Origin: Brachyspira sp.
Lineage (GTDB): Bacteria > Spirochaetota > Brachyspiria > Brachyspirales > Brachyspiraceae
Assembly: GCF_029258575.1 (NCBI RefSeq)
Contig: NZ_JARHYI010000004.1
Span: forward strand, 1 to 47,339
DNA: 47,339 nt
Direction of reading: 5' to 3'
A program made the translations under genes and the position numbers. The notes beneath the pieces are model-generated. The model ran no database searches. It saw only the letters and a list, made by a program, of their open reading frames with translations, and was not told the DNA's origin. Below, piece after piece: positions 1 through 47,339 of the stretch (position 1 is the first letter of the stretch; every line of letters starts with the position of its first letter).

Positions 1-1348
1 ACACTTTATTTCTGTAATTATATTTATCTAGAAATTTATCATAATATTCTATTGGAATAATAGTATTATTATTTTTTTTAGTTGGAATAGAATTATTTGA
101 ACTTTTTATATCATCAACTGTATTTAATATTGTAAATATATGCGAATTTTTATAAAGAGTAAAATAAGATCTATTATTTGTAAATAAAGCATTATCTATA
201 TATATATATTCCATCAATTCATATAATTTAGATATTACTTTTTTACTTGCTATATCCCAATTACATTTTTCTTCCAATAATTTCTTACCAAATTCCAAAG
301 ATCTATTACATATTTTCTCATCAGTTAAAGCTAATATTATTGCTTTAGATATATCCTCTTCATCATATGGATCAAAAGAACACTCTTCTAAAACTAGCTC
401 TTTAGTAGCCGATACATTAGAAGAAAAAGATGGAGTATTACAAGCATAACTTTCCAATATTGTTAAACCTAATCCTTCGTATAATGAAGGTAGTATTGTA
501 GCTTTTGATTTAGTTATTAATTTTATTAATTTATCATCTGATATAAAACCAGTAAATATTATATTATTCTTAGTAATATTATTTTTTCTTATTTCTTCTT
601 CAACAATTTTATCATATTCCTTACTAACTTTGCCACATAAATATAATTTGCTATCTCTTGGAATTTGATTGTTATTATATGCTATTGCAAATCCTTTAAT
701 TAATTTCAATGCATTTTTTCTAGGATCATCATAAGCTGATGTAAAAACTATATTATTCTTTCTTTTATAAAAGTTATATTTATCTAATTTCAAATTATTA
801 AATTTAGTATCTACACCACCATATATATTTGTTATTTTATTTTCATCTATATTTAAATATTTAACAAAATCATTTTTAGTAAATTCACTATTTGAAAACA
901 TATGGTCTAAAATATAAGTAGTTTCTAGATGTAAAATATATTTATTTTTATTATAAAATACATATTTATTTTCTAATACTAATGGTATTATATCATGTAT
1001 TATAGAAACTATTTTTTTTGAATTATTTAATAATTTTTTTGGAAATAATTTATCAAAAAATGTTACTGAATAATCTAATTTATTTTCATTTGTTACCAAA
1101 ATATCATCAAAGAAATAAAAATCAAATTTTTCTTTAAAATTATAAGTATCTAATTTATTATAGAAATAATAATTAACATAGTTATTTCTATAATTAAATT
1201 TAGGTATTTCATTTTCATTAACTTTGAATATCGAAACATTTACTTCAGGAAAATTTTTTAATATATGATCTATTAGTGAGTAAACATATCTCCCTATACC
1301 TCTATGTAATGATGTTTCATATATTCGGCAATCAAATAGTATTCTCAT
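1..1348 (-). CDS. Glycosyltransferase (GT4-type), 3' end outside window
   Basis: This open frame of about 449 codons starts at the ATG at 1348 and runs off the left edge. It closely resembles the glycosyltransferase at 1853-3259: both have a start like RILFD(C/F)R, the glycine-rich stretch RGIGRY, and the nucleotide-sugar-binding core SLYEGLGL..ESYACNTP with the E-x7-E acid pair typical of GT-B fold family 4. It probably transfers a sugar onto a cell-surface polysaccharide in the cytoplasm. After the region shared with its paralogue (roughly residue 370 on) it continues with unrelated sequence out of the window, so it may be a multi-domain or fused transferase. The N-terminal module that its paralogue carries in frame lies here in a separate overlapping frame (1332-1586), which suggests a frameshift. 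The family is clear; the acceptor and sugar cannot be told. Confidence 0.8.
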   Translation of the reverse strand, partial: MRILFDCRIYETSLHRGIGRYVYSLIDHILKNFPEVNVSIFKVNENEIPKFNYRNNYVNYYFYNKLDTYNFKEKFDFYFFDDILVTNENKLDYSVTFFDKLFPKKLLNNSKKIVSIIHDIIPLVLENKYVFYNKNKYILHLETTYILDHMFSNSEFTKNDFVKYLNIDENKITNIYGGVDTKFNNLKLDKYNFYKRKNNIVFTSAYDDPRKNALKLIKGFAIAYNNNQIPRDSKLYLCGKVSKEYDKIVEEEIRKNNITKNNIIFTGFISDDKLIKLITKSKATILPSLYEGLGLTILESYACNTPSFSSNVSATKELVLEECSFDPYDEEDISKAIILALTDEKICNRSLEFGKKLLEEKCNWDIASKKVISKLYELMEYIYIDNALFTNNRSYFTLYKNSHIFTILNTVDDIKSSNNSIPTKKNNNTIIPIEYYDKFLDKYNYRNKV

Positions 1349-1586
1349 ATTTATTAGCCTTTATCTGTTTATTATTAGCAAATAACTTATATGATTCTAA
1401 TTTATATAATTCTTTAGAAAAATAATTAGTAAATGTGTATTCTTCAATATTTGTAATTTTATCTTCTATATTATTTAATTTGTGAATTAATCTTAACTCT
1501 AATGGTTTAGTAATTATCTTTATACCAAATATAGTTCGTATTCTATATATATCTTCATCTCTTTTAGAATAAATAAACTTAAACAT
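1332..1586 (-). pseudogene. Detached N-terminal module of the glycosyltransferase at 1-1348
   Basis: This frame of 84 codons overlaps the start of the downstream glycosyltransferase by 17 bases. Its beginning (Y-K-R-D-E-D-I-Y-R-I-R-T-I-F-G-I-K-I) matches the N-terminus of the intact paralogue at 1853-3259 (I-Y-C-I-R-T-I-L-G-I-R-I-T-T-K-P), and its length up to the junction is almost the same as the paralogue's 79 residues before RILFD. The simplest reading is that the two frames were one gene, now out of register right at the linker. A short translated leader peptide coupled to the transferase is the alternative. Its function is unknown. Confidence 0.6.
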
Positions 1587-1652
1587 AAAAACCTCTATAA
1601 AAATAATTAGTAATATTTGTTATATATTCATTAAAATAAATATATATTTTCA

Positions 1653-3259
<1,607 letters not shown>

Positions 3260-3719
3260 AAACTTTACCTAATAATATATATTATCCTAATTTATTTTTT
3301 AGTATAATATTTTTTAATAAAAGCAGTAATTGCAATCACTATATTCCTAAAATGATAATCAAAATATTTTAAGAAAAAAATTGATATTCTTATATAATAC
3401 TATTGTAATGCTTTTTTATCAAGTATAAAAAGTCCTTTCAAAACAATTTTTAATAATTTGAAAAATAATATTTAATATAAAAATATATTTTTTACATCCT
3501 TGAATAATAAGCGATTTTATTATATAATATTTGATTATATTTGTAATATTAAAGAATTTTAAATATTATGTAAAGTTCTTCAATATGATACAAATTTTGC
3601 ACTTTTTGGTACATTTTGCGGCGGGAAAAAGTACGATTTTAAATAAATTCTATGCCGCATATAATACAAAATATAATAAATAATCTAAAACTATTTATAA
3701 TAAAAGAGGAAATAAATAA
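3260..3719. other. Intergenic region between divergent genes, with a GC-rich patch
   Basis: No gene is visible in these 460 bases. Most of it is extremely AT-rich. The exception is the stretch at about 3597-3657, which holds a GCGGCGGG run flanked by the 7-base inverted repeat ACTTTTT (3601-3607) / AAAAAGT (3626-3632). A TATAAT at 3660-3665 could be the -10 box for the gene at 3720, but no convincing -35 lies 16-18 bases before it. The GC-rich patch would then sit over the -35 region, where a regulator could act. Confidence 0.4.
3394..3422 (-). promoter_or_regulatory. Candidate promoter for the glycosyltransferase genes
   Basis: Reading the minus strand, TTGATA (3422-3417) and TATTAT (3399-3394) are separated by 17 bases, about 135 bases upstream of the glycosyltransferase start at 3259. 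In such AT-rich DNA, matches of this kind also arise by chance. Confidence 0.35.
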
Positions 3720-6700
3720 ATGGCAAAACTTTCGCATCTGGAAAAAGAGTACATCAAAGCTAATTATAAAAATAAAAGTATTGATGAACTTGCAAAAAAG
3801 CTTGAAAAAGACAGAGGGTTAATAGAAGAATATATTAATAATCTGCAAAACAATCAAAAAAACAATACAAAAACTAATAAGAAAGAAAAACCTAACAAAG
3901 AAAAAAGCGGAAATATGCTTTCAAAATTATTTAATAAAAAGGATAATCAGGAACCTATTTTCAAAAGATATAAGATACAACCTTATAATCTTTCAAAAAT
4001 AGATGCTGTATTTGCGGCTATTACTTTTATTTTTACTTTCTTATTGTATTTGTTTACACTCACTCCTTCTCTTTCCGCTGGAGATAATGGAGAGCTTACA
4101 ACTGCTGCATATTTCTTGGGCGTAGGACATGCTCCGGGATATCCTTTCTATACTTTAATGTCCAAATTATTTACTTATATACCTATAGGCAATATTGCTT
4201 GGAGAACTAATTTATTCTCTGGTACATGTGCAGCATTTGCAATGATTTTCTTCTATCTTATTATGGTTAAAGTATTAGGGCAAAATAGAGTAGAAAAAGG
4301 ATTCTCACCTATAGTGCAAATACCAGCACTTTTAGCAAGCGTAGCTTTTGCTATATCTGATAATATGTGGGCACAGGCTACTATGGCAGAAGTTTACAGC
4401 TTGAATATACTTCAAATAGCTTCTATGCTTTTAATATTAGTTTATTGGTTTGAAAGTGTGTGGAAACATGCCGATGATGAAATACCTTATTACGGTAATA
4501 AATATTTAATGGCATTTGGATTTTTATATGGGGTAGCACTTGCAAATCACCATGTAACTTTACCTTTCGCTTTTGCTCCTCTTTTGTTTATAGCTATTGT
4601 GTTATTTTTGGTTCATAAAGATAGATATATCAATCATATAGAAACTTCATTTATATCAATATTTGTATTTTTAGTATTGTTATTTATAGGAGGTTTCGGA
4701 TACTATAGATTTATTATGAATTATGAGGCTTATTTATATTTTCCTCCGGGAGTAGCATCAAATGATTCAATATTCTCTATAATATTCAAGCCTTTTACTG
4801 ATATGAATATATTAAGCGATATATTTACAGCTCTTGCTAATGGTTCTTATTTAAGACCTGATATGATACAGAATTTAAAAGCCCCTTTCTACCCTACTTT
4901 ATATAAAGGTATGTTCTTAGTGTTCTGGCCTTTATTCTTGGTAGTAGTTTGGTGCTTGGTCTATAGATATTTCTTATGCAAAATAGATAAATTCAATAAT
5001 GATAATGATTTCATTACTGGAATATCAATATCATATTATAAAATGCTTTTAATGCTTGCTGTAGGCGTTATGATATATGCGTATATGCCTATAAGAGCAA
5101 GAGCATTACCTCCTCTAAACTGGGGACAGTTGAATGAACCTTCAGGCTGGGAAAATTTAAGCTATTTATTTAGTATGATACATAGAAAGCAGTACGGAGC
5201 TTCAGGAAATGATATAGCTGCTGCATTCATACTTCACCCTGAACAAGTATCAGCTTTAATTAATATATTCAAAACTCAATTAACAGTATTAGGGTTATTA
5301 TTCTTAATACCTGGATTATTCCAAATATTTAAGAAAAATAAATTTATGGGAATATTCTCAGTATTCGGACTTTTGAGTTTTGCAGTATCATTAATGGCAT
5401 ATACTAATCCTCCCCCAAGTGTAAGAACTTTATCTTTTGTAGAAGTATTTTTCTTACCAGCAACTTTATATATGCTTGTGATAATAGGTTTTGGTATTCA
5501 ATGGTATATGGAATATTTTAATACTAATATAAAAAATGTATTAAAACCTGCCTCAGAAGAAATAGCAGATACTTCATTGAAGCCCTATCATGCTATATCA
5601 ATCATAGCAATACTTGCAATAATGATTCCTATATTTGTTATGAATCTAAGCAGAAATAACAACTCAAAAGATTTCAGCAATCATGACTATTCATACAATA
5701 TGATGAACTCACTTCCAGACAATGCTATATTTGCAACAGAGGGAGGAGATAATCAAGTATTTGGACTTGTATATTATACTATGGTTGAAAGAAGAAGACC
5801 TGATTTAAAAATATATGACCAAAAGGGAAATGTATTTGAAAGAATATACGGCAACCTTATGAAAACTGATGGCAGATGGCTTGGAGATATAAGTGATGCT
5901 GTAGATAAAGATTTTATAGAATCAGGCAGACCTTATTATATGGCTTGGAGAAGAGAAGGACTTCATAGATTGGGCGATTATTATTTTAAGGCTTACGGAC
6001 TTGTATTTAAAGTACAGCCTATAAAATATGCTTTAGTTGATGAATTAGAATTCTTTAAAGTGCTTACGGTTAATGATTATAAAAATATTGCTAAAGAGCA
6101 TTTGAAAAGAGATTATGAAAATGAAAAAATAGCGTCTGATTTGAATGCCTTATTAGATGAAGGATTAATTTCAATTGATAGAAAAAATTTATACAATGGA
6201 AATGAAGAAATAACTTTTGTAAAAATGTATGAGCTTCCTTTCCCTCAATTCAAAACAGAAGATGATTATTGGAATAGCTACACTATGCAAGGTACTGCCG
6301 AAGAGATTTCTAATTATGATTTTTTAACTAGAGAAATATTTGTAAGCTCTTATTCTCTTGCTAAAATAGATATGTACAACAGACGCATAAAAACATATCA
6401 AAAATTATTGGGCTTTATGGGTAATGGAGATATTGCTAAAAACGGTATCACTAGAGTTCAAGCAAATGAAAAAATAGCAGAGTTTCAAGATTTGAAAAAG
6501 CAGGAAGAGGATAAAATGCTTACAATAGGTTTTGATATGTCAAATGTATATTTTGCTGTTGGAAATCAAGCTATTATAGATGAGAATTATGAAAGAGCTG
6601 CTAATATGTTTGAAGAACTTATAAAGTTAGAAAAACTTATTTATCCTGCATATTTTAATTTGGCTGCTTCATATGAATATTTAGCACGTTCTAAAGATAC

Positions 6701-7451
6701 ACCTTATGATAAGGAAGCATATTATTTGAATAAAGCTAAAGATGTTCTTTCAAGAGCTGAAAAAACTTTCCATAGAGGTAAAAATATTGGAGATGCTGCT
6801 AGAGAGCAAAATCAAACTTATCAGCAGGTAAAACAGTTTATGGCTAGAATAGATGCCCAATTAAGAACAACAAGACAGCAGGCGGATAATTTAAAAGCTC
6901 AGGCTATGAAAGAAGATACTTTTGAAAGCTATTCTTCTTATGCTAATTATATATATCAAAATAGACAGGATATAGAAGAAACTTTATGGGCTAAATTAGA
7001 AGCTAAAAAAAGAGCAAAAAATAAAGAGCATATAGTAGGTGTTAATAAAGATGTATCTATTCTTTATGCTAATTTGGGAGATACTGCAAGTTCTATAAGT
7101 ATATTGAATGATACATTAAAAATCCCTGATTTAACTAGAGATGAAATAAAGGGATTAGAATTCGATTTAGCTAATATATATCTCAATAATAAAATGTATG
7201 ATGAATCTATACAAACATATTCAAAATATACTAATGATCTTACTCAGGATGGAGCATTTGCTTTGTATGCCATAGGTCATATATATGTAGAACAGAATAA
7301 GATTGTAGAAGCTTTGAATATTTATAATGATTTTAGAAGAGTAATGTCTCCTTTAGCTGCTACTAATGATGTTATAGCGAATTTAGATAAAGATGTTGAA
7401 AGCAGAAGACTTCAGATAATGCAGTATTTAGGAACTGTAAAACAACAATAA
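3720..7451 (+). CDS. DUF2723 multi-spanning membrane protein with N-terminal HTH-like segment and C-terminal TPR region
   Basis: The ATG at 3720 follows the ribosome-binding site AGAGGAAA. Residues 1-45 look like a small helix-turn-helix (ANYKNKSIDELAKKLEKD), followed by a lysine/asparagine-rich linker to about 75. About a dozen membrane segments follow, to about residue 650. The loop with S-A-G-D-N-G-E-L (Asp122) and HAPGYPFY is the hallmark of DUF2723, a family related to GT-C glycosyltransferases that use lipid-linked sugars, with the acidic residue at the active site. From about 930 the protein becomes helical with TPR-like repeats (YFNLAASYEYLA, ALYAIGHIYVEQNK). At 1243 residues it is long for the family because of the TPR tail. 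A role in transferring a sugar to a surface protein or glycan is inferred. A terminator follows directly, so it is transcribed alone. Confidence 0.8.
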   Translation: MAKLSHLEKEYIKANYKNKSIDELAKKLEKDRGLIEEYINNLQNNQKNNTKTNKKEKPNKEKSGNMLSKLFNKKDNQEPIFKRYKIQPYNLSKIDAVFAAITFIFTFLLYLFTLTPSLSAGDNGELTTAAYFLGVGHAPGYPFYTLMSKLFTYIPIGNIAWRTNLFSGTCAAFAMIFFYLIMVKVLGQNRVEKGFSPIVQIPALLASVAFAISDNMWAQATMAEVYSLNILQIASMLLILVYWFESVWKHADDEIPYYGNKYLMAFGFLYGVALANHHVTLPFAFAPLLFIAIVLFLVHKDRYINHIETSFISIFVFLVLLFIGGFGYYRFIMNYEAYLYFPPGVASNDSIFSIIFKPFTDMNILSDIFTALANGSYLRPDMIQNLKAPFYPTLYKGMFLVFWPLFLVVVWCLVYRYFLCKIDKFNNDNDFITGISISYYKMLLMLAVGVMIYAYMPIRARALPPLNWGQLNEPSGWENLSYLFSMIHRKQYGASGNDIAAAFILHPEQVSALINIFKTQLTVLGLLFLIPGLFQIFKKNKFMGIFSVFGLLSFAVSLMAYTNPPPSVRTLSFVEVFFLPATLYMLVIIGFGIQWYMEYFNTNIKNVLKPASEEIADTSLKPYHAISIIAILAIMIPIFVMNLSRNNNSKDFSNHDYSYNMMNSLPDNAIFATEGGDNQVFGLVYYTMVERRRPDLKIYDQKGNVFERIYGNLMKTDGRWLGDISDAVDKDFIESGRPYYMAWRREGLHRLGDYYFKAYGLVFKVQPIKYALVDELEFFKVLTVNDYKNIAKEHLKRDYENEKIASDLNALLDEGLISIDRKNLYNGNEEITFVKMYELPFPQFKTEDDYWNSYTMQGTAEEISNYDFLTREIFVSSYSLAKIDMYNRRIKTYQKLLGFMGNGDIAKNGITRVQANEKIAEFQDLKKQEEDKMLTIGFDMSNVYFAVGNQAIIDENYERAANMFEELIKLEKLIYPAYFNLAASYEYLARSKDTPYDKEAYYLNKAKDVLSRAEKTFHRGKNIGDAAREQNQTYQQVKQFMARIDAQLRTTRQQADNLKAQAMKEDTFESYSSYANYIYQNRQDIEETLWAKLEAKKRAKNKEHIVGVNKDVSILYANLGDTASSISILNDTLKIPDLTRDEIKGLEFDLANIYLNNKMYDESIQTYSKYTNDLTQDGAFALYAIGHIYVEQNKIVEALNIYNDFRRVMSPLAATNDVIANLDKDVESRRLQIMQYLGTVKQQ

Positions 7452-7472
7452 TAAGTTAGTTTAATAAATAAT

Positions 7473-7504
7473 AAGAACTGCCTATTATAGGCAGTTCTTT
7501 TTTA
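7473..7504 (+). terminator. Rho-independent terminator after the DUF2723 gene
   Basis: A perfect 10-bp stem AAGAACTGCC (7473-7482) / GGCAGTTCTT (7490-7499) with a 7-base loop is followed by a T run, 22 bases after the stop codon. The A run before the stem lets it also serve the convergent methyltransferase gene on the minus strand. Confidence 0.9.
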
Positions 7505-7514
7505 ATCAGGCGAA

Positions 7515-8078
7515 TTATTTTCTTAAAATGGCAAAATTATTACATCCTAATTGAAAATATTTATGTTTTTCAACTATAAAATTTGATAATTTAGCAGAAT
7601 ATAATATGTCTTTCTTGTTATAGTACTTTTTATGATCTTCTATTTCCACTCTATCTATAATTTTGAGATTATAAGCCATAAATTCCAATATAGGTTTAGC
7701 TATTTTGGAAGGAACTGTTAGTATAAGTCTACCACCTGGTTTTAAAACTCTATTGATCTCTTTTAAAATATCATCAGCATAACTTAAATGTTCCAATACA
7801 GCAAGCATAGTTACAATATCGAAACTTTCATCTTCAAAAGGTAACTTATTTTCTAATGTCAATTTTATAGTTTCTAATTTATTAGTTTTTAATTCAGGTG
7901 GTTTAAAATCTATACCAATGCCAAAATCTATATATTTTTCAATACCTTTTAGTAATTTGCATTCTGTACCACAACCTACATCTAGTAATTTACAATTTTC
8001 GTATTTAATTATACTTGGCTTCACCATATTAAATCTATATTCACCAAGAAATTTATCAAAAAATTTTTTATACAACAT
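7515..8078 (-). CDS. Class I SAM-dependent methyltransferase (Methyltransf_11 type), 187 aa
   Basis: This small soluble methyltransferase has motif I LLDVGCGTE near residue 33, an acidic residue at the end of strand 2 (GIGIDF), the region FDIVTMLAVLEHL (motif IV), and LKPGGRLILTVP (motif V/VI), which together define the UbiE/Methyltransf_11 group. The substrate cannot be deduced; small stand-alone members near polysaccharide genes often act on sugars or lipids, but that is only context. The gene stands alone: a shared terminator lies at its 3' end and about 250 non-coding bases precede it. Its ribosome-binding site AAGGAAA is buried in an 18-bp hairpin ending four bases before the ATG, so translation is probably structure-controlled. 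Confidence 0.8.
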   Translation of the reverse strand: MLYKKFFDKFLGEYRFNMVKPSIIKYENCKLLDVGCGTECKLLKGIEKYIDFGIGIDFKPPELKTNKLETIKLTLENKLPFEDESFDIVTMLAVLEHLSYADDILKEINRVLKPGGRLILTVPSKIAKPILEFMAYNLKIIDRVEIEDHKKYYNKKDILYSAKLSNFIVEKHKYFQLGCNNFAILRK

Positions 8079-8082
8079 ATAA

Positions 8083-8123
8083 TTTCCTTAATTATTTTTT
8101 CAATAAAAAAATAATTAAGGAAA
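8083..8123 (-). promoter_or_regulatory. Hairpin that sequesters the ribosome-binding site of the methyltransferase
   Basis: An 18-bp perfect inverted repeat (8083-8100 with 8106-8123, 5-base loop) lies directly before the start codon at 8078. On the transcript, the 3' arm ends in AAGGAAA, the Shine-Dalgarno, with 7 bases to the ATG. The 5' arm is fully complementary to it, so ribosomes could bind only when the hairpin is open. The stem is mostly A-U pairs with two G-C pairs, so it could be temperature-sensitive or need an activator. It is not followed by a gene-free T run, so it is a poor terminator candidate on this strand. Confidence 0.6.
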
Positions 8124-8332
8124 ATATTTATTTTTTATAAATTGTTTAATGAAAAATAAGTAATTAATTATATACAATAAATTGATATAATTTTTTGCAA
8201 CAAGTATAAATTTGTTTAATGAGATTAAATATAAAAAAGTTAGAAGATTATTGTTTGTTTGTTCATAAATTTATCCAAAATATTGGGTTATTATACCATA
8301 ATAAAAAAAATAGTCAATTTAATAGTATAATT

Positions 8333-9007
8333 TTAACTAACAATAAGTACAAATTCTCTTTTCTTATTATCCTGATACTTACTGCATATACTAGATATAC
8401 TATCCAAAACTATTTCCTCATTTTCAGTAGTTAAATCCAAACATAATGCTATCTCTTTATCTTTTGAATAAATCTTTTTAACGGCATTTAAAACTTTACC
8501 CAATCTATATGGGGTATCCAATATTATAATTGGTACATTCAATTTTTTAAGATACAATAATTTTCTCTCCCTCTCCCTATCATCGCGAGGTAAAAGACCA
8601 GCATAATAAAATTCTTTAAAATTAAAAGGAAGGCACATAATAGCTGCTGTAATACTGCTTACACCTGCAATAGGCTTTACTTTTATATTATGGGAATAGC
8701 AATACTCAAGAAGAAGCTTTCCTGGATCTTCTAAAACAGGAGTACCGCAGTCGCTTATAAGAGTTACTATTTTACAATTAACAATTTTAGTAATGATCTC
8801 ATCTATATCTCTAGATTTTTTTGTATGCTCGCTAAACTCTATCAAGCTTTCTTTTTCTTTTTTGATACCTAATGCTTTAAAAAGTGTAGTAGCCTCTCTG
8901 AAACTCTCTACTAAGATAATATCACTTTCAATCAAAACTTCTTTCAATCTTTCTGTATTATCTTTATAATTACCTATATCTCTTGCTGCAACATAAATCG
9001 TTAGCAT
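8333..9007 (-). CDS. rsmI: RsmI-like SAM-dependent methyltransferase (tetrapyrrole methylase fold), 224 aa
   Basis: RsmI 2'-O-methylates C1402 of 16S rRNA in the decoding centre. This protein has the family pattern: a start LTIYVAARDIGN (usually VATPIGN), IILVESFREA where EDTR is usual, the SAM-binding loop SDCGTPVLEDPG, and PIAGVSSITAAI followed by FYYAGLLPRDDRER. It is shorter (224 versus about 275-290 residues) and lacks the C-terminal extension, like the short RsmI-type proteins of some host-associated bacteria. The divergence in the first two motifs leaves some doubt about the exact target. It is the last gene of a minus-strand group, 9 bases after the amidase gene. Confidence 0.7.
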   Translation of the reverse strand: MLTIYVAARDIGNYKDNTERLKEVLIESDIILVESFREATTLFKALGIKKEKESLIEFSEHTKKSRDIDEIITKIVNCKIVTLISDCGTPVLEDPGKLLLEYCYSHNIKVKPIAGVSSITAAIMCLPFNFKEFYYAGLLPRDDRERERKLLYLKKLNVPIIILDTPYRLGKVLNAVKKIYSKDKEIALCLDLTTENEEIVLDSISSICSKYQDNKKREFVLIVS

Positions 9008-9016
9008 AGTATTTTC

Positions 9017-10048
9017 CTATCTCTTTAATAAACTATTTGTATTATAATGCCAATTTGTACTTACTATATTATTACTTATAAATATATTTGTATAGAATGT
9101 ATTTGTAAAAAATTTATTAAGTTTGGATCTTTCTTCCATTTCGTTAATTTTTCTTACTTTCAAATTCAAAGCCCTTATAATGGCATAACTTTCATTATCA
9201 ATATTACCATCTATTTTTTCAGGTCTGAAATGACATTGAAAAGCATATAAAACTTTTCTAGAAGTAAAATCCCATACATTATTTGTAGGCATACTAGTAT
9301 AACCATATTTGATAAACTCTTCTTTCATTTTCAAAACAGAAGTTTTTCTATATTCATTATCATTCAAAAAATTAGTATAATCATAATCATCATACCAAAT
9401 TCCCAAATTATATTCATCATGAAGTCTTTTCCATGGGAATTTAGGACCAGGATCTTTTTTTCTATAAGGAGCTATATCAGAATGCCCCAATATATTATAA
9501 GGCTTTATATAATATTTCTCTATTAAAGACTTAAGTAAATATACAATCTTATCTATTTGACTATCATCAAACTCTAAATATTCATCATAAGGAGTAAAAA
9601 ATAAATTTTCTCTCTCTATTTTAGTCATTCTATTTAATTTTTCATAAGTATTTGTAACCTTTTGCAAAAAACCTAAATTTACTATTTCTATACCTATAGA
9701 AGAATCATTCATACTATATCTATTATCAAACATAGTAATACCAGCATGCCAAGCTCTATCATTATCATCTACAAGTTTATATATTGGATCATCTTCTCTT
9801 GTAGTTATAAGATAATGTGATGATACCCCAGGATCTGTTAATACTTTCAAAGATAAATCATCATTTAAAGCTGTATAATGAAGTATAATATATTTTATTC
9901 TCAAATTATATGCAGGAGATTTGAAAACACTAGAAACTTTCGGTGCTATTTTTCTAGTTCTTATAGGTGTCATATCATTATTATTATTGCATGATATAAA
10001 TGCTAATAATATCATTAATAAAAAAATTACTCTAAAAAGTTTAAACAT
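9017..10048 (-). CDS. N-acetylmuramoyl-L-alanine amidase lipoprotein (Amidase_2/AmiD-like)
   Basis: This enzyme is predicted to cleave the bond between N-acetylmuramic acid and the stem peptide of peptidoglycan or its fragments. It begins with a lipoprotein signal (hydrophobic stretch to LLAFISC, lipidated cysteine at about residue 20), so it is anchored in a membrane facing the periplasm. The Amidase_2 core contains YIILHYTA (zinc-ligand His), the WHAG region and ILGHSDIAPYRKKDPG, with the second histidine and the aspartate/lysine pair before DPGPKFPW. The C-terminal part resembles the small helical peptidoglycan-binding domain that AmiD also has. At 343 residues it is somewhat longer than AmiD. 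It overlaps the CHAT-protease gene upstream by 8 bases (ATGTTTAA), which implies translational coupling. Confidence 0.85.
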   Translation of the reverse strand: MFKLFRVIFLLMILLAFISCNNNNDMTPIRTRKIAPKVSSVFKSPAYNLRIKYIILHYTALNDDLSLKVLTDPGVSSHYLITTREDDPIYKLVDDNDRAWHAGITMFDNRYSMNDSSIGIEIVNLGFLQKVTNTYEKLNRMTKIERENLFFTPYDEYLEFDDSQIDKIVYLLKSLIEKYYIKPYNILGHSDIAPYRKKDPGPKFPWKRLHDEYNLGIWYDDYDYTNFLNDNEYRKTSVLKMKEEFIKYGYTSMPTNNVWDFTSRKVLYAFQCHFRPEKIDGNIDNESYAIIRALNLKVRKINEMEERSKLNKFFTNTFYTNIFISNNIVSTNWHYNTNSLLKR

Positions 10049-11393
10049 ATACAGGAACTCCGTTAAATCTATATCTTATAAAACCTTTATAAAATTCTCT
10101 AACCTCTACATAAGCAAAATAATATGCTTGAGCGGTATTTATCCTAGCATGCTTATGAAGTAAATTATTATAAAAACTATTAATAAAATCCATATACATA
10201 CCATCTCCTAAAGATCCAATACCAGATATCACTGTACCAACTCCAGAAGAAAGAAGAGATTTTGTAAGTTTATTATCAATTTCTTCCATATTGCATGCAT
10301 TAATAAAAATTACTTTAGGAGGATTTTCCAAAGCAGTTACAGAGTTTAATATATAATCTTCACTTAATTTTATTCCGTCTTTATATCCATGCGTTATAAT
10401 ATGAACTATATCATAGCTTTCTAATATTTTGATAAATTCAAAATAACTATGTTCTTTTCTATATAAATCTATTTCTATATTTTTTATATTATTTTGCAAT
10501 GATAAAATAATATCTATTTCATCTTTATCATAAACTATATCATCATTTGGTATAGAGATAACAGCCATTTTTATTTTTGCATTATTGCTTCTTTTATTAT
10601 GATAAAGCATATTAGAAGCATTAGTATAAGAAAAGATTATATTCTCTGATATAAACTTTCCATCATAAGATAATATATCCCAAGGAATACTATAAGTTCC
10701 ATTATCAAGATGTAAATAAACTATTCTAAAACCATCAAGCAAATGCTCTCTAAAATCTTTTTCTGGTATTAGCATATTCATTAAATAGCTTCCAAGTTCT
10801 ATATATCTTTCTATACTATTATTCTCACTATTGGAATATTTAAGCAAACGAATATACTCTTTATATATGCTTTCATAAGCCTTATCATCAAAACGCTTTT
10901 CATATTCTACTACATAAAGAGATGGATATGTCTCTATAGCTTGATATTTAAAAATATTATTTTCTATGGAGCATGAAAAAAATGTTTGAGATATGTTATC
11001 ATTTAAAACTATTAATCTGTCTTTTAATTTTGAAAATGTTTTATTATCTATCTCATAAACAGAAAAGTCAGAATATTTATCTTCTAATTGATAATATATT
11101 CCTCTTCTTCTTTCATAATTATCACTTATACTGATATTAGTATAGTTTTCATCTAACTGTTTTTTATTATTAAAATCTATTTTATAATAACCGTACAATT
11201 TATTTTTATCATCATCATACAGAAATATATTTATTATACTATTATCTTTTTTTATATTTTTTGAAATCTTTTTCACAGAAGAATTTTTTAAAGTGATATA
11301 TTCTCTGCTATGAGATAAAAAGTAATCTCTATTTTGTGATACTATATATAATTTATTTTCAACCATTGAAATAGTGTTTAAATTTATATTCAT
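10041..11393 (-). CDS. CHAT-domain protein (caspase-like cysteine protease), 450 aa
   Basis: The C-terminal half is a CHAT domain, the caspase-like peptidase fold. DIVHIITHG carries the catalytic histidine (about His335), VIFINACN the catalytic cysteine (about Cys367), and SSGVGTVISGIGSL the typical following strand. Earlier, FRIVYLHLDNGTYSIPWDIL matches the conserved CHAT lead-in (I-P-W-E/D-L). The first 200 residues are beta-rich and polar and I do not recognise them; they may be a sensor domain. There is no signal peptide, so the protein is cytoplasmic. Its last 8 bases overlap the start of the lipoprotein amidase gene. CHAT proteases often act on a dedicated partner in stress or phage defence; here no gasdermin- or TPR-type partner is adjacent, so the target is unknown. 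Confidence 0.8.
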   Translation of the reverse strand: MNINLNTISMVENKLYIVSQNRDYFLSHSREYITLKNSSVKKISKNIKKDNSIINIFLYDDDKNKLYGYYKIDFNNKKQLDENYTNISISDNYERRRGIYYQLEDKYSDFSVYEIDNKTFSKLKDRLIVLNDNISQTFFSCSIENNIFKYQAIETYPSLYVVEYEKRFDDKAYESIYKEYIRLLKYSNSENNSIERYIELGSYLMNMLIPEKDFREHLLDGFRIVYLHLDNGTYSIPWDILSYDGKFISENIIFSYTNASNMLYHNKRSNNAKIKMAVISIPNDDIVYDKDEIDIILSLQNNIKNIEIDLYRKEHSYFEFIKILESYDIVHIITHGYKDGIKLSEDYILNSVTALENPPKVIFINACNMEEIDNKLTKSLLSSGVGTVISGIGSLGDGMYMDFINSFYNNLLHKHARINTAQAYYFAYVEVREFYKGFIRYRFNGVPVYV

Positions 11394-11498
11394 TAATTCT
11401 GATTATTATATAGTAGTTTTTGTATATAATCAAATGAAAAATTATTAAAAAATTAGTAATTATAAATAGGATATTATATTGAATAAATGAAATTATTC

Positions 11499-12067
11499 TC
11501 ACTTCTTTTCAAAACCATAAAATGTACATTTATAAATATTATTATCAGTATATAGCCCAATAGATACTAATGCAGTATTATTATTCTTACTTTCATAATA
11601 ATCTTTTAAAAGTAAAGTAAGGGAAAAATAGGTTCTATCAAAATCCTTTTCCTAAATTTAAAAATCCAAATATATCCTTTGAATGTTACTTCTGTATCTT
11701 TTTCACTATATGATAATACTAAAAAGTAATATTTATATATTGACTATTTTACCATCACAAAATAAATATATGGCAGCATATCAAGGAGATTTAAATTTAT
11801 CTGTACAAACAAAAGTTTTCTTATTTTCATAATTTTCTATACTTACTTCTTTAGGGTAAATATATTCATTTTTATATTTAAATCTTTTTATTGGAAGATT
11901 TACCTGATACTTTAAACTTAAAATATATTGTCTTTTTTATAGTATTATAATTATTATTGTTGTTATTATTATCTGAACCATTAATCAGGATTCAATATTT
12001 TATAATTACATGAAACTATTAAAAATAAATAGTAAATTTACAAAAATATAATAAAAAACTTTCTCAT
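11499..12067 (-). pseudogene. Decayed lipoprotein gene
   Basis: Pieces of one protein can be read on the minus strand across several frames. They run from MRKFFIIFL at 12067 through a hydrophobic stretch to a lipobox-like SCNYK, then an asparagine-rich linker, a strand TIYFKFKVSGK, EYIYPKEVSIENYENKKTF, SEKDTEVTFKGY, and finally LVSIGLYTDNNIYKCTFYGF ending at the stop at 11499. At least four frameshifts and several stops separate these parts. The product was probably a Brachyspira-type outer-surface lipoprotein of about 190 residues; no function can be assigned. It explains most of the 886-base gap between the CHAT gene and rseP. Confidence 0.7.
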
Positions 12068-12279
12068 ATACAAAATATGTCAAATTTAATAATTATTGTC
12101 AATATTTTTCTATTATATTAGAATTATTTTTAATAAAAAACATTGTAAATTAAAAAAAATAATATAATATATTTCATTAGCTGTAAAAAATATGTTGAAA
12201 TAAATTTATAAAAAATATATACTTATTAGTAATAATTCTTAATAAAAAATATTGTGATTATTAATTAGGAGGTAAACAA

Positions 12280-13644
12280 TTGAGTTGGATAGGTGCTATT
12301 ATACTATTAAGTGTGCTTGTATTCGTTCATGAAATGGGTCATTTACTTGCAGGCTTGGCAGTTGGAATAAAGGCTGAAGCTTTTTCAATAGGATTTGGTC
12401 CTATACTTTTAAAAAAACAAATTAAGGGAATAGATTTTAGATTCTCTGCTATACCTTTTGGAGGATACTGTAAATTTAAAGGAGAAATATCTGAAGATGG
12501 AAATGTAGAAGAAGGAGATTTTTTGAGTATGTCTCCTTTCAAAAGAATAATAGTTTATTTTGCAGGTCCTTTCTTTAATTATTTATTTGCATTTATTCTT
12601 TTGGCTGTATTAGTTTCTATGCCTTCAAAGATAGATTTATATTCTCCTACAATATCAGTATTCAAAGATGGAAAATATATGCATACAAAATCTGGAATCA
12701 CATTAGCCTATGAATACGGTTTACAAAGTGGAGATACTATAACAGCGATAAATGGTAAAAAGGTAGAATCAGATAATGATATATTAAAGACAATAAATGA
12801 TGAGGCTATACAAAAAGCTTCTGAAAATATCACTTTTACATTAAACAGAAACGGAGAAACTTTAAATATAACAATACCTTCTGTTGAAATGTTAAAGGCA
12901 TTAAGCGGAGAAAGATCATTAGGATTATATTTTGGAAATGACCTTATAATAAAAAATGTACTTCCAGACTCTGCAGCTTCTGAAGCTGGACTTATGTCTG
13001 GTGATAAAGTCATAGCTATAAATGGAATGAATGCTAATAATATAGCTGATTTCAGACCTATAGTTATGGATAATGCCTCTCAGAAAATTAATATAACAGT
13101 ACTTAGAAACGGAGAGGAGATTACAAGAGAGGCTATACCAAGACCTGTAGCTTCAAAATCATTTGGCACTTATGGAAGTTTGGGAGTGGAATTTGATAGT
13201 ACTCCTATGAAAGTTGAAAAAGTTGATGGAATACATTTCCCAAAATCTATACCTGAAGCATTTAAAGAAACAGGAAATTATATTATTTCTTATCTAAACG
13301 GACTTAAACTTCTTTTCACAGGTAAATTATCATTGCGAGAAAATTTAGGAGGTCCTGTAAGAATAATACAGATTTCTTCACAGGTGATTTCTGTTGATAT
13401 AGAATACAGACTTAGAACTATACTTTCATTTACTGCTACTATAAGTTTGATACTTTTTTTAATGAATCTTCTTCCTTTGCCTGTAGTAGACGGAGGTATG
13501 ATAGTATTTTCATTCATAGAGCTTATTATGAGAAGACCTATAAACAGAAAAGTTCTTACAAAGATTCAAGCTATAGGTGCGGCATTTTTAATAACTCTTG
13601 CAATATTCATTACAATAAATGATATAACACAATTATTCAGATAA
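12280..13644 (+). CDS. rseP: RseP-type site-2 protease (M50 family)
   Basis: This intramembrane zinc metalloprotease cuts membrane-bound anti-sigma factors or signal peptides. The zinc motif H-E-M-G-H lies at residues 17-21 in the first membrane segment; the third zinc ligand lies in NLLPLPVVDGG near residue 400. Two PDZ-like domains lie between (around GLQSGDTITAINGK and GLMSGDKVIAINGM). The length of 454 residues matches E. coli RseP. The start is a TTG at 12280, with a perfect AGGAGGT eight bases upstream; no ATG fits. A strong bidirectional terminator follows. No dxr, cdsA or bamA neighbours are present, unlike in many bacteria. Confidence 0.93.
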   Translation: MSWIGAIILLSVLVFVHEMGHLLAGLAVGIKAEAFSIGFGPILLKKQIKGIDFRFSAIPFGGYCKFKGEISEDGNVEEGDFLSMSPFKRIIVYFAGPFFNYLFAFILLAVLVSMPSKIDLYSPTISVFKDGKYMHTKSGITLAYEYGLQSGDTITAINGKKVESDNDILKTINDEAIQKASENITFTLNRNGETLNITIPSVEMLKALSGERSLGLYFGNDLIIKNVLPDSAASEAGLMSGDKVIAINGMNANNIADFRPIVMDNASQKINITVLRNGEEITREAIPRPVASKSFGTYGSLGVEFDSTPMKVEKVDGIHFPKSIPEAFKETGNYIISYLNGLKLLFTGKLSLRENLGGPVRIIQISSQVISVDIEYRLRTILSFTATISLILFLMNLLPLPVVDGGMIVFSFIELIMRRPINRKVLTKIQAIGAAFLITLAIFITINDITQLFR

Positions 13645-13645
13645 T

Positions 13646-13692
13646 AAAAAAGAGGATTATTATACATAAATTATAATAATCCTCTTTTTTTA
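13646..13692. terminator. Bidirectional terminator between rseP and the PTS operon
   Basis: A long perfect stem, with core GAGGATTATTATA (13652-13664) pairing with TATAATAATCCTC (13672-13684), is extended by A and T runs on both sides. It lies between two convergent genes and can end transcripts from either strand. Confidence 0.9.
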
Positions 13693-13710
13693 ATTTATAA
13701 AATCAATAAT

Positions 13711-14724
13711 TTAATATTCCATTTTTCTATAATATCTTCTAATATTTAAATCATGATCTTTCTCTTTTGAAAAATGATTGGCAATTCTATCTGAACATAA
13801 TGAAGCCATAAAAATAGGAGATAATATAGAATAAAATTCTTTATTTATAGTATTAGAAACATAATCTTTTAAATCTAAAACAAATAATTTATCAGTAATA
13901 TTTTTCAAAAATTTTTCTGCTCTTTCATCTAATACTCTCGTTTCATCCATATTTTTTATTAATCCTACAAAAGTATCTTTTTCAACTATTTCCAAAGTAC
14001 CATGGAAAAATTCTTCAGAAGTTATGGATTTAGTTTTTATCCAAAGCATTTCTTCCAAAATACACATAGCAAATAAATATACTTCATCTGTAATATAACC
14101 AGTACCAATCCATAAATGATATGTTTCTTTAGAATACTGCTTAGCTAATTGTTCAGCTATAGGATCAAATTTAATTTTTGCTTTTATTAACTCATCAGGT
14201 AATTTCTTAATATCATTAATAAAATCATTAAACATAGGATATTCCTGATTATTATATGCTAATCTTAAACAAAAAGTAAGCAGCATTATATACATTAATT
14301 CAGAACCTACTTTCTGCTCATTGATAACATGTTTATATGATAATTCAGAAATTGGAGAAGGTGATTTTCCTACTATAGAAAATATTCTTATATTTTTTTC
14401 TTTCAATATTTTTGCAGCCTGTAAAGTTTCTTTAGTATCTCCTGATTTTGAAATCATTACAACACATGATTTTTCATTTAATCTTTTACTATTTACAACT
14501 CCGATAAATGAAGCACTTTCTGCATAGAAATTTATTTTTAAAGATATTTGACTCATTATATGAACAACACCTTTCATTATAGATAAAGAACCACCTACAC
14601 CTAAAAAATATATATTATCATATCCTTCTTTTGAAATAGTATCAGCAACTTCTATAATTTTATTGCATTCATTTATGCCATTTTCTAAAGACTTTCTATA
14701 ATTTTCTTCATTAAAGTTTAACAT
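13711..14724 (-). CDS. SIS-domain sugar-phosphate protein, GfrF/FrlB-like deglycase candidate
   Basis: This protein has two SIS (sugar isomerase) domains and no glutamine-amidotransferase domain, so it is not GlmS. YFLGVGGSLSIMKG near the start and CVVMISKSGDTKETLQ (about residues 91-106) form the phosphosugar-binding loop of the first domain; EEFFHGTLE holds the catalytic glutamate and histidine region of the second. Proteins like this split amino-acid-linked sugar phosphates (fructoselysine-6-P, glucoselysine-6-P) into glucose-6-P and the amino acid. It is the last gene of the PTS operon, 15 bases after the other SIS gene. Pairing with a second SIS protein behind a mannose-type PTS is the layout of Salmonella gfrE/gfrF; which of the two equals which is not resolved. 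Confidence 0.75.
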   Translation of the reverse strand: MLNFNEENYRKSLENGINECNKIIEVADTISKEGYDNIYFLGVGGSLSIMKGVVHIMSQISLKINFYAESASFIGVVNSKRLNEKSCVVMISKSGDTKETLQAAKILKEKNIRIFSIVGKSPSPISELSYKHVINEQKVGSELMYIMLLTFCLRLAYNNQEYPMFNDFINDIKKLPDELIKAKIKFDPIAEQLAKQYSKETYHLWIGTGYITDEVYLFAMCILEEMLWIKTKSITSEEFFHGTLEIVEKDTFVGLIKNMDETRVLDERAEKFLKNITDKLFVLDLKDYVSNTINKEFYSILSPIFMASLCSDRIANHFSKEKDHDLNIRRYYRKMEY

Positions 14725-14739
14725 ATATATTACTCCTTA

Positions 14740-15813
14740 TTATTCAAAAATTTTTCTTTCTAGTACATTATCCATATCAGGAAACATTTTTTTATTTATA
14801 TCTATATTTTTATATTCTGTTATTATATGAGAAGCATACTGAATAGGTATCAAATAAAGAATAGGAGAAATATATTCATCTACTTGTTTAATAGTCAAAT
14901 AATTCTCATTTTCCATATATCCAATGTAAAGACTTTTTCCTGCAAATTTATCTAAATAATTCATAATATCAATCATTCTATTATTTAGCTTATCATTATA
15001 CGATGCCATATATATTATCAAACAATCCTTATTAAGCTCATAACAAGGTCCATGAAGGAATTCCTCCATTTCAAATGATGCAGTAGGAACTCTTATAGTT
15101 TCTGTAAATTTAGTCTGTGCTTCAAAAGTTACTCCTATAGAACTTCCATAAGATACGAATATAAATCTTTTTGCCTTTAAGAAATAATCTTTATTTTTTT
15201 CTATCCAATTTTTTGATATATCTAATGTATTATTAATATTTAAAATAGCATCTTCAATCTTTAGTATCTCACTATTATAAGTATCAATATCTATATTTCC
15301 ATTAGATAATCCAAGCTCTAAACCTGCAAGCATTAAAATCAATGCAGTAGACATCATACCTTTTGTAACAAACCCTATTTTTTCTTCGCCACAATCTATT
15401 TTAATAAAATAATTAGCAGCCTTTACCAAAGGAGAATTTTCGTTATAGGTTATTGCAAAAGATTTATCGAAACAATCTGCTTTTTTTAATGCCTCTATTG
15501 TTGATGCACTTCTTCCTGTTTGAGATATGGCAAAAAATACAGAATCTTTATCCCATATAGAAGTATAGTTAATAAATTCTGAAGGATTTATATAACTTAA
15601 TTCTACAGAAGACATTTTTTCTATATATAATTTTGAGCATAAAAATGCATTTAAAGATGAACCTGTAGCCAATACAATAATCTTTTTAGTATTTTTTATA
15701 TATTCATTTTCTACTATATCTTTCAATATCTGTTTTCTGTTTTTTAGAACTCTTTCGCAAACTGACTGTTCTTCTTTTATATAAGTCAACATATTTAAAC
15801 ACATAAATTTCAC
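14740..15813 (-). CDS. SIS-domain sugar-phosphate protein, GfrE-like deglycase candidate
   Basis: This is a second two-domain SIS protein of 357 residues without an amidotransferase domain. VLATGSSLNAFLCSK marks the first SIS loop and FFAISQTGRSASTIEAL (S-x-T/S-G-x-S) the phosphosugar-binding turn; EMEEFLHGPCYELN is the second-domain active-site segment of GlmS-like isomerases. The likely reaction is cleavage of a glycated amino-acid phosphate after PTS uptake. It follows the IID gene by 7 bases and is clearly co-transcribed. An aminosugar-6-phosphate deaminase/isomerase is the main alternative. The start at 15813 has an upstream AGGGGTG ribosome-binding site. Confidence 0.75.
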   Translation of the reverse strand: MKFMCLNMLTYIKEEQSVCERVLKNRKQILKDIVENEYIKNTKKIIVLATGSSLNAFLCSKLYIEKMSSVELSYINPSEFINYTSIWDKDSVFFAISQTGRSASTIEALKKADCFDKSFAITYNENSPLVKAANYFIKIDCGEEKIGFVTKGMMSTALILMLAGLELGLSNGNIDIDTYNSEILKIEDAILNINNTLDISKNWIEKNKDYFLKAKRFIFVSYGSSIGVTFEAQTKFTETIRVPTASFEMEEFLHGPCYELNKDCLIIYMASYNDKLNNRMIDIMNYLDKFAGKSLYIGYMENENYLTIKQVDEYISPILYLIPIQYASHIITEYKNIDINKKMFPDMDNVLERKIFE

Positions 15814-15820
15814 CCCTAAA

Positions 15821-16633
15821 TTAAACTAAAATTCCGAAGAAGCAACCCAATATTCCTATTAATATTACAGCTAAAAGCATCCAATTTATAGAAATATGTT
15901 TTCCCAATAAATAATATATTAATAGTGTGATTCCTAAAGGAGCTATTTTAGGCATAATACTGTCTAATATACTTTGTATAGTTATAGGATTTGCTGCACT
16001 TCCTATATTAAAACCTATATTAATATTTACATAATCAGCTGTCATCCCACCTATTACCATTAATCCTATAATAGAAATAGCATAGTTTATTGATGACATT
16101 ATTCCTGATTGATCAGCCTGTTTTAATATCTTAATCCCCATATTATATCCTATAAAAGTTCCAAAATATCTTATGATATAATGAGGTATATTAAATACTA
16201 ATAAAAATATTATAGGTCCTATAATATTACCTTTAAGACAAAAACCTGCTGCTATACTTGTTGCTATAGTTCTAAGAGTTACTAAAACTATAGCATCTCC
16301 TATTCCAGCCAAAGGTCCCATCAAAGCGGTTTTTATAGATCTTATGGTTGTATAATCATCACTGTCATTCTTAACTTTCTCTTCTTCCAAAGCTACTGTA
16401 ACACCCATTATAAATGTTGATACTGCCTGAGTAGTATTAAAAAATTCAAGATGTGTTCTTAAAGCTTTTGTTAATTTTTCCTTATTGTCACCATAAAGTT
16501 TTTTCAATACAGGTATCAAAGCAAAACTAAAACCCATATGCTGCTGTTTAACATAATTCCATGTCCACTCTAATGACATAGATCTAAAAAATACTCTTAT
16601 TAAATCTCTTTTAGTAATTTTTTTATTTTCCAT
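15821..16633 (-). CDS. PTS system, mannose/fructose/sorbose family, IID component
   Basis: This is a membrane subunit of a mannose-family phosphotransferase permease. The N-terminal part (RDLIRVFFRSMSLEWTWNY, MGFSFALIPVLKKLYG) and the stretch RSIKTALMGPLAGIGDAI are the conserved IID signature; hydrophobic segments follow, with the end YLLGKHISINWMLLAVIL. The length of 270 is usual. With IIC it forms the sugar channel. It comes 10 bases after IIC in the same operon as IIA and IIB. Confidence 0.92.
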   Translation of the reverse strand: MENKKITKRDLIRVFFRSMSLEWTWNYVKQQHMGFSFALIPVLKKLYGDNKEKLTKALRTHLEFFNTTQAVSTFIMGVTVALEEEKVKNDSDDYTTIRSIKTALMGPLAGIGDAIVLVTLRTIATSIAAGFCLKGNIIGPIIFLLVFNIPHYIIRYFGTFIGYNMGIKILKQADQSGIMSSINYAISIIGLMVIGGMTADYVNINIGFNIGSAANPITIQSILDSIMPKIAPLGITLLIYYLLGKHISINWMLLAVILIGILGCFFGILV

Positions 16634-16643
16634 ATTTCAATCC

Positions 16644-17429
16644 TTAAAAATCATCATCTTCTTCATAAGAAGAATTGGTAGATGTACTAGTTTTTATCTG
16701 ATTTCTGTTAGAAACTATTATTATAGCAATTATTACTCCTAATATGGCTATTGCTAAAGAAGGTAATTTTAAATAAGCAGCAAGAATAAATCCTAATATA
16801 TAAAATACGGCAACGCTTTTATTAAGCATCATTCTAAGTAATATAGCAAAACCTAAAGCAGGCATTATACCAGTAGATATTCTCATACCATCTTTTACAA
16901 AATTAGGTATCATATCTAATAAAGAACTTATTGCTGAACTTCCAAAATAATATGATAAACCAATTACTAATCCTATAGGCATAGCTCTGGTAAAGAATCC
17001 TGTAATAAATTGAAGCCAGCCAAGTTTATCAGCTTCCCCATTATCTGCCAGCTTATCAGCCGCCTTTATTACCAAAGGATAAATGAATACAAATATAACA
17101 TTTTGAATCATTACCATAAATGTAGCTATTGGTAATCCTAATGTTACAGCATTTTCAACCCCTGTACCGTGATTTATAGAAAAAGCTGTAGCCAATACTG
17201 TACCTGTTATAAATTCAGGAGGAAGAGAAGCCCCTATTGAAACATTGCCAAGAAATACTAATTCAAGCGTACCTCCAATAATAACCCCAGTAGGTATGTC
17301 GCCCATTACGATTCCTGTAAGTGCCCCTACAATTATAGGTCTCATAAACATAGAAGTTCCTGTAAGACCTTTCTCCACTACCATTATGAAAAAACCTAAT
17401 AAACCTAAAGATATAGATGTACTTAACAT
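16644..17429 (-). CDS. PTS system, mannose/fructose/sorbose family, IIC component
   Basis: This is the integral membrane sugar-translocating subunit. Conserved family features include RPIIVGALTGIVMGD, GGTLELVFLGNVSIGASLPP and the VLATAF segment, with about seven to nine hydrophobic stretches. The 261 residues end in an acidic, serine-rich tail (SSYEEDDDF). It lies between IIB (13 bases) and IID (10 bases). The substrate is inferred from the two downstream SIS proteins rather than from this sequence. Confidence 0.92.
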   Translation of the reverse strand: MLSTSISLGLLGFFIMVVEKGLTGTSMFMRPIIVGALTGIVMGDIPTGVIIGGTLELVFLGNVSIGASLPPEFITGTVLATAFSINHGTGVENAVTLGLPIATFMVMIQNVIFVFIYPLVIKAADKLADNGEADKLGWLQFITGFFTRAMPIGLVIGLSYYFGSSAISSLLDMIPNFVKDGMRISTGIMPALGFAILLRMMLNKSVAVFYILGFILAAYLKLPSLAIAILGVIIAIIIVSNRNQIKTSTSTNSSYEEDDDF

Positions 17430-17442
17430 TATATGCTCCTTT

Positions 17443-17916
17443 TTAAATTTCTTTTAATATGATTTTTTGATCATTAGGCAATGCTCTTATTTCTATTTCT
17501 ACATTAGGAAATTCACTCATAAATTTTCTAAGATTATCCTGATCTTCTTTTGTGACTGAAACTGTTTTTGAAAGATTTTTAGAATCTTCATAATGCTTTG
17601 TTCCGCCTAAATTTATACTTTTTATCACTTTTGTTTCTCTAGTCAAAGTTAAAGCATCATTAATATTCTCAAATATAATGAATAATTTATAGCTGTCTGT
17701 AACACCTGATTCTATAGCTTTAATAGAATCATTAATAGTCTTAAATATAAGTTTGCAGTTGCTTGGTCTTGCCAATTTTAAAGTTGTTTTTGTAATATCA
17801 TTATTAACAACTTCATCATTAGCTATTAAAATACAATCCACATCTAAAGACTGCAGCCATGCAACAGCAACCTGACCATGTAAAAGTCTATGATCTACTC
17901 TAACATGTTTTATCAT
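17443..17916 (-). CDS. PTS system, mannose/fructose/sorbose family, IIB component
   Basis: This cytoplasmic subunit receives phosphate from IIA and passes it to the incoming sugar. The start IKHVRVDHRLLHGQVAVAW contains the phosphorylated histidine (His13, in R-L-L-H-G-Q) that defines the family. At 157 residues it is a full-length IIB. It sits 12 bases after IIA and 13 before IIC. Confidence 0.93.
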   Translation of the reverse strand: MIKHVRVDHRLLHGQVAVAWLQSLDVDCILIANDEVVNNDITKTTLKLARPSNCKLIFKTINDSIKAIESGVTDSYKLFIIFENINDALTLTRETKVIKSINLGGTKHYEDSKNLSKTVSVTKEDQDNLRKFMSEFPNVEIEIRALPNDQKIILKEI

Positions 17917-17928
17917 AATAAAAACTCC

Positions 17929-18354
17929 TTAAAAATCATCATTTGATAAATTAAAATCTAAATCATTGCAAAATACTATAGCTTCTTTTGCTTCAGATAT
18001 AGCTTCTCTTATTATAGTATCTATAGATAAATCTTTATTACTGCTATTAGATAATATTTCTAAAATTAGTGGAACATTAACCCCTGATATTAATCTTACC
18101 CTTCTATCATTTATATACTTCATAGATTCATTATTAACACTGCCCCCGAAAATATCAGTAAAAATTATAAGTTCATCATCATCGCCTAATTTTGATAGAT
18201 ATTCTTCTATTTTTGAACTTATATCTGTTCTTTTACCATCCAAATATGCAGCTACTGTATCTAAATTGAAATTATTTCCAAGCAGCATACTAATTGTAGA
18301 TTCTAAACCTGTACTCATATTACCATGAGACATAATTAAAAACTGCCTAAACAT
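17929..18354 (-). CDS. PTS system, mannose/fructose/sorbose family, IIA component
   Basis: This cytoplasmic phosphocarrier accepts phosphate from HPr. The N-terminal segment FLIMSHGNMSTGL carries the active histidine (His10), and EDIIFTDIFGGSVNNES-like sequence (actual: ELIIFTDIFGGSVNN) is the conserved second motif. It is separate from IIB, as in gfr, dga and sorbose systems, rather than fused as in ManX. It is the first gene of the operon; its ribosome-binding site AGGAG abuts the operator palindrome at 18363-18410. Confidence 0.92.
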   Translation of the reverse strand: MFRQFLIMSHGNMSTGLESTISMLLGNNFNLDTVAAYLDGKRTDISSKIEEYLSKLGDDDELIIFTDIFGGSVNNESMKYINDRRVRLISGVNVPLILEILSNSSNKDLSIDTIIREAISEAKEAIVFCNDLDFNLSNDDF

Positions 18355-18362
18355 GACATCTC

Positions 18363-18410
18363 CTATAATACATTATATAACATCATATAATGCTATATAA
18401 TGTATTATAG
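18363..18410. promoter_or_regulatory. Palindromic operator upstream of the PTS operon
   Basis: A perfect 17-bp inverted repeat (18363-18379 with 18394-18410, 14-base centre) is built on TATAATGTATTATA. It covers the -10 box of the promoter at 18404-18431 and reaches the ribosome-binding site of the IIA gene. The same TGTATTATA half appears in the palindrome upstream of the GntR gene (19291-19306). Repression by the adjacent GntR-type regulator is the natural reading. Confidence 0.7.
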
Positions 18411-18431
18411 TAAAAATGGTTCATTTGTCAA
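18404..18431 (-). promoter_or_regulatory. Promoter of the PTS operon
   Basis: On the minus strand, TTGACA (18431-18426) and TATAAT (18409-18404) are 16 bases apart, a consensus sigma-70 promoter, with the IIA start 50 bases downstream. The -10 box lies inside the operator palindrome. Confidence 0.75.
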
Positions 18432-18486
18432 TAAAAAACAAATTAAAAATTTCATAAAATTTAAATAAAAAAAATTAAGACTGGAA

Positions 18487-19221
18487 TTATTCTAGAATAA
18501 ATTTAAATTTACTAGCTATAAAATACTGTTCTGTAAAATGAATCATATTATTTGTATTTTCACCAACTATAACTTTCTGAATCAATAATGGTTCGCCATA
18601 TTTTACTGACAGAAGTTTACCAATATTTCCTGCGATATTAGCCTCTAAATACCATCTCACAACATAAGATGGAAATATATTATTTTTATTTAGGGTCTTA
18701 TATAATGAATCAGATTCAAATTTTCCATCAAGTAAAAAAGGATATTTTTCATATGATAAATAATTTTTTTCATAAACAGGTATATTATCTATTGTTCTAA
18801 TTCTATCTACTACAATTATTTTATCAGATTTATCGAGCATCAAGTATGACTGCATATCATTATCTGCATCTAACAGGGATATATTGATAATTTTTGATGT
18901 AACAGTATATCCTAGAGAAGAGAACAGTTCGCTAAAAGAAACTGGTTTATTTTTAACACTATTAATAACTATTTTTTTTTCTATTTTTTTTCTAATGACG
19001 AATGTACCTTTACCTTGTTTTTTTACAACAACTTGTTCTTTTAATAGTTCATGAACTGCTTTTCTTACTGTAATACGGCTGACATTAAAATGCTCCATAA
19101 GCTCCAATTCTGTAGGTATTTTATCGCCATGTTCTAATTTATTTAGATATTCTTCTTTTATAAAATTTTTTACTTGTATGTATAGAGGTGTCATTTTATC
19201 ATCAAACACATATGATCCCAT
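18487..19221 (-). CDS. GntR-family (HutC subfamily) transcriptional regulator
   Basis: The N-terminal winged helix (PLYIQVKNFIKEEY, GDKIPTELELMEHFNVSRITVRKAV, KKQGKGTFV; about residues 12-78) is a classical GntR DNA-binding domain. The rest is a UTRA effector domain, which in this subfamily binds phosphosugars or related ligands. It is encoded just upstream of and in the same direction as the PTS genes, from which it is separated by an operator and promoter, so it most likely represses them until the phosphorylated sugar appears, as FrlR does for fructoselysine genes. A second palindrome upstream of its own promoter suggests autoregulation. Confidence 0.9.
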   Translation of the reverse strand: MGSYVFDDKMTPLYIQVKNFIKEEYLNKLEHGDKIPTELELMEHFNVSRITVRKAVHELLKEQVVVKKQGKGTFVIRKKIEKKIVINSVKNKPVSFSELFSSLGYTVTSKIINISLLDADNDMQSYLMLDKSDKIIVVDRIRTIDNIPVYEKNYLSYEKYPFLLDGKFESDSLYKTLNKNNIFPSYVVRWYLEANIAGNIGKLLSVKYGEPLLIQKVIVGENTNNMIHFTEQYFIASKFKFILE

Positions 19222-19246
19222 ATTACGGCTCCTATTATAAATATAT

Positions 19247-19274
19247 ATTATATATAAAAAAAAATATTTAACAA
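19247..19274 (-). promoter_or_regulatory. Candidate promoter of the GntR gene
   Basis: The minus strand has TTGTTA (19274-19269) and TATAAT (19252-19247), 16 bases apart, about 26 bases before the start codon, which has AGGAG upstream. Confidence 0.5.
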
Positions 19275-19290
19275 ATAAAAAACTATATTA

Positions 19291-19306
19291 TGTATTATAT
19301 AATACA
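19291..19306. promoter_or_regulatory. Palindromic site TGTATTATATAATACA, putative GntR autoregulatory operator
   Basis: A perfect 16-bp palindrome sits between the GntR promoter and the divergent radical SAM gene. Its TGTATTATA half is shared with the operator at 18363-18410. HutC-type GntR proteins bind short AT-rich palindromes with GT/AC ends, which fits. Confidence 0.5.
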
Positions 19307-19349
19307 AATTTTCATTTAATAAAAATAGAATTGTTATCTTATAATATAT

Positions 19350-19378
19350 TTGTATTATAATAAACTTTACTATATAAT
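19350..19378 (+). promoter_or_regulatory. Candidate promoter of the radical SAM gene
   Basis: TTGTAT (19350-19355) and TATAAT (19373-19378) are 17 bases apart, placing the transcript start about 30 bases before the ATG at 19417. Confidence 0.55.
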
Positions 19379-19416
19379 ACTAATTCAAAATAATAAATTG
19401 GGATAATATTTAATCA

Positions 19417-21828
19417 ATGAAAGAAAAATTAAAAAATGAAATACTTGAACTTGTAAAAAGTGAAGATATAGTTAAGCCTACTAGATATTTAGGCGGTGAG
19501 ATAAATGCAATAATAAAACCAAATATGCCTTTTAAATTTATTATGTGTTTTGCTGATATGTATGAAGTGGCAATAAGCAATTTGGGGCTTTCAATACTTT
19601 ATGAGGTTATAAACTCTATTGAATATGCTTCTTGTGAGAGAGTATATGCGGTTGCTGAAGATTTTGAAAAACTTTTAAGAGAGAAAAATATACCGCTTTA
19701 TACTTTAGAAACTTTCAGCAAAGTAAAAGATGCTGATGTTTTGGGTTTTACTTTGCAGTATGAGTTAATATATACGAATATACTTCAGGTATTGGAACTA
19801 AGCCAAATACCTATACATAGAGATGAAAGAGGCGAAGATGTACCTATAATAGCGGCAGGAGGTCCAAGTGTATTTAACCCTTTCCCTTTGGCTGACTTTG
19901 TAGATGTGTTTTTATTCGGGGAATTCGATTTTGAGATGAAAAACTTTGTAGATATAATTTATAATCTCAAGAAAAATGGTGCTAAAAGAGATGATATTTT
20001 AAAAGAGCTTTCAAAACTAGAATATGCTTATGTACCTAAATATCCAAGAGAGAATGTAAAAAGAATATTCGTTGAAAATATAAATGATATGCCTTATGTG
20101 AAAAAACCTTTAGTTCCTTTGGTAGAAGGCATACAAAACAGAATATCCGTTGAAATAGCAAGAGGCTGTACTCATAGCTGCAGATTCTGTTTGGCTGGAA
20201 TTACTTATCGTCCTGTAAGAAACCGCAGTATAGAAAAGATTGTTGAAATAGCTATGGAGTCATTAGAAGCTACTGGAGCAAGCACTTTAAATTTATTTTC
20301 ACTTTCTGCTGATGATTATCCTCATATTGCAGATTTGATAGAATATCTGCAAACACTTGGCGAGCATAAAGGTTTTTCATTATCATTGCCTTCGCTTAGA
20401 ATAGATTCATTTGATAAAGACACCGCAGACAGAATAGCACAATTTAGAAAAACTGGTTTAACATTTGCATTGGAAGTGGGAAGCCATGAATTAAGAGAAA
20501 AGATAAATAAAGAAATGGACGAAGATGCAATATACAATATACTTGCCGATGTGCAGAAAATGGGCTGGAAGATAGTAAAAATTTATTTTATGATAGGATT
20601 CACTGATAATCCAGATAAAGAAGCCGATGAAATAATAGAAGCACTTGAAAGGATGATAACAGTATCAAAAAATAAAGTAAAAATAAATGCTGCTATCAAT
20701 GTATTTATTCCAAAGCCTCATACTCCTTTAGAGAATAATAATCAGCTTACAGATGAAGAGGCAATTGTTTATATAGGAAAGATAAGAGATCATTTCAAAG
20801 GTACAAAGGTGGCTATCAAATATCATCCTCCTAGAATGGCAGAGATTGAAGGTATAATATCAAGAGGTGATGAGAAAATAGGAAATATTATTTATAAAGC
20901 ATACAAGAAAAGGGCTAGATTTGATGCTTGGATAGAATATTTTAAATATGATATTTGGAAAGAAGTAATAGAAGAAAGTGGATACACTATAAAAGAATTA
21001 TTAAGCAAAAAAATTGATATGCCTTGGAAATGTATTGATACTCTTGTAAGTCAGAAATTTTTTGATAAGGAATATGAGAGATTTCAAAATGGTAAATTTA
21101 CAGATTACTGCTTTACAGGAAATTGTCAGAACTGCGGTATAGATTATCAAAAATATTGCCATAAATATAAAAAAGAAGTTTTAAATACTAACTTTACTCA
21201 AATGGTTGAAGAATTAAAAACTATAAAGAAAAGAGATATATTCGCTGTAAACTATAAAATATTAATGAAATTCAAAAAAGAAGGTATATCATCACTTTTA
21301 GGTATGCATGATTTATCTCGTGTTATGATTTGTGCTTTAAAAATAGCAGGTGCAAGTATATCATTAAGTAAAGGCTTTCATCCATTAGAAAAAGTTGTAT
21401 TTACTCCACCTACTCCATTTGCATGTGAGAGTGAAGCTGAATATATGGAAGTGAGTTTAACTGAATCTATAGAAATAGACTTACTTAAAAATAAAATTAA
21501 TAATCTTCTTTCTCATATAGGCATAGAAATCATTAATGCAGTTTCTACTCCTGTAAATACTAAAAATATTCAAGCACTTCCTAAAAATACAGTTTATAAA
21601 ATTATTACAGATGATGATAATAATGCTTTCAATCTATTATCAAATAAAGATGATTTAAAATTAAATGAAGAGAGAAAAGGCGATTATTTAACTATAAAAA
21701 AAGATGATAAATTACTTATAACTCTTTTAGAAAGTAAAGAAAAAGCTATAAGGGTACGCGACATAAAAAACTATCTTTCAAAAAAGAATATCAATATTAA
21801 AAATATTAGAAAATTAGAGCTAGTATAA
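19417..21828 (+). CDS. B12-binding radical SAM protein fused to DUF2344 (TIGR03960/TIGR03936 type)
   Basis: The 803-residue protein joins a radical SAM half to a C-terminal DUF2344 domain. In the first half, the cobalamin-like N-terminal Rossmann region (MYEVAISNLGLSILY, VPIIAAGGPSVFNP) precedes the iron-sulfur motif C-T-H-S-C-R-F-C (Cys251, 255, 258) and the SAM-binding strands. The DUF2344 part starts near residue 610 (KFKKEGISSLLGMHDLSRVM, SKGFHPLEKVVF). A cysteine cluster (CFTGNCQNCG) sits between them. In many bacteria the two parts are neighbouring genes next to rng-rplU; here they are one chain and those neighbours are absent. The reaction has not been established for the family; a role in RNA modification is suspected. 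The ribosome-binding site is weak. Confidence 0.88.
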   Translation: MKEKLKNEILELVKSEDIVKPTRYLGGEINAIIKPNMPFKFIMCFADMYEVAISNLGLSILYEVINSIEYASCERVYAVAEDFEKLLREKNIPLYTLETFSKVKDADVLGFTLQYELIYTNILQVLELSQIPIHRDERGEDVPIIAAGGPSVFNPFPLADFVDVFLFGEFDFEMKNFVDIIYNLKKNGAKRDDILKELSKLEYAYVPKYPRENVKRIFVENINDMPYVKKPLVPLVEGIQNRISVEIARGCTHSCRFCLAGITYRPVRNRSIEKIVEIAMESLEATGASTLNLFSLSADDYPHIADLIEYLQTLGEHKGFSLSLPSLRIDSFDKDTADRIAQFRKTGLTFALEVGSHELREKINKEMDEDAIYNILADVQKMGWKIVKIYFMIGFTDNPDKEADEIIEALERMITVSKNKVKINAAINVFIPKPHTPLENNNQLTDEEAIVYIGKIRDHFKGTKVAIKYHPPRMAEIEGIISRGDEKIGNIIYKAYKKRARFDAWIEYFKYDIWKEVIEESGYTIKELLSKKIDMPWKCIDTLVSQKFFDKEYERFQNGKFTDYCFTGNCQNCGIDYQKYCHKYKKEVLNTNFTQMVEELKTIKKRDIFAVNYKILMKFKKEGISSLLGMHDLSRVMICALKIAGASISLSKGFHPLEKVVFTPPTPFACESEAEYMEVSLTESIEIDLLKNKINNLLSHIGIEIINAVSTPVNTKNIQALPKNTVYKIITDDDNNAFNLLSNKDDLKLNEERKGDYLTIKKDDKLLITLLESKEKAIRVRDIKNYLSKKNINIKNIRKLELV

Positions 21829-21876
21829 TTATTGTTTTTATATTAAATGAGTTGAACAGACAGCAAATTAAAAAAA

Positions 21877-21967
21877 ATCTTGGGTGGGCAGCTAAAATAA
21901 AATATAAAAATAAAAAAGAAAAATAATATAGAAATATCAAAACAAATTGAAAGTATAAAGGGTGGGA
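21877..21967 (+). repeat. Dispersed G-box repeat, copy A
   Basis: A low-complexity AT core is bounded by AATCTTGGGTGGGC at the left and AAAGGGTGGGAA at the right. The boundaries match those of copies B and C in the window, read in the same orientation. No open frame is present. Confidence 0.55.
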
Positions 21968-21997
21968 ATTAGAATAAAGTTTAAAAATTTATTTACA

Positions 21998-22099
21998 TAC
22001 CCCGCCCTTTAAAATTTAAAGCTCTATTTTAAATTTTAATATTTATTATATTTATGGCTTAATTAGAAATTTTAACCCCGCCCAAATTTTTATTAGATT
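21998..22099 (-). repeat. Dispersed G-box repeat, copy B (inverted relative to A)
   Basis: Read on the minus strand, this element starts AATCTAATAAAAATTTGGGC and ends AAAGGGCGGGGTA, spanning 102 bases. Copy C at 40213-40315 has the same ends, the same spacing and a similar AT core. It lies head-to-head with copy A in the 417-base gap between the radical SAM gene and yjbQ; the rest of this gap shows no gene. Confidence 0.65.
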
Positions 22100-22245
22100 T
22101 GCTACTTACAATTAATACATTAAAATATAATACTTAATAAGTAATATAATTTAAATTATAAAAAATATTTATTTCAGCATGAGTAAAAACTTGTAATGCT
22201 TAAAATTTTATTATATTATGGTAATATATTTTTGAGGAGAATAAA

Positions 22246-22662
22246 ATGAAATCTTATAGAAAAGTTTTGGAAATAAATTATCCTAAAAGAAGAGGATATA
22301 TAAATATTACATCTGAAGTGCAGAAATGCCTAAATGAAAGTGGAATAAAAGAAGGGCTTGTATTATGCAATGCCATGAATATAACGGCAAGCGTATTTAT
22401 TAATGATGATGAAAGCGGACTTCATCATGATTTTGAAGTATGGCTTGAAAAATTAGCTCCTGAAAAACCTCATAGTCAATATCATCATAACGGCTATGAA
22501 GATAATGCCGATGCTCATATGAAAAGACAATTAATGGGAAGAGAGGTTGTAGTTGCTGTTACAGATGGAAAACTTGATTTCGGAACTTGGGAGCAGATTT
22601 TCTATGGAGAATATGACGGAAAAAGAGTAAAAAGAGTATTAATAAAAATTATAGGAGAATAA
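22246..22662 (+). CDS. yjbQ: YjbQ/UPF0047 family protein
   Basis: This 138-residue protein matches the compact YjbQ family, for which a secondary thiamine-phosphate synthase activity was reported; the true role is uncertain. Diagnostic stretches are [20 protein letters not shown], the histidine-rich [23 protein letters not shown] with the conserved metal-binding histidines, and the C-terminal [15 protein letters not shown]. The start ATG follows GAGGAG. The LD-carboxypeptidase gene begins 3 bases downstream, so the two are co-transcribed. Confidence 0.92.
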
Positions 22663-22665
22663 TAC

Positions 22666-23628
22666 TTGTTTATGATAAAGCCTAAAAGATTAGAAAAAGG
22701 AAACACCATAGGTATAATATCTCCTTCAAGTGCATGCCCTAAGGATAAACTTTATGAAGGTATTAAATATTTAGAAAGCAAAGGCTATAAAATAAAATTA
22801 TCCAAACATGTATTTGATAATTATAATGGATACGGAGGAAATGATGATGCAAGGGCACAAGATTTAAATAACTTTTTTGAAGATGATGAAGTTGATGCTA
22901 TTATATGTTCAAGAGGCGGATACGGTGCTGTTAGAATACTAGATAAATTAAATTATGATATTATAAAAAATAATAATAAAATATTTGCAGGATACAGCGA
23001 TATAACTTCTTTTCATTTGGCTTTATACGAAAAAGCAGAACTTATTACTTTTCATGCTCCTATGGTAAGTATAGACATGCTAAAAGAAAAATCATTCGAT
23101 GAAAACTCTTTAAATAATATGTTTGATATTTTGTCAAGCAATGAGAAAATAGTTTATAAAAATCCTGATGGTTCAGATTTTGAAAGTATTTCTTTTGGAG
23201 ATGATGGAAAAGCTCAAGGAATATTAATAGGCGGTAATTTCATTGTAATGATGTCCAGCTTCGGTAATGAATATTTTCCAAAATTGAATAAAGATTATAT
23301 TTTATATATAGAAGAAGTAGATGAAAAACCTTATAAAATAGACAGAATAATATCAACTTTATTTAATTCAAAAGAGATAAGAAAATCAATAAAAGGCATT
23401 GTAGTAGGAGATTTTATAAACTGTGATTTGCTTGAAGGTGAAAAGGAAACTGGATTTAGAACTGCTAGAGAAACTATCATAGAGAGATTAAGCAATTTAA
23501 ATATACCCGTACTTACAAATGTGAAATGTGGGCATGGAAAAACTAAACTTACAATTGCCCATGGGGCTATGGTACAAATAGATGCTTATAATAAAAGTTT
23601 TGAAACATTAGAAAATGTATTAATTTAA
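22666..23628 (+). CDS. LD-carboxypeptidase, peptidase family S66
   Basis: This is a cytoplasmic serine carboxypeptidase that removes the terminal D-alanine from tetrapeptide muropeptides in cell-wall recycling (LdcA), or belongs to the related MccF self-immunity group. The IISPSS start, SRGGYGAVRIL, the nucleophile serine in AGYSDITSFH, the glutamate in LYIEEVDEKPYKIDR, and the histidine in CGHGKTKLTIAHGA make up the family's catalytic set. At 320 residues it is full length. The TTG at 22666 has GGAG 8 bases upstream and is preferred; the ATG at 22672 (two residues later) is possible. No signal peptide. Confidence 0.88.
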   Translation: MFMIKPKRLEKGNTIGIISPSSACPKDKLYEGIKYLESKGYKIKLSKHVFDNYNGYGGNDDARAQDLNNFFEDDEVDAIICSRGGYGAVRILDKLNYDIIKNNNKIFAGYSDITSFHLALYEKAELITFHAPMVSIDMLKEKSFDENSLNNMFDILSSNEKIVYKNPDGSDFESISFGDDGKAQGILIGGNFIVMMSSFGNEYFPKLNKDYILYIEEVDEKPYKIDRIISTLFNSKEIRKSIKGIVVGDFINCDLLEGEKETGFRTARETIIERLSNLNIPVLTNVKCGHGKTKLTIAHGAMVQIDAYNKSFETLENVLI

Positions 23629-23659
23629 TAATAAAAATATATAAAATAAGAGAGTTATT

Positions 23660-24421
23660 ATGAAATTGTTTTTCAGTGATTATGATATGACTATATATAT
23701 TCATGAAAAAATAGATAAAAGTGTATTTGATGCTGTAAGAAAATGGAGAGATGCTGGAAACAAATTTATTATTGCTACTGGAAGAAATAAATTTTCTATA
23801 CTAGATCATATTCAAAGACATAATTTAGAATTTGATTATTTAATAGCAAATAACGGGGCTTTAATTTTTAATGATAAAAAAGAATTAATATTTGAAAATA
23901 GTTTTAATAATGATACTGCTTATAAAATTATTAATTTTCTTCATGAAAATTTTAGCGGTACTGTAGAAATATCGAATAATGATTATATTCTATCTATAAA
24001 ATCTAAAGACGGCAATGATTATCTGCCATTTAAAGTTGATAAAAAAATTCATATAAATGAAATTCAAAATATAAAAAATATAATACAAATAAATAAAATT
24101 ACTCCAAATCCTGAAACTACAGAAATGACTGCAAATATAATAAATGAAAAATTTGAAGAAGTAACAGCTTATGCTAATATTAGAACTGTTGATATAGTAA
24201 AAAATAATGTAAGTAAGGCAAATGGAGTGGATTTTATATATGAAATATTAAAAAAAGATAATGATATAGAAAAAATACTTACAGCTGGGGATTCTAATAA
24301 TGATATAGAAATGATAAAAAGATATGATGGGTATGTGCAAATTAATGCTAATGAAAAAATAAAATCAATTACAAATAAATATTTTAATTTTATATCAGAT
24401 ATAATTTATAATGAATTATAA
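23660..24421 (+). CDS. HAD-superfamily hydrolase, Cof/HAD-IIB type
   Basis: This is a cytoplasmic phosphatase for small phosphorylated metabolites. The catalytic motif is atypical: FFSDYDMTIY gives D-Y-D-M-T (motif I, D-x-D-x-T), followed by ATGRNKFS (motif II), the IIB cap in the middle, lysine in VSKANGVDFI (motif III) and GDSNNDIEMI (motif IV), ending with a Cof-like tail. The length of 253 is usual. It follows the LD-carboxypeptidase by 31 bases with its own ribosome-binding site. The substrate cannot be predicted. Confidence 0.88.
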   Translation: MKLFFSDYDMTIYIHEKIDKSVFDAVRKWRDAGNKFIIATGRNKFSILDHIQRHNLEFDYLIANNGALIFNDKKELIFENSFNNDTAYKIINFLHENFSGTVEISNNDYILSIKSKDGNDYLPFKVDKKIHINEIQNIKNIIQINKITPNPETTEMTANIINEKFEEVTAYANIRTVDIVKNNVSKANGVDFIYEILKKDNDIEKILTAGDSNNDIEMIKRYDGYVQINANEKIKSITNKYFNFISDIIYNEL

Positions 24422-24480
24422 TATATTGAATTTAATACCATTATAGAATATAATAAAATCGAAAAAATAAAGGAGTATAT

Positions 24481-24564
24481 ATGTGAGGAATATTTTGCGT
24501 AATCGGTCTGATTATAGCAGGTGTAGTAAGTTTATTTGATAAGTTAAAAGGAAATAAAGAATAA
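24481..24564 (+). pseudogene. Micro-ORF with TGA as second codon, small membrane peptide
   Basis: AAGGAG lies five bases before an ATG at 24481. The second codon is TGA, after which the frame stays open for 25 codons (GIFCVIGLIIAGVV, then SLFDKLKGNKE) and stops at 24562. That is a hydrophobic helix with a charged tail, the shape of a small membrane protein. A single TGG-to-TGA change would make a Trp and a complete 27-residue peptide, so a recent nonsense mutation is the simplest view. Selenocysteine at position 2 is unlikely but not excluded. No coding alternative in the other frames is better. Confidence 0.4.
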
Positions 24565-24615
24565 CTCTGAATTATTATAATAAATTACATGGACTATTTT
24601 TTATTAAAAAATTAA

Positions 24616-25231
24616 TTATGCTACTTGATAAACTAATTTTCCATCTGCAAATATTTTTAATACTTTGATTTTCCTAATATCTGTTGGAACTATCTCGAGT
24701 ATATTTTATCTAATATTATCAAATCGGCTTTCTTTCCTAGTTCTGCCTTCAACATCAGGTATATCCCTGCTATCCCTATAGCTTTTGAATTAACCCATAC
24801 AGTATGATCAAGGACTATTGTATATCTGATATTATGCTATTAAGTACATCTTTTGTAGTATTAGTTACGAGAGTATATCCATTACCTCTTAACACAGTGA
24901 TATTTTTATTTTTTAATAAAAATCTCTAATATTATTGCATAATCATCTACAGATTTCTGAATATAATTTTAGAAGTACACATTTAGCTGTATGTGCATGA
25001 GCTTCAAAAAAACTATGTATTATCACCTATAAATTCTTTTACTCCTTATTCATATCCAACATATTGACACACCCATTTTTACAGTAATTGGATATACTAT
25101 TTTTTGATTCATCTCATATGTTATATTGTTCCTATTTTACAGTATAAGCATATTTGCCACTTTTATTACAGCTAATAGCTATAAAATATAAAATTAGTAA
25201 AATGATTGTTAATAATGTTTTTTATTAACTT
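24616..25231 (-). pseudogene. Wrecked amidohydrolase lipoprotein gene (YtcJ-like, Amidohydro_3)
   Basis: Fragments of one protein occur in order on the minus strand in shifting frames: a lipoprotein signal (LLTIILLILYF..AISCNKSG), KEFIGDNT, FFEAHAHTA (the metal-binding H-x-H), VLDHTVWVNSKAIGIAGI, GKKADLIILDK, and EIVPTDIRKIKVLKIFADGK just before the stop at 24616. These are landmarks of YtcJ-type metal-dependent amidohydrolases, which are normally about 540 residues, so most of the gene has been deleted as well as frameshifted. The protein would have been an exported lipid-anchored hydrolase. Confidence 0.75.
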
Positions 25232-25291
25232 TTTGTAAACTCCTCTAAATTAAATTTTTTTATTTTTTTAATTTAAGGAAATGAGTAAATA

Positions 25292-25702
25292 TTAATCTGA
25301 ATATTTTTCTAATAATTCATCTATTAATTTTATTTTATCTTTATTTTTTATATGATAGAATTTACCTATTGTTGTAGGAAAATAATCTTCTTCTTTTAAT
25401 TTATATATTTTAACTTTAGCAGCTATTACCCAATCTGCAATATTAACTCTCTCAATCTCATTTTTATTGAATTTAATATTAAATTTATCAAGAGAATCAG
25501 AATCAGTCAAAGCCTCGGCAACGGCAACAGTAGTTAATCCATCTGCTATCATTATTCTAGTACCTTTTAAAAATTTCTTCTCTTTTACTTTCTCAGCACC
25601 AGCTTTCACTTCAGCAAATACTATATTATGCTTATAAAATATATCCAAAAGTTTAATATCTCCATGCTCTCCTCTCCTGCTTCCGAATTTCACATACTGC
25701 AT
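25292..25702 (-). CDS. Conserved-looking hypothetical protein, 136 aa
   Basis: I do not recognise this protein. It is soluble, without signal peptide or membrane segment, rich in lysine and glutamate, and predicted to be mixed alpha/beta. Distinctive stretches are FGSRRGEHGDIKLLDIF, FLKGTRIMIADGLTTVAVAEAL and a C-terminal helix KIKLIDELLEKYSD. The middle pattern could be a small ligand-binding or nucleic-acid-binding fold, but nothing supports one choice. It is 22 bases after prmC in the same direction and has an upstream AAGGAG, so it is a real gene expressed with prmC. Confidence 0.7.
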   Translation of the reverse strand: MQYVKFGSRRGEHGDIKLLDIFYKHNIVFAEVKAGAEKVKEKKFLKGTRIMIADGLTTVAVAEALTDSDSLDKFNIKFNKNEIERVNIADWVIAAKVKIYKLKEEDYFPTTIGKFYHIKNKDKIKLIDELLEKYSD

Positions 25703-25724
25703 ATTATTCTCCTTAAAATTATTA

Positions 25725-26597
25725 TTAACAATTCTCTAAATTATTACAAATAAGAAATCTGTCTTTTTTACTTAAATCTTTTTTTACTTCAGCATTTTCT
25801 ATATTAAGAGAATAACATATATCAATCAATGCCTCTCCTTGATTATAGCCTATTTCAAAAAAGAAAGCTCCATTATTTTTTAAATATCTATTTATAATAT
25901 TTAAAAAACTTTTGTAAAAATCAAGCCCATCTTCTCCTGAATATAATGCATTAAAAGGTTCAAACTCCAAATCCTTTTGAAGTAAATCTTTATCTCTTAA
26001 AGGCACATAAGGGGCATTTGAAACTATTATATCAAATTTCTTATTCGGTGTAAAATTTAAAGCATCAGCATTTATTATATTTATTAATTTTTCATCGTCC
26101 AATATATTAAAAGTATTTTTATTTATAACTTTAAAAGCACCTTCACTAATTTCAATAGCTGTAATATCAATATTTTTATTCTGCTCTAAAAATAATTTTT
26201 TTAATGTTATAGCTATATTACCGCTTCCAGAACCTATATCGCATATTGAAATATTATCTTTATCCCTTGTATAATCTAATACCAAATCAATTAGCTCTTC
26301 AGTTTCGGGTCTTGGTATAAGCACATTATTATCAACATAAAAATCAAAACCGTAAAATTCTTTTTTATTTATTATATATGATAAAGGCTCATGATTAATG
26401 CGTCTGTTTATAATGCTTTCTATTAAAATTATTTCTTTATTTGTAAACTCTCTCAAGCCTTCTGATATTAATTTTATTTTACTGAAATTTAAAACATGCA
26501 TTATAATAGTTTGTGCCTCAATATATGACACTTTATAATCATGATTAATTTCTTCCAATTTTTTAGCGTAATTAATTATAGACTGATTAATATTCAT
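25725..26597 (-). CDS. prmC: Peptide chain release factor N5-glutamine methyltransferase (PrmC/HemK), with altered NPPY motif
   Basis: PrmC methylates the glutamine of the GGQ motif in release factors RF1 and RF2. The N-terminal helical domain, FYGFDFYVDNNVLIPRPETE (the conserved lead-in), SICDIGSGSGNIAI (SAM-binding motif I) and the C-terminal FFEIGYNQ are all present, and the length of 290 is typical. The catalytic N-P-P-Y reads N-A-P-Y (residues 194-197). The Asn and Tyr that contact the glutamine remain, so it may still work. Unlike in many bacteria, prfA is not adjacent. It lies between a cupin gene (15 bases upstream) and an unknown gene. Confidence 0.9.
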   Translation of the reverse strand: MNINQSIINYAKKLEEINHDYKVSYIEAQTIIMHVLNFSKIKLISEGLREFTNKEIILIESIINRRINHEPLSYIINKKEFYGFDFYVDNNVLIPRPETEELIDLVLDYTRDKDNISICDIGSGSGNIAITLKKLFLEQNKNIDITAIEISEGAFKVINKNTFNILDDEKLINIINADALNFTPNKKFDIIVSNAPYVPLRDKDLLQKDLEFEPFNALYSGEDGLDFYKSFLNIINRYLKNNGAFFFEIGYNQGEALIDICYSLNIENAEVKKDLSKKDRFLICNNLENC

Positions 26598-26612
26598 AAC
26601 AAATTAATTATT

Positions 26613-26942
26613 TTAATTACTTAATAAATCTTCTCTTTGCGGAGTAAAAGTATCTAATAATTTACCTTTCTTAATGCATTTACATCCATGACTCATATTC
26701 TTAGCAAAATAAAGACTATCACCCGCCTTGCATAAATATTTTTCTCCATTAACTGTAAATTCAAATTCACCTTCCAAAATATAAGTAATTTGTTCATGAT
26801 TATCATGCGAATGAGTGTCAGCTATAGCTTCTTCATCAAACTCCATATATACAGTCATTAAATTTTCACTATGGGCTAATATCCTTCTTTTAAGTCCATT
26901 TCCTAAATTTTTTAAATTAGTTTTATAAAAATCCTGATACAT
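26613..26942 (-). CDS. Cupin-domain protein, 109 aa
   Basis: This is a single small beta-barrel of the cupin type. The first cupin motif is ADTHSHDNHEQITYILEGEFEF (metal-binding histidines and glutamate) and the second is LCKAGDSLYFAKNMSHGCKC, with the closing histidine. Such proteins bind metals and act as small isomerases, dioxygenases or sensors; nothing further can be said. It heads the three-gene minus-strand group with prmC. The ATG at 26942 has AAGGAA upstream. Confidence 0.88.
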   Translation of the reverse strand: MYQDFYKTNLKNLGNGLKRRILAHSENLMTVYMEFDEEAIADTHSHDNHEQITYILEGEFEFTVNGEKYLCKAGDSLYFAKNMSHGCKCIKKGKLLDTFTPQREDLLSN

Positions 26943-27001
26943 AATTAATTTCCTTATTATTTATTATAACAAATTCAAGTAATTTTAGATTATATATAAA
27001 A

Positions 27002-27035
27002 AACACAAAAAAACCAGCCTTTTAATAGGCTAGTT
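27002..27035 (-). terminator. Terminator of the 16S rRNA gene
   Basis: On the minus strand, AACTAGCC (27035-27028) pairs with GGCTGGTT (27019-27012) with one G-U pair and an 8-base loop, followed by a T run. It lies about 85 bases after the rRNA 3' end. Confidence 0.85.
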
Positions 27036-27069
27036 ATTAACGAGGTATAAAAAATATAATATGGAAAAA

Positions 27070-27102
27070 TTCTTTCAAATATGAATAGCAGTAAGATTTA
27101 AG
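27070..27102 (-). ncRNA. 3' strand of the 16S precursor processing stem
   Basis: These bases, just beyond the mature 3' end, are complementary to the leader at 28776-28809. The segment 27070-27091 pairs with 28788-28809 at 21 of 22 positions, counting one G-U pair and one mismatch. This is the long stalk cut by RNase III in precursor 16S rRNA. Confidence 0.75.
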
Positions 27103-27119
27103 TCGGACAATCTCCGAAT

Positions 27120-28633
<1,514 letters not shown>

Positions 28634-28775
28634 CACTTTTGTGAATCTGAATGATTCTAATTATTTTTACTATTCTACTGAATAGTGATTTACTTATGCA
28701 AAGAAATGTTACAAATTGTAACCGTTGGGTCATTGAACTTTTAAGTTCATTTACACCAGTTGTGTTTTTGTTTTT

Positions 28776-28809
28776 CTTAAATTGCTTCTGCTATCCATAT
28801 TTCAAAGAA
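28776..28809 (-). ncRNA. 5' strand of the 16S precursor processing stem
   Basis: This leader segment, about 145-175 bases before the mature 5' end, pairs with 27070-27102 beyond the 3' end. A TTCTTTGAAA stretch inside it also resembles the antitermination/processing box seen in rRNA leaders. Confidence 0.7.
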
Positions 28810-28861
28810 CTTCTATTTTTGTTAGCTGATGTTTTTTTTGTTTCTCATCAACTGTTTTATT

Positions 28862-28889
28862 ATTATAGCATACAGCCTAAAAAACACAA
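28862..28889 (-). promoter_or_regulatory. Promoter of the 16S rRNA gene
   Basis: The minus strand has TTGTGT (28889-28884), a 16-base spacer, and TATAAT (28867-28862) preceded by TGC, making an extended -10 element. The transcript would begin about 220 bases before the mature 5' end, upstream of the processing stem. Confidence 0.65.
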
Positions 28890-29123
28890 TAGTTTTTAAT
28901 AATGTTTTTTGCTATTTTTTAAAGTTTTCAAACAAAATCGAATATATATTATACATATTGTACATATAAAGGGCAAAAATATTAATCAATAATTTTTTTA
29001 CCAAATCAAAAGCCTAAATTTTAGAAAAATAATCGAATTTTATTGTATTTTTTGGAAATTTTGGGAAATTTTAATCACAAACATACAAAAAATATATTTA
29101 ATAAAAATTAAGCCGATAAAATA

Positions 29124-29153
29124 TTGCTAATTTTTAAAAACAAAATATATAAT
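29124..29153 (+). promoter_or_regulatory. Candidate promoter of the winged-helix/LysM operon
   Basis: TTGCTA (29124-29129) and TATAAT (29148-29153) are 18 bases apart. The start codon TTG at 29222 lies about 60 bases downstream. The stretch 28890-29120 between this and the rRNA promoter shows nothing else. Confidence 0.45.
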
Positions 29154-29221
29154 TTTTTTTACAGCTTGATTTTATATTCATTTAGATATATTATATAGCA
29201 GTATACAATTGGAGTAAAATT

Positions 29222-29962
29222 TTGGAAAACATCATAGATATAATTAATAAAGCTCAGTTAAAAACAATAGATAAAGAAACATTTCTATCAATATCATCAT
29301 TGTGTTCTTTTATTCCAAAATCTATAACAGAAAATAATGTTTGGAAGAAACTGCCTTTATCAGCTAAAGAAGTATATAGAACTTTAGTTGCCAATTATGA
29401 CTATGAACTTGGAATTGCAAAAACTACACATTCGCAAATATTGAATGAAGCTGGTATAGGAGGAAATGCTACTGTAGTAAAATCTATAGATCTATTAGAA
29501 GAAAAGGGATTTATTACTAGAGTAGAATCTAAAACTAAAAGCCATCATTATCTTATGCCATATCAGGAAAAATTTTATGCGGCTGTATGCAATTTTGAAG
29601 AGAGAGATTTCTCTATACTCTATAAAGTAAATAAAAAAAATAAAAAAGATAATCAAATTAAGCAAGTTACTAATAAACTTTTCTTTAAAGTTTGTTATAA
29701 TTTAAGTTGTTTAGGTATAGATGAACCTCAAAAATTAATAGATAAATATTCTTCAGATGGTAATCAGCTTAGAGTGATTTTATCTATGTGTAATTATATT
29801 TATATAGCTAAAGAGAATAATTTAAATAAAGACATAAATTTAAATAAATACCTTATAGATTCATTAAAAAAAGGAAATATTACAGAAAACATATTTGATG
29901 AAAAAACAATGAATACTATAAAAAATATAATAATAAACAGAAAACAAAATATAACAGAGTAA
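29222..29962 (+). CDS. Winged-helix DNA-binding protein, 246 aa
   Basis: The TTG start at 29222 is preceded by GGAG at a 7-base distance. Residues about 40-105 form a winged helix like those of replication-initiator and HTH_36 proteins: LPLSAKEVYRTLVANYDYE, TTHSQILNEAGIGGNATVVKSIDLLEEKGFI (recognition helix and wing), TRVESKTKSHHY. The remainder is helical and lysine-rich. It could be a regulator or a DnaD/Rep-like helper; I cannot decide. It lies 4 bases before the large LysM protein gene, so the two are co-expressed, which makes a nucleoid or chromosome-related job plausible. Confidence 0.75.
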   Translation: MENIIDIINKAQLKTIDKETFLSISSLCSFIPKSITENNVWKKLPLSAKEVYRTLVANYDYELGIAKTTHSQILNEAGIGGNATVVKSIDLLEEKGFITRVESKTKSHHYLMPYQEKFYAAVCNFEERDFSILYKVNKKNKKDNQIKQVTNKLFFKVCYNLSCLGIDEPQKLIDKYSSDGNQLRVILSMCNYIYIAKENNLNKDINLNKYLIDSLKKGNITENIFDEKTMNTIKNIIINRKQNITE

Positions 29963-29966
29963 AACT

Positions 29967-32501
29967 ATGGCAACAAAAAAAACTAACACAACAAATAAAA
30001 AAGAAGAATCTAAAGAAACAAAGAAAACAGCTGCTACTCCTAAAAAGACCACAGCTAAAAAAACAGCTGCTACTGAAAAAGCTGAAACTCCTAAAAAGTC
30101 TACAGCTAAAAAAACAGCTGCTACTGAAAAAGCTGAAACTCCTAAAAAGTCTACAGCTAAAAAAACAGCTGCTACTGAAAAAGCTGAAACTCCTAAAAAG
30201 ACCACAGCTAAAAAAACAGCTACTACTGAAAAAGCTGAAACTCCTAAAAAGACCACAGCTAAAAAAACAGCTACTACTGAAAAAGCTGAAACTCCTAAAA
30301 AGTCTACAGCTAAAAAAACAGCTGCTACTGAAAAAGCTGAAACTCCTAAAAAGTCTACGGCTAAGAAAACTACTGCTACTGAAAAAGCCATAGAAACACC
30401 AGTAATTGATGAAAAAATAGAGGAAAAAGATACAAAAATAGAAACTAAATCATTAGATTCTGTAGTGAAAAAAGAAGAGCAGCCAAAAGAAGAAAAAAAG
30501 GATTTAAAAGAACTTATAAAAGAGGCTACTGCTGATAAAAAAACTTCTGACAGAAAAAGTATATTTAAAACTTCAGCTCCTGTTAGAAAGATTGAATCAA
30601 TAAAAACAGAAAATACTGAAAATAAAACTGAAAGAGAGTCTATAACTCTTCTTAAAGAGGCTATAAAAGCTAAATCTCAAAATGTATCAAGACCTGTAAG
30701 CGTAAAAAAGCGTATAGCCATAGTAGATGATGACAGCGTTGATAATATAAGCAATAAAAGTAATGAGGAGTTAAATATATCTAAACCTGTTATAAGCAGT
30801 GTATTCGCAGCTCATAATATAAGAGATGAAAAAAAAGAAATTACAGCAGATGAAAATATAAAAAATGATAATATAAATAAACCAGAAGAAGAAAATAATA
30901 CATTAAACAGAGAAAATACAACATCTTCAATAGTTAATGCTGAAACTTCTTCCCCTTATTCTTTTGAAACTTTCAAAAAAGAGGATAATACTGAAGAAAC
31001 TATCACAGAGGAAAAACAAGAAGATGAAATAACTGAAAAAACAGAAAATAATTATGAAACTTCTGATAATAATATAAATAATTTTGAAACAAAAGAAGAA
31101 ATAAAAACAGAAGAAACTATCACAGAAGAAAAACAGTATAGCGAAGAAAAAACATCTGAAGAAACTGTCAATGAAAAAATAGAGGAAAAGGCTGAAGAGA
31201 AAATCGAAGAAGAAAAACCAGCAGAAGAAAAAGCCACATACAGTAAAAGCGATATATTTAAAAGACCTGTTGTAATACCTATTGAAGATGAACATATTCA
31301 GAAAACTAAATTCCAACAGGAAAATATTGATAAAGCTATAAAAGATGCTCCTACTATTCCTGATAATATTTCTATAGAAAATTATAAAGATTATTCTAAT
31401 ACAGAATTAAGCAATGAAAATGAAGAAGAAATAAATGAAAAAATACAGGAATTAAAAGATAAAGAAATAAAAATAATAGAAACAGAAGATGAATTAAAAA
31501 GTGCTTCTTTACCAGAAATAGAAAAGAAACCTGCAGAGCGGTATGTTGCTCTTGATCATTCTGTAAATGAAAATAAAAAATCTAATAAAATAGTACCTAT
31601 AGTAGGAATTATAATAATAATATTAGGACTATCATTTTTAGGTATTCAATTCTTCTCAGGAAAAAATAATCAATCTGATGATGGATTCTATGAAATAGTT
31701 ACAAATGAAACTGTAGAAAATAATAATTTGTTAAACACTAATGATCTTAAAACAAATAATATTATATCTCCTACAAACACAAAACCACAAACCAATAATA
31801 CTGCAGTAAATACTCAAACTAATACAGTAAAACCGCAAACTAATAATACTGCAGTAAATACTCAAACTAATACAGTAAAACCACAAACTAATAATGCTAC
31901 AATAAATACTCAAACTAATACAGTAAAACCGCAAACTAATAATACTGCAGTAAATACTCAAACTAATACAGTAAAACCGCAAACTAATAATACTACAGTA
32001 AAACCTCAGACTAACAATACTGTAGCAAATACAAAAACCAATACAGCAGCTACAGTACCTACTCCTCCAACGCCTCCAAAATCACCAGAAATAACACCGC
32101 CTACTCCTCCAACACCTCCACCTAATCCACCAGTTGCTAATACAAATGCCTCTATAAATAACACTCAGAAAAATACAGCATTATCATACAATACGGATAC
32201 ATATAAAACTAAATGGACAGATACTTTATCATCAATAGCAACCAAAGAATTAGGAGATGGTAGAAGATGGCCTTCTATAGTCGTTCTAAATGAGAATATA
32301 ATAAATAATCCAGATAACATAGTATTTAATATTGATATCAAAATCCCGAAGGGAGAAAAAAAAAAAGTTGAGGATATGAACGATAGTGAAAAAAAATCAT
32401 TATATAATGATTATATAAAAGTGTCTGAAATGTATTTAAAAATGGGAAAACAAAATATTGCTAATACAATGAAATCTCAAGCTAATTCTATATTAAAATA
32501 A
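29967..32501 (+). CDS. Histone H1-like/transmembrane/LysM protein, 844 aa
   Basis: The architecture is unusual. Residues 1-140 are basic: after a Lys/Thr start come six near-identical 17-residue units (K-T-A-A-T-E-K-A-E-T-P-K-K-S-T-A-K), which resemble bacterial histone H1-like tails. An acidic, glutamate-rich region follows to about 530, then a single membrane helix (IVPIVGIIIIILGLSFLGI, about 542-562). Outside the membrane lie an N/T/Q-rich repeat (four 16-residue units), a proline-rich spacer and a C-terminal LysM domain (TKWTDTLSSIATKELGDGR to IKIPKG, about 745-795) that binds peptidoglycan, then a helical tail. The N-terminus would be cytoplasmic (positive) and LysM periplasmic. The function is unknown; a link between DNA and the cell wall is an inference. 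It follows the winged-helix gene by 4 bases. Confidence 0.85.
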   Translation: MATKKTNTTNKKEESKETKKTAATPKKTTAKKTAATEKAETPKKSTAKKTAATEKAETPKKSTAKKTAATEKAETPKKTTAKKTATTEKAETPKKTTAKKTATTEKAETPKKSTAKKTAATEKAETPKKSTAKKTTATEKAIETPVIDEKIEEKDTKIETKSLDSVVKKEEQPKEEKKDLKELIKEATADKKTSDRKSIFKTSAPVRKIESIKTENTENKTERESITLLKEAIKAKSQNVSRPVSVKKRIAIVDDDSVDNISNKSNEELNISKPVISSVFAAHNIRDEKKEITADENIKNDNINKPEEENNTLNRENTTSSIVNAETSSPYSFETFKKEDNTEETITEEKQEDEITEKTENNYETSDNNINNFETKEEIKTEETITEEKQYSEEKTSEETVNEKIEEKAEEKIEEEKPAEEKATYSKSDIFKRPVVIPIEDEHIQKTKFQQENIDKAIKDAPTIPDNISIENYKDYSNTELSNENEEEINEKIQELKDKEIKIIETEDELKSASLPEIEKKPAERYVALDHSVNENKKSNKIVPIVGIIIIILGLSFLGIQFFSGKNNQSDDGFYEIVTNETVENNNLLNTNDLKTNNIISPTNTKPQTNNTAVNTQTNTVKPQTNNTAVNTQTNTVKPQTNNATINTQTNTVKPQTNNTAVNTQTNTVKPQTNNTTVKPQTNNTVANTKTNTAATVPTPPTPPKSPEITPPTPPTPPPNPPVANTNASINNTQKNTALSYNTDTYKTKWTDTLSSIATKELGDGRRWPSIVVLNENIINNPDNIVFNIDIKIPKGEKKKVEDMNDSEKKSLYNDYIKVSEMYLKMGKQNIANTMKSQANSILK
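30060..30365 (+). repeat. Six tandem 51-bp repeats in the LysM-protein gene
   Basis: Six units of 51 bases, each encoding a 17-residue Lys/Ala/Thr/Pro motif, are nearly identical in DNA, with a few changes (ACA/TCT, GCT/ACT). A partial unit precedes and a degenerate one follows. Copy number could change by slippage without breaking the frame. Confidence 0.9.
31782..31973 (+). repeat. Four tandem 48-bp repeats in the LysM-protein gene
   Basis: Four 48-base units encode K-P-Q-T-N-N-T-A-V-N-T-Q-T-N-T-V with few changes, followed by partial units. They form a polar, probably unstructured spacer between the membrane helix and LysM domain. Confidence 0.9.
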
Positions 32502-32507
32502 TCTAAA

Positions 32508-32882
32508 ATGAAAAAATCTAAAAAAAATAAAAACTCTATATTAACATTCTCATGTACAGGCTGCGGAATATGCTGTAAAGAAAAAGGATATGTTTTTTTT
32601 ACAGATGATGATATAAAAAGAGCATCCAAATTATTGGAAATATCCCCTTTATTTTTTATTAATCAATATTTAGAATATGAAGAAGGATATGGATATCATA
32701 TAAAAGTAACTGAAGATAAGCCTTGCACATTTTTAGATGAAAATAACAGATGTACTATAAATAATTCCAAACCTAATCAATGTGCTACATTTCCATATTG
32801 GAAGGAATATACTGATAAAAATGGTAATTTAATAGCGGGTAAATTTAATAGAGCATGTCCCGGAGTAAAAATAAAAAAATAA
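32508..32882 (+). CDS. YkgJ-family cysteine-cluster protein
   Basis: This small protein of 124 residues has the YkgJ/CxxCxxCC pattern: FSCTGCGICCKEKGY near the N-terminus, then CTFLDENNRCTIN and PNQCATFPYW, with a final cysteine in RACPGVK. The cysteines probably hold zinc or an iron-sulfur cluster. The family's role is not established. It starts 6 bases after the LysM-protein gene stop and belongs to the same transcription unit. Confidence 0.88.
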   Translation: MKKSKKNKNSILTFSCTGCGICCKEKGYVFFTDDDIKRASKLLEISPLFFINQYLEYEEGYGYHIKVTEDKPCTFLDENNRCTINNSKPNQCATFPYWKEYTDKNGNLIAGKFNRACPGVKIKK

Positions 32883-32954
32883 TTTTTATTATTTCATTTT
32901 TTTTAAAATATTATATAATACAAACTTAAAATAGTATATTAAGGAAATTTAATA

Positions 32955-34406
32955 ATGAATGATTTAATATCAAAATATGAAATTCTTACCGTAAAAGAAC
33001 TTAAATCCATAAAAGATCAATTAGTTGCCCATAATATACCATTATTTAGATTAGATAAAGAAAAAAAATTGATATCATTTCCAACGGAACAGTTGGGTTT
33101 GGTAATAGATAATGATAAATACAGTAATTTAAAAATATATATACCTAAAAATTTTTCTATGTTTATAGAGGAATTTAAATCAATTATTCAAACAAATACT
33201 ACAAGTGGAGAAGTTTCAGAATCTACTCCTTATGTATTTAGAACTCCTAAAGAATCAGAAAAAGAGATGGGAAAAAGAATATCTGAAATCTCTAAAATGA
33301 CTTATAATGAAAAAGTTAATACTATAAAAAATTATGATATAGAATTGAAGCAAATTCGTGTGAATAAAGATGTTGGTATAAATAAAAATACAGCACAGCA
33401 AATAGTTAATGTTGGAAATGATGTGGGGCTAATTGCCAAAGTTACTATGTTTGAAAGTATTCAAAAAATTAAAGGTGAAGAAATCACTCAGGAACAGGCT
33501 AAAATAGAAAATCAGGAAATTACTGAAACTACAACAAATTTGGTTACTACAATAGTTGATATGCTTTCGGCTAATACTGAAACACAAAAGGTATTTGATG
33601 AACTTAGAAACTACTCTGATGGAGGCGTAATGTCGCATTCTAATAGAGTATTTATTTCTTATGTGAATTTTATGGTATTCTATAATAATTTGATTAATAG
33701 AAGACATTTAGTACATAAAATAAGAACTTCATATATAAATAAATATCAAAAATTTTATGAACAAGTTGAAACTATATTCAATAAAGAAAATGTACATAGG
33801 AATTTGGCTACTGTGGAAGATTGTATAGATAAAGGTATTAAAACTATAGAAGAGAGAGAAATGAATCTTTATTCCGTTGGTGCTTTGCTTCATGATATAG
33901 GAAAGGTTAAGGATTTGGATTATTTTGAAGGAGCTAATGGAAGAGATTATGAGAGAATAAAAAAGCATTTATTTAATAGTTATGCTTTGGTAAGTCAAAC
34001 CTCTGAATATCCATTGGAAGTAATATTAACAGTTGCTTTGCATCATGAATATTATGGATTAGGATATGGTCCTTATGATCATTTATATAAATTAAAATTG
34101 GAAAAATATCCTAATTTCCAGATACAGAAAATTATGACATATGATGCTAAAGCTATAGATGAATGCGAAGCTTTTGCATATTTCCCTGCAAAAATGCTTG
34201 AAATTATAGATGTATATGATGCATTAATAGACCCTGCAAGAAAGTATAGAGGTGGTAAAACATTCAGTCCTGAAGAGGCTCTAAATATTATGAGAGAAGA
34301 TTTTATTGAAAAACATGTAAAATTAGACCCTATACTATATGATGTATTCGTGGAATTCTTAAGTAATTCTATAGAGCAGGATCTAATGGCTTGTAAATTA
34401 ATATAA
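32955..34406 (+). CDS. HD-domain (HD-GYP-like) phosphohydrolase
   Basis: The C-terminal half holds an HD phosphohydrolase domain: LLHDIGKV (His313-Asp314), the downstream HHEYYGLGYGPYDH and IDVYDALIDPARKYRGG, where the canonical HD-GYP sequence would be HHE-x-x-D-G-x-G-Y-P and D-x-Y-D-A-L-T. It is close to but not identical with c-di-GMP phosphodiesterases. The first 230 residues are unrecognised and contain a coiled, polar region. No receiver or membrane segment is present. The start ATG follows AAGGAA. It lies 72 bases after the YkgJ-like gene. Confidence 0.8.
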   Translation: MNDLISKYEILTVKELKSIKDQLVAHNIPLFRLDKEKKLISFPTEQLGLVIDNDKYSNLKIYIPKNFSMFIEEFKSIIQTNTTSGEVSESTPYVFRTPKESEKEMGKRISEISKMTYNEKVNTIKNYDIELKQIRVNKDVGINKNTAQQIVNVGNDVGLIAKVTMFESIQKIKGEEITQEQAKIENQEITETTTNLVTTIVDMLSANTETQKVFDELRNYSDGGVMSHSNRVFISYVNFMVFYNNLINRRHLVHKIRTSYINKYQKFYEQVETIFNKENVHRNLATVEDCIDKGIKTIEEREMNLYSVGALLHDIGKVKDLDYFEGANGRDYERIKKHLFNSYALVSQTSEYPLEVILTVALHHEYYGLGYGPYDHLYKLKLEKYPNFQIQKIMTYDAKAIDECEAFAYFPAKMLEIIDVYDALIDPARKYRGGKTFSPEEALNIMREDFIEKHVKLDPILYDVFVEFLSNSIEQDLMACKLI

Positions 34407-34410
34407 ATAT

Positions 34411-35028
34411 TTAATTATTATTATCATTGGATTGTATTTCATCTAATGCCTCCATACCATTTTTGAAAGCATTGAATATTTCCTGCCAATTGCTTGTAGA
34501 TAATATAGAGATTCCTATATCTTCATAATCATCTTCTCCAAATTGATTAATAAAATTGAATCTTATATTGGATATAGACTTGCTGGTAAAACTATCGAAT
34601 TCACTATCTTGATTGAATTTATATCTTACTTCTATATCATAATAATTGATATCACCCATTAAATATGGATTATAAATAACTTTCTGTACATTAGTTAATT
34701 GAACCGTACTTCCGTCATCAAATGTAAATATAATAGGAGTACCATTATTTACTTGCATTCTGCTAGGATATTTATATCTAAACTCTAATGTTAAAGTTCT
34801 TCCAGCTCTTTTATAAAATCTAAATCTATTATCCCGTAAATATTTATATGTATCTTTCCAATAAGTATATATATTTATCTTTGAACTTAATTTATCTCTC
34901 TCTGTAAAAAATAATCTGCTTTTTAGAGCATTAGTAGTATTATTATCATCATTATTTATTTGCGAATACAAGAAAGATGAACTAGTTGATATAATAAAAA
35001 ATGAAATTAATAATATATATCTATTCAT
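34411..35028 (-). CDS. Exported hypothetical protein, 205 aa
   Basis: A clear cleavable signal peptide (positive start, hydrophobic stretch to FLYSQIN) precedes a beta-rich domain. Notable are an aromatic/basic segment near residue 60-75 and KYPSRMQVNNGTPIIFTFDDG, followed by strands YYDIEVRYKF and an acidic Asn-rich tail. No family is recognised. It is convergent with the HD-protein gene, with 4 bases between the stops. Likely periplasmic or outer-membrane associated. Confidence 0.75.
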   Translation of the reverse strand: MNRYILLISFFIISTSSSFLYSQINNDDNNTTNALKSRLFFTERDKLSSKINIYTYWKDTYKYLRDNRFRFYKRAGRTLTLEFRYKYPSRMQVNNGTPIIFTFDDGSTVQLTNVQKVIYNPYLMGDINYYDIEVRYKFNQDSEFDSFTSKSISNIRFNFINQFGEDDYEDIGISILSTSNWQEIFNAFKNGMEALDEIQSNDNNN

Positions 35029-35123
35029 TTTAATTCCCTTATAATTAAATAATATAATATATAATAAATACGGAATTTAAAACTTAAAATTAAATGATAT
35101 AAGTATTTTTTTATAAAAATATA

Positions 35124-35151
35124 TTGACATAGATATTATATTTGTTAGAAT
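35124..35151 (+). promoter_or_regulatory. Promoter of the HMA-domain gene
   Basis: TTGACA (35124-35129) and TAGAAT (35146-35151) are 16 bases apart, about 50 bases before the start codon at 35203; AAGGAG lies upstream of the start. Confidence 0.65.
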
Positions 35152-35202
35152 ACTAAAACAATTTATTTTCTATACAAAACTTTTAAGGAGAATTTATTAT
35201 TA

Positions 35203-35571
35203 ATGGAAAAAATTTTAATATTATCAGTAATTATCATAGTAGCTGCATTATCTATAATAAATTATATAAAAAAAATGAAATCTGGAAAATGCTGTTCTTC
35301 AGGAGGCGGATCAGAAATCATAAAAAAAGTGAAAGTAAAAGATAAAAATAAAAATAACTATCCGTATAAAAAAATAATAAAAATAGGTGGAATGACCTGT
35401 ACGCATTGTGCCAAGATATTAGAAAATAATTTTAATAAAATTCAAGATGTATATGCTAAAGTAAGTTTTGATGATGAAGAGGCTGTAATATTAACTAAAC
35501 AGGAATTGGACAATAAACTATTTGAAGATGCTGTAAAACAATCAGGATATAGGTATTATATAAAAGATTAA
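35203..35571 (+). CDS. Membrane-anchored heavy-metal-associated (HMA) domain protein, 122 aa
   Basis: An N-terminal membrane helix (about residues 3-22) is followed by GKCCSSGGGSE, a cysteine pair resembling a second metal site, then a lysine-rich linker and a complete HMA domain (residues 60-122) with the copper-type motif GGMTCTHCAK (C-x-x-C). It is probably a copper chaperone or sensor held at the membrane. No copper ATPase gene is adjacent. Confidence 0.88.
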   Translation: MEKILILSVIIIVAALSIINYIKKMKSGKCCSSGGGSEIIKKVKVKDKNKNNYPYKKIIKIGGMTCTHCAKILENNFNKIQDVYAKVSFDDEEAVILTKQELDNKLFEDAVKQSGYRYYIKD

Positions 35572-35725
35572 AAATAAATTTACGGCGTATTAACTTTTTT
35601 ACAAAAATTATATAAAACTTTCATTCATAGCACACACTATAAAATTAAATACTTTATTTGTATTAATTTTATCAAAGCATAATAGCCGTAATTTTATTCA
35701 ATAAGCATGTATACTTCTATGATTT

Positions 35726-35768
35726 TATAGAAAAAGGGTATACTATAAAAGCATACTCTTTTTCTATA
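35726..35768. terminator. Bidirectional terminator
   Basis: TATAGAAAAAGGGTATAC (35726-35743) pairs with GCATACTCTTTTTCTATA (35751-35768) with small bulges, with A and T runs on both sides. It separates the HMA gene from the convergent 755-residue protein. Confidence 0.75.
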
Positions 35769-35781
35769 AATAATTAATTTT

Positions 35782-38049
35782 TTAATTGTCTTTTACTTTT
35801 TCGTATTCTTTTTTCTTATCTTCACTTTTGGCTAAAGTAGCACCTTCTTCTTGTTTAGGTCTAGCCCTTAAAGAATTAAGTAAAGTATAGGCAACAGCCA
35901 CATTCTCCTCGCCTGAAGAGGAAGCCACTCTAAAAGCCATAAGCGAAGAATATCTACTTCTGCCATAAGCATATCTGAAACCTATTTCAACAGTTTCTCC
36001 TGCCGCTATATCAACTGTTTCTTTATCAAGCACTATTGTAGATAGAGCCTGAGCCAAATCAGTTTTAATAGTTACATCATTTTGATTTTTAGAAGTTCTA
36101 TTAACTATAGTAAGTACTCCTGTTCTGTTTCTCTCATCAAGCTTAACTGTAACATTGAATGGGTTTTCAGAATATTTTTCTTCTATTCTTGAAACAATAG
36201 ATGCATTAATATTAGCCCATTCTCTTATATTGTTTCCAGAGCCTCTGAATTTAGACCATAACATTCTTGATACATCATGGAAGAATATTCCTCTTATCCT
36301 GCTACTTCTATTGAATTTAGCTTCAGATTCATAAACTCTTCTCATATATTCAAGTTCAGGTCTTAAACTTCCGTCCTGAAGTCTATTATCTATCATATTT
36401 CCAACTAATACATTATACTCACCTGATAAATACTGAGGCCAAGCAGCAAGCATACCTACATGCTGAGGACGGCTAGCTTCATATATCATCACTGCATCAT
36501 AATCAATACCAGCATCAAAGAACATATAAGGATCCTGTCCATGCTCCTGACCATGATTCCAGCCTAAAGTAAATGCCCATAATTTTTTCTTAATACCAGA
36601 ATCTTTTATAGCTTTTATTATAAGGGCTTCTTTATGTGCTCTGAACCATCTCCACTTCATTCCTATTTCTTTTCTTCCTCTGTTTACAGCAAGCCAACGC
36701 ATACGAGCAGCCTTACTCATAGTAGACCAACTCGCAGGTACATAAACTCCAGTAAGATCAACCATCTCATCAACCATTTCATAACCATCAACTTCTCCTG
36801 TTCTTATGAAGTCAAGTCCTACATATGATATATTAGGATTGGAGTCATATTTTTTTAATATATCTATAATATCCTCTACCCTTTTAGGATCATCTAAAGA
36901 TATATGTCTGCTTTCTACAAGACTTTGAGTAGCTGAATTATAACCTACAGATACCTCATAACCTCCCTTTCTAGCACCGCCACCTGCTGCAAAATAACTC
37001 ATAACATAAGCACCTAGCTCAATATTACCTTTAGCTTTACTTGCAGCAAGATTTTCTATATTCTTTATCATAGCTTTTGCCCAAGGTTCCTCTGGAGTAA
37101 TACCTCCTGTCCAACCTGTAGTCTGTCCGCCTATAGCCCAAAATATATCGCATTTCATATAACGAATCCAATCATATATAGCATCATAACTAGTAGGCTC
37201 TCCTGTTTCTACGCTTGGGATTTTTTTAGTAGTTAAATCTATTGCATACTCTAAAGTAGCTATTTTCTTTGTTTCTTTAGCAGACGGAGATTGTCTACCC
37301 TTTACTGTGAAATCTTTAGTATATCCGTAAACACCGTTTTTAGTTTGAACTAATACTATAGCCTGATATTCTCCTAAAGTTCCACCGAATGGATGAAGAT
37401 AAGTTCCTTTATATTCTGAATTTTTTACTTTAAATACATTTATAGAATATCTTTCATCTCCATTCATTCTAACTATTTTATCTTTTTTATATCTTACATA
37501 TATACTTATATTTTTTACTACATCTTCAGTGTATACAGAAGCATTAATTACTACAGGCTCATATCTAAATACTGATATTTTTGATAAATCTATTGCCACT
37601 CTAGGTGCTTCTCTATTTCTAGAATTTCTTATAGCAGCATCTACAGCCTCGCTAAGTTTATCAGCAGCTTTATCTGTAGTATTAGCATTGAATACCATAG
37701 CAGGAAGTATATTAGGATTAGGCATTTCGCTGCTAAACTCATCATCACTAAGAAGAAGATTCTGACTTAAATATTCTATATCCGAATCAGCACTAATTTC
37801 TTCTTCCGTATATATATCCTCCAAATCTACGGATAAATCATAATCGTATATCGGCTTTGATGTAACAAGAGAAAGAGAATCAGGATTATACATATCTATC
37901 CTATGATTTTTAGATGTTCCATCAAAAAGATAACTGGTATCATTATTATAGCTAACTATTGTCATTCTCTCGCCTATACCAAAGGTTAAAGCTACCAATG
38001 ATATAGATACTAGTAATAATATTGTTGTGGCTATTATGCTTCGTTTCAT
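35782..38049 (-). CDS. Exported large protein with TIM-barrel-like glycosidase core, 755 aa
   Basis: An N-terminal hydrophobic segment (residues 5-25) acts as signal or anchor. The middle region (about 300-600) resembles the (beta/alpha)8 glycosidase-like proteins: DIFWAIGGQTTGWTGG, ELGAYVMSYFAAGGG, YVGLDFIRTGEVDGYE and LWAFTLGWNHGQEHGQDPY, then a helical section and a beta-sandwich near 640-720 (FNVTVKLDERNRTGVLTIVN). A specific family cannot be named with confidence, and I do not see an unambiguous catalytic pair. The lysine-rich tail (KSEDKKKEYEKVKDN) ends the protein. It is large and surface-exposed in character. The xer gene lies 30 bases upstream in the same direction. Confidence 0.7.
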   Translation of the reverse strand: MKRSIIATTILLLVSISLVALTFGIGERMTIVSYNNDTSYLFDGTSKNHRIDMYNPDSLSLVTSKPIYDYDLSVDLEDIYTEEEISADSDIEYLSQNLLLSDDEFSSEMPNPNILPAMVFNANTTDKAADKLSEAVDAAIRNSRNREAPRVAIDLSKISVFRYEPVVINASVYTEDVVKNISIYVRYKKDKIVRMNGDERYSINVFKVKNSEYKGTYLHPFGGTLGEYQAIVLVQTKNGVYGYTKDFTVKGRQSPSAKETKKIATLEYAIDLTTKKIPSVETGEPTSYDAIYDWIRYMKCDIFWAIGGQTTGWTGGITPEEPWAKAMIKNIENLAASKAKGNIELGAYVMSYFAAGGGARKGGYEVSVGYNSATQSLVESRHISLDDPKRVEDIIDILKKYDSNPNISYVGLDFIRTGEVDGYEMVDEMVDLTGVYVPASWSTMSKAARMRWLAVNRGRKEIGMKWRWFRAHKEALIIKAIKDSGIKKKLWAFTLGWNHGQEHGQDPYMFFDAGIDYDAVMIYEASRPQHVGMLAAWPQYLSGEYNVLVGNMIDNRLQDGSLRPELEYMRRVYESEAKFNRSSRIRGIFFHDVSRMLWSKFRGSGNNIREWANINASIVSRIEEKYSENPFNVTVKLDERNRTGVLTIVNRTSKNQNDVTIKTDLAQALSTIVLDKETVDIAAGETVEIGFRYAYGRSRYSSLMAFRVASSSGEENVAVAYTLLNSLRARPKQEEGATLAKSEDKKKEYEKVKDN

Positions 38050-38079
38050 ATATTTATATTTCCAATTCTTTTTATTTTT

Positions 38080-39012
38080 TTATATATTAGTATTTTGTCT
38101 AGCATGTTTTGAATGTTTAGGATGTTTTGCTATTTGCTTTTTTAGATGTGCTGAATCTACATGCGTATAAATTTCTGTTGTTGTAATATCCGAATGTCCA
38201 AGCATTCTTTGTACGGCTCTTAAATCTGCTCCATGCTGTATAAGATGTGTTGCAAAACTATGCCTTAAAGTATGAGGATAAATATTCTTTTCGATTTTAC
38301 TCTTCTTCATAGCCTCCTTAACTATTTTCCAAATACCTACCCTTGAAATCTTGTCGCCTCTGAAATTTAAAAACAATTCACTTGTTTTCTTGCCCTTAAC
38401 CATTATTACTCTGCTTGTTTGAATATATCTTTGTAATATATCCAAAGCCCTATCATTAATAGGAACTATTCTCTCCCTCTTTCCCTTACCGCATATCTTT
38501 AAATATTTACCTTCAAAAAATATATCTTCAATCTTTAAAGAACAAATTTCACTTACTCTAAGTCCAGATGAATACATAAGTTCAAATATAGCTTTATCTC
38601 TTAAACCTTTATCAGTTTTTTCATTATGAACTGAAAGCAAATCATCTACCTCTGTTGTTGTCAGAGATTCAGGTAGTACCCTCTTTAAACGTATAACTTC
38701 CAAATTATCTGTAGGATTTTTAGAAATATAATTTTCCATAACTAAAAATTTATAGAGATTAACTATACTTACCTTATTTCTAGCTACAGTTCTCGATTTA
38801 GAGCCTTGTTCTTTTCTTTCGCTTAGAAATTTCTCTATATCCTTTCTTGTAGCTTTCAAAATAGATTTTTTATTCCTGCTTAAAAAATCAAGATATATTA
38901 CAATATCTCTTTTATAAGATTCTAGGGTATTCGATGATAAACCCTTTTCAACTGCTTCATAATTTAAATACATTGATAATATTTCTTGATCGGAAACCTG
39001 TTTAACTGACAT
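38080..39012 (-). CDS. xerD: Tyrosine recombinase XerC/XerD
   Basis: This enzyme resolves chromosome dimers at dif with FtsK. The N-terminal SAM-like domain (residues 10-95) is followed by the catalytic domain with SSGLRVSEIC (first Arg), HTLRHSFATHLIQ (H-x-x-R), LGHSDITTTEIYTH (second His, then the Tyr nucleophile). The length of 310 and the closing tail match chromosomal Xer proteins rather than phage integrases. No integration site is visible beside it. It is probably XerD-like; only one Xer appears in this window. Confidence 0.9.
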   Translation of the reverse strand: MSVKQVSDQEILSMYLNYEAVEKGLSSNTLESYKRDIVIYLDFLSRNKKSILKATRKDIEKFLSERKEQGSKSRTVARNKVSIVNLYKFLVMENYISKNPTDNLEVIRLKRVLPESLTTTEVDDLLSVHNEKTDKGLRDKAIFELMYSSGLRVSEICSLKIEDIFFEGKYLKICGKGKRERIVPINDRALDILQRYIQTSRVIMVKGKKTSELFLNFRGDKISRVGIWKIVKEAMKKSKIEKNIYPHTLRHSFATHLIQHGADLRAVQRMLGHSDITTTEIYTHVDSAHLKKQIAKHPKHSKHARQNTNI

Positions 39013-39216
39013 TGAAATCTGCCTCTTAATTTAAGATATAATATACAAAATTCAGGGTGATTTGAATAATCAACCTACACATGATTATCGACAAGATTTA
39101 CTATTTATTTAAACATAATACATTGCTTGATAAAAATATTACATTAACTAAACATAAAATTTAAAAGTGTAAACTAATTTAAAAATAATAAGATAATTAT
39201 AAAATATAAATTTAAA

Positions 39217-40212
39217 TTGATAATGAATATGAGCAAAAAAATTTTTTTAGATAAAAATGAAAATCCATACAAGCCGTCAAAAAATATTATTAAAGAGCTT
39301 GAAAGATTTGATATAGCATCTCTAAAATTTTTTCCAGAGTACAGTCCTAAAAAATTAGATGAAGAGATGTCAAAATATTTCAATATAGAAACGGATAATA
39401 TCATTTCTGTTAATGGAATGTATGAAGCTTTTGCATGTATTATTAATTCGTATGATAAACATAAAATATTCTTATTAGAACCATATAGAGATTTATATAC
39501 AAAAATATTGCTATATTATAAAATGCATTATGATATAATAAAAGCAAATGAAGATTATAATATATCGCTAAAAAAGAATATGAAAAATAACAATTCCATT
39601 ATAATAGCAAGTAATCCTAATGCTGAAACAGGTTTGTTCATAAATATCAAAGAAATTGAAGAGTTCTTGAAACATTATGAAGGAATATATATAATAGATG
39701 AATCATATATAAACTTTGCTGGTGAAAGTGCAATAAAATTAATAAATGAATATCAAAACTTAATTATAATAAGGTCTATAGCACATTCTCATTCTATATC
39801 AGGGCTTAATATTAATTTTATAATATCAAATTCTAAAAATATAGAAAACATGTCTACATTAAGACAAAAATACGGAATAAATAAAATATTTGAAACAATA
39901 GCAATAGCATCTGTAAGAGATGAAAAAACTGCATACAAAAATATATTTGATATAGTTTTGGAAAGGGAAAGATTAGACACCATTTTAAGTAAAGAAGGTT
40001 TTATAGTCGTGCCTTCAAGAGCAAATTTTATATTAATAAAACATGTAAATAAAACTTCCAATTACATATATGATGAACTTATAAAAAGAAATATAGTAGT
40101 AAAAAAATATGATAATGATAATATACTTACTGATTTCTTGAGAATCACAGTATCTACTCATAAAATAAATAATATTCTTATAAATGAATTAAGAGATATT
40201 GTTAGTAACTAA
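39217..40212 (+). CDS. Aminotransferase-fold protein (HisC-like) lacking the PLP lysine
   Basis: The fold is that of class I/II aminotransferases close to histidinol-phosphate aminotransferase: LDKNENPYKPS at the N-terminus, ASNPNAETGLF (usually NPNNPTG), YIIDESYINF (Asp161 holding the pyridine nitrogen) and FLRITVST near the end. At the site of the essential lysine the sequence is RSIAHSHSISGLN, whereas HisC has R-T-x-S-K-x-x-G-L-A-G-L-R. The lysine is thus His190, and the following phosphate-binding arginine is Asn198. Normal transamination is not expected. It is 331 residues long from a TTG at 39217; ATGs at 39223 and 39229 are equally possible, and none has a good ribosome-binding site. 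It may be a pseudoenzyme or have a new activity. Confidence 0.8.
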   Translation: MIMNMSKKIFLDKNENPYKPSKNIIKELERFDIASLKFFPEYSPKKLDEEMSKYFNIETDNIISVNGMYEAFACIINSYDKHKIFLLEPYRDLYTKILLYYKMHYDIIKANEDYNISLKKNMKNNNSIIIASNPNAETGLFINIKEIEEFLKHYEGIYIIDESYINFAGESAIKLINEYQNLIIIRSIAHSHSISGLNINFIISNSKNIENMSTLRQKYGINKIFETIAIASVRDEKTAYKNIFDIVLERERLDTILSKEGFIVVPSRANFILIKHVNKTSNYIYDELIKRNIVVKKYDNDNILTDFLRITVSTHKINNILINELRDIVSN

Positions 40213-40315
40213 TACCCCGCCCTTTTATATTTTCTACCTTAATTTGAAATTCTAATTTTATTTATATTTAAAACTTCATTAGTAAAAGCATGCCCACCCA
40301 AGTTTTGATTAGATT
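40213..40315 (-). repeat. Dispersed G-box repeat, copy C
   Basis: On the minus strand the element starts AATCTAATCAAAACTTGGGT, continues GGGCATGC, and ends AAAAGGGCGGGGTA, 103 bases in all. Both ends, their spacing, and the AT core agree with copy B (21998-22099). It begins right after the HisC-like gene stop. Confidence 0.65.
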
Positions 40316-40323
40316 GTTAATCT

Positions 40324-40415
40324 ATTCAACGCACGGTTAATGCATCATATTTTATAATTAAAATTATATTTGTACTTAAACATATATTTATAATACTGTT
40401 CAACGTGCGGTAAAT
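40324..40415. repeat. Pair of direct repeats TTCAACG(C/T)(A/G)CGGT
   Basis: TTCAACGCACGGTTAATG (40325-40342) and TTCAACGTGCGGTAAATT (40399-40416) are near copies 74 bases apart. The variable parts CGCACG and CGTGCG are reverse complements of each other, so they can also pair. Together with copy C they fill the 454-base gap before apt, which holds no gene. Confidence 0.5.
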
Positions 40416-40600
40416 TGATCTAAAAACAAAAAGAAATTTAGGGTTGGTACTTCTATCGGCAGTTGGAAATTTTATAAGTATGATTTTGAACCTGATTTAT
40501 TATTATTCCAATAAAAATGGAAGAAAAACGCCAATATAGAATCTCATTCTGTTGCCAAGCATAATACTTGATTTTGAAAATTTTTATAATAAAATTTTCA

Positions 40601-40628
40601 TTGATTTTTTTTGTAAAAACATTATAAT
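40601..40628 (+). promoter_or_regulatory. Candidate promoter of apt
   Basis: TTGATT (40601-40606) and TATAAT (40623-40628) are 16 bases apart, leaving a leader of about 45 bases. A second candidate, TTGTTT/TATAAT at 40640-40668, would leave almost no leader. Confidence 0.45.
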
Positions 40629-40678
40629 TAGAAACAGTATTGTTTACATAATTATTTTTTATTATAATGAGGTGTTAT

Positions 40679-41191
40679 ATGGAGTTAAAAAACTATATAA
40701 GAAACATTCAAGATTATCCTAAAAAAGGAATACTTTTCAGAGATATTACAACTTTACTTCAAAATAAAGATGCCTTTAAATACGCTATAGATAAAATGGC
40801 TGAACAAGTTTCAAATGAAAAAATTGATTGTATAGTAGGAGCAGAAAGCAGAGGATTTTTAATAGGTTCAGCATTGGCATATAAAATGAATATTGGTTTT
40901 ATACCTGTAAGAAAAAAAGGAAAATTACCTTACAAAACTATATCAGAAGAGTATGAATTAGAATATGGTACAGATACTTTATATATGCATGAAGATGCTA
41001 TCAAAAAAGGAGATAAAGTATTAATAGTAGATGATTTGATAGCTACAGGTGGTACTGCACTTGCTATGATTAAAATGGTAGAGAAACTCGGCGGTATTGT
41101 TGTAGGCTCTTCTTTCTTAATAGAATTAAAAGAATTAAATGGAAGAAAAGAAATAGAGAAGTATCCTATCAATGTTCTTATAGAGTATTAG
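40679..41191 (+). CDS. apt: Adenine phosphoribosyltransferase
   Basis: This is a purine-salvage enzyme making AMP from adenine and PRPP. The N-terminal IRNIQDYPKKGILFRDIT, the adenine-binding segment GAESRGFLIG and the PRPP-binding loop VLIVDDLIATGGTA are all present; the 170 residues are the usual length. The start is taken at 40679, because the AGGTG just upstream is its ribosome-binding site and because homologues begin near MELKNYI; an in-frame ATG at 40667 would lie before it. Confidence 0.95.
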   Translation: MELKNYIRNIQDYPKKGILFRDITTLLQNKDAFKYAIDKMAEQVSNEKIDCIVGAESRGFLIGSALAYKMNIGFIPVRKKGKLPYKTISEEYELEYGTDTLYMHEDAIKKGDKVLIVDDLIATGGTALAMIKMVEKLGGIVVGSSFLIELKELNGRKEIEKYPINVLIEY

Positions 41192-41198
41192 TTAGTTG

Positions 41199-41227
41199 TT
41201 GACTTTTAATGATTTTTATTATATAAT
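41199..41227 (+). promoter_or_regulatory. Promoter of groES
   Basis: TTGACT (41199-41204) and TATAAT (41222-41227) have the ideal 17-base spacer. A short palindrome CATGA-AAA-TCATG (41230-41242) lies at the transcript start. There is no CIRCE (HrcA) element. Confidence 0.8.
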
Positions 41228-41287
41228 AGCATGAAAATCATGTTAAAAAAATTATTGAAATAAATACATTTTAAGGAGAAAATTGAT

Positions 41288-41554
41288 ATGTCATCTATTA
41301 AACCATTAGCAGACAGAGTACTTTTAAAAGTATTAGAACAAGAAGAAAAAACTTCAAGCGGAATACTTCTTCCAGATACAGCTAAAGAAAAAACTCAGAA
41401 AGCAGAAGTTATAGAAGTAGGCGACAGCGAAGATATAAAAGTAAAAAAAGGCGATATAGTTATATATGATAAATATGCTGGTATACAAATAAAAGAAGCT
41501 GATACTGAATATTTAATAGTAAAAAATGAAGAGATAGTTGCTATTATAAAATAA
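41288..41554 (+). CDS. groES: Co-chaperonin GroES (Hsp10)
   Basis: This is the lid of the GroEL folding chamber. The 88 residues have IKPLADRVLLKVLEQEEKT, the mobile-loop SSGILLPDTAKEKTQKAEV and VIYDKYAGIQIKEADTEYLIV. A strong promoter precedes it and a terminator follows, so it is transcribed without groEL, which is absent from the window. Confidence 0.96.
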   Translation: MSSIKPLADRVLLKVLEQEEKTSSGILLPDTAKEKTQKAEVIEVGDSEDIKVKKGDIVIYDKYAGIQIKEADTEYLIVKNEEIVAIIK

Positions 41555-41582
41555 TTAACAGCTATAAAATAAAATATAAAAT

Positions 41583-41622
41583 AAAAGAACACTAATCTTA
41601 AAAAAGATAGTGTTCTTTTTTA
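41583..41622 (+). terminator. Terminator after groES
   Basis: AAAAGAACACTA(AT)CTT pairs with AAGATAGTGTTCTTTT (one bulged base), followed by T residues, 30 bases after the groES stop. Confidence 0.85.
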
Positions 41623-41796
41623 CTAATTAAGGTTATTAATAGTTTTTATAATTGTTAATAAAACTTTTTCGTATCATAAAGAATTAATAAGGTTAAATAA
41701 TATAAAAATTATATTATTTAATTTTATTAATTTGTTCGATAATTAAAATATATCATTAAATTGAATGCCATTTCTTTAATCAGGAGATTCTTATAA

Positions 41797-42972
41797 ATGT
41801 TAAAATATTTTATAATATTTCTTTCTATATTAAATATAGTTTATGCTCAAGATAATACAACGAATAAAAGTCCTGAATATAAATTCACATACAAAAAAGA
41901 AAATAATTTTACTATTTCTGAAAATACAAATTCAGTAAATGAAATATCAATTATGCTAGAAAGAAGGGGATTTCCTCTTGTAAATAGATTGGTGAGATTT
42001 ACTTCGCTTAATCCTGATATGTTCGATTTTGTAATAGATGATAGTAAAGAAGAAGTATTATTAAAAGAAATAGAAGATGATGATAATAAAATTAAAGCAA
42101 TAGCTACAAATGTTTATATTGTACCTACAGATGAAAATGGAATTGCCAAAGCAAAATTAAATTTAAAAAAAGAAGGTAATGGTATAGTCCTTATGCATAT
42201 ACTATATGTAGGCTCTACGGGGAATACTAATATATCTTATGAGGAATACAGTTATATAAATATTGAAAAAGAAAATACTATACCTTCAAAACTGCTTATA
42301 GGTGATCCTAATAATGTAAATGTTAGAAGCTCCATACTGATAACATCAACCTTATTTCCTTCATTGTTATTAGTATCAATAGCTCTTATATTTATAAGCT
42401 ATTTTAGAAGTATATACCATGAATATAGAAATGCTAAATCAAAGATTGTAATGTATACTTTCTTTGGATTTTCTTCTATTAAGAAAAATTTTGCACTTAT
42501 GGTATTTATAATATTAACAGAATTAATAATAGTTGCCTGTTTCATTATTTTAGACAGCTATATTTTCTCTGTAATACTCATAGCTTTCTTCATAGCGGGT
42601 TTTTTAGTAAAAAGAGAAAAAATATATGCAATTGCATTTTTTATACTTGCATGTATTTCTATGATATACTTATACTTAGAAACATTTAAAAGTCATGTTG
42701 GAATAGAATGTATATTTAATAATGGTATTATGGGAAATCCTGTATTTATGCTATTCTTATTTCTAATACTTACTGCCTTATCAGGAGGTATATATATACC
42801 AATATGTATACTTGTATTATATCAAATAGTATTCACTGTAAGTAATTTATCTTTGATATTTGCTTTAATTGGAATATTTATATCTTCTTTACTCTATATT
42901 GTAAAAGTAAAAAAACATATTCCATTCTTATACAGTATAAATTTATTGAAAATAAAAGACACTAATAGGTAA
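41797..42972 (+). CDS. Exported multi-spanning membrane protein with N-terminal beta domain, 391 aa
   Basis: A signal peptide (to about IVYAQ) is followed by a periplasmic beta-rich domain to about residue 175 (ISIMLERRGFPLVNRLVRF, TDENGIAKAKLNLKKEGNG), which resembles Ig-like bacterial domains where a conserved glycine/alanine pattern follows an asparagine loop. About seven hydrophobic segments fill the C-terminal half. No catalytic motif is recognised. AGGAG lies upstream of the ATG. A small gene begins 2 bases after its stop, so the pair is an operon of unknown function. Confidence 0.75.
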   Translation: MLKYFIIFLSILNIVYAQDNTTNKSPEYKFTYKKENNFTISENTNSVNEISIMLERRGFPLVNRLVRFTSLNPDMFDFVIDDSKEEVLLKEIEDDDNKIKAIATNVYIVPTDENGIAKAKLNLKKEGNGIVLMHILYVGSTGNTNISYEEYSYINIEKENTIPSKLLIGDPNNVNVRSSILITSTLFPSLLLVSIALIFISYFRSIYHEYRNAKSKIVMYTFFGFSSIKKNFALMVFIILTELIIVACFIILDSYIFSVILIAFFIAGFLVKREKIYAIAFFILACISMIYLYLETFKSHVGIECIFNNGIMGNPVFMLFLFLILTALSGGIYIPICILVLYQIVFTVSNLSLIFALIGIFISSLLYIVKVKKHIPFLYSINLLKIKDTNR

Positions 42973-42974
42973 AT

Positions 42975-43256
42975 ATGATTTTTGATTTAATTAAAGAATT
43001 AGAAATGCTATTATCGGATATAGCTTTCAGCGGAATTAATAATATAGATTATAATACAATAGAAAAAATAGAAACTTTATCAAATCAATTTGAAAAAATA
43101 TCAATGACAAATATAAAAAGATTATTAACAGAATTTATAGATTCAATAAAAAAATATAAAACTGATGAAAATAACAAAAAAGAAAATATAAAAGAAGTAT
43201 CTAATAATATCAGCAAAATAGAATTCTATATAAGAAATGCTTTATCATATGAATGA
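42975..43256 (+). CDS. Small hypothetical helical protein, 93 aa
   Basis: This short soluble protein is almost all alpha-helical, with heptad-like hydrophobic positions (IKELEMLLSDIAF, IEKIETLSNQFEKI, NNISKIEFYIRNAL), so probably a coiled coil. No family is recognised. It begins 2 bases after the stop of the upstream membrane protein, with no separate ribosome-binding site, and likely works with it. Its stop is 2 bases from the smpB stop on the other strand. Confidence 0.65.
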   Translation: MIFDLIKELEMLLSDIAFSGINNIDYNTIEKIETLSNQFEKISMTNIKRLLTEFIDSIKKYKTDENNKKENIKEVSNNISKIEFYIRNALSYE

Positions 43257-43258
43257 AA

Positions 43259-43744
43259 TTATCTTTTAATATATCTCTCCATCTCTCTATCCAAAGTTTT
43301 TCTTTTTAGAGTTTCCCTTTTATCATGAAGTTTTTTACCTTTAGCCAAAGCCAATTCTACCTTTACCTTTCCCTTTGAAAAATAAAGTTTAATAGGGACT
43401 AAAGTAAGCCCCTGCTCTTTAATTTTTCCATATAAACGTTTTAATTCTCTTTTTTTCATTAAGAGTTTTCTTTCTCTCAAAGGTTCATGATTATTTCTAT
43501 TTCCAAAATGATACGGAGATATATGCATATTAATTACAAAAAGCTCTCCCTTTTTAAAAGATGCATAACTGTCAGACATATTTACGCTTCTCTCTCTTAA
43601 AGACTTCACTTCTGTACCAAGCAAAACTATACCAGCCTCAAATTTCTCCACAAGCTCATAATTAAATAAAGCCTTTTTATTCCTTACTATCTCTCCAGAT
43701 GAAATAGTGTTACTGCCTGATTTTTTATCTTTTTTTCCAGCCAT
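43259..43744 (-). CDS. smpB: SsrA-binding protein SmpB
   Basis: SmpB carries tmRNA into stalled ribosomes. It has FNYELVEKFEAGIVLLGTEV (the beta-barrel RNA-binding face), SYASFKKGELFVINMHISPY, KVKVELALAKGKKLHDKRE and the basic C-terminal tail that mimics an mRNA in the A site. The length of 161 is usual. tmRNA itself is not in the window. It has its own promoter and a lysine-rich N-terminus (MAGKKDKKSG). Confidence 0.95.
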   Translation of the reverse strand: MAGKKDKKSGSNTISSGEIVRNKKALFNYELVEKFEAGIVLLGTEVKSLRERSVNMSDSYASFKKGELFVINMHISPYHFGNRNNHEPLRERKLLMKKRELKRLYGKIKEQGLTLVPIKLYFSKGKVKVELALAKGKKLHDKRETLKRKTLDREMERYIKR

Positions 43745-43774
43745 AATATCATACCATAATTTAAATATTGTAAG

Positions 43775-43802
43775 ATTATACTAAAATAAATAAATTTGTC
43801 AA
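43775..43802 (-). promoter_or_regulatory. Promoter of smpB
   Basis: On the minus strand TTGACA (43802-43797) and TATAAT (43780-43775) are 16 bases apart, with the start codon about 30 bases after the -10 box. Confidence 0.75.
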
Positions 43803-43808
43803 TTATCA

Positions 43809-43840
43809 TAAAAAAGAGCTAGAATAAAAATTCTAGCTCT
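43809..43840 (-). terminator. Terminator after the DUF305 gene
   Basis: On the minus strand AGAGCTAGAA (43840-43831) pairs with TTCTAGCTCT (43824-43815), followed by TTTTT. It ends the DUF305 transcript before smpB. Confidence 0.9.
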
Positions 43841-43860
43841 CATTAAATACCAATATTATT

Positions 43861-44529
43861 TTATAAAGAATTAAGCATATTGTTCATATCAGCTATTTCT
43901 TTTTCTTGTGCTAATATTATTCTATTAGCTATTTCTTTTATTTTCTCATCTTTAGTGTACTCTAATATCTTTTTAGAAACATCAACAGCCGCCTGATGAT
44001 GAGGTATCATACCTTTTAAGAAATCTATATCATTATCTCCAGTAACTTCAATAGCAGCCATATCTTCCATCATTTTATTCATAATATCTTCCATCTCATC
44101 ACCTAAAGCAACAGTATCTACATCTTCATATACAGTACCCTTCTGATTTAATTCATCAACTAATTGAGTGAACTCAGCAACTTCTTGTTCCTGACTCATT
44201 ATTATATTATTAGCCAACTCTATTAATTTTTCATTTTTAGTAGTTTCTAAAAGCTTTTTAGAAGATAAAATAGCACCTTTATGATGAGGTATCATATTGA
44301 ATAAGAAATCAGCATCTATATTAGCTGTTTTTTGAAAAGCCTGTTCCATCATAGGAGCATGCATCAAATCTATGATTTCTGAACCTGCAGTATGAGCAGC
44401 ATGTCCTGAATGAGCAGAAGTATCATTTGTGTTTGATACAGTATCTGCTGGTGTATCTGTAGTTTTTTGTCCACATGATATAATAAAAGCAGACATTAAA
44501 GCAATAAATATTGTTATAATTTTTTTCAT
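43861..44529 (-). CDS. DUF305 lipoprotein with two tandem domains, 222 aa
   Basis: The signal ends in the lipobox FIISCGQ (Cys at about residue 20), so the protein is lipid-anchored outside the inner membrane. A threonine/alanine-rich linker with a histidine cluster (SAHSGHAAHTAGS) follows, then two similar DUF305 halves: FLFNMIPHHKGAILSSKKLL (about residue 79) and FLKGMIPHHQAAVDVSKKIL (about 167), each followed by a long helix. DUF305 forms a four-helix, ferritin-like bundle; the paired histidines suggest metal (copper or iron) binding. It lies downstream of rimM with about 85 bases between. Confidence 0.85.
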   Translation of the reverse strand: MKKIITIFIALMSAFIISCGQKTTDTPADTVSNTNDTSAHSGHAAHTAGSEIIDLMHAPMMEQAFQKTANIDADFLFNMIPHHKGAILSSKKLLETTKNEKLIELANNIIMSQEQEVAEFTQLVDELNQKGTVYEDVDTVALGDEMEDIMNKMMEDMAAIEVTGDNDIDFLKGMIPHHQAAVDVSKKILEYTKDEKIKEIANRIILAQEKEIADMNNMLNSL

Positions 44530-44615
44530 TCTTTCATCCTTTAATTTTATTCGATTTAATAACTGAAAATATCAGTAAAAAATAATATATGAAAATTATT
44601 ATAATTTTTTATAAA

Positions 44616-45122
44616 TTAATCTTCAAATATCGGTTTTTTAATTATTTGAATAGTTTTATCTTCCTTATTCGATTTTCCAAAGTATGCATGAACAAAAGGT
44701 ATAGAAACTATATTATCATTTTCGTTTAATTTAATTTCAAATACATAATTTGAAGGAAGACTATATACATTAACTATTTTACCATATAAATTATCATCAG
44801 TATCTACGATTTTGTATCCGATTAATTCAGCCTCATAAAAAGTATCCTCATCAAGTTCAGGTAAAACAGAAGAATCTATATATATATCAAGACCTATTAA
44901 ACCTTTGGCTTTTTCTATAGTATCAATATTTTTCAAAGCTAAAACAAAAGCTTTATTTTTTTTCTTAACATTTAGAACAACAAATGTTTCATCATTTATA
45001 ATGACAGATATATTTTTACTTAGGATATGAAGAGAGTCAAAATAACTTTTATCAGAAAAAGCTATTTCAACCTCTCCTTTTAAACCATGTATACCTGTGA
45101 TTTTGCCATAAAAAATAATCAA
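44616..45122 (-). CDS. rimM: Ribosome maturation factor RimM
   Basis: RimM helps assemble the head of the 30S subunit, binding S19. The N-terminal GKITGIHGLKGEVEIAFS and the PRC-barrel half (YKIVDTDDNLYGKIVNV, IVSIPFVHAYFGK) are present; the 168 residues fit the family. The start is a TTG at 45122 overlapping the khpA stop (TTGA). trmD and rplS, which normally follow rimM, are absent. Confidence 0.93.
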   Translation of the reverse strand: MIIFYGKITGIHGLKGEVEIAFSDKSYFDSLHILSKNISVIINDETFVVLNVKKKNKAFVLALKNIDTIEKAKGLIGLDIYIDSSVLPELDEDTFYEAELIGYKIVDTDDNLYGKIVNVYSLPSNYVFEIKLNENDNIVSIPFVHAYFGKSNKEDKTIQIIKKPIFED

Positions 45123-45361
45123 TTGTCAATAATCTCAAGCATTACACGTTTGCCGCTTTTCATGGAAGCTGCAAAAAGAATGGTACGTAATGCATGAGCA
45201 ATACGACCTCTTTTACCTATAATTTTACCTATGTCGCTTTGGTTTACTTTCAATTCCAGAATCGTACTCTTCTCACCCTCAATAACCTTTACACTAACAC
45301 CCTCAGGCTCATCAACCAACTTTTTAGCCAAATACTCAATAAGCTCTTTTTCTTCCGTCAT
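45119..45361 (-). CDS. khpA: KH-domain RNA-binding protein KhpA (YlqC-like)
   Basis: This is a single KH domain of 80 residues, with the G-x-x-G loop in GKIIGKRGRIAHALRTIL. It usually pairs with KhpB and binds RNA, and it sits between rpsP and rimM in many bacteria, as here. Its stop overlaps the rimM start by 4 bases. AAGGAG precedes the start. Confidence 0.93.
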   Translation of the reverse strand: MTEEKELIEYLAKKLVDEPEGVSVKVIEGEKSTILELKVNQSDIGKIIGKRGRIAHALRTILFAASMKSGKRVMLEIIDN

Positions 45362-45392
45362 AGCACACTCCTTTATATATTATAAGACGTAA

Positions 45393-45752
45393 TTAAGCTT
45401 CGCTTTTCTCCTCAGCAGATTCAGGCTTAGCTTCTTTACGATGTTTGCGTCTTTTTCCAGGATTTTTTACTGGTTTTCTCTTCTTTCTTTCAAGAGGAGC
45501 ACCTTTATCTCTATCCATTAAACCTTCTTTTACAAGAATACTTTTCACTACATAAGTCGGTTGTGCACCATTAGAAAGCCATTTTTTCAAGCCATCTATG
45601 TTCAACTTATATAATACATCTTTAGCTTTAGGATTAAACCAACCTAGTTCTTCAATAAAACGACCATCGCGTGGGAAACGAGCATCTGCTGCTACAATAC
45701 GATAATGAGGCTCATGTTTGCGACCTATACGTTTTAATCTTAATTTTACCAC
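45393..45752 (-). CDS. rpsP: 30S ribosomal protein S16
   Basis: The N-terminal VKLRLKRIGRKHEPHYRIVAADAR and YKLNIDGLKKWLSNGAQPT are classical S16. The C-terminal extension is basic, then acidic (KKRKPVKNPGKRRKHRKEA, EEKSEA), making it longer (119) than the usual 80-90 residues. It follows ffh by 22 bases. Confidence 0.96.
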   Translation of the reverse strand: MVKLRLKRIGRKHEPHYRIVAADARFPRDGRFIEELGWFNPKAKDVLYKLNIDGLKKWLSNGAQPTYVVKSILVKEGLMDRDKGAPLERKKRKPVKNPGKRRKHRKEAKPESAEEKSEA

Positions 45753-45774
45753 CTTTCTTTTCCTCCAAGTTTAT

Positions 45775-47130
45775 TTACATTAATTTGTTTAAATCATCTA
45801 TAGACATACCCATACCCTCTAGGGACTTTGCGAGCTTATCCATCTTTTTAGTACTACCCATCATGTTCTTCATCATAGTAAATTGCTTTATTAATTGATT
45901 TACATCATAAACACTTTGACCGCTTCCTTTAGATATTCTCATTTTTCTTGAATTATTTAAAGGAAATAGGGCTAGTCTTTCTTTTTTAGTCATTGATTGT
46001 ATAATAGCCTTATACTTTTTAAACTTCTCTTCTTCACGGTTTATAAGTTCAGTATCAACATTAGCCATACCTGGAATCATAGAAGTCATTTTACTAAGTC
46101 CACCCATCTTTGAAGTAGCCTCTATTTGTTTGAGAAAATCATTATAATCAAAATTATTCTCTATAACTTTCTGAAGCATTTCCTGAGCTTCTTTCTCACT
46201 TATAGCGGCACGGGCTTTTTCTACCAATTTTACTATATCACCCATACCAAGTATTTGACCTGCTACTCTTTTAGCATCAAAAACATCAATATCATCTAAA
46301 TGCTCACCTGTACCTATAAATCTTACAGATGATCCTGTAGCATATCTTAATGATAAGGCTGCACCACCTCTTACTCCTGAATCAAATTTAGTAAGTATAA
46401 CACCATTTATACCAATATTGCTTTGAAAACTTTTAGCAACATCATATACACTTTGACCTGCTGTGGAATCAACTACCAATAACTTTTCTGTAACATTAGC
46501 AGAATTAACAACGCGTCTTAACTCAAGCATCATTTCTTCATCTATTTCCAAACGACCTGCTGTATCTACTAATATCATGTTATATTGCTCTTTTTTTGCT
46601 ATGGCAAGAGCTTTTTTAAGTATTTTATAGGCTTTTTTTTCTTTGGTATCTATATGATAAGGAACGCCTACCTCTTTAGCCAAAACGGCTAACTGTTCCA
46701 TAGCTGCTGGTCTATGAACATCAAGACCTACAAGCATAACGCGTCTTTTATCTTTATAATATTTAGCTAATTTAGCTGAAGTTGTAGTTTTACCAGATCC
46801 CTGAAGTCCGAAAAGAAGTGTTATTGTGGTTTTCTCCACTGGCTCTAATTTCAATCCTGTTTCGCCATCACCTATCATATTAACTAAAGTATCATGAACA
46901 TCAGCTACAAATTGATTGGCTGGATCTACACCTTCTAATTTTTCCTTTCCTATGGCTCTATTAGTAGCTTCTTCTAAAAATTTATCAGCTGCTTCTAAAG
47001 ATACATCTGCTGACAATAAAGCTTCTTTTATTGTTATTAGACTATCGGATATATCTTTATCTGTTAGTACTTTTTTACCTTGTATTTTAGAGAATACATT
47101 AGATATAGACTTAGTTAAATTGCCAAACAC
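45775..47130 (-). CDS. ffh: Signal recognition particle protein Ffh (SRP54)
   Basis: This GTPase delivers ribosomes making membrane proteins to FtsY. The N and G domains contain LLFGLQGSGKTTTSAKLA (P-loop), LVDTAGR, DSTAGQSVYD, and TKFDSGVRGGAALS. The methionine-rich M domain ends the protein (MTSMIPGM, KKMDKLAKSLEGMGM). The length of 451 is typical. The start is a GTG at 47130 with AAGG upstream. Its order with rpsP, khpA and rimM is the standard ribosome/SRP cluster. SRP RNA is not seen here. Confidence 0.96.
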   Translation of the reverse strand: MFGNLTKSISNVFSKIQGKKVLTDKDISDSLITIKEALLSADVSLEAADKFLEEATNRAIGKEKLEGVDPANQFVADVHDTLVNMIGDGETGLKLEPVEKTTITLLFGLQGSGKTTTSAKLAKYYKDKRRVMLVGLDVHRPAAMEQLAVLAKEVGVPYHIDTKEKKAYKILKKALAIAKKEQYNMILVDTAGRLEIDEEMMLELRRVVNSANVTEKLLVVDSTAGQSVYDVAKSFQSNIGINGVILTKFDSGVRGGAALSLRYATGSSVRFIGTGEHLDDIDVFDAKRVAGQILGMGDIVKLVEKARAAISEKEAQEMLQKVIENNFDYNDFLKQIEATSKMGGLSKMTSMIPGMANVDTELINREEEKFKKYKAIIQSMTKKERLALFPLNNSRKMRISKGSGQSVYDVNQLIKQFTMMKNMMGSTKKMDKLAKSLEGMGMSIDDLNKLM

Positions 47131-47166
47131 TAAAATAACCTTATAAATATATTAATTCCAAACCAT

Positions 47167-47194
47167 ATTATACATAATATATCGAAAAAGTCAA
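47167..47194 (-). promoter_or_regulatory. Promoter of the ffh operon
   Basis: On the minus strand TTGACT (47194-47189) and TATAAT (47172-47167) are 16 bases apart, about 35 bases before the ffh GTG start. Confidence 0.7.
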
Positions 47195-47260
47195 TATCTA
47201 TATTAATTTTACATTGTTTAAGTTCCATAGATATTGCACACTTTTAGTTTAAAAAAAATG

Positions 47261-47309
47261 AGATATTCCTTATAATTTAAATTGCTAAAAAAAACAAAAA
47301 GGAATATCT
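47261..47309 (+). promoter_or_regulatory. Inverted repeat containing the ribosome-binding site of the last gene
   Basis: AGATATTCCTT (47261-47271) is the exact complement of AAGGAATATCT (47299-47309), 27 bases apart. The second arm contains the AAGGA ribosome-binding site and ends on the base before the ATG at 47310. It could fold on the transcript and block translation, or be a DNA-binding site. Confidence 0.5.
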
Positions 47310-47339
47310 ATGAAACAGTATAATACACAACAGAAAAAA
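47310..47339 (+). CDS. Start of an unidentified gene, cut by the window edge
   Basis: An ATG at 47310 preceded by AAGGAA opens ten codons (MKQYNTQQKK) to the end of the window. That is too little to name a family. Some Fur-family regulators start similarly, but this is only a guess. Confidence 0.5.
   Translation, partial: MKQYNTQQKK

Follow-up and report, generated by a model that had tools for sequence, protein, structure and literature searches.

A conserved gene pair of Brachyspira encodes a winged-helix protein and a predicted wall-anchored membrane protein with a lysine-rich tail, a candidate DNA-to-wall tether

Analysis of a stretch of 47,339 nucleotides from Brachyspira sp. (here called the window) identified a conserved pair of genes on the forward strand, the second of which probably encodes a bitopic protein that is anchored to the wall and extends a long arm into the cytoplasm; of the conclusions on mechanism, this is the best supported. 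Gene 1 (29222..29962, TTG start) encodes a protein of 246 amino acids with an initiator-like N-terminal winged-helix (wHTH) domain and a helical C-terminal half. Gene 2 (29967..32501) encodes a protein of 844 amino acids, for which open reading frame, alignments and an AlphaFold (AF2) model of an orthologue delineate a Lys-rich tail, an acidic arm, a transmembrane (TM) helix, a linker, a LysM domain and a helical hairpin. The original prediction, which had described a winged-helix gene 4 bases ahead of an 844-residue protein, proposed that the two anchor DNA to the cell wall. Both open reading frames and the 4 bases between them were confirmed. That the product of gene 2 is a bitopic wall anchor whose basic tail, together with the winged-helix partner, contacts the nucleoid is a reading to which we give slightly less than an even chance.

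In a 19-residue hydropathy scan of the gene 2 product, a sole segment passed the cut-off, peaking at residue 542, in agreement with the one membrane helix described before. The helix spans residues 542 to 563 approximately (31590..31655) and is also helical in the model. Its flanks, KKSNK on the N-terminal side and DD on the C-terminal side, are those of a helix in N-in/C-out orientation, and the N terminus carries no signal sequence and is predicted to be cytoplasmic. By this charge rule, the topology is probably N-in/C-out; export of the N terminus, named in the original prediction as an observation that would speak against it, is not predicted. Following the membrane helix, an Asn/Thr/Gln/Pro-rich linker (31659..32198) is predicted to be periplasmic, is disordered in the model, and contains a 48-bp repeat in 4.9 copies at 31781-32014 (TRF).

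The C-terminal LysM domain (32202..32354), also part of the original prediction, was recovered by several approaches, with Pfam giving no match (PF01476 included). The region matches NCBIfam PRK11198 with an E value of 1.3e-5, below the curated cut-off, as do 14 of 18 members, and a PDB search with its profile matched E. coli Kbp (E 6e-4). The AlphaFold model of an orthologue, which is based on only 18 sequences and is mostly disordered, shows a beta-alpha-alpha-beta fold for the LysM domain with a pLDDT of about 90 or more, and Foldseek matched this domain to Kbp and to an isolated LysM domain (5yz6, TMt 0.79). The presence of LysM suggests that the protein binds peptidoglycan. It is followed by a C-terminal helical hairpin (32355..32498; AF2), the first helix of which aligns in hhalign with a helix of the HU-TM-LysM proteins described below. 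Pfam and NCBIfam searches with gene 2 returned neither an enzyme domain nor a MapZ domain, and Pfam gave no HU domain (no PF00216 match).

At its N terminus, the protein carries a Lys/Thr/Ala tail (residues 1 to 140; 29967..30388) built on a 51-bp tandem repeat (17 amino acids) at 30023-30388 with 95% matches (TRF). The lysine-rich repeat is thus real, and the number of six given originally has to be revised to 7.2 copies, with TPKK present in six of the about seven units. This motif is nearly private to the window species, and tail sequence and length drift among orthologues, but strong basicity is kept in all 19 intact ones, with a net charge of +13 to +23 and 24-37% Lys over the first 84 to 120 residues. 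Moreover, the 17 strongest positive 100-residue stretches among 303 open reading frames sampled from Brachyspira DNA were all tail orthologues, which, together with the basicity of every intact orthologue, indicates more than a chance feature.

The tail is Lys-rich, disordered and repetitive, as in bacterial H1-like proteins, a resemblance that appears to be one of composition only. In comparisons with H1-like profiles (Hc2, hist_H1_lk_Burk), the best scores were 30.9 bits for a cut-off of 135 and 29.4 bits for a cut-off of 80, both obtained with an orthologue, and the window tail itself reached 18.6 bits. With scores below the curated cut-offs and no conservation of TPKK, true homology to H1/Hc2 was rejected. 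As functional precedents, a tail fragment of AlgP binds DNA in vitro and a role in tethering granules to the nucleoid has been suggested for the tail of PhaF (PMC9239181), and Chlamydia Hc2, whose lysine-rich repeats vary, also binds DNA (PMC2848022). All three share with the gene 2 tail a long, disordered, Lys-rich repeat region of variable copy number; unlike gene 2, they are neither membrane nor wall proteins, and their repeat unit is a different one. Judging by its charge, the winged-helix neighbor and the HU-containing analogues, the gene 2 tail may likewise bind DNA. H1-like AlgP is also associated with polyphosphate granules and is responsible for their spacing (PMC9239181), so an H1-like tail may have another ligand. 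The gene 2 tail, a charge pattern without predicted fold in the orthologue model, could accordingly bind a different polyanion (polyphosphate granules, RNA or anionic lipid) and place granules or ribosomes, not the chromosome. We consider this very improbable, and the winged-helix neighbor and the HU analogues point to DNA.

Conservation of gene 2 comes in blocks, comprising the start MATKKT, residues 207-250, the motif TYSKSDIFK, a juxtamembrane segment, the TM helix and LysM. Within the cytoplasmic part, conservation is strongest in short motifs that do not belong to the tail. The block at about residues 207-250 (30585..30716) reads RKIESIKT..ERESITLLKEAIKAKSQNVSRPVSVKKR or, in another form, IRKIEPIKT..ERESITLLKEAIKAKSKNVSKPV, and a short helix is predicted within it (residues 86-99 of the orthologue model, modest confidence). 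TYSKSDIFK (residues 424-432; 31236..31262) is near-invariant in the genus, and the juxtamembrane block (31440..31589; KDIKIIETEDELK..PEIEKKP..PY), which ends in KKSNK, contains model helices of moderate confidence. Between the 207-250 block and the membrane, the arm is strongly acidic in most gene 2 members.

These conserved short motifs favor the main rival to DNA tethering, namely a wall-anchored scaffold without a DNA role, in which the motifs of the arm recruit protein clients (division, flagellar or filament proteins), with the tail acting as a spacer or as an electrostatic element of a generic kind. Scaffolds of related design, namely wall-binding proteins with a single helix and a recruiting arm in the cytoplasm, are known, and the original claim that no system of this build had been described was too strong. 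HubP/FimV proteins have a peptidoglycan-binding periplasmic LysM, a single TM helix and, on the cytoplasmic side, a long acidic stretch that is disordered and varies in length (PMC12918733), and HubP serves chromosome partition as an anchor at the pole (PMC9140986). MapZ of streptococci, which positions FtsZ, consists of an N-terminal cytoplasmic domain, a single TM helix, a flexible linker and a wall-binding C-terminal part (PMC4931243). Gene 2 shares LysM, the single TM helix and the disordered cytoplasmic region with HubP/FimV, including the strongly acidic middle, and has, by its predicted topology, the same order as MapZ, with a cytoplasmic N terminus, one TM helix and a wall-facing C terminus. 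However, LysM is N-terminal in HubP, which ends in a FimV/TPR domain, but C-terminal in gene 2, and HubP/FimV has no basic tail and no wHTH partner gene, both of which are present at the gene 2 locus. Orientation and the missing FimV domain ruled out membership of gene 2 in the HubP/FimV family. MapZ, in turn, has neither LysM nor a basic repeat tail and is unrelated in sequence. A scaffold for protein clients would not account for the persistence of so basic a tail, for the constant presence of the wHTH gene next to it or for the HU domains of comparable proteins, and no TPR or FimV domain was found in gene 2 (Pfam, NCBIfam); we regard this explanation as somewhat unlikely.

The partner protein encoded by gene 1 was modeled with a pLDDT of 82 and shows a clear winged helix, with helices and wing at about residues 39-112 (29336..29557), followed by a helical C-terminal half. 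Pfam support for the wHTH is weak (FUR, E 0.007), but the PDB structures matched by the model are nearly all wHTH DNA-binding proteins. Among the top matches are a plasmid centromere-binding protein, Fur, MarR, CodY and a plasmid initiator, all with E values no lower than 0.001, and a replication-initiation family of PHROGs was matched by 14 of 17 gene 1 members with modest scores (best, 1.7e-5). The domain may be of the replication-initiator kind, with a clear fold but modest profile scores, and may bind DNA. A phage or plasmid origin was considered and dropped, as tblastn returned no plasmid or phage homologue. Across Brachyspira, gene 1 is 71-93% identical to the window copy; the wHTH core TH..I...GIG..AT.VK is invariant across the order, and the C-terminal half is conserved as well.

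Of 26 Brachyspira genomes, 24 carry the gene pair, whose conservation had been suggested as a check of the original prediction. Among them are all 21 genomes of good quality (completeness of 90% or more, contamination of 5% or less), and the pair also occurs in three genomes from two sister genera. Both genes are adjacent wherever the contig allows, the locus being split by contig ends in one genome. A third gene (gene 3, 32508..32882) encodes a CxxCxxCC protein of 124 amino acids (PF03692, Pfam E 7e-12) and sits at the corresponding position in those Brachyspira loci that were read, as well as in the three sister-genus genomes, which keep the order wHTH - tail-TM-LysM - CxxCxxCC. The tails in these sister genera are shorter and less regular than those in Brachyspira. 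Gene 2 is frameshifted in four genomes (G006, G009, G011 and G016), in at least two of them within A-rich tail codons, and in G016 gene 1 is frameshifted too; either sequencing errors or genuine decay may account for these frameshifts.

Among 393 Spirochaetota genomes sampled, gene 1 is confined to the order of Brachyspira. In two genomes of a sister family (f2), it is followed by a TPR-SLT lytic transglycosylase gene instead of tail-TM-LysM, and in one of them gene 1 lies just downstream of genes reading as mraZ, murE and murF, which suggests that gene 1 tends to accompany wall genes. This arrangement would fit a wall-related cluster with a local regulator, where gene 1 encodes a transcription factor acting on its own operon or on envelope genes, and where the product of gene 2 is a peptidoglycan-remodeling accessory, with no physical joint action of the two. 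Small regulators adjoining their target genes are common, but they are usually less tightly bound to one gene across genera. In addition, gene 1 is conserved in its C-terminal half, its product looks initiator-like and not ligand-binding, and gene 2 has no enzyme domain, and we judge a purely regulatory relationship to be quite unlikely.

A scan with the LysM profile revealed other spirochaete proteins with an N-terminal HU domain, an often acidic linker, one TM helix and a C-terminal LysM. These HU-TM-LysM proteins occur in Treponema (T. porcinum, T. parvum and rumen genomes) and in several other families, and their HU domain is genuine (PF00216, E 3e-13 to 6e-24). In 20 of 21 distinct loci, with duplicates left out, a small HU gene lies directly upstream and overlaps the HU-TM-LysM gene by 4 to 32 bases. 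A related protein of the sister family (L114) has two HU domains, of which one is clear and the other apparently degenerate, and Brachyspira itself, the genome of the window included, encodes a second protein of degenerate HU-HU-TM-LysM type with a weak PF18175 match, its gene being flanked by trxA and an NAD(P)HX-epimerase-like gene. The idea that Brachyspira lacks the HU fold was discarded. What is missing is a standalone HU gene: the search for one was negative in every Brachyspira genome and reached the cut-off in 9 of 14 control genomes, and HU in a highly divergent form may exist.

Like the window pair, the HU-TM-LysM cassettes combine a DNA-binding-type cytoplasmic region, an acidic linker, a single TM helix, LysM with a following helix, and a small DNA-binding gene directly upstream. 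They differ in having an HU fold and an upstream HU gene where the window pair has a Lys-rich tail and a wHTH gene. Tail and HU types share a homologous LysM region and following helix (hhalign, Prob 98 and E 1.6e-13 over 88 columns), but in a LysM tree built on 118 columns the tail proteins group into a clade of their own (99/98), which joins small LysM lipoproteins, and the HU types are placed elsewhere. Since the window protein lies outside the HU types, the layout of DNA binder, TM helix and LysM appears to be convergent, i.e., built twice, which is the cautious reading for so short a domain. The occurrence of both kinds in Brachyspira and the different LysM clades also led us to reject the reading that the window protein is an HU-TM-LysM protein whose HU domain was swapped for a tail. 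Consequently, the HU evidence is one of analogy and not of homology of the cytoplasmic part. As a further parallel, Burroughs et al. (2017) reportedly described HU-CCDC81/SPOR proteins of Bacteroidota with a predicted DNA-facing HU domain, a TM helix and a peptidoglycan-binding domain and proposed a role in chromosome partition; these carry SPOR instead of LysM, and the window protein has no HU domain, whereas the second Brachyspira protein shows a likeness through its weak PF18175 match.

In the proposed DNA-to-wall link, LysM would fix the gene 2 protein to peptidoglycan and its one helix would span the inner membrane. The arm on the cytoplasmic side, disordered and about 540 residues long, would end in the H1-like polycationic tail contacting the nucleoid. 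The wHTH protein would be translated from the same transcript and would read the sequence, perhaps while docked on a conserved cytoplasmic motif of gene 2, and both would jointly keep part of the chromosome near the wall. We infer that the two proteins may interact physically and that the pair may have a role in chromosome positioning. Such a link gains plausibility from the independently built pair of other spirochaetes with a true HU fold in the same place; in these cassettes, a small DNA-binding protein accompanies a DNA-facing TM-LysM protein, which supports the tether layout in Brachyspira. It is further supported by the conservation of the pair, the tail that stays basic despite drift and whose orthologues lead the charge ranking, the degenerate HU-HU-TM-LysM protein of Brachyspira with no standalone HU gene found beside it, the initiator-like wHTH and the H1-tail precedents. 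It is weakened by the lytic transglycosylase beside the wHTH in the sister family, by the shorter and less regular tails in the sister genera, and by the ability of basic tails to bind polyphosphate, RNA or acidic lipid. Hence, of the anchoring role originally proposed, the conserved pair and its analogues speak in favor, whereas the compositional H1 likeness and the position of the best-conserved cytoplasmic motifs outside the tail do not.

A more general proposal is that spirochaetes tether the nucleoid straight to peptidoglycan via bitopic DNA-binder-TM-LysM proteins, each encoded behind a gene for a small DNA-binding protein. This system would have arisen at least twice, as the HU type in Treponema and relatives and as the H1-tail type with wHTH in Brachyspiraceae, and Brachyspira, in which a standalone HU gene was not found, would have both kinds of membrane protein. 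We offer this as a speculative generalization that is possible but on balance doubtful. Our literature search returned no description of the tail-TM-LysM protein paired with an initiator-like wHTH or of the spirochaete HU-TM-LysM cassettes. Wall-anchored single-helix scaffolds are already known; the polycationic-tail version with its initiator-like wHTH and the HU-TM-LysM cassettes are apparently new with respect to the literature searched.

Little is known about how long, thin spirochaetes position and segregate their chromosomes, and a direct protein link from DNA to the wall, if true, would be a simple mechanism. The HU-TM-LysM cassettes make this idea testable in cultivable Treponema and Brachyspira. 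Should the tail turn out not to bind DNA, the locus would still encode a genus-wide, wall-anchored cytoplasmic scaffold that is apparently undescribed.

The winged-helix gene (29222-29962, + strand) and the adjoining gene for the Lys-rich tail, transmembrane (TM) helix and LysM protein (29967-32501, +) are accompanied by a constant third member of the cluster, which encodes a CxxCxxCC (PF03692) protein (32508-32882, +). A 16S rRNA gene lies just 5' of the pair on the opposite strand (27120-28633, -), and no tRNA genes were found in the window. At L109 and L110, two loci from the sister genera, ORFs derived from 16S were also seen near the pair. At loci L112 (5593-8734) and L113 (6272-9316) of the sister family, a gene for a TPR-SLT lytic transglycosylase follows the winged-helix gene, with mraZ-, murE- and murF-like genes upstream of both at L112.

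Four genomes carry a frameshifted tail-TM-LysM gene (L061, 5735-8124; L063, 5854-8495; L071, 5738-7860; L077, 5343-8255), and A-rich tail codons are hit in at least two of them. They may be sequencing errors in homopolymers, or else the result of phase variation or of gene decay.

No standalone HU/IHF gene was detected with PF00216 in any of the 26 whole Brachyspira genomes. The HU-fold matches read in the genus fall within a second bitopic LysM-type protein, which harbors a degenerate double HU domain with weak HU-CCDC81 matches and whose gene has trxA on one side and an NAD(P)HX-epimerase-like gene on the other (L189, 3559-5385; also L191, L192, L194, L195 and L196; in the window's own genome, G000:C97, L201, 3332-5035).

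Among other spirochaetes, a gene encoding HU, linker, TM helix and LysM was located directly 3' of a small HU gene in 20 of 21 distinct loci, the two overlapping by 4 to 32 nt (cassette loci L117, L137, L151-L159 and L163-L175). No description of this spirochaete HU/HU-TM-LysM cassette turned up in the literature searched.
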